Shown here piece by piece: positions 1-64,000 of a stretch of DNA of 64,000 bases. The notes under the pieces are model-generated. The model was not told the DNA's origin. It searched no databases and saw nothing but the letters and a program-made list of their open reading frames with translations. Source of the DNA: Crassaminicella thermophila (GTDB lineage: Bacteria > Bacillota > Clostridia > Peptostreptococcales > Thermotaleaceae); assembly GCF_008152325.1 (NCBI RefSeq), contig NZ_CP042243.1, positions 2,609,026 to 2,673,025 on the forward strand, given 5' to 3'. A program made the position numbers and the translations under genes. The first letter of the stretch is position 1; every line of letters begins with the position of its first letter.

Positions 1-96
1 TCAGGTATTAGTGCTGGAACTATCACTGCATTAGTTTTAAATATTGTACTCAAAGAAGAATATGAAGAAACTTCAAATAAAAAGCTAGAGTGTTAA
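1..96 (+). CDS. NCS2-type uracil/xanthine permease, C-terminal fragment
   Basis: Only the last 31 codons lie in the window, open at the left edge and ending in TAA. The residues SGISAGTITALVLN followed by a short charged tail resemble the last membrane segment of NCS2 nucleobase permeases (uracil/xanthine:proton symporters of the inner membrane). This is family recognition from a very short stretch, so the substrate is unknown. The stop codon sits within the hairpin of the terminator that follows. Confidence 0.55.
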   Translation, partial: SGISAGTITALVLNIVLKEEYEETSNKKLEC

Positions 97-120
97 ATCT
101 CTAGCTTTTATATTATTTTT
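81..120 (+). terminator. Intrinsic terminator of the permease gene
   Basis: Stem AAAGCTAGAG (81-90) pairs with CTCTAGCTTT (99-108) around an 8-base loop that contains the stop codon, followed by a T-rich tract. Confidence 0.85.
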
Positions 121-121
121 T

Positions 122-502
122 CATAACTAATTGAACATACTAATCTTAGTTTTATTTATCTGGAATGAACGTTCTTTTTGTATTTCTTTTTAAACATAAA
201 AAATATAAAAAGATAAGTGAATGACTTTGATAACTTTTCTAAAAATTCGCATGTTGCTTTTGCAACTGCTCATATCTATAAGGAAATCTCTTTATTTCAT
301 TCGAGATTTCCGTTGCTAAAAAAAACTTACTGAAATTACATGAAAAAATACGTTAAAAACCTTCAATGTTTGAACGAATGTGAGTTTTGAAGGTTTAGGA
401 TTTTTTCATGGAATGAAGTCTAGTTTTTTCAAAAGTTATCTGGAATGAACGTTCTTTTTATATTTCTTTTTAAAATATTAAATAAAAACAAGAGGTGATC
501 TT
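122..502. repeat. Gene-free stretch made of nested repeats
   Basis: No gene is visible. A 38-base direct repeat occurs at 157-194 and 437-474 with one mismatch and contains the palindrome GAACGTTC. Between the copies lie a two-hairpin element (241-317) and a long palindrome (339-410) in which CATGAAAAAAT and AACCTTCAA pair with TTGAAGGTT and ATTTTTTCATG. A promoter for apgM must lie here but I could not pick one with confidence. Confidence 0.7.
241..317 (+). repeat. Two-hairpin short dispersed element, copy 1
   Basis: It begins AAAAATTCG, then a small hairpin (GTTGC/GCAAC), then CTCAT, then a second hairpin GGAAATCTC/GAGATTTCC ending in CGTTGCT. The order of blocks is the same as at 31373-31452, and the closing ATTTCCGTTGCT is shared with 29644-29700. 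The loops differ while the stems are kept, which suggests a structured or mobile repeat family. Confidence 0.6.
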
Positions 503-1720
503 ATGAATTATGAACAAATTATTAAAAGTACTATTAAATCAAACAATTCAAAAATAATTCTACTTGTACTAGATGGAGTAGGCGATATCAGAAGTCCAAA
601 ATTCAAAGACAAAACACCATTAGAATATGCCCATACACCAAATTTAGATAAATTAGCAAAAGAATCTGTTGTTGGACGTCTCCATCCAGTTCTTCCTGGT
701 ATTACCCCAGGCAGTGGTCCTGGACATGTTGGTTTGTTTGGATATGACCCTATGAATCTAACTATTGGAAGAGGGGTTTTAGAAGCAGTAGGTATTGGAT
801 TTCAATTAAAATCTTATGATGTAGCTGCTAGATGTAATTTTGCCACAATGAATGAAAATGGTATTATTACAGATCGTAGAGCAGGAAGAATTCCTACTGA
901 ACTGACTATAGAATTGTGTAATACATTAAAATCAATAAAAGAAATTGATGGTGTTGAAATTATTATAAAACCTGGTAAAGGTCATAGATTTGTAACTGTA
1001 TTTAGAAGTAAAGATAAAGAAATCGGTTCATATATAAATGATACAGATCCTTTAACAGAAGGAAAAGCTCCACTTCCTGCTCACGGAAAAAATCCACCAT
1101 CTCAATTTCTTGCAAATGTTATAAATAAGTTTATAAAAGAAGGTTATGCTTTAATCAAAGACAAGCATCCCGCAAATGCTTTTCTGATGCGCGGTATTGC
1201 TTCAAAACCAAAACTTCCTACTATGCGAGAAAAATATCTACTAGAATCTGCAGCCATTGCAACATATCCTATGTATAGAGGCATAGCATCTTTACTTGGC
1301 ATGACACTACTGCCTGCACCTGATTCTATAGAAGGTTTATTTGAAACCTATGTAAGCAATAAACAAAAGTACGATTTTTTCTTTATTCATGTAAAAGGAA
1401 CAGATCAAGCTGGTGAAGATGGTGATTTTGAATCTAAGGTAAGCTGTATTGAAAAAGTTGACAAAGCACTACCAATCATTCTAGAAAATAAGCCTGATGT
1501 CTTAGCTATAACAGGAGATCATTCTTCTCCATGTGCAATGCGTTCTCATAGCTGGCATCCAATTCCATTATTAATTCACGGTCAATTTTCTGGAAGAGAT
1601 GATGTAAAGTTCTTTAATGAAAATGCCTGCAACAATGGAGGTCTAGGCTTCTTTGAAAGCAAATATTTAATGGGTTTACTACTAGCAAATGCCAAAAGAT
1701 TGGATAAATTTGGTGCTTAA
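503..1720 (+). CDS. apgM: 2,3-bisphosphoglycerate-independent phosphoglycerate mutase, archaeal type
   Basis: A 405-residue protein of the alkaline-phosphatase superfamily that interconverts 3- and 2-phosphoglycerate in glycolysis and gluconeogenesis. The N-terminus carries the metal/nucleophile region LVLDGVGD (about residues 22-29) and the GITPGSGPGHVGLFGYDP segment (about 66-83) with the phosphorylated serine candidate. Further metal ligands lie in HVKGTDQAGEDGD and in ITGDHSSPC near the C-terminus. Length fits the ApgM family (about 400), which is shorter than GpmI (about 510). The ATG follows a GAGGTGAT ribosome site. The next gene lies 63 bases downstream on the same strand. Function is assigned from family motifs. 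Confidence 0.9.
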   Translation: MNYEQIIKSTIKSNNSKIILLVLDGVGDIRSPKFKDKTPLEYAHTPNLDKLAKESVVGRLHPVLPGITPGSGPGHVGLFGYDPMNLTIGRGVLEAVGIGFQLKSYDVAARCNFATMNENGIITDRRAGRIPTELTIELCNTLKSIKEIDGVEIIIKPGKGHRFVTVFRSKDKEIGSYINDTDPLTEGKAPLPAHGKNPPSQFLANVINKFIKEGYALIKDKHPANAFLMRGIASKPKLPTMREKYLLESAAIATYPMYRGIASLLGMTLLPAPDSIEGLFETYVSNKQKYDFFFIHVKGTDQAGEDGDFESKVSCIEKVDKALPIILENKPDVLAITGDHSSPCAMRSHSWHPIPLLIHGQFSGRDDVKFFNENACNNGGLGFFESKYLMGLLLANAKRLDKFGA

Positions 1721-1783
1721 TTAAAAATTATCTTTTTATATATGCTATAATAATGTACGTAGGTTAAAGGAAGGAGGAAAAAT

Positions 1784-2836
1784 ATGGAGATAAAAAATGC
1801 ATTAAAAATGATGATAGAAAAACCAAGTGTCTCAGGCTTCGAAGCATCTATGTCTAATATAATTGCATCTTTCTTTAAAGATAACTGCAATGATATAAAA
1901 CGAGATAAACTAGGAAACCTTATCGTTTATAAAAAAGGTACTTCAAAAACCCCTATCAAGATAATGTTGGCTGCTCACATGGATGAGATCGGACTTATGG
2001 TAAAAGATATTGATAAAAATGGTTTTGTAAAATTTACCAATATAGGCGGTGTTGATCAAAGGACCCTTCTTGCACAAGAAGTCATAATCCATGGAAAAAA
2101 AGATGTATTTGGTGTTATTGCTACAAAAGCACCCCATCTACAAACTCCTGAAGAAAGAAAAAATGCTATAAAAATAGAAGATATGCTTATAGATATAGGT
2201 CTTTCAAAGGGAGAAGCTGAAAAAATAATAACAATTGGTGACCCTATCACAATAAATAGAAAAATGATCCCTTTGCAGAATAATGTAATTGCTGGTAAAT
2301 CACTAGATGACAAAGCTGGTATTGCTGCAATGATCGAATGCTTTAAAGAACTAAAAAAAATTCAGCATCAATGTGACGTTTACGGTGTAGCAACAGTTCA
2401 AGAAGAAGTCGGAACAAGAGGAGCCATGGTAAGTACCTTCCAAATCTCTCCTGATATAGGAATCGCTATCGATGTAGGGTTTGGTAAAACTCCTGAATTA
2501 TCAAAGGATGATACACTAGAGCTCGGAAAGGGACCGGGTCTTGGATTTGGTGCAAATATTCATCCAAAAATCCATGAGAGATTGAAAGAAATAGCCAAAG
2601 AATATAATATCCCTTATCAAATAGAATTAAGTCCTGGAAACTCTGGAACAGATGCACAATCCATACAAATTACCCAATCTGGTGTAGCAACAGGTGTTAT
2701 TTCCATCCCTTTACGCTATATGCACACATCTGTTGAGACAATAGATATTACTGATATAAAAAATACAGGAAAACTGCTAGCCTATTTTATATCTAGTTTA
2801 GATGATGAAGATTTGGAGGGATTTTTATGCTTTTAA
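1784..2836 (+). CDS. M42 family metallo-aminopeptidase (first of three)
   Basis: A 350-residue cytosolic aminopeptidase of the M42 (glutamyl aminopeptidase/cellulase M/TET) family, expected to form large oligomers that trim peptides from the N-terminus. Visible metal and catalytic residues are AHMDEIG (His65, Asp67), SLDDKAG (about 180), VQEEVGTRGA (Glu-Glu), IDVGFG (Asp) and RYMHTSVE (His) near the C-terminus. The start follows AAGGAGG. It overlaps the next gene by 10 bases, so the three M42 genes are likely co-translated. Compared with its neighbours it has a few extra residues near 125-160. Substrate preference cannot be read from the sequence. Confidence 0.92.
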   Translation: MEIKNALKMMIEKPSVSGFEASMSNIIASFFKDNCNDIKRDKLGNLIVYKKGTSKTPIKIMLAAHMDEIGLMVKDIDKNGFVKFTNIGGVDQRTLLAQEVIIHGKKDVFGVIATKAPHLQTPEERKNAIKIEDMLIDIGLSKGEAEKIITIGDPITINRKMIPLQNNVIAGKSLDDKAGIAAMIECFKELKKIQHQCDVYGVATVQEEVGTRGAMVSTFQISPDIGIAIDVGFGKTPELSKDDTLELGKGPGLGFGANIHPKIHERLKEIAKEYNIPYQIELSPGNSGTDAQSIQITQSGVATGVISIPLRYMHTSVETIDITDIKNTGKLLAYFISSLDDEDLEGFLCF

Positions 2837-3855
2837 AAAAGCTTACTGAACTTCCAGGTGTTTCAGGTAATGAAAAAGAAGTAAGAGATTTTATATTAAG
2901 CGAAATAAAGCCCTATGTAGATGAAATAAAAATCGATCGATTAGGAAATCTTATTGCTGTCAAAAAAGGAAAGGAAGGATTCCCACGCATCATGCTATCT
3001 GCCCATATGGATGAAGTAGGAATGATGGTAAAATCCATCGATGATAATGGATTTATTAAATTCTTACCTGTAGGTGGTATGGATGATCGCATTTTCGTTT
3101 CTAAAGTTGTCGAAATTGGTAAAAATAGAGTAAAAGGTGTCATTGGAGCAAAAGCTATACATCTTCAAGAGCCAGATGAAAGAAATAAAGCTCTAAAACA
3201 TAAACAACTATACATAGATATTGGCGCAAGCTCAAAGGCTGAAGCAGAAAAATTAGTCTCAAAAGGAGATTATATTACTTTTGCAAGCAAATACGTAGAA
3301 TTTGGAAATAATCTTGTAAAAGCAAAGGCCTTAGATGATAGAGCAGGCTGTGCAATTATTATGGAAACATTAAAAAAAGAATACAATAGTACAATTTATG
3401 CCGTATTTTCTGTACAAGAAGAAGTAGGCCTTCGTGGTGCAGGAGTAGCAGCCTATGCTCTTAATCCAGACATAGCTATCGTATTAGAAGGAACAACTTG
3501 TTATGACATAACAGATATAAAAGAGCCAGACTATGCAACACGTTTAGGAAACGGACCTGCTTTATCTATTGTAGATATGGTTTCCTACTTTGATAAAAAC
3601 CTTGTAAAAAAATTCGTTGAAATTGCAAAACAGCATAATATAAAAATACAGTTCAAACAAACAATAAAAGGCGGAAATGATGCAGGAAAAATTCATTTAA
3701 CAAGAGATGGTATTCCAACTGCCGCTATATCCATCCCCTGTCGATATATTCACGCTCCTAACTCTGTTATGCACAAGGATGATTTTGAAAATGCTATAAA
3801 ACTCATAACTCTTTTCCTTGAAAATGTAAAAAAGGAGGAATATATTAATGAATAA
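2827..3855 (+). CDS. M42 family metallo-aminopeptidase (second of three)
   Basis: A 342-residue M42 peptidase. The conserved set is SAHMDEVG, ALDDRAG, VQEEVGLRGA and RYIHAPNS. At the fourth metal site it has VLEGTTCYD, a Glu where the first and third paralogues have Asp (IDVG, VDVT). The ATG lies inside the end of the previous gene, preceded by GGAGGG, and its own stop overlaps the start of the third gene. The three paralogues diverge from one another along most of their length, so they probably form different or mixed oligomers rather than being a recent duplication. Confidence 0.92.
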   Translation: MLLKKLTELPGVSGNEKEVRDFILSEIKPYVDEIKIDRLGNLIAVKKGKEGFPRIMLSAHMDEVGMMVKSIDDNGFIKFLPVGGMDDRIFVSKVVEIGKNRVKGVIGAKAIHLQEPDERNKALKHKQLYIDIGASSKAEAEKLVSKGDYITFASKYVEFGNNLVKAKALDDRAGCAIIMETLKKEYNSTIYAVFSVQEEVGLRGAGVAAYALNPDIAIVLEGTTCYDITDIKEPDYATRLGNGPALSIVDMVSYFDKNLVKKFVEIAKQHNIKIQFKQTIKGGNDAGKIHLTRDGIPTAAISIPCRYIHAPNSVMHKDDFENAIKLITLFLENVKKEEYINE

Positions 3856-4846
3856 TCAATACTCTCTATTAAAAAAACTTACAGAAGCTTTTGGTCCCTC
3901 AGGAAATGAGGAAACAATAACAGCTATAATTCAAGATGAAATAAAAAATTATGTGGATGAAATAAAAGTAGATAAAATGGGAAATCTTATCGCTATAAAA
4001 AAAGGAACTGGTGCTAAAGTCATGATTGCCAGTCATATGGACGAAATAGGAATCATTGTTACAGGGATAGATGATAATGGATTTTTAAGATTTGCAAATA
4101 TTGGAGGTGTTTCTCCTTATATCTCTCTTGGCCAACGCGTTCAATTTGCTAATGGTACTATTGGTATAGTAGGTATGCAACATTTAGATGATATTAAAAA
4201 ACTAAAGCTTGAAAAAATGTACATAGACATCGGTGCAAAAGATAAGCAAGAAGCTATGAATAAAGTTTCAATTGGAGATGTAGCCTGTTTTTATCGTTCA
4301 TTTACATCACTTGATAACTACATTACAGCAAAAGCTTTGGATGACCGAATCGGTTGTTATGTTGCAATAGAAACAATCAAAAATATTAAAAATTCTCCTA
4401 ACGAACTATATTTTGTTTTCACAGTTCAAGAGGAATTAGGTGCAAGAGGTGCAAAAACTGCGTCTTTTGGAATAAATCCTGATTTAGGGATTGCTGTAGA
4501 TGTTACTGCTACTGGCGATACTCCAAAATCAAAACATATGGCAGTAAAACTTGATGAAGGTCCTGCTATAAAGATTAAAGACCATTCTTTACTTGCACAT
4601 CCTACTGTAAAAAATCTTATGATCGATGCAGCAAAAAATAACCAAATTCCTTATCAATTAGAAATATTAGAATTTGGTGGTACTGACTCTGGTACTATTC
4701 ATACAACTAGAGCTGGCGTTCCTTCAGGAGTTCTTTCAATTCCTTGTAGGTATATTCATAGCCCATCAGAAATGGTTTCTAAAAAAGATGTAGAAAATGC
4801 AATTCTTCTTCTAACAAAAATATTAGAAAAAGATATTATCTTATAA
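3848..4846 (+). CDS. M42 family metallo-aminopeptidase (third of three)
   Basis: A 332-residue M42 peptidase with SHMDEIG, ALDDRIG, VQEELGARGA, AVDVTATGD and RYIHSPSE motifs. The start is preceded by AAGGAGG and overlaps the previous gene by 8 bases. A strong hairpin terminator follows 15 bases after the stop, closing the operon. The substrate is unknown. Confidence 0.92.
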   Translation: MNNQYSLLKKLTEAFGPSGNEETITAIIQDEIKNYVDEIKVDKMGNLIAIKKGTGAKVMIASHMDEIGIIVTGIDDNGFLRFANIGGVSPYISLGQRVQFANGTIGIVGMQHLDDIKKLKLEKMYIDIGAKDKQEAMNKVSIGDVACFYRSFTSLDNYITAKALDDRIGCYVAIETIKNIKNSPNELYFVFTVQEELGARGAKTASFGINPDLGIAVDVTATGDTPKSKHMAVKLDEGPAIKIKDHSLLAHPTVKNLMIDAAKNNQIPYQLEILEFGGTDSGTIHTTRAGVPSGVLSIPCRYIHSPSEMVSKKDVENAILLLTKILEKDIIL

Positions 4847-4860
4847 AACCTATATACTTA

Positions 4861-4890
4861 AAAATCCTATGTCTTTTGACATAGGATTTA
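4861..4890. terminator. Bidirectional terminator between M42 genes and rRNA array
   Basis: AAATCCTATGTC pairs with GACATAGGATTT around TTTT (about 4862-4889). On the minus strand the stem is followed by TTTTT, so it can end transcription of rRNA operon 1 and its tRNAs as well as the converging peptidase operon. Confidence 0.85.
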
Positions 4891-4922
4891 AATATATATC
4901 GTTACTTTTTCAAAAAATAAAA

Positions 4923-4997
4923 TGGAGCGGAAGACGGGATTCGAACCCGCGACCCTCGCCTTGGCAAGGCGATGCTCTACCACTGAGCCACTTCCGC
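4923..4997 (-). tRNA. tRNA-Gly (GCC)
   Basis: Full cloverleaf with encoded CCA. Anticodon loop TTGCCAA gives GCC. Last gene of the operon 1 tRNA set, just before the terminator; this glycine isoacceptor is the only copy in the window. Confidence 0.97.
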
Positions 4998-5002
4998 ATA
5001 CT

Positions 5003-5087
5003 TGGTGGAGGAAGGTGGATTCGAACCACCGAAAGCTAAGCTAACGGATTTACAGTCCGCCCCCTTTGGCCTCTCGGGAATTCCTCC
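5003..5087 (-). tRNA. tRNA-Tyr (GTA)
   Basis: Long variable arm and anticodon loop CTGTAAA (GTA), encoded CCA. An identical gene lies at 25377-25461. Confidence 0.97.
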
Positions 5088-5092
5088 ATATT

Positions 5093-5167
5093 TGGAGCTG
5101 GCGAAGGGAATCGAACCCCCAACCTGCTGATTACAAGTCAGCTGCTCTACCGTTGAGCCACACCAGC
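5093..5167 (-). tRNA. tRNA-Thr (TGT)
   Basis: Anticodon loop CTTGTAA (TGT), encoded CCA. The same gene occurs at 25468-25542 and 26139-26213. Confidence 0.97.
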
Positions 5168-5176
5168 ATATTCAAT

Positions 5177-5253
5177 TGGCGACCCGGAAGGGACTCGAAC
5201 CCTCGACCTCCAGCGTGACAGGCTGGCATTCTAACCAACTGAACTACCGGGCC
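5177..5253 (-). tRNA. tRNA-Asp (GTC)
   Basis: Anticodon loop CTGTCAC (GTC), encoded CCA. Second copy at 25551-25627. Confidence 0.97.
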
Positions 5254-5260
5254 AAATTAA

Positions 5261-5336
5261 TGGTGGGCGCAATAGGGATCGAACCTATGACCCCCTGCTT
5301 GTAAGGCAGGTGCTCTCCCAGCTGAGCTATGCGCCC
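5261..5336 (-). tRNA. tRNA-Val (TAC)
   Basis: Anticodon loop CTTACAA (TAC), encoded CCA. The most repeated spacer tRNA, with further copies at 10998, 25636 and 25979. Confidence 0.97.
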
Positions 5337-5339
5337 TAA

Positions 5340-5414
5340 TGGTGACCCATCCGGGAATCGAACCCGGGTTACCGCCGTGAAAGGGCGGTGTCTTGACCGC
5401 TTGACCAATGGGCC
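5340..5414 (-). tRNA. tRNA-Glu (TTC)
   Basis: Anticodon loop CTTTCAC (TTC), encoded CCA. Further copies at 11078, 25716 and 26222. Confidence 0.97.
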
Positions 5415-5418
5415 ACAT

Positions 5419-5493
5419 TGGCTCCAAGGGTGGGACTCGAACCCACAACCTACCGGTTAACAGCCGGGTGCTCCACCATTGAGCTACCTTGGA
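5419..5493 (-). tRNA. tRNA-Asn (GTT)
   Basis: Anticodon loop CTGTTAA (GTT), encoded CCA. It lies 8 bases after the 5S gene. The 5S-Asn junction is identical in operons 1, 2 and 4. Confidence 0.97.
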
Positions 5494-5501
5494 ACAATCA
5501 A

Positions 5502-5616
5502 ACCAGCGACGACCTACTCTCCCAAGGCGTCTCCGCCTAAGTACCATCAGCGCTGAAGGGCTTAACTTCTGTGTTCGGTATGGGAACAGGTGTGACCCCT
5601 TCGCTATTGTCACTGG
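5502..5616 (-). rRNA. rrf: 5S rRNA, operon 1
   Basis: About 115 bases with the typical 5S fold: the ends CCAGTGAC and GCGTCGCTGG pair, and internal features such as GGGAACACAG are present. The sequence is the same in all four operons. Ends are estimated to within a few bases. Confidence 0.95.
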
Positions 5617-5654
5617 ATTAGAGGTTGTACCCTCAAAACTAAACAATGCATATT

Positions 5655-8609
<2,955 letters not shown>

Positions 8610-8662
8610 AAAAATTGTATTTTATGCATTGTTCAGTTCTCAAGGTACATGAAAGATTTAAA

Positions 8663-8738
8663 TGGTGGAGACGAGGGGGATCGAACCCCTGACCCCCTGC
8701 GTGCAAGGCAGGTGCTCTCCCAGCTGAGCTACGTCCCC
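8663..8738 (-). tRNA. tRNA-Ala (TGC), 16S-23S spacer of operon 1
   Basis: Anticodon loop CTTGCAC (TGC), encoded CCA. It sits between 16S and 23S in all four operons; no spacer tRNA-Ile is present in any of them. Confidence 0.97.
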
Positions 8739-8778
8739 AAGCTTAATCCTTCAAAACTAAACAGTGTAAGTTAAGCCT

Positions 8779-10318
<1,540 letters not shown>

Positions 10319-10366
10319 ACTTTCGAGGTTAAAAATTATTGCTGGCTTAATTTCTTACACTGTATA

Positions 10367-10383
10367 GTTTTCAAAGATCAAAC
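10367..10383 (-). promoter_or_regulatory. boxA-like antitermination site, operon 1 leader
   Basis: The leader reads GTTTGATCTTTGAAAAC on the transcript strand, matching the boxA-type motif (TGNTCTTTGAAAAC) found in Firmicute rRNA leaders. The same site lies at 16411-16427, 24753-24769 and 31500-31515. Binding of NusB/NusE is known for the family and inferred here. Confidence 0.65.
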
Positions 10384-10406
10384 TTCGCTCATTAGCGACG
10401 TATTCT

Positions 10407-10435
10407 AATATAACATAATCAAAATATGTTGTCAA
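10407..10435 (-). promoter_or_regulatory. rRNA promoter of operon 1
   Basis: On the minus strand TTGACA and TATATT are separated by exactly 17 bases. It sits between tRNA-Phe of operon 2 and the operon 1 16S gene, with no T-rich terminator between, so upstream transcripts may read through. The segment is the same as the operon 3 promoter region. Confidence 0.85.
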
Positions 10436-10477
10436 GCATATTTTGATTTTTTATTGAAAGTTAAATTTCCAATAAAA

Positions 10478-10553
10478 TGGTGCCCAGAGGCGGAATCGAA
10501 CCACCGACACGGGGATTTTCAGTCCCCTGCTCTACCGACTGAGCTATCTGGGC
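10478..10553 (-). tRNA. tRNA-Phe (GAA)
   Basis: Anticodon loop CTGAAAA (GAA), encoded CCA, 76 bases. Last tRNA of the operon 2 cluster. Copy at 24864-24939. Confidence 0.97.
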
Positions 10554-10557
10554 ATCT

Positions 10558-10634
10558 TGGTCGGGGTGGCAGGATTTGAACCCGCGGCCCTCTGGTCCCA
10601 AACCAGATGCGCTACCAAACTGCGCTACACCCCG
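10558..10634 (-). tRNA. tRNA-Pro (TGG)
   Basis: Anticodon loop TTTGGGA (TGG), encoded CCA. Copy at 24944-25020. Confidence 0.97.
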
Positions 10635-10642
10635 ATATATTA

Positions 10643-10731
10643 TGGCGGAGAGGGTGGGATTCGAACCCACGGCCCCTTGCGGAGTCACTGGTTTTCAAGA
10701 CCAGCTCCTTAAACCACTCGGACACCTCTCC
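10643..10731 (-). tRNA. tRNA-Ser (TGA)
   Basis: Class II tRNA with long variable arm; anticodon loop CTTGAAA (TGA), encoded CCA. Copy at 25029-25117. Confidence 0.97.
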
Positions 10732-10736
10732 AAGGT

Positions 10737-10812
10737 TGGTGACCCATCCGCGGCTCGAACGCGGGACACCTTGATTAAAAGTCAAGTGCTCTACCAACTG
10801 AGCTAATGGGTC
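10737..10812 (-). tRNA. tRNA-Lys (TTT)
   Basis: Anticodon loop CTTTTAA (TTT), encoded CCA. Copy at 25123-25198. Confidence 0.97.
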
Positions 10813-10817
10813 TTATA

Positions 10818-10894
10818 TGGCGGGTCCACAGGGATTCGAACCCCGGACACACGGCTTAGAAGGCCGTTGCTCTATCCAGCTGAGCTATGAACCC
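10818..10894 (-). tRNA. tRNA-Arg (TCT)
   Basis: Anticodon loop CTTCTAA (TCT), encoded CCA. Copy at 25204-25280. Confidence 0.97.
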
Positions 10895-10899
10895 ATTTT

Positions 10900-10983
10900 T
10901 GGTGCGGGTGGAGGGACTTGAACCCCCACGCACAAGGCGCTAGATCCTAAGTCTAGTGCGTCTGCCAATTCCGCCACACCCGC
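10900..10983 (-). tRNA. tRNA-Leu (TAG)
   Basis: Long variable arm; anticodon loop CTTAGGA (TAG), encoded CCA. Copy at 25286-25369. The identity between the two tRNA blocks ends just downstream of this gene. Confidence 0.97.
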
Positions 10984-10997
10984 ATATTATTAATTAA

Positions 10998-11073
10998 TGG
11001 TGGGCGCAATAGGGATCGAACCTATGACCCCCTGCTTGTAAGGCAGGTGCTCTCCCAGCTGAGCTATGCGCCC
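10998..11073 (-). tRNA. tRNA-Val (TAC)
   Basis: Same sequence as the valine gene at 5261, anticodon TAC, encoded CCA. Here it directly precedes tRNA-Leu(TAG), where operon 4 has an extra Asp-Thr-Tyr block. Confidence 0.97.
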
Positions 11074-11077
11074 TTAT

Positions 11078-11152
11078 TGGTGACCCATCCGGGAATCGAA
11101 CCCGGGTTACCGCCGTGAAAGGGCGGTGTCTTGACCGCTTGACCAATGGGCC
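11078..11152 (-). tRNA. tRNA-Glu (TTC)
   Basis: Same sequence as the gene at 5340, anticodon TTC, encoded CCA. Lies between fMet and Val. Confidence 0.97.
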
Positions 11153-11156
11153 ACAT

Positions 11157-11232
<76 letters not shown>

Positions 11233-11238
11233 ATGTTA

Positions 11239-11327
11239 TGGTGCCGGGGACCGGAATCGAACCGGTACGGTCTGTAAGGACCGCAGGATTTTAAGTCCTG
11301 TGCGTCTGCCAGTTCCGCCACCCCGGC
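11239..11327 (-). tRNA. tRNA-Leu (TAA)
   Basis: Long variable arm; anticodon loop CTTAAAA (TAA), encoded CCA. It differs by one base in the variable arm from the copy at 25877-25965. Confidence 0.97.
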
Positions 11328-11333
11328 ATTTTT

Positions 11334-11408
11334 TGGCTCCAAGGGTGGGACTCGAACCCACAACCTACCGGTTAACAGCCGGGTGCTCCACCATTGAGCT
11401 ACCTTGGA
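11334..11408 (-). tRNA. tRNA-Asn (GTT)
   Basis: Same sequence as the gene at 5419, anticodon GTT, encoded CCA; directly follows the operon 2 5S gene. Confidence 0.97.
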
Positions 11409-11416
11409 ACAATCAA

Positions 11417-11531
11417 ACCAGCGACGACCTACTCTCCCAAGGCGTCTCCGCCTAAGTACCATCAGCGCTGAAGGGCTTAACTTCTGTGTTCGGTATGGGA
11501 ACAGGTGTGACCCCTTCGCTATTGTCACTGG
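11417..11531 (-). rRNA. rrf: 5S rRNA, operon 2
   Basis: Same sequence as the other three 5S genes. Followed by eleven tRNA genes. Confidence 0.95.
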
Positions 11532-11569
11532 ATTAGAGGTTGTACCCTCAAAACTAAACAATGCATATT

Positions 11570-14646
<3,077 letters not shown>

Positions 14647-14699
14647 AAAAATTGTATTTTATGCATTGTTCAGTTCTCAAGGTACATGAAAGATTTAAA

Positions 14700-14775
14700 T
14701 GGTGGAGACGAGGGGGATCGAACCCCTGACCCCCTGCGTGCAAGGCAGGTGCTCTCCCAGCTGAGCTACGTCCCC
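14700..14775 (-). tRNA. tRNA-Ala (TGC), spacer of operon 2
   Basis: Same as the other spacer alanine genes, anticodon TGC, encoded CCA. Confidence 0.97.
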
Positions 14776-14815
14776 AAGCTTAATCCTTCAAAACTAAACA
14801 GTGTAAGTTAAGCCT

Positions 14816-16351
<1,536 letters not shown>

Positions 16352-16457
16352 AAAAATTGGCGTTTTGCGCTTGCGCGCTTTTATGCTGGCTTAATTTCTT
16401 ACACTGTGTAGTTTTCAAAGATCAAACTTATTTCGCCATCGTGCTGACGACTTTTTT

Positions 16458-16486
16458 ATGTTATCATATTTCATCAAAGTTGTCAA
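16458..16486 (-). promoter_or_regulatory. Proximal rRNA promoter of operon 2
   Basis: TTGACA and TAACAT on the minus strand with a 17-base spacer. The transcript start region (AAAAAAGTCG) resembles the proximal promoter of operon 4. Confidence 0.8.
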
Positions 16487-16542
16487 CTGTTTTTTTATTT
16501 TTTTTAGTTTTTTATAATCATCTAATAGCGACGACAAGATAT

Positions 16543-16571
16543 ATATTATCATCTTTTTTATTATAAGTCAA
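16543..16571 (-). promoter_or_regulatory. Distal rRNA promoter of operon 2
   Basis: TTGACT and TAATAT on the minus strand with a 17-base spacer, followed by ATATCTTGTCG. The TCTTGTC just after the -10 box is shared with two operon 4 promoters. Confidence 0.78.
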
Positions 16572-16658
16572 CTAACTAATTATTCCAACTTATATATCCT
16601 TGCCCCTTAAAATTTTTCATTTCCTAAATACTTATATGATAGATAGAATCTTCTACTG

Positions 16659-16770
16659 TGAACTACCACCAAGGCATTAAGCGATGGCTTCGTGAGAGGT
16701 TTGGTATTTAAGTTTTCACCTTAACAGGCAACCCTTACTCTCAGCGGGGAGGACACACTCCATTTATCCC
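16659..16770 (-). ncRNA. Likely IS605 right end / omegaRNA scaffold remnant
   Basis: Read on the tnpB strand it runs GGAGTGTGTCCTCCCCGC, passes several short stems and ends GGTGGTAGTTCA, like the transposon right ends that form the 3' part of TnpB guide RNAs (omegaRNA). It is preceded by a broken tnpB. That this stretch once served as guide-RNA scaffold is inferred from family architecture; the guide would be the bases just outside the end, 16658 downwards. Confidence 0.45.
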
Positions 16771-16789
16771 TCATAGTTTGCACTATTTC

Positions 16790-17157
16790 AGGAATACATT
16801 TAAATCTAATAGCCAGATTAGTAAATATAATTTCATTTTTCTATTTTCCATATTTTTGAATTTAGGTAGTTTAGGTAATCCCTTATATTTATGTGGATTT
16901 ACTTTAAAGTCTTTAATACTTGCAAAATATGATTTCCAATTCTATTCTAATACTTTAAAAGTCTGTTGTCTTGTATGACTATGAAGAAAATCACAATGCC
17001 AATTAGATTTAAACATCTTTTCTATATCTACATAAGATTTAAAACCATTTTCTCTCGATTCATAATTAACAATGTTGTAAAGTTTTGTTGTATGAAAAGA
17101 TAATTCTTCTATAATATTTAACTGTTTTACTGTAAAACAAGGTATGAAGTATGTCAT
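16790..17157 (-). pseudogene. TnpB (IS605 OrfB) N-terminal fragment, broken
   Basis: From the ATG at 17157 the frame reads MTYFIPCFTVKQLNIIEEL and on to a TnpB-like N-terminus ending QQTFKVLE, then an in-frame TAG (16942-16944). Beyond the stop the same frame continues NWKSYFASIKDFKVNP and KGLPKLPKFKN, typical of TnpB, and then needs a frame change to continue with EIIFTN. The RuvC-like nuclease half is absent; the sequence passes directly into the right-end scaffold. TnpB is an RNA-guided nuclease in this family, so this copy must be dead. The start overlaps tnpA in the opposite direction. Confidence 0.75.
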
Positions 17158-17567
17158 TAAAAAATACACAAACCAAGATAACAAGCCACAGTAAATATAA
17201 CACCAATTATCATATTGTTTTCTGTCCTAAGTATCATCATAATATTTTTAAAGATGAATTAGAATATGAATTGTCAAAATGTTTTAAAGTAATATGTCAT
17301 TATTATAGTTATGAACTTACCCCACAAGAGATAATGCCTGACAATGTTCATCTTTTTATATCTGCTCCACCAACTGTTGCTCCAGTAAATATAGTAAAAA
17401 AACTAAAAAGTATATCTGCTAATGAGGTATTTAAAGGATTTCCAAAATTAAAACAATCTAAATTTTGGGGTAGTGGCTTGTGGAGTGGAGAATATTATAT
17501 TGGTACTGCTGGCACAGTATCTTCTGAAACAATTCAAAAGTATATACAAAACCAAAAGAATATTTAA
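17151..17567 (+). CDS. tnpA: IS200/IS605-family TnpA transposase, probably inactive
   Basis: A 138-residue Y1 transposase (family usually 130-155) that normally cuts and joins single-stranded transposon ends. YHIVFCPKYHHNIF (20-33) is the family N-terminal signature. The HUH metal-binding motif, normally H-V-H in MPDHVHL, reads N65-V66-H67, so the first histidine is lost. The tyrosine nucleophile is kept (Y131 in IQKYIQNQ). The frame is otherwise intact, suggesting fairly recent decay. The start is the ATG at 17151, antisense to the tnpB start. No strong ribosome site is visible. Confidence 0.85.
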   Translation: MSLKNTQTKITSHSKYNTNYHIVFCPKYHHNIFKDELEYELSKCFKVICHYYSYELTPQEIMPDNVHLFISAPPTVAPVNIVKKLKSISANEVFKGFPKLKQSKFWGSGLWSGEYYIGTAGTVSSETIQKYIQNQKNI

Positions 17568-17603
17568 TTTTTAGACATTTAACATAAAAATTAAAGGCAC
17601 AAT

Positions 17604-17645
17604 TCATCCTCCGAGATAAACAACGGAGGTTTTCTTGTGCCAATT
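17604..17645. repeat. IS605 left-end hairpin
   Basis: GGCACA (17606) pairs with TTGTGCC at the far side, enclosing CCTCCG/CGGAGG. IS605-family ends carry subterminal hairpins recognised by TnpA; it could also end the tnpA transcript, since CGGAGG is followed by TTTTC. Confidence 0.6.
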
Positions 17646-17821
17646 CCTATAAAATATTTGTTTTCTATTTACAAAAATAAAATATTTTTATAAAATTATT
17701 TGTATAAATATTCATTTTTTTATCTTAAACAAAGATAAACAATATCAATGAACGTTTTTTTTATTTTTCTTCTTAAAATTATTTATCTATATTTTGTTTT
17801 CAATATTTAGGAGGGATAATC

Positions 17822-17983
17822 ATGAAAAAGAATTCTATTGAGAAAAAAGATACTTCCCTTAAAAAAAAGGATTTCGCAAACAAAAACGCTAAATCTACTT
17901 CAAACCATTATGATGTATCTATAAAAAGTAGTACAATTATGGAACAAAATAGACTTGAAAGAATCAATAGTTTCAAAAATTAG
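17822..17983 (+). CDS. Small lysine-rich protein of unknown function
   Basis: A 53-residue frame starting ATG after a near-perfect AGGAGGG ribosome site (6 bases upstream), stopping at TAG and followed by a hairpin. The protein (MKKNSIEKKDTSLKKKDF at the start) is highly basic, with no cysteine, no membrane segment and no signal peptide. I do not recognise the family. The strong ribosome site and the following hairpins argue that it is real. The upstream DNA (17750-17790) has an ATGAACGTT...TTCTTAAA stretch similar to the direct repeat at 157-194. Confidence 0.5.
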   Translation: MKKNSIEKKDTSLKKKDFANKNAKSTSNHYDVSIKSSTIMEQNRLERINSFKN

Positions 17984-17988
17984 AGAAT

Positions 17989-18016
17989 AACTTTAAAACC
18001 TATCTTAAAGTTTTTG
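17989..18016 (+). terminator. Hairpin after the 53-residue gene
   Basis: ACTTTAA pairs with TTAAAGT, followed by TTTTGTTTT. A modest but well-placed intrinsic terminator. Confidence 0.5.
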
Positions 18017-18052
18017 TTTTCAAATTCTGTTTCATTATATATCATTAAATAG

Positions 18053-18098
18053 AAGCCAAAAGCTACATTACCATTTGAGGTTTTTGGCTTAATTTTTT
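18053..18098 (+). terminator. Terminator upstream of the aminotransferase gene
   Basis: AAGCCAAAA (18053-18061) pairs with TTTTTGGCTT (18081-18090), followed by AATTTTTTAT. It lies 20-70 bases before the aminotransferase start, so it may end the preceding transcript or act as an attenuator; I see no T-box or known riboswitch core beside it. Confidence 0.55.
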
Positions 18099-18119
18099 AT
18101 TCTATGAAGGAGGTCTCTC

Positions 18120-19298
18120 ATGTTATCTTCAAAATTAAAAAACATTACGCCTTCTTATACTATAGGTATAAGTACAAAGGTAAAAGAACTAAAAAGTCAA
18201 GGACAAGACATTATTAATCTAAGTATTGGCGAACCAGACTTTTTTACACCTATAGCTGCTAAAAATAGTGCAATTGAAGCAATCCATATGAATAAAACAA
18301 AGTATGACGCTGCATCTGGATTATTAGACTTACGTAAAGCAATTCAAAACAAACTTCAAGTAGAAAACAATATTTCTTATGCACTAGACGAAATAATTAT
18401 ATCAAGTGGTGCAAAGCATGCTATTACAAATACCCTTATAGCCTTGTTAGATTATGAAGATGAAGTAATTATTCCAAAACCTTTTTGGGTTAGTTATCCT
18501 GAAATGGTTAAACTCGCAGGTGGTAAGCCTGTTTTTGTGGATACACAAAGAGAAAATAATTTTAAGGTAACCCCTCAAGATATTCAAAATGCTCTTACTC
18601 CTAGAACAAAAATGATATTTATTACAAATCCTTCAAATCCAACAGGAGCAATATATTCAAGAGAAGAATTAAAAGATATTGTTGATATCTGTCTAAAAAA
18701 TAACATTTATATCTTGGCTGATGAAATATATGAAAAAATTTGTTATGTAGATTCTTTTGTCAGCATTGCTTCATTATCAGAAGAAGCTAAAAATATAACA
18801 ATTACTATAAACGGACTTTCCAAATCTGTTGCTATGACTGGATGGAGAATTGGCTACTCTGCTTCAAATAACATATTGGCAAAAGCTATTTCTACAGTAC
18901 AAGGTCATCTTGTATCTCACCCTAGTACGATTTCTCAATGGGCAGGTGTTTCTGCTTTAACATCCTGTCAAAAAGAAATGATTGAAATGGTTCATACTTA
19001 TAAATCAAGAAGAGACATAGCTGTAGAAGAGCTAAAACAAATCAAAGACATTGACTTTATTTATCCAGAAGGAGCTTTTTACTTATTTATAGATATCTCT
19101 GCTCTTAAAAATAAACTAACATGGAGTGACAGTTTTTCCGTAGCATTCTCAAATATCCTATTAAACCAAGCAAAGGTTGCAGCTGTTCCTGGAATTGCTT
19201 TTGGAATGGATGATTTTATTCGAATTTCCTATGCTTGTGACACCAAAGAATTATTAGAAGGAATCAATCGAATTAAATCCTTTATAAAAAATCTATAA
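18120..19298 (+). CDS. PLP-dependent class I aminotransferase (aspartate aminotransferase-like)
   Basis: A 392-residue fold-type I aminotransferase, the usual length for the AspC/PatA group. It has an N-terminal LSIGEPDF motif (about 36-43), the cofactor-ring residues in NPSNPTGA (about 170-177), DEIYEKI, and the PLP-binding lysine in NGLSKSVAMTGWR (about 234). FIRISYA near the C-terminus holds the arginine that binds the substrate carboxylate. Family members transfer amino groups from aspartate, aromatic amino acids or diaminopimelate intermediates, and the exact substrate cannot be read here. The ATG follows AAGGAGG. It stands alone between the IS605 remnant and the rRNA unit of operons 3-4. 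Confidence 0.9.
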   Translation: MLSSKLKNITPSYTIGISTKVKELKSQGQDIINLSIGEPDFFTPIAAKNSAIEAIHMNKTKYDAASGLLDLRKAIQNKLQVENNISYALDEIIISSGAKHAITNTLIALLDYEDEVIIPKPFWVSYPEMVKLAGGKPVFVDTQRENNFKVTPQDIQNALTPRTKMIFITNPSNPTGAIYSREELKDIVDICLKNNIYILADEIYEKICYVDSFVSIASLSEEAKNITITINGLSKSVAMTGWRIGYSASNNILAKAISTVQGHLVSHPSTISQWAGVSALTSCQKEMIEMVHTYKSRRDIAVEELKQIKDIDFIYPEGAFYLFIDISALKNKLTWSDSFSVAFSNILLNQAKVAAVPGIAFGMDDFIRISYACDTKELLEGINRIKSFIKNL

Positions 19299-19301
19299 TA
19301 A

Positions 19302-19323
19302 AAGCCGCTCAAATTGAGCGGCT
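19302..19323 (+). terminator. Hairpin after the aminotransferase gene (first of a pair)
   Basis: AGCCGCTCAAATTGAGCGGCT is a perfect stem but lacks a T-run on this side. A nearly identical stem with a T-run lies at 19579-19606, on the far side of a repeat element. Confidence 0.5.
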
Positions 19324-19343
19324 GAACTTGTTGACAAAGTTAT

Positions 19344-19563
19344 ATTTATAAATGAATTAAAAAATAACGTTCATAAACAAATCTTTAGAGAAAACTAAGA
19401 TTCATAATTTAGAAAAATCCTAACGCACCTAATAAAGACATCCTGTCTTGTAGGATGCTAGCTTAGCGTCCATGCTAAGCCTACGGATTTTTCTGAAATT
19501 TTTCATCAAGTTTTCTTTACTAAAACTTTGCAATTACTCGCTTTTATTTTTTAATCATAATAA
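19344..19563 (+). repeat. Long palindromic dispersed element, copy A
   Basis: About 215 bases, matching the reverse complement of 61642-61863 over its length with roughly one difference per ten bases by eye. The halves are imperfect inverted repeats of about 70 bases: the outer parts share ATTAAAAAATAA and AGAAAACT, the inner parts AGAAAAATCC/GGATTTTTCT. The centre has two GC-richer hairpins (CATCC/GGATG and GCTTAG/CTAAGC). No reading frame. It looks like a miniature non-coding mobile or structured-RNA element. Confidence 0.75.
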
Positions 19564-19578
19564 TTTTATCTACAGTCT

Positions 19579-19606
19579 AAGCCGCTCGATTTGAGCGGCT
19601 TTTTTA
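19579..19606 (+). terminator. Terminator (second of the pair)
   Basis: AAGCCGCTC / GAGCGGCTT around GATTT, followed by TTTTATATT. Probably the original aminotransferase terminator or a duplicate of the hairpin at 19302. Confidence 0.75.
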
Positions 19607-19721
19607 TATTATACACAAAATTATCAATCTTTTTAAATTCATATGTGTATTATGTTATTTTGTTGTGTATAACTTATCAAATATATAAAATTTATCAACA
19701 GTATATATAGTTTATTAACAA
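19607..19721. other. AT-rich stretch with DnaA-box-like nonamers
   Basis: No gene is visible. TTATACACA (19609), the inverse of TAATACACA (19644), the inverse of TTATACACA (19664) and TTATCAACA (19692) are each one or two bases from the DnaA box TTATCCACA. The first and third form a 10-base inverted repeat. Binding is not shown; AT-rich DNA produces such matches by chance. Confidence 0.3.
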
Positions 19722-19761
19722 AATAAAAAGACCTAAAACGAATCCTTTTCGTTCTAAGTCC
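19722..19761 (-). terminator. Terminator of rRNA operon 3
   Basis: On the minus strand GGACTTAGAACG pairs with CGTTTTAGGTC, followed by TTTTTATTTTG, directly after the 5S gene. It closes the operon 4-operon 3 unit. Confidence 0.88.
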
Positions 19762-19769
19762 TTCACCAA

Positions 19770-19884
19770 ACCAGCGACGACCTACTCTCCCAAGGCGTCT
19801 CCGCCTAAGTACCATCAGCGCTGAAGGGCTTAACTTCTGTGTTCGGTATGGGAACAGGTGTGACCCCTTCGCTATTGTCACTGG
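19770..19884 (-). rRNA. rrf: 5S rRNA, operon 3
   Basis: Same sequence as the other 5S genes; followed by a terminator instead of tRNA genes. Confidence 0.95.
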
Positions 19885-19924
19885 ATTAGAGGTTGTACCC
19901 TCAAAACTGAACAATGCATATATT

Positions 19925-22996
<3,072 letters not shown>

Positions 22997-23049
22997 AGAA
23001 ATTGTATTTTATGCATTGTTCAGTTCTCAAGGTACATGAAAGATTTAAA

Positions 23050-23125
23050 TGGTGGAGACGAGGGGGATCGAACCCCTGACCCCCTGCGTGCAAGGCAGGT
23101 GCTCTCCCAGCTGAGCTACGTCCCC
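23050..23125 (-). tRNA. tRNA-Ala (TGC), spacer of operon 3
   Basis: Anticodon TGC, encoded CCA; same as the other spacer alanine genes. Confidence 0.97.
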
Positions 23126-23165
23126 AAGCTTAATCCTTCAAAACTAAACAGTGTAAGTTAAGCCT

Positions 23166-24702
<1,537 letters not shown>

Positions 24703-24792
24703 AAACTTTCGAGGTTAAAAATTATTGCTGGCTTAATTTCTTACACTGTATAGTTTTCAAAGATCAAACTTCGCTCATTAGCGACGTATTCT

Positions 24793-24821
24793 AATATAAC
24801 ATAATCAAAATATGTTGTCAA
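24793..24821 (-). promoter_or_regulatory. rRNA promoter of operon 3
   Basis: TTGACA and TATATT with a 17-base spacer on the minus strand, same sequence as at 10407-10435. It lies 42 bases past tRNA-Phe of the operon 4 cluster with no terminator between. Confidence 0.85.
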
Positions 24822-24863
24822 GCATATTTTGATTTTTTATTGAAAGTTAAATTTCCAATAAAA

Positions 24864-24939
24864 TGGTGCCCAGAGGCGGAATCGAACCACCGACACGGGG
24901 ATTTTCAGTCCCCTGCTCTACCGACTGAGCTATCTGGGC
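24864..24939 (-). tRNA. tRNA-Phe (GAA)
   Basis: Anticodon GAA, encoded CCA; same as the gene at 10478. Last of the 18-gene cluster after operon 4. Confidence 0.97.
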
Positions 24940-24943
24940 ATCT

Positions 24944-25020
24944 TGGTCGGGGTGGCAGGATTTGAACCCGCGGCCCTCTGGTCCCAAACCAGATGCGCTA
25001 CCAAACTGCGCTACACCCCG
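24944..25020 (-). tRNA. tRNA-Pro (TGG)
   Basis: Anticodon TGG, encoded CCA; same as the gene at 10558. Confidence 0.97.
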
Positions 25021-25028
25021 ATATATTA

Positions 25029-25117
25029 TGGCGGAGAGGGTGGGATTCGAACCCACGGCCCCTTGCGGAGTCACTGGTTTTCAAGACCAGCTCCTTAAAC
25101 CACTCGGACACCTCTCC
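25029..25117 (-). tRNA. tRNA-Ser (TGA)
   Basis: Anticodon TGA, long variable arm, encoded CCA; same as the gene at 10643. Confidence 0.97.
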
Positions 25118-25122
25118 AAGGT

Positions 25123-25198
25123 TGGTGACCCATCCGCGGCTCGAACGCGGGACACCTTGATTAAAAGTCAAGTGCTCTACCAACTGAGCTAATGGGTC
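25123..25198 (-). tRNA. tRNA-Lys (TTT)
   Basis: Anticodon TTT, encoded CCA; same as the gene at 10737. Confidence 0.97.
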
Positions 25199-25203
25199 TT
25201 ATA

Positions 25204-25280
25204 TGGCGGGTCCACAGGGATTCGAACCCCGGACACACGGCTTAGAAGGCCGTTGCTCTATCCAGCTGAGCTATGAACCC
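25204..25280 (-). tRNA. tRNA-Arg (TCT)
   Basis: Anticodon TCT, encoded CCA; same as the gene at 10818. Confidence 0.97.
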
Positions 25281-25285
25281 ATTTT

Positions 25286-25369
25286 TGGTGCGGGTGGAGG
25301 GACTTGAACCCCCACGCACAAGGCGCTAGATCCTAAGTCTAGTGCGTCTGCCAATTCCGCCACACCCGC
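25286..25369 (-). tRNA. tRNA-Leu (TAG)
   Basis: Anticodon TAG, encoded CCA; same as the gene at 10900. Confidence 0.97.
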
Positions 25370-25376
25370 ATATATA

Positions 25377-25461
25377 TGGTGGAGGAAGGTGGATTCGAAC
25401 CACCGAAAGCTAAGCTAACGGATTTACAGTCCGCCCCCTTTGGCCTCTCGGGAATTCCTCC
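25377..25461 (-). tRNA. tRNA-Tyr (GTA)
   Basis: Anticodon GTA, encoded CCA; same as the gene at 5003. Starts the Tyr-Thr-Asp-Val-Glu block shared with operon 1. Confidence 0.97.
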
Positions 25462-25467
25462 ATATTT

Positions 25468-25542
25468 TGGAGCTGGCGAAGGGAATCGAACCCCCAACCT
25501 GCTGATTACAAGTCAGCTGCTCTACCGTTGAGCCACACCAGC
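25468..25542 (-). tRNA. tRNA-Thr (TGT)
   Basis: Anticodon TGT, encoded CCA; same as the gene at 5093. Confidence 0.97.
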
Positions 25543-25550
25543 AAATTTAT

Positions 25551-25627
25551 TGGCGACCCGGAAGGGACTCGAACCCTCGACCTCCAGCGTGACAGGCTGG
25601 CATTCTAACCAACTGAACTACCGGGCC
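25551..25627 (-). tRNA. tRNA-Asp (GTC)
   Basis: Anticodon GTC, encoded CCA; same as the gene at 5177. Confidence 0.97.
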
Positions 25628-25635
25628 AAATTTAA

Positions 25636-25711
25636 TGGTGGGCGCAATAGGGATCGAACCTATGACCCCCTGCTTGTAAGGCAGGTGCTCTCCCAGCTGA
25701 GCTATGCGCCC
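25636..25711 (-). tRNA. tRNA-Val (TAC)
   Basis: Anticodon TAC, encoded CCA; third of four valine copies. Confidence 0.97.
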
Positions 25712-25715
25712 TTAT

Positions 25716-25790
25716 TGGTGACCCATCCGGGAATCGAACCCGGGTTACCGCCGTGAAAGGGCGGTGTCTTGACCGCTTGACCAATGGGCC
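25716..25790 (-). tRNA. tRNA-Glu (TTC)
   Basis: Anticodon TTC, encoded CCA; lies between Val and fMet as in operon 2. Confidence 0.97.
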
Positions 25791-25794
25791 ACAT

Positions 25795-25870
<76 letters not shown>

Positions 25871-25876
25871 ATGTTA

Positions 25877-25965
25877 TGGTGCCGGGGACCGGAATCGAAC
25901 CGGTACGATCTGTAAGGACCGCAGGATTTTAAGTCCTGTGCGTCTGCCAGTTCCGCCACCCCGGC
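25877..25965 (-). tRNA. tRNA-Leu (TAA)
   Basis: Anticodon TAA, encoded CCA; one base in the variable arm differs from the copy at 11239. Confidence 0.97.
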
Positions 25966-25978
25966 AAAATTGTTTTAA

Positions 25979-26054
25979 TGGTGGGCGCAATAGGGATCGA
26001 ACCTATGACCCCCTGCTTGTAAGGCAGGTGCTCTCCCAGCTGAGCTATGCGCCC
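25979..26054 (-). tRNA. tRNA-Val (TAC)
   Basis: Anticodon TAC, encoded CCA; fourth valine copy. Confidence 0.97.
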
Positions 26055-26058
26055 TTAT

Positions 26059-26132
26059 TGGAGCGGATGATGGGAATCGAACCCACGCTACCAGCTTGGA
26101 AGGCTGGAGTTCTACCATTGAACTACATCCGC
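26059..26132 (-). tRNA. tRNA-Gly (TCC)
   Basis: Anticodon loop CTTCCAA (TCC), encoded CCA. The only TCC glycine gene in the window, distinct from the GCC gene at 4923. Confidence 0.97.
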
Positions 26133-26138
26133 ATATTT

Positions 26139-26213
26139 TGGAGCTGGCGAAGGGAATCGAACCCCCAACCTGCTGATTACAAGTCAGCTGCTCTACCGTT
26201 GAGCCACACCAGC
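26139..26213 (-). tRNA. tRNA-Thr (TGT)
   Basis: Anticodon TGT, encoded CCA; third threonine copy. Confidence 0.97.
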
Positions 26214-26221
26214 TCAATAAT

Positions 26222-26296
26222 TGGTGACCCATCCGGGAATCGAACCCGGGTTACCGCCGTGAAAGGGCGGTGTCTTGACCGCTTGACCAATGGGCC
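26222..26296 (-). tRNA. tRNA-Glu (TTC)
   Basis: Anticodon TTC, encoded CCA; lies next to Asn as in operon 1. Confidence 0.97.
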
Positions 26297-26300
26297 ACAT

Positions 26301-26375
26301 TGGCTCCAAGGGTGGGACTCGAACCCACAACCTACCGGTTAACAGCCGGGTGCTCCACCATTGAGCTACCTTGGA
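26301..26375 (-). tRNA. tRNA-Asn (GTT)
   Basis: Anticodon GTT, encoded CCA; first tRNA after the operon 4 5S gene. Confidence 0.97.
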
Positions 26376-26383
26376 ACAATCAA

Positions 26384-26498
26384 ACCAGCGACGACCTACT
26401 CTCCCAAGGCGTCTCCGCCTAAGTACCATCAGCGCTGAAGGGCTTAACTTCTGTGTTCGGTATGGGAACAGGTGTGACCCCTTCGCTATTGTCACTGG
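26384..26498 (-). rRNA. rrf: 5S rRNA, operon 4
   Basis: Same sequence as the other 5S genes. Confidence 0.95.
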
Positions 26499-26538
26499 AT
26501 TAGAGGTTGTACCCTCAAAACTGAACAATGCATATATT

Positions 26539-29609
<3,071 letters not shown>

Positions 29610-29643
29610 AGAAATTGTATTTTATGCATTGTTCAGTTCTCAA

Positions 29644-29700
29644 AGTACAAAGTACATCGCCAACGAAATTGTTCATTACTTCACAATTTCCGTTGCTCAA
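29644..29700 (-). repeat. Two-hairpin family element inside the 16S-23S spacer of operon 4
   Basis: A 57-base insertion absent from the other three spacers. It contains CCAACGAAATTG and CAATTTCCGTTG arms around a short loop. The spacer sequence CTCAA occurs on both sides, which may be a target duplication. The closing half matches the repeats at 241-317 and 31373-31452. It lies between tRNA-Ala and 23S, so it is transcribed in the pre-rRNA. Confidence 0.75.
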
Positions 29701-29719
29701 GGTACATGAAAGATTTAAA

Positions 29720-29795
29720 TGGTGGAGACGAGGGGGATCGAACCCCTGACCCCCTGCGTGCAAGGCAGGTGCTCTCCCAGCTGAGCTACGTCCCC
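29720..29795 (-). tRNA. tRNA-Ala (TGC), spacer of operon 4
   Basis: Anticodon TGC, encoded CCA. Confidence 0.97.
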
Positions 29796-29835
29796 AAGCT
29801 TAATCCTTCAAAACTAAACAGTGTAAGTTAAGCCT

Positions 29836-31371
<1,536 letters not shown>

Positions 31372-31372
31372 A

Positions 31373-31452
31373 AAAATTCGTTTATTGCTTCGCAATAACT
31401 CATGACGCCAACGAAATTGCTCACCAATGTTCACAATTTCCGTTGCTTAAAA
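31373..31452 (-). repeat. Two-hairpin family element in the 16S leader of operon 4
   Basis: An insertion relative to the leaders of operons 1 and 3. It starts AAAAAATTCG, has a small hairpin TTATTGC/GCAATAA, CTCAT, and then CCAACGAAATTG with CAATTTCCGTTG. It lies between the 16S start and the boxA-like site, in pre-16S RNA. Confidence 0.7.
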
Positions 31453-31544
31453 TCTTCGAGGTTAAAAATTATTGCTGGCTTAATTTCTTACACTGTGTAG
31501 TTTTCAAAGATCAAATCACTTTACCGCCTTTCAGCGACTTTTTT

Positions 31545-31573
31545 ATCTTATCATTTTTTGTCGAATCCGTCAA
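31545..31573 (-). promoter_or_regulatory. Proximal rRNA promoter of operon 4
   Basis: TTGACG and TAAGAT with a 17-base spacer on the minus strand, followed by AAAAAAGTCG as in operon 2. Confidence 0.75.
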
Positions 31574-31621
31574 GCACTTTTTTTATTTTTTTGTTTGTGC
31601 TCTGTGTCAGCGACAAGATTT

Positions 31622-31650
31622 ATATTACCATGTTTGTCGTTTTAAGTCAA
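31622..31650 (-). promoter_or_regulatory. Middle rRNA promoter of operon 4
   Basis: TTGACT and TAATAT with a 17-base spacer, followed by AAATCTTGTCG; closely related to the distal promoter of operon 2. Confidence 0.78.
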
Positions 31651-31700
31651 CTGGTAATTTTTCCTTGTTGCTCATTGCCCCTTTGAATGGGACAAGAAAT

Positions 31701-31729
31701 AATATACCATCAAACGCATATTTCGTCAA
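31701..31729 (-). promoter_or_regulatory. Distal rRNA promoter of operon 4
   Basis: TTGACG and TATATT with a 17-base spacer, followed by ATTTCTTGTC. The third promoter in a row, each about 78 bases apart. Confidence 0.78.
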
Positions 31730-31854
31730 TATATTTTTTGATGGTATTTTTTGTTAAAATATGTTCTTTATTTTAATCTTTTAAGCATAAAACAAATACC
31801 TTTTGGTCATAATTTTAAATATATGGATTATACATTATGAAAGGAAGCATACAA

Positions 31855-32532
31855 ATGGTTATTATTTTCATAAGAACCCTATTGTTATACTTATTCGTTT
31901 TGCTTTCTCTCAGGATGATGGGAAAAGGTACTTTAAGCGAAATGCAGCCCTTTGAGTTGGTCATTATTTTTATGATTGCTGAGCTTGCCTCACTACCTAT
32001 GGAAGATACAGCCATACCTTTAATAAACGGCTTTATTTCTATTGCTGCTTTATTAATTATACAAGTAATCATTTCCTACATCAGTCTTAAGAGCGAAAAA
32101 GCTAGAAGCATCCTTTCCGGAAAACCTAGCATACTGATTAATAAAGGTATCGTTAACGAAAAAGAACTCAGGCGTTTAAGAATTAATATAAATGATTTAG
32201 TGGAACAATTAAGACTAAAAGACTATCATAATATGGCAGATGTTGAATTTGCAATCCTTGAAACCAATGGTGATTTAAGTGTAATTCCAAAGTCTAACAA
32301 AAAACCTGTTACTATAGAGGATATAAACAAAAAAGGTTCCTATGATGGCATACCTGTATTCGTTATTATTGATGGTCACATCAATAAAGAAAATCTAGAA
32401 AAAATAAACTGTACAAAAGATTGGCTTTTATCTCAATTAAAAAGCAAAGGTGTAAAGAACCCTAAAGATATCCTATATTGCTATGTAGACACAAATAAAG
32501 AAATATATATTCAAAAAAAAGTTAAGGTGTGA
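31855..32532 (+). CDS. DUF421 family membrane protein (YetF/YcaP-like)
   Basis: A 225-residue protein with three N-terminal membrane helices (about residues 1-80) followed by a soluble domain with the RPxxLINKG-like segment GKPSILINKGIVNEKELRR and the YxDI-type middle typical of DUF421. The family is common in spore formers and its role is unclear, with membrane or stress functions suggested. I chose the ATG at 31855 because AAAGGAAG lies 7 bases before it; the ATG at 31837 lacks a ribosome site. The next gene follows after 6 bases and is a usual partner in Clostridia. Confidence 0.85.
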   Translation: MVIIFIRTLLLYLFVLLSLRMMGKGTLSEMQPFELVIIFMIAELASLPMEDTAIPLINGFISIAALLIIQVIISYISLKSEKARSILSGKPSILINKGIVNEKELRRLRININDLVEQLRLKDYHNMADVEFAILETNGDLSVIPKSNKKPVTIEDINKKGSYDGIPVFVIIDGHINKENLEKINCTKDWLLSQLKSKGVKNPKDILYCYVDTNKEIYIQKKVKV

Positions 32533-32538
32533 TATTTC

Positions 32539-32919
32539 ATGAGAACACTTATTGCAGCCATATTAGCAATATTTATAATCATCGGAGGATGGTTTTATCT
32601 TTATAAAAGCATTGAAAAAAATACTTTTGAATTTATAAATACTTTAGACACTATTTCACTTAACATTCAAAAGCAGGATTGGAATAGAGCCTTTCATGAA
32701 TTTAACAAGATTCAAAAGAAGTGGAACAAAACAAGAAATCTATGGACCACATTGCTTGATCACCATGAAATTGACAATATTGATTTGTCTATGGCAAAAG
32801 CAGACCAATATGTAAAATCTAAAGACATATCCTTATCCCTTGGAGAAATAGAAACCTTAAAAAAATTGTTCAGAATTGTAAAAGAAAACGAAGCCCTTAC
32901 ATTAACCAATATATTATAA
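32539..32919 (+). CDS. DUF4363 family protein, membrane-anchored
   Basis: A 126-residue protein with one N-terminal hydrophobic segment (about 4-24) and an extracytoplasmic helical domain containing a WNRAFHEFNKIQKKW stretch and many charged residues. This matches the DUF4363 family often found directly after DUF421 genes in Clostridia. There is no lipobox cysteine, so it is probably a signal-anchor protein. Function is unknown. Its stop codon lies in the stem-loop of a terminator shared with the converging pyr operon. Confidence 0.78.
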   Translation: MRTLIAAILAIFIIIGGWFYLYKSIEKNTFEFINTLDTISLNIQKQDWNRAFHEFNKIQKKWNKTRNLWTTLLDHHEIDNIDLSMAKADQYVKSKDISLSLGEIETLKKLFRIVKENEALTLTNIL

Positions 32920-32932
32920 AGGCTTCGTTCTT
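32885..32932. terminator. Bidirectional terminator between DUF4363 gene and pyrD
   Basis: AACGAAGCC (32887-32895) pairs with GGCTTCGTT (32921-32929), with a T-rich run on each exit side (TTCTTT on plus, TTTTCTTT on minus). Confidence 0.75.
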
Positions 32933-32935
32933 TAT

Positions 32936-33850
32936 CTAAAATTTCAACTGTCCAATAAGTTCTTTTATAGAGCTATATCCTTTTCTTTGTAGATAGTCCT
33001 CTAGTCCTTTTAAAATTTCCATACTCACTCTTGGATTTATAAAATTTGCCGTTCCTATAGAAATAGCCCCTGCACCTGCTAAGAAAAATTCAACAGCATC
33101 AGCATAATCCATAATACCACCCATTCCAATAACAGGTATATCTACTACCTTCGATACTTCATATACCATGCGAACAGCTACTGGTTTTACTGCTGGACCT
33201 GATAATCCACCAATTCCTCTTGCTAAAATTGGCTTTTGCTTCTCAATATCAATTCCCATCCCTATTAATGTGTTGATTAATGATATGCAGTCTGCCCCTC
33301 CTTTTTCTGCTGCCATTCCTATCTCTTTTATATCTGATACATTTGGACTTAATTTAACAATCAAAAATTTATTACAATTTTCTCTTACCTGTTTTGTCAC
33401 TTTATATACCATATCAGGATCTGTTCCAAAGGCTACTCCACCCTCTTTTACATTTGGACATGAAATATTCATCTCTAATGCATCTACAGAAGTATTTGAT
33501 AAAATTTCTGCCATTTTACAATAATCTTCAATGGTATTTCCATTAATATTTGCAATTACCTTTGTATCATATTGTTTAAGATATGGAAGTTCATTCTTTA
33601 TAAAATATTCTACGCCAGGATTTTGAAGCCCTACACTATTTAGCATACCCATTGGGGTCTCTACAACCCTAGGCATTGGATTTCCTTGCCTTTCCTCTAG
33701 TGTCAACCCCTTAACCATTATACCCCCTATTTTATTCAAATCTACATATTCAGCATATTCCCTTCCGAATCCAAAAGTCCCTGAAGCAACTGTTATAGGG
33801 TTTTTCAATTTTAATCCATTTAGATCTACACTCATATCTATCTTATTCAT
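32936..33850 (-). CDS. pyrD: Dihydroorotate dehydrogenase B (NAD+), catalytic subunit
   Basis: A 304-residue class 1B dihydroorotate dehydrogenase, the FMN subunit that oxidises dihydroorotate to orotate in pyrimidine synthesis. Visible signatures are VASGTFGFGREY (about 21-32), the catalytic loop ISCPNVKEGGVAFG (about 129-142) with the class 1 cysteine, VKLSPNVSD and GMGGIMDYADAVEFFLAGA in the FMN phosphate site. The start follows GAGGTGATG and overlaps pyrK by 8 bases, so the two subunits, which form a heterotetramer, are co-translated. Confidence 0.96.
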   Translation of the reverse strand: MNKIDMSVDLNGLKLKNPITVASGTFGFGREYAEYVDLNKIGGIMVKGLTLEERQGNPMPRVVETPMGMLNSVGLQNPGVEYFIKNELPYLKQYDTKVIANINGNTIEDYCKMAEILSNTSVDALEMNISCPNVKEGGVAFGTDPDMVYKVTKQVRENCNKFLIVKLSPNVSDIKEIGMAAEKGGADCISLINTLIGMGIDIEKQKPILARGIGGLSGPAVKPVAVRMVYEVSKVVDIPVIGMGGIMDYADAVEFFLAGAGAISIGTANFINPRVSMEILKGLEDYLQRKGYSSIKELIGQLKF

Positions 33851-34616
33851 GAAACATCACCTCATCCCCCCAAAATACAGGTCCATCCTTGCAAGTCCTT
33901 ACATACTTTACGCCTTTTTCTTCTGCTTTTACCTTGCAAGTACATACAAGACACGCTCCAACCCCGCAAGCCATTCTTTCTTCAATTGATAATTGCGACT
34001 TTTTCTTATATCTATTGCATATATCTTGTACTTTCTTTAGCATAATCTCTGGGCCGCAAGCATAGATAATATCCACTCTATTATTTTTAATCTCTTCCTC
34101 TAATAAATCCGTAACATATCCTTTATAACCAAAGCTGCCATCCTCTGTAGCAACTTTCACCCCTTTTACCCATTGCTCAAAGTCATCTACCAAATAAGGC
34201 TCATCTCTATATCCTAATAACACCGCTATATCTTTTCCTTTTAAGCTTTTTACAAGTTCAAGAAGTGGTGCCGTACCAATACCTCCTCCAATAACAATAA
34301 CCTTCTCTACTTCATCATCTATACTAAATCCATTTCCAAGAGGCCCTAACACATCTAAAGTTTCACCAACCTTTTTATCACATAAAAGTTTCGTCCCTTT
34401 TCCTGCCCTTCTAATAATCAATCCAATTCGATCTTTTTCTATATAACTAATACTAATAGGTCTTCTTAATAGCAACCCCTCTCCTCCACATTTTATGTGT
34501 AAAAATTGACCAGGCTTAATCTCTCCAAATCCATCAATTCTTTCTATCTCTAATTTATGAATATCCTTTGCAATCTCTACATTGCTTAACACCTTACAAA
34601 ACATTCGATCTTTCAA
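33843..34616 (-). CDS. pyrK: Dihydroorotate dehydrogenase B, electron-transfer subunit
   Basis: A 257-residue FAD and [2Fe-2S] protein of the ferredoxin-reductase fold that passes electrons from PyrD to NAD+. It has the FAD motif RRPISISY (about 53-60), the NAD-site GGGIGTAPLLEL (about 111-122) and the iron-sulfur cysteines in ACGVGACLVCTCKV with a fourth in VRTCKDGPVF. The start is TTG, seven bases after AAGGAGG; the next in-frame ATG, four codons later, is too far from that site. Confidence 0.95.
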   Translation of the reverse strand: MKDRMFCKVLSNVEIAKDIHKLEIERIDGFGEIKPGQFLHIKCGGEGLLLRRPISISYIEKDRIGLIIRRAGKGTKLLCDKKVGETLDVLGPLGNGFSIDDEVEKVIVIGGGIGTAPLLELVKSLKGKDIAVLLGYRDEPYLVDDFEQWVKGVKVATEDGSFGYKGYVTDLLEEEIKNNRVDIIYACGPEIMLKKVQDICNRYKKKSQLSIEERMACGVGACLVCTCKVKAEEKGVKYVRTCKDGPVFWGDEVMFHE

Positions 34617-34628
34617 ATTTATTCCTCC

Positions 34629-35573
34629 TTACCAGTAGCATTTTCCGTTTGATTCTAATGCCTTATTAATAGCATCTCTCATATCTAGTGCTTCTTTTCT
34701 TGCAGCTTCTCCGTACTTTTCTTGAGTATATCCTTTTTCACTCTTTTTATAAGCAAATATAATTCCTCTAGATGAATTTATAACTGCTCCTAATCCATCT
34801 TCATTAAAACAATCTACAATATCATCTGCACTAGCTCCCTGAGCTCCATATCCTGGTACAAGGAAATATGATTTAGGCATTGATTTTCTTAATGTTTTTG
34901 CCTGTTCTGGATAAGTTGCTGCAACCACTGCACCAACAGAAGAATATCCACATGTTCCTAAGGTCTTCTGACTCAAGTTATCGACCATTTCTGCAACAAC
35001 CTCATATATCCTTTTTCCTTCTACAACTAAATCTTGAAGCTGTCCTGAACCTGGATTAGATGTTTTTACAAGTACAAACATACCCTTACCAAATTCATTT
35101 ATATCTTCTATAAACTCTTCTAAAGTATCTCCTCCTAAGTAAGGATTTACAGTAATTGAATCTACAGCAAAAGTTTCATGCTCTACTCCTTCTATATCTA
35201 CATTTCCTAAATGGGCATTTGCATAAGCCTTTGAAGTAGTTCCAATATCGCCTCTCTTTATATCTCCAATAATCAATAATCCTTTTTCTTTAGCATATTT
35301 GCAAGTTTTTATATATGCATCTAACCCCTCAAGTCCATATTGCTCATAAAAAGCAATCTGCGGTTTTACTGCTGCTACAACATCACAAACATTGTCTATA
35401 ATTTCTTTGTTAAATTCTAATATAGCTTCTGCTACAGCCTTTAGAGTTTTTCCGTACTGATTAAAATATCTGCCTTTCACTACTTCTGGAATAGATTCAA
35501 TTCTTGGATCTAATCCAACAACCACATTACTTCTTTTTTCTTTTATTGCTTTTACTAATTCATCTATAAACAT
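34629..35573 (-). CDS. pyrF: Orotidine 5'-phosphate decarboxylase (long-form family)
   Basis: A 314-residue enzyme that makes UMP from OMP. It has VGLDPR near the N-terminus, VKPQIAFYE, and the catalytic IIGDIKRGDIGTT (about 95-107) with Lys and Asp residues. Length and sequence fit the larger PyrF type of Clostridia and mycobacteria. I chose the ATG at 35573, which follows AAAGGAGG; a longer frame would run into the attenuator hairpin. First gene of pyrFKD. Confidence 0.95.
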   Translation of the reverse strand: MFIDELVKAIKEKRSNVVVGLDPRIESIPEVVKGRYFNQYGKTLKAVAEAILEFNKEIIDNVCDVVAAVKPQIAFYEQYGLEGLDAYIKTCKYAKEKGLLIIGDIKRGDIGTTSKAYANAHLGNVDIEGVEHETFAVDSITVNPYLGGDTLEEFIEDINEFGKGMFVLVKTSNPGSGQLQDLVVEGKRIYEVVAEMVDNLSQKTLGTCGYSSVGAVVAATYPEQAKTLRKSMPKSYFLVPGYGAQGASADDIVDCFNEDGLGAVINSSRGIIFAYKKSEKGYTQEKYGEAARKEALDMRDAINKALESNGKCYW

Positions 35574-35580
35574 ATTTTTT

Positions 35581-35712
35581 CCTCCTTTAAATTTAAAAAA
35601 CCCTTCTGCTAGAGGCAGAAGGGTACAAAAATCCCATGACAAATGTAGATGTCTAAACTACATCACCATATCCCGTCCTTTCCGGCCTCTCTGGACCAAA
35701 TTAAAGGCTCAT
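35581..35712 (-). promoter_or_regulatory. PyrR-type attenuator in the pyrF leader
   Basis: The leader transcript carries GGTCCAGAGAGGCCGG (about 35683-35697), matching the PyrR binding consensus (ARUCCAGAGAGGYU), then an alternative-pairing segment, then a terminator stem ACCCTTCTGC/GCAGAAGGGT with TTTTTT (35594-35624) just before the ribosome site. In Bacillus, PyrR with UMP blocks the antiterminator; the same control is inferred here. Confidence 0.88.
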
Positions 35713-35725
35713 ATTCATTTTTATC

Positions 35726-35755
35726 ATGTTACCATATCATTCGATAAGCTGTCAA
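35726..35755 (-). promoter_or_regulatory. Promoter of the pyr operon
   Basis: TTGACA and TAACAT separated by 18 bases on the minus strand, ending one base short of the stop codon of the upstream gene. Confidence 0.7.
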
Positions 35756-35756
35756 C

Positions 35757-36911
35757 CTATTCTTCACCTAAAAATTCAAATATATTATCATATTCACTGT
35801 TTACAAACTCATACAAAAGAGAATTATCCAAATCCATACATTCTTCTAATTCTAGCAGTTCTTTAAATATACTTTCTCTAAAATAACGTTCTATCTCGTC
35901 TATTTTGTCTTGAGAATAAGCTGCCACCACTAATTGATCTGATGTTGTAATATAGTATACTCCATAAATATCATTGTTTAAATAATATACCTGACTGTTT
36001 ACATGGTCATTTGTAGGGTTAAACTCTGTATACAAAAATCCAAAATTATGACTATGCTTCATTGCATGAGGCTTTTCTTGTTCTAATAGCTTAATCACTT
36101 GTCCCGTATCTTTTACATAATAAACAAGCAAATGTTCTTTTCGAGTTAACCCAAAAGCTGCTTCTGTACTGGTAATCTTCATAATAGATTTTATTTCTGC
36201 CTTTTCTACCTTTAGTCCTTTTTCCGTGTTTGCCACCTTTATTTCCGATACAAACATTTTATAGTGATTTCCTACATCTACAAGAGATTCTGTAATATAA
36301 GAATCTTTATCTTCTTCAATAACATTTTTTAGTAATACAGAAGGTTTCACTACAGGTTTATAATCTATATGACCTTTAGATAAATAAGCCAAAGCTTCCT
36401 CATCATTTCCTACCGCTCTCATAACAAAATAATTAATCAAATGCATATATGATTTTATATCCTCACAAATTTTTTCCCACAATCTTAGCTTCTCTTCTTC
36501 TGATAAATAAATCTCCTCTTTTAGAATAAAATCATATTCATACTTAGGCTCAGGCAATACTTTATTCCATTTTTTATTCTTGTAAACAAAGCTTTGCACA
36601 AGATATTTTGCCTCTTTTTCATTTATAGAAACAAAATCTCCTCCTAAACCGCCCATCATTCTGGCAATAATCCTTTCAACCTCCTGCATATTTTCTCCAT
36701 ATATACTCATATAATCATCAAACCCATATTCTTCTGCATCTAAATGGAAAAACTGATGAAAAGTATCTCCATCTTCTGTTTTCCATAAAATATATAAGCC
36801 TATAACCCCCATGAGCCTAGTATTTGTTACATAGGCTTCTAAAAAGTGATATTTACTATTCACCCATTCAAATTTATTTCCTTTAATGACCCTAAATTTA
36901 CTTTTGCTCAT
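35757..36911 (-). CDS. Hypothetical protein, 384 residues
   Basis: I do not recognise the family. The frame is long, starts with ATG after AAAAGGAGAT, and is soluble, acidic and lacks signal peptide or membrane segments. It is rich in aromatic residues, has an EEEKLRLWEKICEDIKSYMHL helical stretch in the middle and an acidic C-terminus. The only cysteines are two, in CED and ECM. It lies upstream of pyrF, whose promoter begins right after its stop, and is separated from the coiled-coil gene by a terminator, so it has its own promoter. I cannot assign a function. Confidence 0.75.
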   Translation of the reverse strand: MSKSKFRVIKGNKFEWVNSKYHFLEAYVTNTRLMGVIGLYILWKTEDGDTFHQFFHLDAEEYGFDDYMSIYGENMQEVERIIARMMGGLGGDFVSINEKEAKYLVQSFVYKNKKWNKVLPEPKYEYDFILKEEIYLSEEEKLRLWEKICEDIKSYMHLINYFVMRAVGNDEEALAYLSKGHIDYKPVVKPSVLLKNVIEEDKDSYITESLVDVGNHYKMFVSEIKVANTEKGLKVEKAEIKSIMKITSTEAAFGLTRKEHLLVYYVKDTGQVIKLLEQEKPHAMKHSHNFGFLYTEFNPTNDHVNSQVYYLNNDIYGVYYITTSDQLVVAAYSQDKIDEIERYFRESIFKELLELEECMDLDNSLLYEFVNSEYDNIFEFLGEE

Positions 36912-36994
36912 ATTTATCTCCTTTTATGGATATTTCTTCTTTTATGTTTATTCTTCATCTATTTTACCACAAATATTTAATATATAAATGCATA

Positions 36995-37041
36995 TAAAAA
37001 ATACAGGATAAAATAGTACATTATAGTACTATCATCCTGTA
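36995..37041 (-). terminator. Terminator after the coiled-coil gene
   Basis: On the minus strand ACAGGATGATAGTAC pairs with GTACTATTTTATCCTGT, followed by ATTTTTT. Confidence 0.8.
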
Positions 37042-37059
37042 GCAATCATACTAGATTTT

Positions 37060-37437
37060 TTATTTTATGGATTTTAATCTTGCAATATCATTCCAATTCT
37101 TAGAAGTAACCATTTCTACAGTATTTACATCCGTATGGATTTCTCTAAGTTCTTTATAAACTTGCTGTATTTCTTCTTTTAATTCAGAACGAGTCAATTC
37201 ATTTTCTTTTGTAATTCGATCATCTAATTTTTTTATATCTGATTTCATTTCTATTATATCTGCTTGCATTTCTGTTATATCTGATTTCATTTCTATTATA
37301 TCTGCTTGTATTTCTGTTATATCTGATTTCATTTCTGTTATATCTGATTTCATTTCTGCTATATCTACTTGCATTTTTACCTGATTCTCTTTTAATTCTT
37401 TTAACTCCCCTAAAATCTGCTCTAATATTTTTTCCAT
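37060..37437 (-). CDS. Coiled-coil protein with tandem 7-residue repeats
   Basis: A 125-residue protein, almost all predicted coiled coil. About residues 24-68 consist of repeated units of the form (M/I)KSDITE or (M/I)QADIIE, in step with the heptad period. The C-terminus (SELKEEIQQVYKELREIHTD, then VEMVTSKNWNDIARLK) continues the helix. No membrane or enzyme motif is visible. Similar short repeat proteins occur in Clostridia without known function. The start follows AAAGGTTGAG. Confidence 0.7.
   Translation of the reverse strand: MEKILEQILGELKELKENQVKMQVDIAEMKSDITEMKSDITEIQADIIEMKSDITEMQADIIEMKSDIKKLDDRITKENELTRSELKEEIQQVYKELREIHTDVNTVEMVTSKNWNDIARLKSIK
37230..37376 (-). repeat. Tandem 21-base repeats inside the coiled-coil gene
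   Basis: About seven in-frame units of 21 bases of the type GAAATCAGATATAACAGAAAT, alternating with a GCAGATATAATAGAAAT variant. Units differ by few bases, so unit number could change by slippage without shifting frame. Confidence 0.8.
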
Positions 37438-37480
37438 CTATCTCAACCTTTCTCATACTCGTTATTTATATTATATCAAA

Positions 37481-39217
37481 TTATAATGAAAAAGTGTTGA
37501 TGATTTCCATTACACCATTTTTTACATTAATTAATTGCTCTTTAGCATCTTCTAAGCTCTCTCCCATAACAGAAAAATAAATTTTAACCTTTGGCTCTGT
37601 TCCTGATGGTCTTACACAGAACCAACTATCATCTGTAAATGTAAAGTGTAATACATTAGACTTTGGAAGAGTCAAAATCTCTTCCTCTCCTGTTGATAGA
37701 TTTATCCCTTTGCTAATATCATAATCTCTAAAAACTTTAATCTCTTTTCCTGCAATAGACTTTGGTGTATTATCCCTTAGATAAGCTAATATCCTTTGAA
37801 TCTTTTCAAGTCCTTCTTTTCCTTTTAACGTAATAGATACCAAATCTTCTTGGTAATATCCATATTTTTCGTAAAGTTTCATTAAGGCATCATACAAAGT
37901 CATACCCTCAGACTTATAATATGCCGCCATTTCACAAATAAGCATTGATGCAATAACAGCATCCTTATCCCTTACAAAGGTACCCGCTAAATACCCATAG
38001 CTTTCTTCATAGCCAAATAAGAATGTTTTCTCCTTATTTTCTTCAAACTCCTTCATCTTTTCTCCAATGAATTTAAAACCTGTTAATGTATCCAAGGTTT
38101 CTACTCCAAAAGATTTTGCTATTTTTTCTCCCATTTTGCTTGTAACAATAGTCTTAATAATCACACCATTTTCAGGAATACTATTTCTTTCCTTCATGCT
38201 AGATAATAGATAATCAATAAGCAATGCACCTGTTTGATTTCCTGTTAGTACCTGATATTTTCCTTCATTATTTTTAACAACAACCCCAACTCTATCACAA
38301 TCAGGATCTGTTCCAATTATCACATCTGCCCCATGCTTTTTAGCTAACTCCATTGCCAACGTAAAAGCTTCATGCTCTTCAGGATTAGGAGATTTTACTG
38401 TGGAGAAATTCGGATCAGGAATTTCTTGCTCATTTACTACAATAACATTTTCAAAGCCAATTTCATTAAGTACCCTCCTTACAGGCATATTTCCTGTCCC
38501 ATGAAGAGGTGTATATATTATTTTCATATCCTTCATACGCTCTATAACTTCTTTTCTTAAAACTAAGCTTTTTACCTTATCTATGTACTTTTTATCTACT
38601 TCCTCTCCAATGATTTCTAACAAACCTTTATCTAAAGCATCTTCTTTATTTATGTACTTAACATCTGCATAATCTTTAATATCTTGTATCTCTCTTATAA
38701 TCTTCTCTGCTGTATCTGGTACAATCTGTCCTCCATCTTCTCCATAAACCTTATAACCATTATATTCTGGAGGATTATGACTAGCAGTAATAACAATCCC
38801 TCCTGCACAACCAAGCTCCCTTACAGAAAAAGATAATTCTGGCGTTGTTCTTAAAGATTCAAACAAATATGCTTTTATACCATTTGCAGCAAGTACTAAA
38901 GCTGCCGTTTCTGCAAACACATCTGATTTGTGACGACAATCATATGCAATCACAACCCCTTTATTTTTTACAGCCTCTACTGTTTTTAATAAATAATTGG
39001 CAAATCCTTGTGTAGCTTTTCTAACAACATATTCATTCATTCGATTTGTACCAGCTCCAATAACTCCACGAAGTCCTCCTGTACCAAACTCAAGATCTTT
39101 ATAAAAACGTTCCTCTATTTCCTTCTCATCATTTTCTATATTCTTTAGTTCAGCCTTTGTTGCCTCATCAAAGTATGGATTACTTAACCAATAATTATAC
39201 TGATCCTTATAACTCAT
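37481..39217 (-). CDS. pgcA: Phosphoglucomutase/phosphomannomutase family phospho-sugar mutase
   Basis: A 578-residue alpha-D-phosphohexomutase of the PgcA type, converting glucose-6-phosphate to glucose-1-phosphate and so feeding UDP-sugar synthesis. The phosphoserine loop is VITASHNPPEYNGYK (about 141-155), the metal loop is IIGTDPDCDRVGV (about 303-315), the sugar-binding loop is FGYEESYGY, and the phosphate-binding loop is VRPSGTEPKVKIY near the C-terminus. The start follows AGAGGGG. The nearby galU is broken, so the UTP step would need another copy. Confidence 0.93.
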   Translation of the reverse strand: MSYKDQYNYWLSNPYFDEATKAELKNIENDEKEIEERFYKDLEFGTGGLRGVIGAGTNRMNEYVVRKATQGFANYLLKTVEAVKNKGVVIAYDCRHKSDVFAETAALVLAANGIKAYLFESLRTTPELSFSVRELGCAGGIVITASHNPPEYNGYKVYGEDGGQIVPDTAEKIIREIQDIKDYADVKYINKEDALDKGLLEIIGEEVDKKYIDKVKSLVLRKEVIERMKDMKIIYTPLHGTGNMPVRRVLNEIGFENVIVVNEQEIPDPNFSTVKSPNPEEHEAFTLAMELAKKHGADVIIGTDPDCDRVGVVVKNNEGKYQVLTGNQTGALLIDYLLSSMKERNSIPENGVIIKTIVTSKMGEKIAKSFGVETLDTLTGFKFIGEKMKEFEENKEKTFLFGYEESYGYLAGTFVRDKDAVIASMLICEMAAYYKSEGMTLYDALMKLYEKYGYYQEDLVSITLKGKEGLEKIQRILAYLRDNTPKSIAGKEIKVFRDYDISKGINLSTGEEEILTLPKSNVLHFTFTDDSWFCVRPSGTEPKVKIYFSVMGESLEDAKEQLINVKNGVMEIINTFSL

Positions 39218-39255
39218 CTCTATAACCCCTCTTTAATCATTTTTATTTTAAACTT

Positions 39256-39284
39256 ATTATACCATCAGTTCATTGCATGAACAA
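39256..39284 (-). promoter_or_regulatory. Candidate promoter of pgcA
   Basis: A TATAAT box 17 bases after a weak TTGTTC on the minus strand, downstream of the terminator that ends the polysaccharide locus. Confidence 0.5.
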
Positions 39285-39302
39285 CAAAGTAAAGTTTTTT
39301 AT

Positions 39303-39334
39303 AAAAAAACAGCCTCAATCTTAAATTGAAGCCG
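39303..39334 (-). terminator. Terminator at the end of the polysaccharide locus
   Basis: GGCTTCAATTT pairs with a AAGATTGAGGCT segment on the minus strand, followed by GTTTTTTT, 17 bases past the dehydratase stop. Confidence 0.8.
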
Positions 39335-39350
39335 TAAAATTTTATTCTTT

Positions 39351-41192
39351 TTAACTTATTCTCGTATATGTAGGTACCATATGCTCAATATAATCTTTTA
39401 CATCTTCATGATCACTCATAAGAATTTCTTTTAACCTAGTAAGTTCTGCTGTTAATAGTTTATAATCCATAAATATGGGTTGTCCAATAAATATCTTATT
39501 ATGCCTTGTTTCCTGTAAACCTTCTTCATCCATTAACAATTCCTCATATAGTTTTTCTCCTGGCCTTAATCCTGTAATTTCAATATCTATATCTACATAA
39601 GGTTCAAACCCTGATAATCTAATTAAATTTTCTGCTAGATCTATAATTTTTACTGGTTCACCCATATCTAAAACAAATATTTCTCCACCTTTTGCCATTG
39701 CACCAGCTTGTATTACTAGCTGCACTGCTTCTGGTATAGTCATAAAATATCGAGTAACTTCAGCATGCGTAACAGTAACTGGACCACCTTTTTCAATTTG
39801 TCTTTTGAATAATGGAATCACACTCCCATTACTTCCAAGTACATTTCCAAACCGAACAGCAACAAATTCTGTTTTACTTTTTCTACTCATACACTGCACA
39901 ATCATTTCTGCAACCCGCTTCGTTGCTCCCATTATATTTGTAGGATTTACTGCTTTATCAGTAGATATCAGTACAAACTTTTCTACTTTATATGTATCTG
40001 CACATTCTGCTACATTTAGTGTTCCAAATACATTATTTTTTATAGCTTCCTGTGGATTTGCTTCCATCAATGGTACATGTTTATGAGCCGCTGCATGAAA
40101 TACTACATTCGGCTTATATTTTGAAAATATCTCTTCCATTCTTTTTCGATCTCTTACAGATGCAATCAACACTTCTAAGTTTAATTCAGGATGATTTCTG
40201 ATAAGCTCATTTTGAATATCATAAGCATTATTTTCATATATGTCTAAAATCAAAAGTTTTTTAGGGTTGAAAGTCGCAATTTGCCTACACAACTCTGAAC
40301 CAATAGAGCCTCCTCCACCAGTCACCAAAACCGTTTTATTTTGTAAATATACACTCATTTCCTCTAAATCAACCTTTACAGGCTCTCTTCCTAACAAATC
40401 TTCTATAGCTACATCTCTTATTTGCTTAATGCTTACATTTCCATCAATCAATTCATACATTCCAGGAACAATCTTAAGTTTGCATTTTGTTCTACTGCAT
40501 TCTTCTAATATTGCTCTTATCTCTTTCTTTGAAGATGATGGTATTGCAATAATAATTTCATCTATTTTTTTTCTTTCTGCAACTTTTTTAATATGATATC
40601 GATCTCCTAAAACAGGTACCCCATTTATTTTTCTACCTAGCTTTGCATCGTCATCATCTATTACAGCAATAGGTATACTATTTAGTTCTTCGTGATTTTT
40701 TAGTTCCTGTATCACCATTGCTCCCGCTTGACCAGCCCCGACAATCATGACTCTTTTTAAGCCTTTCTTACTACCCATCCCATTATTTCGTATTCTTCTT
40801 GCAGCTCTATAACTAAATCTAATACCACCTATTAGAATAATATCTAATATAAAGGTTAAAATATAAATACTACGGGGTAAATGTTGTTGGATTATAAATG
40901 TATAGCTAAGTGTAGCAGCAGTTGCTACAAAAGATGTGGTAATAATTTGAACAAGTTCTTCTATACTTGCATATTTCCATAAGCTATTATACATACCAAA
41001 AATATAAAATATAATGAGTTTAATTCCCGTTAAAGTTAGTACATTCTGAATGAATACATCAAAATACTTAGCAGATTGTACTCCGTGTATAAAGTTGCCA
41101 TCAAATCTCAATACAAAGGCTAATATAAACGCTAAATTTATTGCTATAATATCTGCAAGTATAAGTAAGGTACTATAAATTTTTTTACGCAT
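39351..41192 (-). CDS. Membrane nucleotide-sugar 4,6-dehydratase (CapD/EpsC/PglF-like)
   Basis: A 613-residue protein with four N-terminal membrane helices (about 1-125), a first Rossmann domain with VGAGQAG (about 151-157) and a C-terminal short-chain dehydrogenase domain beginning TGGGGSIGSELCRQI (about 292). The active site reads STDKAVNPTNIMGATKR, with Met in place of the usual Tyr, as in PglF-type UDP-GlcNAc 4,6-dehydratases. Product would be UDP-4-keto-6-deoxy-GlcNAc, the substrate for the DegT aminotransferase at 55363. The start follows GGAGTTGAC. It is the last gene of the locus; the pseudogene stretch lies upstream. Confidence 0.9.
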   Translation of the reverse strand: MRKKIYSTLLILADIIAINLAFILAFVLRFDGNFIHGVQSAKYFDVFIQNVLTLTGIKLIIFYIFGMYNSLWKYASIEELVQIITTSFVATAATLSYTFIIQQHLPRSIYILTFILDIILIGGIRFSYRAARRIRNNGMGSKKGLKRVMIVGAGQAGAMVIQELKNHEELNSIPIAVIDDDDAKLGRKINGVPVLGDRYHIKKVAERKKIDEIIIAIPSSSKKEIRAILEECSRTKCKLKIVPGMYELIDGNVSIKQIRDVAIEDLLGREPVKVDLEEMSVYLQNKTVLVTGGGGSIGSELCRQIATFNPKKLLILDIYENNAYDIQNELIRNHPELNLEVLIASVRDRKRMEEIFSKYKPNVVFHAAAHKHVPLMEANPQEAIKNNVFGTLNVAECADTYKVEKFVLISTDKAVNPTNIMGATKRVAEMIVQCMSRKSKTEFVAVRFGNVLGSNGSVIPLFKRQIEKGGPVTVTHAEVTRYFMTIPEAVQLVIQAGAMAKGGEIFVLDMGEPVKIIDLAENLIRLSGFEPYVDIDIEITGLRPGEKLYEELLMDEEGLQETRHNKIFIGQPIFMDYKLLTAELTRLKEILMSDHEDVKDYIEHMVPTYTRIS

Positions 41193-41289
41193 ATTGTCAA
41201 CTCCAAAATTTTATATTCTATAAGTATACTATAGAATTTTATAAACATAATGTCAATATAGCATAGTTGATCTAGTATTTTCTGTTTAC

Positions 41290-41436
41290 TTACCTTTTTG
41301 TTATTGCAACTTCATCTAAAGCAATATTCTTTGTTTCTTTTTCAATCACCTTTAAAAGATACTTTAAAAACTCACTTCTCACCGCAAAGCAAACTCTACC
41401 GTAGCTTCTAAAAATCCTAATTTATTTCCAACATCA
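41290..41436 (-). pseudogene. galU: galU, C-terminal remnant
   Basis: Reads DVGNKLGFLEATVEFALR and, after a frame change, EFLKYLLKVIEKE, which is the end of UTP-glucose-1-phosphate uridylyltransferases. A TGA follows FALR in the first frame. The central two thirds of galU (about 190 residues) are missing; an intron fragment takes their place. Confidence 0.75.
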
Positions 41437-41822
41437 ATCCCGAATTTCATAACTTCGAATCTTCCTTTTCGGTGGTTTACCTTGCAAATAGCAAGCAGAA
41501 CCTTTCGTATCCTGTAGATCTCTAGACCCGTACATTCACCCCCTCGTCAGACCTTTGTGGTCATTCTCACCATAGGTATCTTTTCAGCCTTCCGGCCTAT
41601 CTCATACCATATTATTTTTCAAGAACTTAGGTATGATTCAGCCGACTTCACCTGGCTTCATACATAAATAATCTACTACTTATTTATGCATGCAGTAGTA
41701 TTAGAGGAGTAGTTTCAACTCAACATGACGGCTTCGTTCCTACTCTCGATGAATCAGTTGCGATTTACAAGTTGTAAATCCCTCCCTTTCGTGCCTACGC
41801 ACTTATAGGAGACGTGTCGCAC
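41437..41822 (-). mobile_element. 5' fragment of a group II intron inside galU
   Basis: The fragment begins GTGCGACACGTC at the galU junction, matching the GUGYG 5' end of bacterial group II introns, and continues with domain-I-like blocks such as GTGCGTAGGCACGAAAGGGA, AGGAACGAAGCCG, GGCCGGAAGGCTGAAAAG and GACCACAAAGGTC. There is no reverse transcriptase, no domain V stem and no 3' end, so it cannot splice. AATATGGT near 41617 could be an EBS1 pairing with ACCATTTT of the upstream galU exon with one mismatch. The assignment rests on pattern recognition. Confidence 0.65.
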
Positions 41823-42024
41823 CAAAATGGTCCTCTATACTTTTCTTATTTCGACCATTTATGATTAGTATCTCTTCTACACCTGATTTTACAGCTTCTT
41901 CAATAATATATTGAAGCGTAGGCTTGTCTACTATAGGTAGCATTTCTTTGGGTTGTGCTTTAGTAGCAGGTAAAAATCTAGTACCAAGACCTGCTGCTAG
42001 TATTATGGCTTTACGTACTTTTAT
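41823..42024 (-). pseudogene. galU: galU, N-terminal remnant
   Basis: Reads [18 protein letters not shown], then [19 protein letters not shown] and up to SIEDHF, the nucleotide-binding N-terminus of GalU, and stops at the intron junction inside the codon after Phe. The expected start ATG is ATA. With the missing middle, the gene cannot work. Confidence 0.85.
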
Positions 42025-42186
42025 AAGTATGTGAGACTTCTTTCATATATAATCTAATCTTATGATTTTTCCCAAACCTCCAATCATCCCAACATATTTC
42101 TTTAATTCAAATCTTTACCTTTCAATCAAGCTCTATTTCAGCTTTACTAGGTTCATCGTAGCAGGAAGCGATATTTCAGTACCTGA
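42025..42186 (-). other. Gap between murJ and the galU remnant
   Basis: No gene is visible. A short frame ISLPATMNLVKLK before a stop (42135-42180) faintly resembles the end of the sugar transferase at 54687 (SATMEPF...SVKL) and may be a remnant of a second one; the match is too short to rely on. Confidence 0.25.
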
Positions 42187-43710
42187 TTAAGCAGTTCCTC
42201 TACCAAACTTTTTCTTAATTGCTCCAACAATCACGTCAACATCCTCGATCTTCATAAAGTAGATAATCACAAAGTATGATACTACTCCAACTCCGATGGC
42301 GATAAGGATTGATATATTTTGACTAAAATTAGTTGTAAGATAGTTAAAGCTTAATTTAGCAAACAATCCCATTAAAGAGGAAGCTAATAAGATTTTTAGA
42401 AATGAAATGGATATTTGCTTCATTCCAAATGGACCTATTTTTTTACGAAGACTAATGAATAGCATTACTGTTGTAAACGTTGCTGAAATAGAAGTTGCTA
42501 GCGCTAATCCGCCTATTCCAATATATCTAGAAAGTATAATATTTAGTATAATATTTAGTATCATTCCAACCGCTGCATTTTTTACTGGTGTTTTTGTTTC
42601 CTGCATTGAATAAAATGCTCTAGATAATACTTCCCTCAAACCTATTCCTAGCATACCTAAAGAATAAAACAATAATGCTGATGACGTTAAAGTTATTGCT
42701 TTAGAATCAAAAGCACCTCTTGCAAACAGCAACCTAACCAAAGGAACTGCAAAAAAGATTGCCCCAACTGTCGACGGTACAAGCAATATACTAATAGTAA
42801 TAATTGATTCAGAGATAATTTTCTTAAAATCATCATTTTTTTTATCAGCTACTGTTTTTGACATCATTGGATAAATTGCAACTGATATTGACATTACAAC
42901 GGTACTCAATATGAAAGAGTTCAATCTATCTGCATAATTTAATGCTGATATTCCTCCAATTGCAATTCGTGAAGCAAGAGTTTTATCTACTAAAACATTT
43001 ATCTGACTAATTGATATACCAAAAATCAACGGCAAAGCTATCTTCCCTAAACTCTTTATATGCTTATTTTTAAAGCTTGCAATAAACCGTAAAGTCATTT
43101 TCTCTTTTAAAACAAAATATAATAGAAAAATGAACTGAACTAATAAAGCGATTACACTCCCTATTGATAATATAATCATGTCAGTTTTATAACTGAAATA
43201 AATTGATGCAATAATACATATATTATAAATGAATCCTAGGATAGCAGGTATAACAAATTTATCTTTTATCTGTAAAAAACCATTTAAAATCGTAATAATT
43301 CCAGTAAAATAAATACCAAAAACAGTTATTCTGGTAAAGTTAGTAGCTAACAACAGAGTATCTCCTTCAAATCCAGAAGCAAATATTCTCACTATCGATT
43401 CTGTAAACAATTGAACAACTAGTATAACTAACGTGCTAATAATAATCAAAATAGAAATTAAGTTACTAGTAAACCTATAACTTTCATGAGTACCTTCTTC
43501 TATTTCTATTTTACTATACATAGGGATATAACCCGTTGTAATCCCAACACCAATAAAAGAAAATATTACTACCGGTATAGTCAATGAAATAAAATAAGCA
43601 TCACTTACATTTGACGCTCCATAAAAATAAGATAATATTATCTCTCTAACGAACCCCAACGTTTTAGATAATAAAGTAATAATCATCAATAATAATGCTT
43701 TTTTTTTCAA
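42187..43710 (-). CDS. murJ: MurJ/MviN-family lipid flippase
   Basis: A 507-residue polytopic membrane protein of the MOP superfamily with about 14 helices. The N-terminal SKTLGFVREIILSYFYG and central INVLVDKTLASRIAIGGISALNYADRL are MurJ signatures. MurJ flips lipid II; inside a polysaccharide locus this copy may serve as the Wzx-type flippase for the polymer unit. I chose the TTG at 43710 (MKKKALLLM) after GGTGAT; a longer frame adds 12 charged residues without a ribosome site. Confidence 0.87.
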   Translation of the reverse strand: MKKKALLLMIITLLSKTLGFVREIILSYFYGASNVSDAYFISLTIPVVIFSFIGVGITTGYIPMYSKIEIEEGTHESYRFTSNLISILIIISTLVILVVQLFTESIVRIFASGFEGDTLLLATNFTRITVFGIYFTGIITILNGFLQIKDKFVIPAILGFIYNICIIASIYFSYKTDMIILSIGSVIALLVQFIFLLYFVLKEKMTLRFIASFKNKHIKSLGKIALPLIFGISISQINVLVDKTLASRIAIGGISALNYADRLNSFILSTVVMSISVAIYPMMSKTVADKKNDDFKKIISESIITISILLVPSTVGAIFFAVPLVRLLFARGAFDSKAITLTSSALLFYSLGMLGIGLREVLSRAFYSMQETKTPVKNAAVGMILNIILNIILSRYIGIGGLALATSISATFTTVMLFISLRKKIGPFGMKQISISFLKILLASSLMGLFAKLSFNYLTTNFSQNISILIAIGVGVVSYFVIIYFMKIEDVDVIVGAIKKKFGRGTA

Positions 43711-43751
43711 CTTATCACCATCCGTATCCCTATTTCGAACTCTCAAATTTA

Positions 43752-44267
43752 TTATTCTCTATACTTTATAATACGTGCTGGTACTCCTGCTACAACAGCA
43801 TAGTTTGGTACATCTTTAGTAACGACACTTCCTGCTGCAACAACAGCACCATCGCCAATATTTACTCCTGACATAATTTGGGCTCCTGCTCCTATCCATA
43901 CATCATTCCCTATTATAATATCTTTCTCTATATGCCCTTGATCTTTAATCAAAGTAAATCTATTTTTATAATTATGGCCATCTGTTCTTATATGTACATT
44001 ATAGGAAATTAGGCAATTATCTCCAATAACGATTTTTCCTTTTTCACTGGCTTTAATAATCCCACCATTTATATAAGAATTCTCTCCTATAAAAATATTC
44101 TTTCCATATATTACTAAAGTTTTGTGATTTATAATTGATGGATTTTTAATATTTTTCTGCTTAACAGAATAAGAATTAAACTTAGTAATAATAGCCTGAA
44201 AAATTCTGATTATAATATTTATTCCTCTACCAATAATTAATATTAATATTCTAATTATGCTTTTCAT
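43752..44267 (-). CDS. Hexapeptide-repeat acyltransferase
   Basis: A 171-residue left-handed beta-helix acyltransferase, probably acetylating a sugar. An N-terminal hydrophobic/amphipathic segment (about 1-30) is followed by hexapeptide turns and the catalytic histidine region RTDGHNYK. The C-terminal coil [24 protein letters not shown] and [16 protein letters not shown] are typical of the CysE/LacA/maltose-acetyltransferase group. The ATG at 44267 follows AAAGGAA; an upstream TTG lacks a site. The next gene upstream in transcription is a similar acyltransferase. Confidence 0.87.
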
Positions 44268-44415
44268 ATACAATTTCCTTTCAGTCAATTAAATTTCATT
44301 CTGTTTACTAAATGTGCTATAAATCGAAAGTTAATTGACAGATAAAACAAGTGCTCTCTTCCTAATTTTGAAAAATGTCAATAAATTTTTATGTTTGAAT
44401 AGAAATCTTATTTAT

Positions 44416-44988
44416 TTATATATTATTATTTAGTTTCTTTTTTGCAATAATTTCTTTATGCAATTTAATTTGGTCAAATTCCCATCTTTGTCTAACTTTC
44501 TTACTTGGAACACCAGTATAAACTGAAAATGGTGGAACATCTTTTGTTACTACACTAGCTGCTCCGATGATTGATCCTTCTCCAATTCTGACTCCTTTTA
44601 ATATTGTCACATTTGCTCCTATCCAAACATCATTTTCAATTATTACATCTTTGTCTGTATTTTCATTTTTTTCCTTTACATCTATCATAAATTCACCAAT
44701 TATATCTGTCCTATGATCTCCACCAAGTATCACAACATTAGGTCCAAACATCACATTATCCATAATTATAATATTACTATGTGTGCTTCTAAATATTGCA
44801 TTAGGTCCAATATATACCTTATTGCCAATAATAATATTATCATATGAAAAACTTCCCCCACTAGCAATAATCACCTTTGTACCACAACTTTTAAACATGC
44901 TAAGTTCTAAATGCATATGTACTCTATTTATGACTTTCCTCATATTAGTAATACTTTTATACACACACTTTTTCAAGTATAAAAACAT
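44416..44988 (-). CDS. Hexapeptide-repeat acyltransferase
   Basis: A 190-residue relative of the 43752 protein. It has GGDHRTD with a likely catalytic histidine, VWIGANVTILKGVRIGEGSIIGAASVV and PPFSVYTGVPSKKVRQRW near the C-terminus. It is probably an O-acetyltransferase modifying the polymer. The start follows AAAGGAAG. An AT-rich gap of about 150 bases without a gene separates it from the next acyltransferase. Confidence 0.87.
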   Translation of the reverse strand: MFLYLKKCVYKSITNMRKVINRVHMHLELSMFKSCGTKVIIASGGSFSYDNIIIGNKVYIGPNAIFRSTHSNIIIMDNVMFGPNVVILGGDHRTDIIGEFMIDVKEKNENTDKDVIIENDVWIGANVTILKGVRIGEGSIIGAASVVTKDVPPFSVYTGVPSKKVRQRWEFDQIKLHKEIIAKKKLNNNI

Positions 44989-45006
44989 TTATTTTATCTT
45001 CCTTTC

Positions 45007-46176
45007 TCAACAAACTTTATTCTCTAAATTGACTCGATGTTCATTATTCGATATCCCTATTAAACTCCATATAAAAACAGATATAATAATATTATTCTGA
45101 ATAATTGAAACTTCAAAAAAATCCCTCATTAGTAATCCAGAAAATATAACAAACGTTACTTTACAAAACTTATCACTTCTTAATTTGAATAATATCCGTA
45201 TTATACTAAAAAATAGAAATATTAATAGAAATAATCCTATTACTCCCTGTTGAAATAAAACTTGAATATAAAGATTATGAGCACTTAAGCCTTTTCCATC
45301 TATCAAACTTGGTTCAACCCCAGTTCCATAACCAAACCAGTAATTCTCCTTCAATGAATTAACGAGCTTAAACCAGATATCTATTCTACCAGTCTCTAAC
45401 CTTTTTCCAAGATAAACTGCAGAAAATCTTTGAAGATTAATATTATTTAAATAGCTAAAATATGGTAGTAATAATATAGTTAATATTAATAAAATCATGA
45501 ATCCGATTATTAGCTTAATCATCTTATTTCTTTTTTCCAAGAAACACATATATATATATATATTTAAGCCAATAATCAAACCAACCCAACTTGCTCTTGA
45601 GAAAGAAAGTACAATTGCAGCTGCAGCTATAGATATTAGTAAAAAATATACTCTCTTCTTTAAATTATTCTTTTCCATTTCAAATTTGTATATTGGAAAA
45701 AACATATACGAAAGCAATATACCGCCATATAAATTTGCGTTTAAAAAAAAACCAGTCATGGGTTTTCCTAAACCAAATCCACTAAGGAATCCACATATAA
45801 CCAATAATATTAGTATTTTCATACCAGATGATATGATTAAGTCAATATCCTTCTTATCCCACTTAACTGAACCTAAAATTATTATAAGCGTAAATAATCC
45901 TACTAGCATCACAAATTGCTCAAGACCTACATCTAGTCGATTAATTCTAAGAACAGTCCACAATAAGTATAAATAGAATGGAATTAAAATTTGGTTATTA
46001 AGTTTATACTTTGTATTTTTGTTTAATAAATTTATTGCAAATATGCCCAATAATAACAAATAAAGAGCAAATCTTACATAAATATTAGTACTCTTATTAA
46101 AGGTCCATCCTAGTAGTGGAGAAATATATAATACTAGTGATATAAATATCGATGAATATCTCGAAGATTTAGACAC
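45007..46176 (-). CDS. O-antigen polymerase/ligase family membrane protein (Wzy-like)
   Basis: A 389-residue integral membrane protein with about ten helices and a large outside loop containing RLETGRIDIWFKLVNSLKENYWFGYG, then SAHNLYIQVLFQQGVIGL, the Wzy_C/O-antigen ligase signature. Probably the repeat-unit polymerase of the locus. The start is taken as GTG at 46176 behind GGAGGAGGGG. No gene is visible in the 200 bases upstream (46177-46387). Confidence 0.85.
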   Translation of the reverse strand: MSKSSRYSSIFISLVLYISPLLGWTFNKSTNIYVRFALYLLLLGIFAINLLNKNTKYKLNNQILIPFYLYLLWTVLRINRLDVGLEQFVMLVGLFTLIIILGSVKWDKKDIDLIISSGMKILILLVICGFLSGFGLGKPMTGFFLNANLYGGILLSYMFFPIYKFEMEKNNLKKRVYFLLISIAAAAIVLSFSRASWVGLIIGLNIYIYMCFLEKRNKMIKLIIGFMILLILTILLLPYFSYLNNINLQRFSAVYLGKRLETGRIDIWFKLVNSLKENYWFGYGTGVEPSLIDGKGLSAHNLYIQVLFQQGVIGLFLLIFLFFSIIRILFKLRSDKFCKVTFVIFSGLLMRDFFEVSIIQNNIIISVFIWSLIGISNNEHRVNLENKVC

Positions 46177-46387
46177 TTGCCCCTCCTCCAATTAATATTT
46201 GTAGTTTATCAAATATTTTACTTATTAATTTTGATACAATTTCTTATAAGATTTTAGTGCATCTATAAGCCTAACTTGTTTATTATTACGAAAAAATTTC
46301 TAAGTAATTTATCTCATCAGATAACTGTATCAATACATATGAATAGCTATACTTTTTTAAAATTTTTTTCATTCTAAAATCTTAAAG
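46177..46387 (-). other. Gene-free gap in the polysaccharide locus
   Basis: AT-rich, without a reading frame, a good promoter pair or a strong terminator by eye. Confidence 0.5.
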
Positions 46388-47419
46388 TTATTTGGCAATG
46401 GTATTATATAAATCAATATATTTGGAAATATATTTTTCTTTTTCATAATTGTTATTATTCTTGTTACTATAATCCTTTTGACTTTTAATTTTTTCTAAAA
46501 ATTCATCAATATTTCTCGCCTTAAATAATATCGTACCTTCTGCCCTTTCACATACATCTGATGCAATAGACGGTACACCACATGATATTGCCTCAGCTAC
46601 CGATATCCCAAAGCTATCTGTTGATGTAGGTCTAACAAAGACATCAGCGTATTTGAACAATGAAACTAAAGAAATATTCTTGTTATATATTAAAAATCTA
46701 TTCTCAATGTTATATGTTTTTATCATTTCAAGGCACTTCTCAAAATAAACTTTATCCTCAATTATAGGAACACAAAAAATAAAACTTATATCTGGAATTC
46801 TTGCACAAGCTTCAATGCACATATCTAGTCCATATATATCAGTATTACTATGATCAAGATATAATTTATACGCATTAGCTACTACAATCTTTTTTGAATT
46901 ATTGATAAATTTCATCAATTCATCAGGTACCTTTTCATTTAATTCTATTTCTGATGGAGGTAAATATGTGTTGAGAACAATAATTTTAGAATCAATTACT
47001 TTATATTGAATCAATTTTACCCTTATCATTTCAGAAGGGGCTACAAATACATCAATAAATTTTTTCCCAATATTAAAAAAAAGTCTTTGTATTAGTGAAA
47101 ATTCTTCTGGTCTAAAACTATGAATTGTAGAAAGGACACATCCATCCACCAACTTACTTAATAACGATAAAATTGCAACTTCTATCCAATTATTTAACTG
47201 ATAGTGCAAAATATTCTTCCGAGATAATTTTACACAATACAAAAAATTCCTAATGTATAATTTAAAGCTAAATCTACCACTATTTTTTCGAGGTCTAAGA
47301 TTAATAAATGTATTATCTACTTCAATCTCATCTAGTAATGATATTAACCTTTTTGTATGTATGGTAACTCCTCCAATAGGAGGAGGCAAGGCTCCAGCAA
47401 TAACAACTTTTTTCATCAT
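46388..47419 (-). CDS. Glycosyltransferase (GT4-like)
   Basis: A 343-residue GT-B fold transferase. The N-terminal GALPPPIGGVTIHTKRLISLL (about 8-28) is the glycine-rich donor loop region, and the C-terminal DSFGISVAEAISCGVPSIASD (about 267-287) holds the E-x7-E motif of GT4 retaining enzymes. It should add one sugar to the lipid-linked unit in the cytoplasm. The start is the first of two ATG codons, 12 bases after GAGGAG. Confidence 0.85.
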   Translation of the reverse strand: MMKKVVIAGALPPPIGGVTIHTKRLISLLDEIEVDNTFINLRPRKNSGRFSFKLYIRNFLYCVKLSRKNILHYQLNNWIEVAILSLLSKLVDGCVLSTIHSFRPEEFSLIQRLFFNIGKKFIDVFVAPSEMIRVKLIQYKVIDSKIIVLNTYLPPSEIELNEKVPDELMKFINNSKKIVVANAYKLYLDHSNTDIYGLDMCIEACARIPDISFIFCVPIIEDKVYFEKCLEMIKTYNIENRFLIYNKNISLVSLFKYADVFVRPTSTDSFGISVAEAISCGVPSIASDVCERAEGTILFKARNIDEFLEKIKSQKDYSNKNNNNYEKEKYISKYIDLYNTIAK

Positions 47420-47494
47420 ATTTTTTGATAACTCCTCAACACGTGTATTTTTGAATGTTTTGTAGATAATAGTCTCCCCTGTAGTTTAGTTATT

Positions 47495-49603
47495 CTATTT
47501 GATACTACTGATCAAAAATCTATGACTTGCAAAAGCATCGTCAATAGAAGTATTGGAAATTTTAGCCTTTAATACATTATAAATATAATTATATTCATCC
47601 CTAATCCCTTTGTCTTGTCTAAGCTTTATCTTCGTATTTTTCATACTTCCATATTTATTCATTCTTATATAATTATTCATTTCATAAACTTGACCATTAG
47701 AAAACACCCTTAGTTGTTCTTTAGCATATTTTTTTGAGCCCATTGATGTATAAATAATATTACCAATAGCTCCTGACGAGAATTTTAATGTAATAATGGC
47801 ATTATCTTTCTTTGGAAAAGCATCATTTTGTGCAAACGTAATATTTATAGATTCAAGATTACTTCCATCTAAATATTGTATAACATCAATAAAATGAATC
47901 GCTTCACCAACAATTCTTCCTCCACCAATTTTTTCATCTTGTGTCCAATGATCTTCTGGTATATATCCTGCATTAGCAATGTAGTCATATACAGCAGGAA
48001 TTTTATCAGTAGCTAATTCTTTCTTAATTTTCTTTATAAGAGGAGCATGTCTCCTATTTAAACCTATAAACAATTCACCTTTAGCTACTTTATAAGTAGA
48101 TTCAATTTTTTCAAGTTCATCTAGCGTTAAACACATAGGTTTTTCACAGTAAACATGTTTTCCTGCTTCTAATGCTTCAATAATAAATTTTGCATGTGTG
48201 TTATGTTGTGTTGAAATAACAATAAGGTCAATACCAGGATCATTCAGTAATTCTTTATAATTATTTGTTGTATAATCAAAATCAAAAACATCTTGTGCTT
48301 GCGCCGTTCCAACTCCACCAGTAGTAGCTAATCCTTTAAAATGATATAATCCTGTATCCTTCATGATAGGTAAAAGAGTATTCTTTGCAAAATTACCCGC
48401 TCCAATTAATCCAATTGAAATTTTATCTTTTTGAAATTTAGATTTTCCTTGATTATTTATCACCTTATTCAGCCATTTACTTTTATTCTGAGAATATTTA
48501 AGTAATATTCCAATATAATTCTCATTATTCTTATTTGTAGTAATCATCTCATATGCTATATCAGCTTTTTCAAAGTCAATTTCATGAGTAATTAAATCAG
48601 AAAAATCTACCCGATTTTGTGCAATTAAACGAATAAATTCCTCAAGATTACGTCCTTCAGTAAATCGAACATGCCCAATTGGATAATCAATTCCTCTTTC
48701 TTCATAGTTTGAATCATATCTTCCTGGGCCATAGGATCTAGCAATTGTAAAAGTTAATTCTTTTTCATAATATGGACGTCTATCAATACTCATCTGAGTA
48801 ACACCAATCATACAAATAATTCCACGATCACGTGCAATTGCAGCAGCTAAATCCATAGGATCATTGCTATTTGTAGCAGCTGTTATAATTACTTTATCTA
48901 CCCCTCTTCCTTTTGTTAAAGATTTCGTTATATCTTCAGCATTTTCATCATTTGATAAAATAAATAATTTTAATTTTGTCCCATCTAAGGATTTATCTTT
49001 GATGTCATAGCCTATAACATCACAACCATAAGCATTTAAAATACGTGCAGTTATATGTCCCAATAATCCTAATCCAATGACAGCTACAGTTTCACCTGGC
49101 TCAACTTTTGCTTGATGAATTCCCTGTAAAGCTATTCCACCTAATGCACATAATGCACCTTGACGATAGTCTGTAAGTTCATTAGGAATCTTAACAATTA
49201 AGTTTTTATTAACTCTATTTACTTCACTATGATAAGCCTGTCCTGCCATAGCTACTAAATCGCCTACTTCAACTTCTGTAACCCCACGTCCACACGCAAC
49301 TACTTTGCCAACTCCTGAATATCCCATGGGCATTGGTTCTTTTAACCTAGTGAAAACTGACTCAACTGTTGTTAAGATTCCATCAGTAGCCATTTTCTCT
49401 AAAACTTTTTTTACTTGGTCAGGCCTTTCCATTGCTTTTTGAACTAAATTTTTACTGCCAAAAGAAGTAAGACTTCTCTCAGTCCCTGCACTTACAACTG
49501 AATATAATGTTTCTACCAGTACATAATTTTCTTTAACTTTTGGTACTGGTTTATCTATCAATTTAACTATTCCATCATTAACCATTAAAAATAATTGTTT
49601 CAT
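47495..49603 (-). CDS. Bi-domain oxidoreductase (zinc-type dehydrogenase plus Gfo/Idh/MocA)
   Basis: A 702-residue fusion. The first half (about 1-350) is a medium-chain dehydrogenase with AVIGLGLLGHITARI, lacking the usual GHE zinc motif. The second half (about 395-702) is a Gfo/Idh/MocA oxidoreductase beginning ISIGLIGAGNFAKNTLLP with the signature CEKPMCLTLDELE. This fusion is recurrent in surface polysaccharide loci next to heparinase-like and UDP-sugar dehydrogenase genes, as here. Its substrate is probably a sugar or sugar acid; not established. The start follows GTGAGGG. Confidence 0.87.
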   Translation of the reverse strand: MKQLFLMVNDGIVKLIDKPVPKVKENYVLVETLYSVVSAGTERSLTSFGSKNLVQKAMERPDQVKKVLEKMATDGILTTVESVFTRLKEPMPMGYSGVGKVVACGRGVTEVEVGDLVAMAGQAYHSEVNRVNKNLIVKIPNELTDYRQGALCALGGIALQGIHQAKVEPGETVAVIGLGLLGHITARILNAYGCDVIGYDIKDKSLDGTKLKLFILSNDENAEDITKSLTKGRGVDKVIITAATNSNDPMDLAAAIARDRGIICMIGVTQMSIDRRPYYEKELTFTIARSYGPGRYDSNYEERGIDYPIGHVRFTEGRNLEEFIRLIAQNRVDFSDLITHEIDFEKADIAYEMITTNKNNENYIGILLKYSQNKSKWLNKVINNQGKSKFQKDKISIGLIGAGNFAKNTLLPIMKDTGLYHFKGLATTGGVGTAQAQDVFDFDYTTNNYKELLNDPGIDLIVISTQHNTHAKFIIEALEAGKHVYCEKPMCLTLDELEKIESTYKVAKGELFIGLNRRHAPLIKKIKKELATDKIPAVYDYIANAGYIPEDHWTQDEKIGGGRIVGEAIHFIDVIQYLDGSNLESINITFAQNDAFPKKDNAIITLKFSSGAIGNIIYTSMGSKKYAKEQLRVFSNGQVYEMNNYIRMNKYGSMKNTKIKLRQDKGIRDEYNYIYNVLKAKISNTSIDDAFASHRFLISSIK

Positions 49604-49658
49604 ACTATACCCTCACTTCAGTATATTTTTTTATTTGAAATATCTGCTTTAACTCATT

Positions 49659-50879
49659 TTACAACTTATATGCTTCATCAAAAGTGCAAACATTTTTAGT
49701 ATCAAGTACATGTTTATCTCTTATAAGCTCCATATTATTTTTAATATGATCATGCCCCACCATGATAACAAGTATTTCTATCTCATTTAAAAAGTCCTCA
49801 AAATTCATAAATTGATGATCCACAATCCTTGTCTTAACAAATGGATCATATACTTTTACTCCGAATGCTAAGTGTTCATCCATTCTTTCTAAGAGTTGTA
49901 ATGTCGGGCTCTCTCTTGTATCATCAACATTTTCTTTATACGCTAATCCGTATAAACCAATTTTCGATATATCAGTAATATTATGCTCTCTCATGATATC
50001 TCTAATCCTGCCAAGTACATGAGTAGGCATAGAATCATTTGTTTTTCTTGCTGTCAAAATTAAATTCGTTAGGTCTGGATAATCTCCAACTAAAAACCAT
50101 GGATCTACCGAAATACAGTGACCACCTACTCCAGGACCTGGTTGTAAAATATTAACTCTTGGATGTTTATTCGCAATCCGAATAATTTCATATACATCCA
50201 TATTATCAGCACGACAAATTTTAGCAAGTTCATTTGCAAATGCTATGTTGACATCTCTATACGTATTCTCAACAACCTTAGACATTTCTGCAGATCTAAT
50301 ATCAGTTACTACGATCTCAGCCTTACAGAAACTAGAATATAGTTCTTTTACTTTTTCGCCGATTCTAGAATCATCAGCTCCAACTGTTCTAGAATTATGT
50401 TCTAGTTCATAAATCATATTACCCGGAATAATTCTTTCAGGAGCGTGAACAAGATGAACATCTTCTCCAATCACAAACCCTCTTTTTTTAATTTCTGGAC
50501 GAACATATCTATCAATTGACCCAGGGGATATAGTGGATTCAATGATTATAATTGCACCTTTATCACAAACATCTAAAACTGTATTCACAGCTGATATTAC
50601 ATACTTTGGGTCAAGTTTTTTACTGGAATTTAAATATGGTGTTGGAACAGCAATAATATAAGTATCTGTTTTTTGATATTCAGTAGTAAACTTAATTCCA
50701 TTAGATAAAGCTTTTTTGAACAGTTCTTCTAATCCTTTTTCTTCAAAAGAAAGTTTGCCTTGAGATAACGAATCTACTAACGTTTTACTAATGTCAGTTC
50801 CAATAACCTCTACACCACTTTTTGCAAACATGAGTGCTGTTGGAAGTCCTATGTAGCCAAGTCCAATTACATTAATCAT
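49659..50879 (-). CDS. wecC: UDP-N-acetyl-D-mannosamine dehydrogenase-type nucleotide-sugar dehydrogenase
   Basis: A 406-residue NAD-dependent enzyme oxidising C6 of a UDP-sugar to a uronic acid. It has the Rossmann motif GLGYIGLPTA (6-15), ESTISPGS, the catalytic GPGVGGHCISVDPWF with the nucleophilic Cys, and GLAYKENVDDTRESP. The HCISVDPWF form is that of the WecC (UDP-ManNAc) branch. No UDP-GlcNAc 2-epimerase (WecB) is in the window, so the substrate is inferred. The start follows AAGGAAGG. Confidence 0.88.
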   Translation of the reverse strand: MINVIGLGYIGLPTALMFAKSGVEVIGTDISKTLVDSLSQGKLSFEEKGLEELFKKALSNGIKFTTEYQKTDTYIIAVPTPYLNSSKKLDPKYVISAVNTVLDVCDKGAIIIIESTISPGSIDRYVRPEIKKRGFVIGEDVHLVHAPERIIPGNMIYELEHNSRTVGADDSRIGEKVKELYSSFCKAEIVVTDIRSAEMSKVVENTYRDVNIAFANELAKICRADNMDVYEIIRIANKHPRVNILQPGPGVGGHCISVDPWFLVGDYPDLTNLILTARKTNDSMPTHVLGRIRDIMREHNITDISKIGLYGLAYKENVDDTRESPTLQLLERMDEHLAFGVKVYDPFVKTRIVDHQFMNFEDFLNEIEILVIMVGHDHIKNNMELIRDKHVLDTKNVCTFDEAYKL

Positions 50880-50909
50880 CTTTATTACCTTCCTTTAACT
50901 TCTAATTCA

Positions 50910-52763
50910 TTAAAAAAGTTGTATTTCAAATCTAATATGACATTTTTGTTTTTCCATTTTTTTGTATATAGAAACTAGATTAATCTCTTCATTCTTTAAA
51001 TAATATAAACTCCTAAATGCTCTCTTTACATCAAAATTTCCTATATTTATTATTCTAGCAATTACAATACCATCATCTAATAATTCAAAACCTCTATCTA
51101 TCATTTTAACTTCACAGGGTGTGTGAAAACTTAATTTGCATTGATTTCCATCTCCATTTACTATATCTTCTATTAAGTATCCACCCTCTATTTTTTTGAT
51201 ACTTCTTGTATGAGAGTAACCATTTTTTGATATCATTGTTCCTTTAAATCTCTCTTTAGTAAATTCTACATCCTTTGCTTTAGACCAATCATAAATTAAA
51301 AATGGACCGCGCTTTTTCATTTGCTCTTTATCATCAACTTTTACTGTATTATGTGCTGCAGTTAAAGCCATTTCCTTTCCAATATCAGTTGCATATGAAT
51401 ATGTGCCACTATCACATAAAATGTTTTTCCCTTTATGCCATAAATCAATATGTAACTGATCCATTTGAGCAGGTCTTGTCTTAAAATTCTGAAGAACTGT
51501 CATTAAAAATCCATCTTTATGTCTTAGTGAATAAAATCCAGATTCTTTATATCCACTTGACTCTTTTTTTATATTGGCATATTCGCTTTTATCAAATTGT
51601 TCCTCAACAAACCATAACAGTTCTTCATCATACTCTCCAACTTCATACAATCTTTTATCATCCAATAAAAAATAAATTGTATTTAGAACTGGTCTAAAGT
51701 CTCTATATCCACAAGATGTAACGGGAAAAATCAAAGCCCCATCATTAGAACCATAGTTTGGTACATCTCCATTATCTTCTTGCATTTGATACATTAACAG
51801 AGCGCTCTTCTTTATTAATTCTTTACTAGTATCAGATAACGACCTTTTGGTTTTGTTACTTATCTTTAGTACAAACTCCATTATTTGAAGAGCAAACCTA
51901 TGATAGTTAAAAGAGTATTGTATATAGCCCCCATCAGCTAAAAACTGATTTTTAATTTCTTTATCCAGCAATCGATATGCCTTATCTAACTTAATGTTAT
52001 CTTTACTACACCATGCACCAATTATTAAGCCTGTAATCTCTGAAAGTGTGTGATTGTTTTTTATGCATTTATGCGCATAGAAGAAGTTAGATAAAACTTT
52101 CTTATAGCTTCCTTCTACTAATTTTTTAAGGTTAGCTTCATCTTCCACATTTTCTATTCCACATGACCTAAAAACTGAATATACAATTAATGCATTTATC
52201 ATCCTAAGCGTTGCTTCTTGTCCACATTTATAATTAGGTCCATATGAGTATTGGTTATCCTCAATCCAGTTTCTAAGTTGCTCTGAAAAAGCTGTGTAAT
52301 ACTTATCATCTTTAGTTATAAGATATGCTCTTGCAAAATAGAAAAAGTGCGTAAATCTTGAAGCTTCCCATATTGCTTTTATATCGCCCCTATCAGGGTC
52401 AAAATCGAGTATCTTGTACCATTTTCTATTCTTATCTACTTCAGTTTTTGTTATTGGATTATAGTGCCAATTTATAGAGTTACCATAATCAAGCTCTATA
52501 GAAGAAAATGCTCTTATTTTACCTTCAATCGCTCTATCTGCAATTGTAATTACTTCTTCCTTTTTTTCGTCCGATAAATTTGAAAGAAATTTTTCAATTC
52601 TTTTTGCATCAATATCGAAAATATCTATTCTTTTTATACTTACATTTCTTTCAAACAATTTTTCTGTAGATGGTATTGTTCTCATCATTTTCAGCTTCGC
52701 TGAATATAGTGAGCGATTAATTACCCACAGCAATCCATATTCATTTATAAGTGATTTAATCAT
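50910..52763 (-). CDS. Heparinase II/III family protein (alginate lyase-like)
   Basis: A 617-residue protein with an N-terminal alpha/alpha-toroid domain (about 90-340, including YKCGQEATLRMINAL and IKNNHTLSEITGL) and a C-terminal beta-sheet domain (about 390-617) with HIDLWHKGKNILCDSGTYSY and AAHNTVKVDDKEQM. These are marks of PL12/15/21-type lyases that cleave uronic-acid polymers. No signal peptide is visible, so it may act inside the cell or be exported otherwise. It may edit or degrade the polymer made here. The start follows AGAGGTG. Confidence 0.87.
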   Translation of the reverse strand: MIKSLINEYGLLWVINRSLYSAKLKMMRTIPSTEKLFERNVSIKRIDIFDIDAKRIEKFLSNLSDEKKEEVITIADRAIEGKIRAFSSIELDYGNSINWHYNPITKTEVDKNRKWYKILDFDPDRGDIKAIWEASRFTHFFYFARAYLITKDDKYYTAFSEQLRNWIEDNQYSYGPNYKCGQEATLRMINALIVYSVFRSCGIENVEDEANLKKLVEGSYKKVLSNFFYAHKCIKNNHTLSEITGLIIGAWCSKDNIKLDKAYRLLDKEIKNQFLADGGYIQYSFNYHRFALQIMEFVLKISNKTKRSLSDTSKELIKKSALLMYQMQEDNGDVPNYGSNDGALIFPVTSCGYRDFRPVLNTIYFLLDDKRLYEVGEYDEELLWFVEEQFDKSEYANIKKESSGYKESGFYSLRHKDGFLMTVLQNFKTRPAQMDQLHIDLWHKGKNILCDSGTYSYATDIGKEMALTAAHNTVKVDDKEQMKKRGPFLIYDWSKAKDVEFTKERFKGTMISKNGYSHTRSIKKIEGGYLIEDIVNGDGNQCKLSFHTPCEVKMIDRGFELLDDGIVIARIINIGNFDVKRAFRSLYYLKNEEINLVSIYKKMEKQKCHIRFEIQLF

Positions 52764-52776
52764 AACAACACCTCTG

Positions 52777-54036
52777 CTATTTTACATCTTCTATTACTTT
52801 TATAAGTTTCTTTGTTAAAACTTTAAAATCAAAATCTTTAGCTCCATTTTTAGCATTTTTTCCTAACTCTTGGTAGCTCTCTCTAGACATATTTTTTATT
52901 GTTAATATGGCTTTAGCTAAATCTCTACTAGAAGCATTTTCAAGTTCAATACCACATCTATACTTTTCTATCATAGAATATCCCATTTTAACAGTTGAAA
53001 TAATAGGCTTCCCTGAAGCCATATACTCAAACAACTTGTTCGAACTATTGCCTCTAGTCCAGTTATATTGCGTTTGAGAATAATTAAGAATGTTTACTGA
53101 TGATTTACTCAAAATATAAGGAACAAATTGTTTGTTAATAAAGCCTTTCATTTTGACATTAGATAGTCCTTCATCTTTTACTCTTTTGTCTAGCATCTCT
53201 TTTTGATTTCCATCACCATATATCAAGAACTGAATATCCTTTTTATCTTTTAATAAAGCTGCTGCATCTAGAATGTTACCCACATTGTTTACAGGTCTAA
53301 TTGCACCCACATAAACAACATTGAACTTATCAGCATCTAAATCAACATCCTCAAATTTCTTTTCCTCAATAGATTTATTAAACGCTTCTACATCAACGCC
53401 GTTATTTATATAATGTGCTTTCTTTAGATTAATGTCTCCACCTTGTAAAGTATCCCACTTCTTTTCTTTTATATAATCTGTGTCACCTTCTTTAGTGAAT
53501 ATAAGGGCATCAGCTTTTTTGTAGATCCAATGTTCTCCTGCTATTAGTAATTTCCCCAATAAACTTTTTTCTTTAGCCTTATTGAATGCAAAGATTGCTT
53601 CTGGCCATAAATCGCGTACTTCACAAATACAAGGAACACCAAGTTTTTTCGCAACCTGAATCCCTGCAACCATTGTTAATGGATGTACGCTTGAAGCAAG
53701 AATAATATCAGGTTTACCATTAACTTGTACATATTCTTTTGCAACTGAGAGTAAATTTAAATAAAATAAGCTCATATTCTTAACTCTATCAATCCCATTA
53801 CCAAGTGCAATTGTAGTTTTTACAAATACAAATGGAATGTTATTTATAACGTCTATAGCATACTTCTTATCACCTGTGTCAATGTATTCCGTTTTGTTAT
53901 GGTATGTATTAGCACAAAAAATTATAGCTTCATAACCTTCATTCATTAAATTCTCTGCAAACCAATAATGACGTCCTCCTTGATTCTTATACATATCTGT
54001 CGCATAATGATTCCACAACCATATTTTTTTCTTCAA
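52777..54036 (-). CDS. Glycosyltransferase family 4 (WbuB-like)
   Basis: A 419-residue GT-B fold transferase. It begins KKKIWLWNHYATDMYKNQGGRHYW, typical of WbuB-like enzymes of O-antigen loci. It has CEVRDLWPEAI (about 138-148), FVPYILSKSSVNIL and KLFEYMASGKPIISTVKMG, which takes the place of the EX7E region. The start is TTG, seven bases after GAGGTGG. It lies in the same run as neuD and pglC. Confidence 0.88.
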   Translation of the reverse strand: MKKKIWLWNHYATDMYKNQGGRHYWFAENLMNEGYEAIIFCANTYHNKTEYIDTGDKKYAIDVINNIPFVFVKTTIALGNGIDRVKNMSLFYLNLLSVAKEYVQVNGKPDIILASSVHPLTMVAGIQVAKKLGVPCICEVRDLWPEAIFAFNKAKEKSLLGKLLIAGEHWIYKKADALIFTKEGDTDYIKEKKWDTLQGGDINLKKAHYINNGVDVEAFNKSIEEKKFEDVDLDADKFNVVYVGAIRPVNNVGNILDAAALLKDKKDIQFLIYGDGNQKEMLDKRVKDEGLSNVKMKGFINKQFVPYILSKSSVNILNYSQTQYNWTRGNSSNKLFEYMASGKPIISTVKMGYSMIEKYRCGIELENASSRDLAKAILTIKNMSRESYQELGKNAKNGAKDFDFKVLTKKLIKVIEDVK

Positions 54037-54069
54037 TTTAAGTCCACCTCAGTTACACCAACATTTTTA

Positions 54070-54690
54070 TTAATCTATCTTCCTCACTGGAACCCCAACA
54101 TAAGTACCCGATTCAGTTATATCCTTAACCACCACAGAACCTGCACCAACTTTGCATCCATTGGTGATGTTTATGTTATTGCTTACTGCACTTCCAATAC
54201 CAATCCATGAGCCTTTGCCAACCTTTACATTACCAGCTAGATTAGCTCCAGGTGAAATATGAACATAATCTTCTATAACATTATCATGATCTATTGTAGA
54301 TCCGGTATTGATAATACAGCCTTTACCAATCCTTGTTGAACTATTAATTACAACACCAGCCATGATCACCGTCCCAATCCTAAGTTCAACCTCTGTTCCA
54401 ATAACAACATTAGGGTGAACTAAAACAGGAATACTTGCTCCTGCAACTTCAAGTTTCTCCTGAATCTTTTCCCGAGTTGCATTATTTCCAATTGCTACGA
54501 ATATGTCATAATCTTCTATATACTTTAAGGCATCTGCTGACTTACCTATTACTTCTAATCCCATAGATGATTTTATGGACTCGTTATTGTCAAGAAAAGC
54601 TATACTTAACCATTTATTCATTTTTAATGCAATGTCAGCAACTACTTTTCCATGTCCACTAGCCCCAATAATCAATAATCTATTTTTCAC
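54070..54690 (-). CDS. NeuD/PglD-family sugar N- or O-acetyltransferase
   Basis: A 206-residue acetyltransferase with an N-terminal Rossmann-like sugar-nucleotide domain ([17 protein letters not shown]) and a C-terminal hexapeptide beta-helix. The catalytic His is expected in [21 protein letters not shown]. In PglD the reaction is 4-N-acetylation of UDP-4-amino-6-deoxy-GlcNAc. The start is GTG within the overlapping stop of the sugar transferase gene (GTGA), so the two are translationally coupled. The adjacent PglC-like and PglE-like genes support the bacillosamine reading. Confidence 0.88.
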
Positions 54691-55361
54691 AATTTCACAC
54701 TCCCTGAAGGTGACCCTCTAAAAGGCTCCATCGTAGCAGATGTATTTGAACTAATACCTTCCCTAACAAAAACCTTCTTTATAGTCAGAAATATAATCTT
54801 CCAATCTCCAATAAAGCCAACATTATCAACATACTCAACATCAAGATTAAACTTATCTTCCCAGCTAATAGCGTTTCTACCGTTTACCTGCGCTAAGCCC
54901 GACAAACCTGGTCTTACTTCATGCCTACGTTTTTGATAATCATTGTAGAGTGGTAAATATTGAACAAGTAATGGTCTTGGCCCAACAACACTCATATCCC
55001 CTTTAAGAATATTAAAAAGCTCTGGTAACTCATCTAAACTAGTAGATCTTAAAAAACTGCCAAACTTAGTCAGTCTAACACTATCAGGAAGTAACTCTCC
55101 GTTCTCATCTCGCTCATCTGTCATTGTTCTGAACTTGTACATAGTGAAGATTTTTTCATTCAATCCAGGTCTTTTCTGTTTAAAGATAATTGGACTACCT
55201 AACTTAATCCTAACAAGTATAGTAACTATCAAAAGAACAGGACTTAAAACTATGATTGCTATCAAAGCCAATATAAAATCCATTGGTCTTTTCAAAAACC
55301 TTCTATATATTCCACCCTGCTTTAAGGTTGGCTCAATTTTCATTTTAACCTCGGTTTGCAT
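54687..55361 (-). CDS. Initiating phosphoglycosyl transferase (PglC/EpsL-like sugar transferase)
   Basis: A 224-residue monotopic transferase that moves a phosphosugar onto undecaprenyl phosphate. A hydrophobic re-entrant helix (about 27-50) is followed by [59 protein letters not shown] and [14 protein letters not shown], all standard for the family. The tail [13 protein letters not shown] is seen in enzymes near NeuD. It overlaps neuD by 4 bases and follows the aminotransferase gene by 1 base. Confidence 0.92.
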
Positions 55362-55362
55362 A

Positions 55363-56475
55363 CTACTCCCACAACCCTTTTATAATTTCACAAACTCTCG
55401 TAAGATCCTCATCTGTCATCTTCGTATCAGAAGGCAAACATACACCATTCTCAAATAACTTCTCTGATACATCTCCACCAATATAATCATATTTAGCAAA
55501 GAACGGCTGCATATGCATCGGCTTCCAAATAGGTCTTGATTCGATATTTTCTTTCTCGAGAGCTTCCATAATATCCAGTGGATTAACTTTACCACTAAGT
55601 ATCATACATGATAACCAGTAGTTTGGCTCATTCCACTCATTTATTGGCATGAACTTAACTCCTTCTAGCTGACCTAACTCTCTCTTATAAAACTCAAAGA
55701 TATATTTCTTCTTCTCAATTCTCTGGTTCAAAATCTTAAGCTGTCCTCTACCAATACCTGCTACTACATTACTCATTCTATAATTAAAACCAAGTTCACT
55801 ATGCTGATAATGTCTTGCTTGATCTCTTGATTGTGTTGCCCAAAATCTCACCTTAGCAATTCGTTCTTCATTATCTGAAACAAGCATCCCACCACCTGAA
55901 GTAGTTATAATCTTATTTCCATTAAATGAGAAAATTCCATAATCCCCAAAAGTACCAGTGTGCTTTCCTTTATAATAAGTACCTAAAGATTCAGCTGCAT
56001 CTTCAATTAGTGGTACATTATGTTTCTTGCAAATCTCAACAATCTTATCAATATCTGCCGATAATCCATAAAGATGGACTACCAAAACTGCTTTAACATT
56101 TGGATACTTGTCAAAAGCCTCTTTTAAAGCTTTAGGACACATATTCCAAGTTTTATTGTCACTATCAATAAAAACAGGAATTGCATTTTGATAAATAATT
56201 GGATTAGCAGTTGCAGAAAAGGTAAGTGATTGACAAAATACAATATCCCCTTCTTCTACTCCTGCAGCTTTAAGAGCAAGATGAATAGCACTGGTTCCTG
56301 ATGAAAGAGCTGCAGCAGCTTTAGATCCTACCTTAGCGGCCAGTTCATTTTCAAATTCATTTACATTCTTACCAAGAGGTGCTATCCAATTAGTATCAAA
56401 TGCTTCTTGTATATACTGCATTTCATATCCTTCATCGCTTATATGTGGCGATGCTAAATATATACGTTTACTCAT
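55363..56475 (-). CDS. DegT/DnrJ/EryC1/StrS-family aminotransferase (PglE-like)
   Basis: A 370-residue PLP enzyme that adds an amino group to a keto-sugar nucleotide. It shows [13 protein letters not shown] (about 57-69), [23 protein letters not shown], and the PLP lysine in [15 protein letters not shown] (about 180-194). Together with the 4,6-dehydratase it would give UDP-4-amino-4,6-dideoxy-GlcNAc. The ATG (SKRIYLAS) at 56475 lies 7 bases after GAGGTTG; the TTG three codons upstream overlaps that site. First gene of the main biosynthetic run. Confidence 0.92.
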
Positions 56476-56516
56476 TTTAATCAACCTCGATTCATTTTCT
56501 ATCTATTTTATGGTAT

Positions 56517-56545
56517 ACTATAAAACTGCTTCAAACACATATCAA
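56517..56545 (-). promoter_or_regulatory. Promoter of the main polysaccharide run
   Basis: TTGATA and TATAGT with a 17-base spacer on the minus strand, about 40 bases before the degT-type gene. The rest of the gap (56546-56743) shows no gene. Confidence 0.65.
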
Positions 56546-56743
56546 CCTCAGTTACATCAAGTGCTCTAGAGCTTTAAAATACTTTTTTGACTTTTCCTAA
56601 CCCTATTAAAACACTTATATCCCTTAATATAACTGCATCTCGACTACTCCAACTACACTGAAAACTTGATTACAACAATCTACATATTTTCCACCTTATT
56701 CATATACGACTCCTGTAATCAAAATTGATACATCCATTACTTT

Positions 56744-59674
56744 TTATATGCTCTGAATAATACTAATACTTTTAACATTTATGAATTCATTACCTTTTCC
56801 TCTATGCACAATAATCACTCTCTGTTTTTCAGCTACTACATTATTCGGAACATCGATTTCTAGTACTGCTTTTGTAAAATCTTTAGTAGGTTTTATATTT
56901 TCTAATTTCGCTATCACTTTAGATTTATTTGATAGATCATATATGTATATATCGAAATCTTCAGACTTCAAAGTACTGCTATAATTTATTTCTAGCTTAT
57001 ACTTTTTCTCTTGTTGTAATGATAATTGATCAATAATCAATACCCCATAATCATTACCTGTGTTTGTAATAGATATATATCCATCTTGCTTTCGTACTTC
57101 TAAGTCCCCTTCTTTCGTATTCCATATCCTTATACCATCAGGAATTTTATCCTTGTCAATATCTAAATCAAATTTTTTATACAGAACAACCTTATCTAGT
57201 TTCTTTAACTGACCCGTATCCTCTTTGTTATCCATTAAGTACTCCAGTTTTTGAAGATTGTCATCTAAATCTCTATTGTATCTAAAAGGTTGTAATGAAT
57301 TCTGGCTATGCTTATTTAGTAAAGATTTTATATTTGGAATTCTATCTATAACCATATCTATGCCTGTCTGGTCTTTTATATCTATAAAATACTTACTAAG
57401 AGCTAAATATACTTGTGTTTGATCTAAATAATTGTCTACATTCATCGGCTGAACTTCCACTGCTCTATCTATATATTCCAATCCTTTATCAAACTGACCT
57501 AATTCCATATATATTCGTGCAGATTTTTTAAGAATTTTAGAATTATATGGCTCTAATTCAGTAGCTTTTTCAATTTCTTGTATTGCCTTTTTAGTGTATA
57601 GATTTTCTTTTTTCCCTACTAATGCATATATAGTAGCTAAGTCAGTATGATAAGAACCTTGAAAAGGATCATATTTTGTAGCTTTTTCAAAATATTTAAT
57701 AGCATTTTCTATAATATTATTCTGAACATATCCTACAGCCTTTTTAGTATATTGTTGCCCAAGCTGCAAAGACCAAGATCCTAATACTAGCAATAAAGAA
57801 ATGATTATAGGAATAAATCTTATCATGTTATTCTTAATTTTTAGCTTTTGGATCGTAATGTTTGTTTGATTCATCATACCAAAAAGTGTCCATAAGAATA
57901 TAGCCATAGCACCTAAAGATAAATCAAAATCCATACTACTGTGTATCAACAATGTCAACCATGCTGTACAAAGGGTGATTTGAAGTAGCTTTTCTTTAGT
58001 ATCATCTGTATTTCTTGTATATTTGTATGTATAAAAGAACATCATTCCAACAAACCCTAAATATAAAATAAATCCTAATGTACCTATTTCGATCCACAAT
58101 TGCATAAAATAATTATGCGTCTGCGTAGACCAATACATATAAGATTGATACATAAAATAAAGTGTTTGCCAAGCTCCCCCACCAGCACCAAAGATTGGAT
58201 AATCTCTTATGATTTTAAAAGCATCTTGATAAAATGCAAATCTTCCTTGGACACTTCTTTCATTAGCAGTAAAACTATTAATTCTTGCAATGAATCTTTC
58301 AGGAATATACTTGTATTTCAATTTTATATCCTTAATCTTTTCACCTGTTTGATTATCGTATAAAATTGCATTATCAAAAACAACTTCCGTATTTGCATAA
58401 TAATTTAAAAACCTTACTCTGATAGATTCTGTTGAATCCTTAGTAGAAAAATTTAACGCTAGCTTTTTACTCTCTACTATATTTTTATTTAGCAACGATT
58501 CTACTTTTTCTTCATCATTTATACTATATATATCTATTCTTCCAGCATAAGCTTTATTTTGTGGATTTTTTGCTATTGTATTTACTTCTAATCTATATTC
58601 TTTGTTTTTCAAAACATTTGTTACATTACGATTTACAATTTTATAAAGATCTTTTTCACTATCCATATTAGACAAGATCAATGGTTGGGTCGCATTTAGA
58701 GCAACCCCTCCCATTAAACCTATTATTATAATTATTATAGCTCCGACTGCAAAAATATGTTTATGTAATTTATTACTAAAATTCTCTATTTGTTTTTTAC
58801 ATAAATAAGTAATTCCTACTGTCACGAATATGGAAACAAGTAGTATTCCCCACTGTATTATTCCATACCTGTTTTCAATTCCCTTGGTAAACAATAATGA
58901 AAAAGCTGTAGCAGGTATAGCTGTGATAAATCCGTAAATAAAAGTTTTCAATTTATGATTACTTGGTACTATAACGAGATATATTCCAAAAATAATAGGA
59001 GCAAGTAGCCACATTCCTCTTGAAAAGGTAGGAATAAAAGTAAATATAAACAAATTTGAAAGACCTGCATAAAAACACTTTTCTTTTATGCTTTCACTAT
59101 TTTGCAATAATCCTAATGCTAAAATAAATAATGCAAATAAATAAGATGCCAATGCATTTGGATACTGAAAAGTAGAATTAATACGTCCTGAAACAAAAGC
59201 TCCATTATAATGAAATGTTCCTATAGCACTCCCAATTCCAATAATAGAAACTATTGCTCCACTTAAAAGCAATACGTTTAATATTGTCTTTTTATTTTTT
59301 TTATCATCTACTGTAAAATCTCTTACAAGTAAATAGATCATATAATAATTAGTATACTTTAAAAATTCACCTATAGCCAGTCTAGTATTTACTCCATAGA
59401 AAATAGAAAGAAAATACATTCCAACAATAGCTAATCCTAATAGATCAGGTATGGAACGAATCATTCTATCATTCGATCTTATTTTGGTAAACATCCATAT
59501 ACACGCCAGTCCAAAGGTAAATATATGCGTAGGCAAAAGCTCCTTATCAAAGAACAATCCCCTGAAAAATGGTGGGTAGAATAATAATATACATAGTAAT
59601 GTAAAGAGTATACTATTCTTCCCAGTTTCTTTATCATAATGCAATTTTCTTTTGCCTGTTAACTTTGTAGCCAT
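56744..59674 (-). CDS. O-antigen ligase family protein with TPR and C-terminal domain
   Basis: A 976-residue membrane protein. About twelve helices (20-640) enclose the Wzy_C signature region (QGRFAFYQDAFKIIRDYPIFGAGGGAW, then TQTHNYFMQLWIEIGTLGFILY). An unusually long outside loop of about 120 residues precedes it (340-460). Tetratricopeptide repeats (AIKYFEKATKYDP, EIEKATELEPY, GLEYIDRAVEVQP) run from about 660 to 770, and a beta-rich, carbohydrate-binding-like region ends the protein. It may be a ligase attaching polymer to the cell wall or a second polymerase. The start is the ATG behind GGAGG. Confidence 0.85.
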   Translation of the reverse strand: MATKLTGKRKLHYDKETGKNSILFTLLCILLFYPPFFRGLFFDKELLPTHIFTFGLACIWMFTKIRSNDRMIRSIPDLLGLAIVGMYFLSIFYGVNTRLAIGEFLKYTNYYMIYLLVRDFTVDDKKNKKTILNVLLLSGAIVSIIGIGSAIGTFHYNGAFVSGRINSTFQYPNALASYLFALFILALGLLQNSESIKEKCFYAGLSNLFIFTFIPTFSRGMWLLAPIIFGIYLVIVPSNHKLKTFIYGFITAIPATAFSLLFTKGIENRYGIIQWGILLVSIFVTVGITYLCKKQIENFSNKLHKHIFAVGAIIIIIIGLMGGVALNATQPLILSNMDSEKDLYKIVNRNVTNVLKNKEYRLEVNTIAKNPQNKAYAGRIDIYSINDEEKVESLLNKNIVESKKLALNFSTKDSTESIRVRFLNYYANTEVVFDNAILYDNQTGEKIKDIKLKYKYIPERFIARINSFTANERSVQGRFAFYQDAFKIIRDYPIFGAGGGAWQTLYFMYQSYMYWSTQTHNYFMQLWIEIGTLGFILYLGFVGMMFFYTYKYTRNTDDTKEKLLQITLCTAWLTLLIHSSMDFDLSLGAMAIFLWTLFGMMNQTNITIQKLKIKNNMIRFIPIIISLLLVLGSWSLQLGQQYTKKAVGYVQNNIIENAIKYFEKATKYDPFQGSYHTDLATIYALVGKKENLYTKKAIQEIEKATELEPYNSKILKKSARIYMELGQFDKGLEYIDRAVEVQPMNVDNYLDQTQVYLALSKYFIDIKDQTGIDMVIDRIPNIKSLLNKHSQNSLQPFRYNRDLDDNLQKLEYLMDNKEDTGQLKKLDKVVLYKKFDLDIDKDKIPDGIRIWNTKEGDLEVRKQDGYISITNTGNDYGVLIIDQLSLQQEKKYKLEINYSSTLKSEDFDIYIYDLSNKSKVIAKLENIKPTKDFTKAVLEIDVPNNVVAEKQRVIIVHRGKGNEFINVKSISIIQSI

Positions 59675-59702
59675 AATAACCTCCAAATATTATCGGTAAT
59701 TT

Positions 59703-61001
59703 TTATGATACCCCTTTGTTTGTAACTGCTGAATTTTTCCAGTATTCTTTAAAGAATGCTAAAAATACCCCTATCATAATTCCTAATACACCTGCAATAG
59801 CCATGTTTAACATTTTTTTAGGCCCTACCGGTTCTAACGGTACTACAGCCGGCGATACAATACTAATGGTTGCATCTCCAATGGCTGAGGATTTTGCTAT
59901 TCTTGTTTCTTCATACTTTTCTAAAAAAGCGTCATAAGTCTTTTGTGCAACCTCTACCTTTTGCATAATTGTTTGTTCTTCATGCTGCTTTTCAGCTAAA
60001 TCAACTTGTAGCTGTTCTAATTCTTTCTGCGTGCTTTCAACTAAATTTTTTAGATTGTTCTTTTCAGAAACAGTTTTGGCTAGTTCTATTTTCAATCTAT
60101 CGATCTGCGTTTTTAAAGTTATATAAGCTTGATTAATTTCTTCCGTTGTGATCTGTACAGTATATAGTTCCACTGCATCTTTTCCTGTTTTATCTTTTAT
60201 GATTTGAGCAAAATATGGATCATCTGATAAAGTCTTGATTAATGTAATTTTGTCAGGCGTACTAGTTAATGCCTTCTCAGCTACGCTAAGTGCTGCACTT
60301 AACTTTTTCTCTTCTATTTGAGCATTTACTAAATCTGTTTTGTACCTTGTAATCAATTCTAGCTTTGAATCTACTTCTTTTTGCAATTCTTCTTTTCCTT
60401 TTGGTTGTGAAAGATATTCTTTGTATTCTAATAATACACTATCTAAATTTTTCTTTTCTAATACTAATTGTTGCTTCATAAAATCTGATGACTTTGCATA
60501 TTGTGTTTGTGCATTTTTTGATACAAACTCAGTAAATTTTTTAGCTATAGTATTTGCAATATCTGTAGCTACTTTTTTATCTGTATATTTTATTTTTATA
60601 TTGATTAAGTTTGTATCTTTTATAGTTCCAAGTTCTATCATATTTTTTAAATCTCTTCTAGTTATATTGATTTTTTCAAGGTTTAATTCATCTATTGTCT
60701 GCTGCAATACATGAGGGTTGTTAATCTGTTCTTTGTATGTTTCTACACTCATCTCTGGATATTGTGCCATTACATCAAGTAATCCTTTAACACCTTCTTC
60801 TTGTTGCCTTAATTTGTTGTTCATGCTTGAAGCCATAAGTACTGCCTTTGCTTCATATACTGGATCTAATACGAAAAAACTTATAACAAATGCCCCAATT
60901 AAACATATAAGGGTAACCCCTATAATCAATTTTCTCTGTCTTAATAATATCTCTATTAATTCTCTTAAGCTTATTTCATCATACTGAGCTTGTTGCTCCA
61001 T
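59703..61001 (-). CDS. Wzz/YveK-type polysaccharide chain-length regulator
   Basis: A 432-residue protein with a membrane helix at each end (about 32-54 and 396-416). The first follows the ISLRELIEILLRQRK motif, and the second follows the proline-bearing PLEPVGPKKMLN motif of the Wzz family. The middle (about 150-360) is a long extracytoplasmic coiled coil. No tyrosine-kinase domain is fused and no BY-kinase gene is adjacent in the window. It lies directly upstream of the ligase-like gene (28-base gap). The start follows GGAGG. Confidence 0.9.
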   Translation of the reverse strand: MEQQAQYDEISLRELIEILLRQRKLIIGVTLICLIGAFVISFFVLDPVYEAKAVLMASSMNNKLRQQEEGVKGLLDVMAQYPEMSVETYKEQINNPHVLQQTIDELNLEKINITRRDLKNMIELGTIKDTNLINIKIKYTDKKVATDIANTIAKKFTEFVSKNAQTQYAKSSDFMKQQLVLEKKNLDSVLLEYKEYLSQPKGKEELQKEVDSKLELITRYKTDLVNAQIEEKKLSAALSVAEKALTSTPDKITLIKTLSDDPYFAQIIKDKTGKDAVELYTVQITTEEINQAYITLKTQIDRLKIELAKTVSEKNNLKNLVESTQKELEQLQVDLAEKQHEEQTIMQKVEVAQKTYDAFLEKYEETRIAKSSAIGDATISIVSPAVVPLEPVGPKKMLNMAIAGVLGIMIGVFLAFFKEYWKNSAVTNKGVS

Positions 61002-61040
61002 TATGCTTCCTCCATTCTATAACCTCATAATAAAATAATA

Positions 61041-61472
61041 TTATTCTTGCTCAATCAATGCAAACTTTATAGTAGCCTTACAAGCCACTTCATCCCCTAC
61101 AAAGGCAACAGCTTCTCCTTTTCCCATTCCTCGTCTTAAGCTAACCATCTCTACCTCTAGCCTTAATGTATCTCCTGGTACTACTTGCTTTCTAAACTTT
61201 GCATTATCTATTCCTGTAAATACAGCTAGTTTTCCTTTGTTTTCTTCCATTGATAATACAGATACTGCCCCTACTTGTGCTAATGCTTCTATAATTAGTA
61301 CCCCAGGCATGATTGGGTTCCCTGGAAAATGACCTTGAAAGAATGGTTCATTGATTGTTACATTTTTGATTCCTACTGCTTTTTTTCCTGGTTCCATATC
61401 AATGATTTTGTCTACTAATAAGAATGGATATCTGTGTGGAATAATTTTTTGAATTTCTATGTTATTTAGCAT
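61041..61472 (-). CDS. fabZ: 3-hydroxyacyl-ACP dehydratase FabZ
   Basis: A 143-residue hot-dog fold dehydratase of fatty-acid elongation. [13 protein letters not shown] holds the catalytic His and [20 protein letters not shown] holds the catalytic Glu. The start is the ATG at 61472 behind AAAAAGGAGTG, giving the normal family length; a longer frame upstream lacks a site. The order rod proteins-fabZ resembles the Bacillus mbl-flhO-flhP-fabZ region, although here a terminator and a repeat element separate them. Confidence 0.94.
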
Positions 61473-61509
61473 TTTTTTACACTCCTTTTTTATAATCCTT
61501 AACTCTTTT

Positions 61510-61538
61510 ATTTTACAAGAATATACAATATTAATCAA
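61510..61538 (-). promoter_or_regulatory. Candidate promoter of fabZ
   Basis: TTGATT and TAAAAT with a 17-base spacer on the minus strand, about 40 bases before fabZ. Confidence 0.55.
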
Positions 61539-61589
61539 TAAATTATAGGATTTTGACAAAATATACATGCTAAATTTTTACTATTATGT

Positions 61590-61621
61590 AAAAACAAAGA
61601 GTCAACCTTAGCTGACTCTTT
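61590..61621 (-). terminator. Terminator after the flagellar rod genes
   Basis: On the minus strand AAAGAGTCAGC and GTTGACTCTTT pair around TAAG, followed by GTTTTT. Confidence 0.85.
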
Positions 61622-61641
61622 CAGACTATAAACAAAATAGA

Positions 61642-61863
61642 ATTATTCTGAATGAAAAATAAAAGCGAATAATTACAAAGCTTTAGCAAAGAAAACTTGA
61701 TTAAGAATTTCAGAAAAATCCGTAGGCTTAGCATGGACGCTAAGCCAGCAGCCTACAAGACTGGATGTCTTGATTAGGTGCGTTAGGATTTTTTTGAAAT
61801 TATGAATCTTAGTTTTTTCTAAAGATTTGTTTATGAGCATTATTTTTCAATTCATTGATAAAT
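61642..61863 (-). repeat. Long palindromic dispersed element, copy B
   Basis: The reverse complement aligns along its length with 19344-19563: shared blocks include AATCCTAACGCACCTAAT, CTTAGCGTCCATGCTAAGCC and CTACGGATTTTTCTGAAATT. As with copy A it is placed between a gene end and a terminator hairpin. It begins 7 bases past the stop of the rod-binding protein gene. Confidence 0.75.
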
Positions 61864-61869
61864 ATAGCT

Positions 61870-62217
61870 TTATTTCTTTTTATATTTCATTGAAAGCTGT
61901 TTATACATCTCTTTTGCAATTCCTATCCCTTGCCCTTTTGAAGCTTCTTCTGCTAGCTTTTCATCAAGCATACCTTCAAAGATTTCTCTCGCATAGCTTT
62001 TCTTTATAAAACCATCTTCTTTAATAGTATTTCTCATATTTTTTAACATCATATTTACAAACATAGATTCAAACTGTCGACAAGCATCTAACAGTTTTTT
62101 ATCATCCTTTGCTTTTTTTGCTTGCTCAAGTGCATTTTTAAAGCTATCTTCCTTTACTTTGCTTTTTTCGTATTGCCCTTTGTTTATAGGAGATAATGAA
62201 ATTGGATTGATTTTCAT
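61870..62217 (-). CDS. Flagellar rod-binding protein (FlgJ N-terminal domain)
   Basis: A 115-residue protein with the Rod-binding signature ACRQFESMFVNMMLKNMRNT (about 45-64) and SYAREIFEGMLDEKLAEEASKGQGIGIAKEMYKQL. It lacks the muramidase domain that FlgJ of proteobacteria carries, which is usual in Firmicutes. It would act at the rod tip or cap in the periplasm-equivalent space. It lies 10 bases after the FlgG-like gene. Confidence 0.88.
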   Translation of the reverse strand: MKINPISLSPINKGQYEKSKVKEDSFKNALEQAKKAKDDKKLLDACRQFESMFVNMMLKNMRNTIKEDGFIKKSYAREIFEGMLDEKLAEEASKGQGIGIAKEMYKQLSMKYKKK

Positions 62218-62227
62218 ATTGAATCAT

Positions 62228-63019
62228 CTACCTTCTCAAATTATTTGCTTGTTCTAGCATTTGATCTGCTGTTTGAATAGATTTTGAGTTGATTTCATAA
62301 GCTCTTTGAGCAGTAATCATCTTGACCATTTCTTCAACCACAGATACATTTGATGCCTCTAAAAAACCCTGTTTTATTGAACCTGCTTCCCCTTCATATG
62401 CTTCAAAGGCTTCTCCAGAAGCTATAGTTTCTCTGTATAGGTTTTGTCCTATAGATTCTAATCCAGCAGGGTTTGCAAATCTTACTAAAGTCATCTGACC
62501 AATTTCTTCACTTTCTTCTTCTCCTTCTCTTTTTACATTAATCACGCCATTTGGTGAAACAGTAATTTCCTTTACATTTTCTCCTAATTCTATATCTCCA
62601 GCATCACATTGAACAAAGTATCCATCTGATGTAACTAGCCTTGCTTCATTATCCTCTACACTCAATTTAAAGCTTCCATCTTTAGTATAAAAAAGGTTAT
62701 CATTCATATCACGTACAACAAAGAAGCCGTCTCCATCAATAGCAAAATCTAAATCATTATTAGTTTGTTCTGGGTTTCCTTTTGTAAATGAACGTAGTGT
62801 TGCCATAGGCATAACCCCATGTCCTACTTCTAAATTTACTGGTCTTCCTTCACCTTCACTAATGCTTTTGTTGTTTAATTGTTCATATAAAAGGTCCTTA
62901 AATTCAACTCTTTGCTTTTTATATGCTGTGGTATTTACATTTGCTAGGTTATTAGCTATTGTATCAACATTCAATTGCTGTGCTTTCATTCCAGATGCAG
63001 CAGTCCATAACGCTCTCAT
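62228..63019 (-). CDS. flhP: Flagellar basal-body rod protein, FlgG family (FlhP-like)
   Basis: A 263-residue distal-rod protein. It begins MRALWTAASGMKAQQLNVDT with the ANNLANVNTTAYKK rod signature, and ends with the C-terminal SNVSVVEEMVKMITAQRAYEINSKSIQTAD helix that forms the coiled-coil rod core. The start follows AAAAAGGAGG. It is paired with a second FlgF/FlgG-type gene upstream, as flhO-flhP in Bacillus; the symbol is given on that basis and FlgG would be an equally fair name. Confidence 0.9.
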   Translation of the reverse strand: MRALWTAASGMKAQQLNVDTIANNLANVNTTAYKKQRVEFKDLLYEQLNNKSISEGEGRPVNLEVGHGVMPMATLRSFTKGNPEQTNNDLDFAIDGDGFFVVRDMNDNLFYTKDGSFKLSVEDNEARLVTSDGYFVQCDAGDIELGENVKEITVSPNGVINVKREGEEESEEIGQMTLVRFANPAGLESIGQNLYRETIASGEAFEAYEGEAGSIKQGFLEASNVSVVEEMVKMITAQRAYEINSKSIQTADQMLEQANNLRR

Positions 63020-63037
63020 AATTTTTCCTCCTTTTTA

Positions 63038-64000
63038 TTAAACTTTTCCAACCTCATTTACTGCTTTTCCTAAAGTATCATCATAAGCCTTTATAACTCT
63101 TTGTCCCGATTCATAGTTTCTAAATATTGTCATCATTTTTACCATTTCTTTTATTGGATCTACATTAGCTTTTTCTAAAAAGCCTTGATGAATAGTTCCT
63201 GTAAATGGAGCCTCCTTTATTTGTGCTCCTTCTGCCATTTTGTAAAAATTACTTGCTTCTTTTCGCAAATCCCCTAAATTCTCTATATTAATAACTTTTA
63301 TTTTATCAATAAATTCACCATCTACAATGATTTCCCCTGCTTCTGAAACAGCAATCTCTGATCCTTCAATAACAATCGGACCATACTCTCCTATTACAGG
63401 ATATCCATCTAATGTAACAAGCTCATTATTGTTATTTAGCTGAAAACTTCCATCCCTCGTATAGCGAATTCCATCAGGTGTCTCGATTTGGAAAAATCCC
63501 TTTCCTTTTATCCCTAAATCCAGATCATTTTCAGTTTCAAATAACTGCCCTTGTTCATAGTTTACAACTATCTTATCTACCGTAACCCCTGAATTTAGAG
63601 TACCAATCACTCCTGGCGGTGTAGGCATAACTAAACTATCTACAACATTTCCATCTACGAGTACTTGTCCACGTTCATTGACCTCTAACTGCCCATCTCC
63701 TACATATATAGGCCCTTTGTTTCCTAATACTAAGTATCCTCCTTGTGTATCTTTATTTCCGTCAGCATCCCTATAATATGTGCTCAGGTATCCATCCTTG
63801 TTAATAGTAAAATTTAAGCTTTTCTGATAGCTTATACCGTTTATAGTTTTTGTACGAAAAAATCCACTTGTTGTATTTACTGTATATAGTCCATTATCCT
63901 CTTTTACTTCAACCCCTTTAAATACTTCATTATTCATAAAAGGATTTGAAGCATTAATCTTTTTTATCAGAATTTCCGGAAAAGATTCTGAAATAAGTAA
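63038..64000 (-). CDS. flhO: Flagellar basal-body rod protein, FlgF/FlhO type (partial)
   Basis: The frame stays open through the right edge, so the N-terminus is missing. It reads in from LLISESFPEILIKKINASNP, which matches the segment that follows the N-terminal helix of FlhO-like proteins. An ATG at 63937 is therefore internal and not the start. At least 320 residues remain, with the beta-domain LGIKGKGFFQIETPDGIRYTRDGSF and the C-terminal ANVDPIKEMVKMMTIFRNYESGQRVI helix. It precedes the FlgG-like gene by 18 bases. Confidence 0.88.
   Translation of the reverse strand, partial: LLISESFPEILIKKINASNPFMNNEVFKGVEVKEDNGLYTVNTTSGFFRTKTINGISYQKSLNFTINKDGYLSTYYRDADGNKDTQGGYLVLGNKGPIYVGDGQLEVNERGQVLVDGNVVDSLVMPTPPGVIGTLNSGVTVDKIVVNYEQGQLFETENDLDLGIKGKGFFQIETPDGIRYTRDGSFQLNNNNELVTLDGYPVIGEYGPIVIEGSEIAVSEAGEIIVDGEFIDKIKVINIENLGDLRKEASNFYKMAEGAQIKEAPFTGTIHQGFLEKANVDPIKEMVKMMTIFRNYESGQRVIKAYDDTLGKAVNEVGKV

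What the first reader, a model, noticed from the sequence alone, without database searches (positions are those of the whole stretch)
41290..42024. galU split by a group II intron 5' fragment, with the centre of the gene deleted
The N-terminal piece ends exactly at a GTGCGAC intron start inside a codon, and the C-terminal piece resumes about 190 residues later with frameshift. The intron lacks its 3' half. A simple history is intron insertion followed by a deletion that removed the intron end, its reverse transcriptase and the centre of galU. The original start codon is now ATA. The polysaccharide locus thus lost its own UDP-glucose supply.
Basis: partly seen in the sequence, partly recalled or inferred. 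Interest (0 to 1): 0.55.

Follow-up and report, generated by a model that had tools for sequence, protein, structure and literature searches.

The report
Intron-broken galU relic
A spare copy of a sugar-activating gene was entered by a self-splicing mobile intron and later lost its middle together with most of that intron, leaving a dead gene; this is an ordinary kind of genome decay, and an intact copy of the gene remains elsewhere in the genome.

Summary
On the minus strand, 42024-41823 is the first 202 nt of galU (start codon ATA instead of ATG), 41822-41437 is the first 386 nt of a group II intron, and 41436-41290 is a frameshifted galU 3' end resuming at codon 252/253. About 553 nt of galU are missing. 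The intron identity is firm: Rfam RF02004 at 109.5 bits, and about 72% identity to an ltrA-bearing intron. Exon-binding sequences in the fragment pair with the galU bases upstream of the splice site, so the intron most likely inserted here by its own targeting; one deletion from inside the intron into galU explains the rest. No partner half and no group II reverse transcriptase were found in the genome, so trans-splicing is unlikely. Most bacterial intron copies are truncated, so this is ordinary. More interesting, in passing: ORF-less introns of this class sit at one site in pcrA in two related genera.

The parts
41823..42024 (-). galU 5' piece, nt 1-202, open frame, start codon replaced by ATA (42022-42024)
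   Evidence: 88.6% protein identity to own intact GalU over residues 1-70; 4 of the 57 positions invariant in 11 intact GalU proteins are changed, the start included
41823..41828 (-). IBS1 (ATTTTG), last six exon bases before the intron
   Evidence: pairs 6 of 6 with EBS1, G-U allowed
41829..41833 (-). IBS2 (GGACC)
   Evidence: pairs 4 of 5 with EBS2
41437..41822 (-). group II intron 5' fragment, 386 nt, GTGCGAC start, ends 15 nt after EBS1
41581..41762 (-). RF02004 group-II-D1D4-5 match, full model
   Evidence: 109.5 bits, E 5.9e-23
41516..41520 (-). putative EBS2
   Evidence: best-pairing column for exon -11..-7 across 13 aligned introns
41452..41457 (-). putative EBS1
   Evidence: best-pairing column for exon -6..-1; 64 of 72 pairs in 12 introns, 0 of 20000 permutations reach it
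41290..41436 (-). galU 3' piece, from nt 756/757, frameshifted (TGA at 41379-41381)
39351..41192 (-). open nucleotide-sugar epimerase/dehydratase-type gene, downstream neighbour
   Evidence: best NCBIfam match PseB, below its cut-off
37481..39217 (-). open phosphoglucomutase-type gene
   Evidence: phosphohexomutase-family matches, all below their cut-offs

Best explanation
This is a dead paralogue of galU in a polysaccharide locus. A group II intron (class matched by RF02004) inserted after galU nt 202 by base pairing of its EBS1/EBS2 with the galU target. Later one deletion, with no visible microhomology, ran from inside the intron's first domain to galU nt about 755. It removed the intron's active site (domain V) and about 185 codons, so neither splicing nor the enzyme is possible now. 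The deletion was about 0.9 kb if the intron was ORF-less and about 2.8 kb if it carried ltrA. Shown: the three pieces, the intron identity, the exon pairing, no partner half found, the intact second galU. Inferred: that the intron once spliced, that there was a single deletion, and that the ATA start and the frameshift are further decay.
For: RF02004 at 109.5 bits. 71.7% identity over the fragment to a 2598-nt intron with a 601-aa ltrA in Lysinibacillus sphaericus. The EBS1 column pairs with the exon in 64 of 72 positions in 12 introns; shuffled exon/intron pairs average 36.1 and 0 of 20000 permutations reach 64. The fragment pairs 6/6 (EBS1) and 4/5 (EBS2) at those columns. Intron end and galU 3' piece abut. 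Own genome: one fragment copy; no match to the class's intron protein; one RVT_1 gene, retron-like; one domain V of another kind at another locus. Intact galU, 289 codons, at G000:C1:486258.
Against: The EBS columns were picked as the best of all columns in the same data, and several introns are near-duplicates (L050/L051, L017/L053, L043/L045, L054/L055), so the permutation overstates the evidence. In the fragment alone, 7 of 381 windows pair 6/6 with IBS1 and 14 of 382 pair at least 4/5 with IBS2. No relative with an intact intron at this galU site was found, so insertion then deletion is inferred. The genus has only this genome in the collection.
Confidence: 0.93

Rival explanations
1. Split intron: the 5' half in galU pairs in trans with a 3' half elsewhere in the genome, and trans-splicing restores a galU message.
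For: The fragment keeps its 5' splice site and EBS1/EBS2, and one lone domain V match exists in the genome (L002).
Against: The L002 domain V lies beside a formate/nitrite transporter gene (TIGR00790 above cut-off), not galU sequence, and its plasmid relatives are other introns. The Rfam domain V model finds this class's own domain V in five distinct introns (L016, L017, L043, L044, L045; 53-63 bits) but nothing else in G000. Apart from the intact copy, the matches covering the GalU centre are at most 40% identical. No group II maturase was found.
Confidence: 0.01
2. The fragment came in with a larger recombination, or was inserted already truncated, rather than by insertion of a whole intron followed by deletion.
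For: Locus order differs from two relatives: galU lies before the epimerase gene here and after it in L031 and L048, so rearrangement has occurred nearby.
Against: The exact 5' intron boundary with matching IBS1/IBS2 in galU argues for targeted insertion at this site. Incomplete reverse transcription would lose the 5' end, not the 3' end (recalled mechanism, not from a call).
Confidence: 0.05
3. The galU was already a pseudogene (ATA start, frameshift) before the intron and the deletion. This is compatible with the main explanation and differs only in the order of events.
For: All lesions are present together and their order is unknown.
Against: The 5' piece is open over 67 codons with changes at 4 of 57 invariant positions, which suggests recent decay; the order stays open.
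Confidence: 0.3

Closest known systems
Truncated group II intron copies in bacterial genomes (PMC4028801 and PMC4424553, passages seen)
   [quoted passage not shown] this is one more.
   Different: It keeps the 5' end and loses the 3' part, and its breakpoint coincides with loss of the host gene's centre.
ltrA-bearing introns of the same class, e.g. Lysinibacillus sphaericus plasmid NZ_CP014644.1 (L016)
   Same: The whole 386-nt fragment aligns at 71.7%; same GTGCGA start and same EBS columns.
   Different: L016 is 2598 nt with a 601-aa intron protein and domain V; the fragment has neither.
ORF-less introns of the same class in pcrA of family relatives G009 and G012
   Same: Same RF02004 family, same EBS1 column, chromosomal-type host gene.
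   Different: They are complete (735 and 726 nt, with domain V) and their exons would join in frame.

Membership tests
Group II intron | 5' end GUGYG | tested here: met
   GTGCGAC at 41822; consensus GUGYG as stated in PMC4028801
Group II intron | conserved 5' domain sequence and structure (Rfam D1-D4 model) | tested here: met
   RF02004 full model, 109.5 bits against a gathering score of 34.5
Group II intron | EBS-IBS pairing with the 5' exon | tested here: met
   EBS1 6/6, EBS2 4/5, in columns shared with other introns of the class
Group II intron | catalytic domain V and domain VI | tested here: not met
   no RF00029 match in the window, although the model detects it in five introns of the class; so this is a remnant, not a working intron
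Group II intron | intron-encoded reverse transcriptase/maturase (absent in ORF-less members) | tested here: not met
   none in the fragment; none of this class in the genome
GalU (UTP--glucose-1-phosphate uridylyltransferase) | conserved N-terminal stretch | tested here: met
   53 of 57 invariant positions kept in residues 1-67
GalU (UTP--glucose-1-phosphate uridylyltransferase) | complete open frame with start codon | tested here: not met
   ATA start, codons ~68-252 missing, frameshifted 3' end

The most novel reading that the evidence does not exclude
The fragment is the relic of an ORF-less, splicing-only intron that once lived in galU and whose splicing the gene depended on, as the pcrA introns of related genera appear to be; its deletion then shows how such dependence ends once a paralogue makes the host gene dispensable.
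Probability: 0.2. Interest if true: 0.3.

Novelty: new member of a known kind. Interest (0 to 1): 0.13.

Why it matters
It records one intron insertion in a metabolic gene and its later loss in a genome that keeps a second galU. By itself it changes nothing in the field; it could serve as a marker for comparing strains of this genus. The related pcrA introns noticed in passing matter more, since ORF-less introns in bacteria are described as rare (PMC4424553, passages).

Tried and rejected
Searched the own genome for a second copy of the fragment (none), for a domain V partner (one, of another kind and locus) and for an intron reverse transcriptase (only an RT whose best NCBIfam match is retron St85 RT, 155.3 bits, below the cut-off of 235; it also matches the group II RT model at 79 bits, far below that cut-off of 300). 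Looked for the same arrangement in the genus (only this genome is held), in the 16 genomes of the family, G000 included (12 of 16 match the 5' piece; none of the 11 intact galU genes read out, nine of them from family relatives, is interrupted), and in the order (10 of 297 genomes, G000 included, match the fragment; a lower bound, since only 2 candidates per genome were scored and related introns in G006 appeared only). Phage records gave 2 partial matches. A separate small RNA in the fragment has no support: the other four Rfam matches listed there (mir-16, Avashort thermometer, Mahella-1, sR30) are all below their gathering scores. The single genome-contig scan gave 4 loci; one, Lutibacter sp. 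B2 (L031, 83%), has an intact galU nearby; the other three (25-41% identity) were too distant and not used further. The paper search for 'group II intron' with galU found 25 papers, 10 of them listed; none of the 10 titles or abstract starts concerned an intron in galU, and the other 15 were not seen. The general search on truncated introns listed 15 of 24 papers; of these only PMC4028801 was opened, for passages.

In the EBS test the row L044 was left out of the EBS1 count because the alignment was cut at 410 nt and L044 carries a longer insert; its own site (CGTATT against AATACG, from the output) pairs 6/6 by eye.

Full report
Observation. Read on the minus strand, the region is: galU 5' piece (42024-41823), group II intron 5' fragment (41822-41437), galU 3' piece (41436-41290). 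The 5' piece is open over 67 codons and begins with ATA where 11 intact galU genes (own copy, nine family relatives, Lutibacter sp. B2) have ATG. Of the 57 positions invariant among those 11 in the first 67, four are changed, the start included. The 3' piece begins at galU nt 756/757. It reads DVGNKLGFLEATVEFALR and then a stop (41381-41379), and continues in another frame to a TAA at 41290; the alignment shows a 10-nt gap there. Missing are galU nt 203 to about 755.

Identity of the insert. Rfam RF02004 (group-II-D1D4-5) matches 41762-41581(-) over its full length at 109.5 bits, E 5.9e-23 in a scan of the whole window. In plasmid records, 60 of 72,556 hold a match to the 735-nt query; the 20 rows listed all end at query 588 = 41437 and begin at 199-203, the intron start being 203 (40 records not listed). 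The best, from Lysinibacillus sphaericus, is an intron of 2598 nt with a 601-aa ltrA. So the right-hand breakpoint is a real truncation: relatives continue into further intron sequence and this one continues into galU.

How it got there. I aligned the first ~400 nt of 13 introns (the fragment, L016, L017, L043, L044, L045, L050-L056) and asked which column pairs best with each intron's own 5' exon. For exon -6..-1 the best column scores 5.33 of 6 on average (12 introns); the next is 3.77 and the mean over columns is 2.42. In this column the fragment's CGAAGT (41457-41452) pairs 6/6 with galU ATTTTG (G-U allowed). With exons shuffled among introns, 64 of 72 pairs falls to a mean of 36.1 and none of 20000 shuffles reaches 64. 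For exon -11..-7 the best column scores 4.46 of 5 (13 introns), with 4/5 for the fragment. Cautions: the columns were selected on the same data, some introns are near-duplicates, and in the fragment alone 7 of 381 windows pair 6/6. Even so, the fragment carries the targeting words of its class at the right places and they fit galU, so it most likely inserted here as a whole intron by its usual route.

What happened next. The sequence lost is contiguous in the ancestral order (intron 3' part, then galU 203-755), so one deletion is enough. The junction reads ...TTCGGGAT|TGATGTTGG...; the relatives' galU has TATGATGT or TACGATGT there, and the other introns that align there continue after GGGAT (GGAAT in two) with A, C or G, none with T, so no microhomology is visible. 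The deletion size depends on the intron: about 0.9 kb if it was like the 726-735-nt ORF-less members, about 2.8 kb if it was like the 2598-nt ltrA member. Of five other introns compared, two ltrA-bearing ones (L016, L017) align with the fragment over its full length in one piece, the ltrA-bearing L044 in two pieces, and the ORF-less L043 and L045 only in parts; this leans weakly to an ltrA-bearing source.

Can anything still work? No group II domain V was found beside the fragment. The genome has one domain V match, at C1:2481395, next to a formate/nitrite transporter gene; its plasmid relatives are other introns. The same model detects domain V of the fragment's class in five distinct introns at 53-63 bits, so the lack of a partner is informative. 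The only RVT_1 gene is retron-like: best NCBIfam match retron St85 RT, below cut-off, next to a protein whose only match is the retron St85 effector family, also below cut-off. A 607-aa intron protein of the right class finds nothing in G000. The intron is therefore most likely dead and cannot be rescued in trans. The galU lesion is not a metabolic loss by itself: an intact galU of 289 codons is at C1:486258 (TIGR01099 420.5 bits), and the phosphoglucomutase-type gene beside the relic is open. Four of the 15 family relatives also have two or more matches to the galU 5' piece.

Comparison with what is known. [quoted passage not shown] A 5'-retaining fragment at a deletion edge is one more such copy. 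No account of an intron in galU was seen (10 of 25 papers listed, not opened), but the novelty would be only of place.

Side finding. In two related genera (G009 and G012) an ORF-less intron of this class sits at the same site in pcrA (NCBIfam's best match for the pieces read on both sides is PcrA, TIGR01073), splitting the Gln codon of VGDDD|QSIYSWRGAD. The two introns are 90% identical. Joining the exons gives single frames of 732 and 728 codons. G009 shows no match to the class's intron protein, and its only RVT_1 match is a 1241-aa frame at 30 bits, of which the 854 residues held match no NCBIfam family, the group II RT model included. pcrA in G000 is uninterrupted (1097-codon open frame). 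PMC4424553 (passages) calls ORF-less introns rare in bacteria and names C.te.I1 as the sole known one without a related intron protein in the genome, as of 2015. Searches for 'group II intron' with pcrA (6 of 7 listed) and with UvrD and housekeeping genes (2 listed) showed no relevant title.

Noticed in passing
L043:3116-3850 (G009:C18:733615-734349) and L045:3552-4277 (G012:C5:11051-11776): ORF-less group II introns (735 and 726 nt, with domain V) at the same site inside pcrA in two genera of the family; exons would join in frame. In G009 no group II maturase was found (draft of 70 contigs), so splicing of its only close pcrA copy would have to do without one.
   Followed up: partly
L002:1501-1577 minus (G000:C1:2481395-2481471): A second intron relic in the same genome: a domain V match with upstream sequence similar to a Natranaerobius record where a group II maturase-domain protein is annotated, beside a formate/nitrite transporter gene; another kind of intron.
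   Followed up: partly
L003:282-3269 (G000:C1:2988445-2992080): Retron-like pair: a 326-aa RT and a 365-aa protein, closest to the retron St85 RT and effector families but below both cut-offs, next to an IS21-type IstB gene.
   Followed up: partly
window 4926-31374: Four rRNA operons in a row on the minus strand with dense tRNA arrays, including repeated tRNA sets.
   Followed up: no
L044:936-4173 (G012:C27): A RAGATH-18 RNA (RF03064, 78.8 bits) lies upstream of a replication-initiation-type gene (RepM/RepE matches, below cut-offs) that seems to be interrupted by an ltrA-bearing intron of the same class.
   Followed up: partly
G006:C1:960885, 1099837, 2387254, 2667916: Four copies of an intron protein of this class (77% identical to G012's) with identical scores in one relative, suggesting recent spread.
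   Followed up: no
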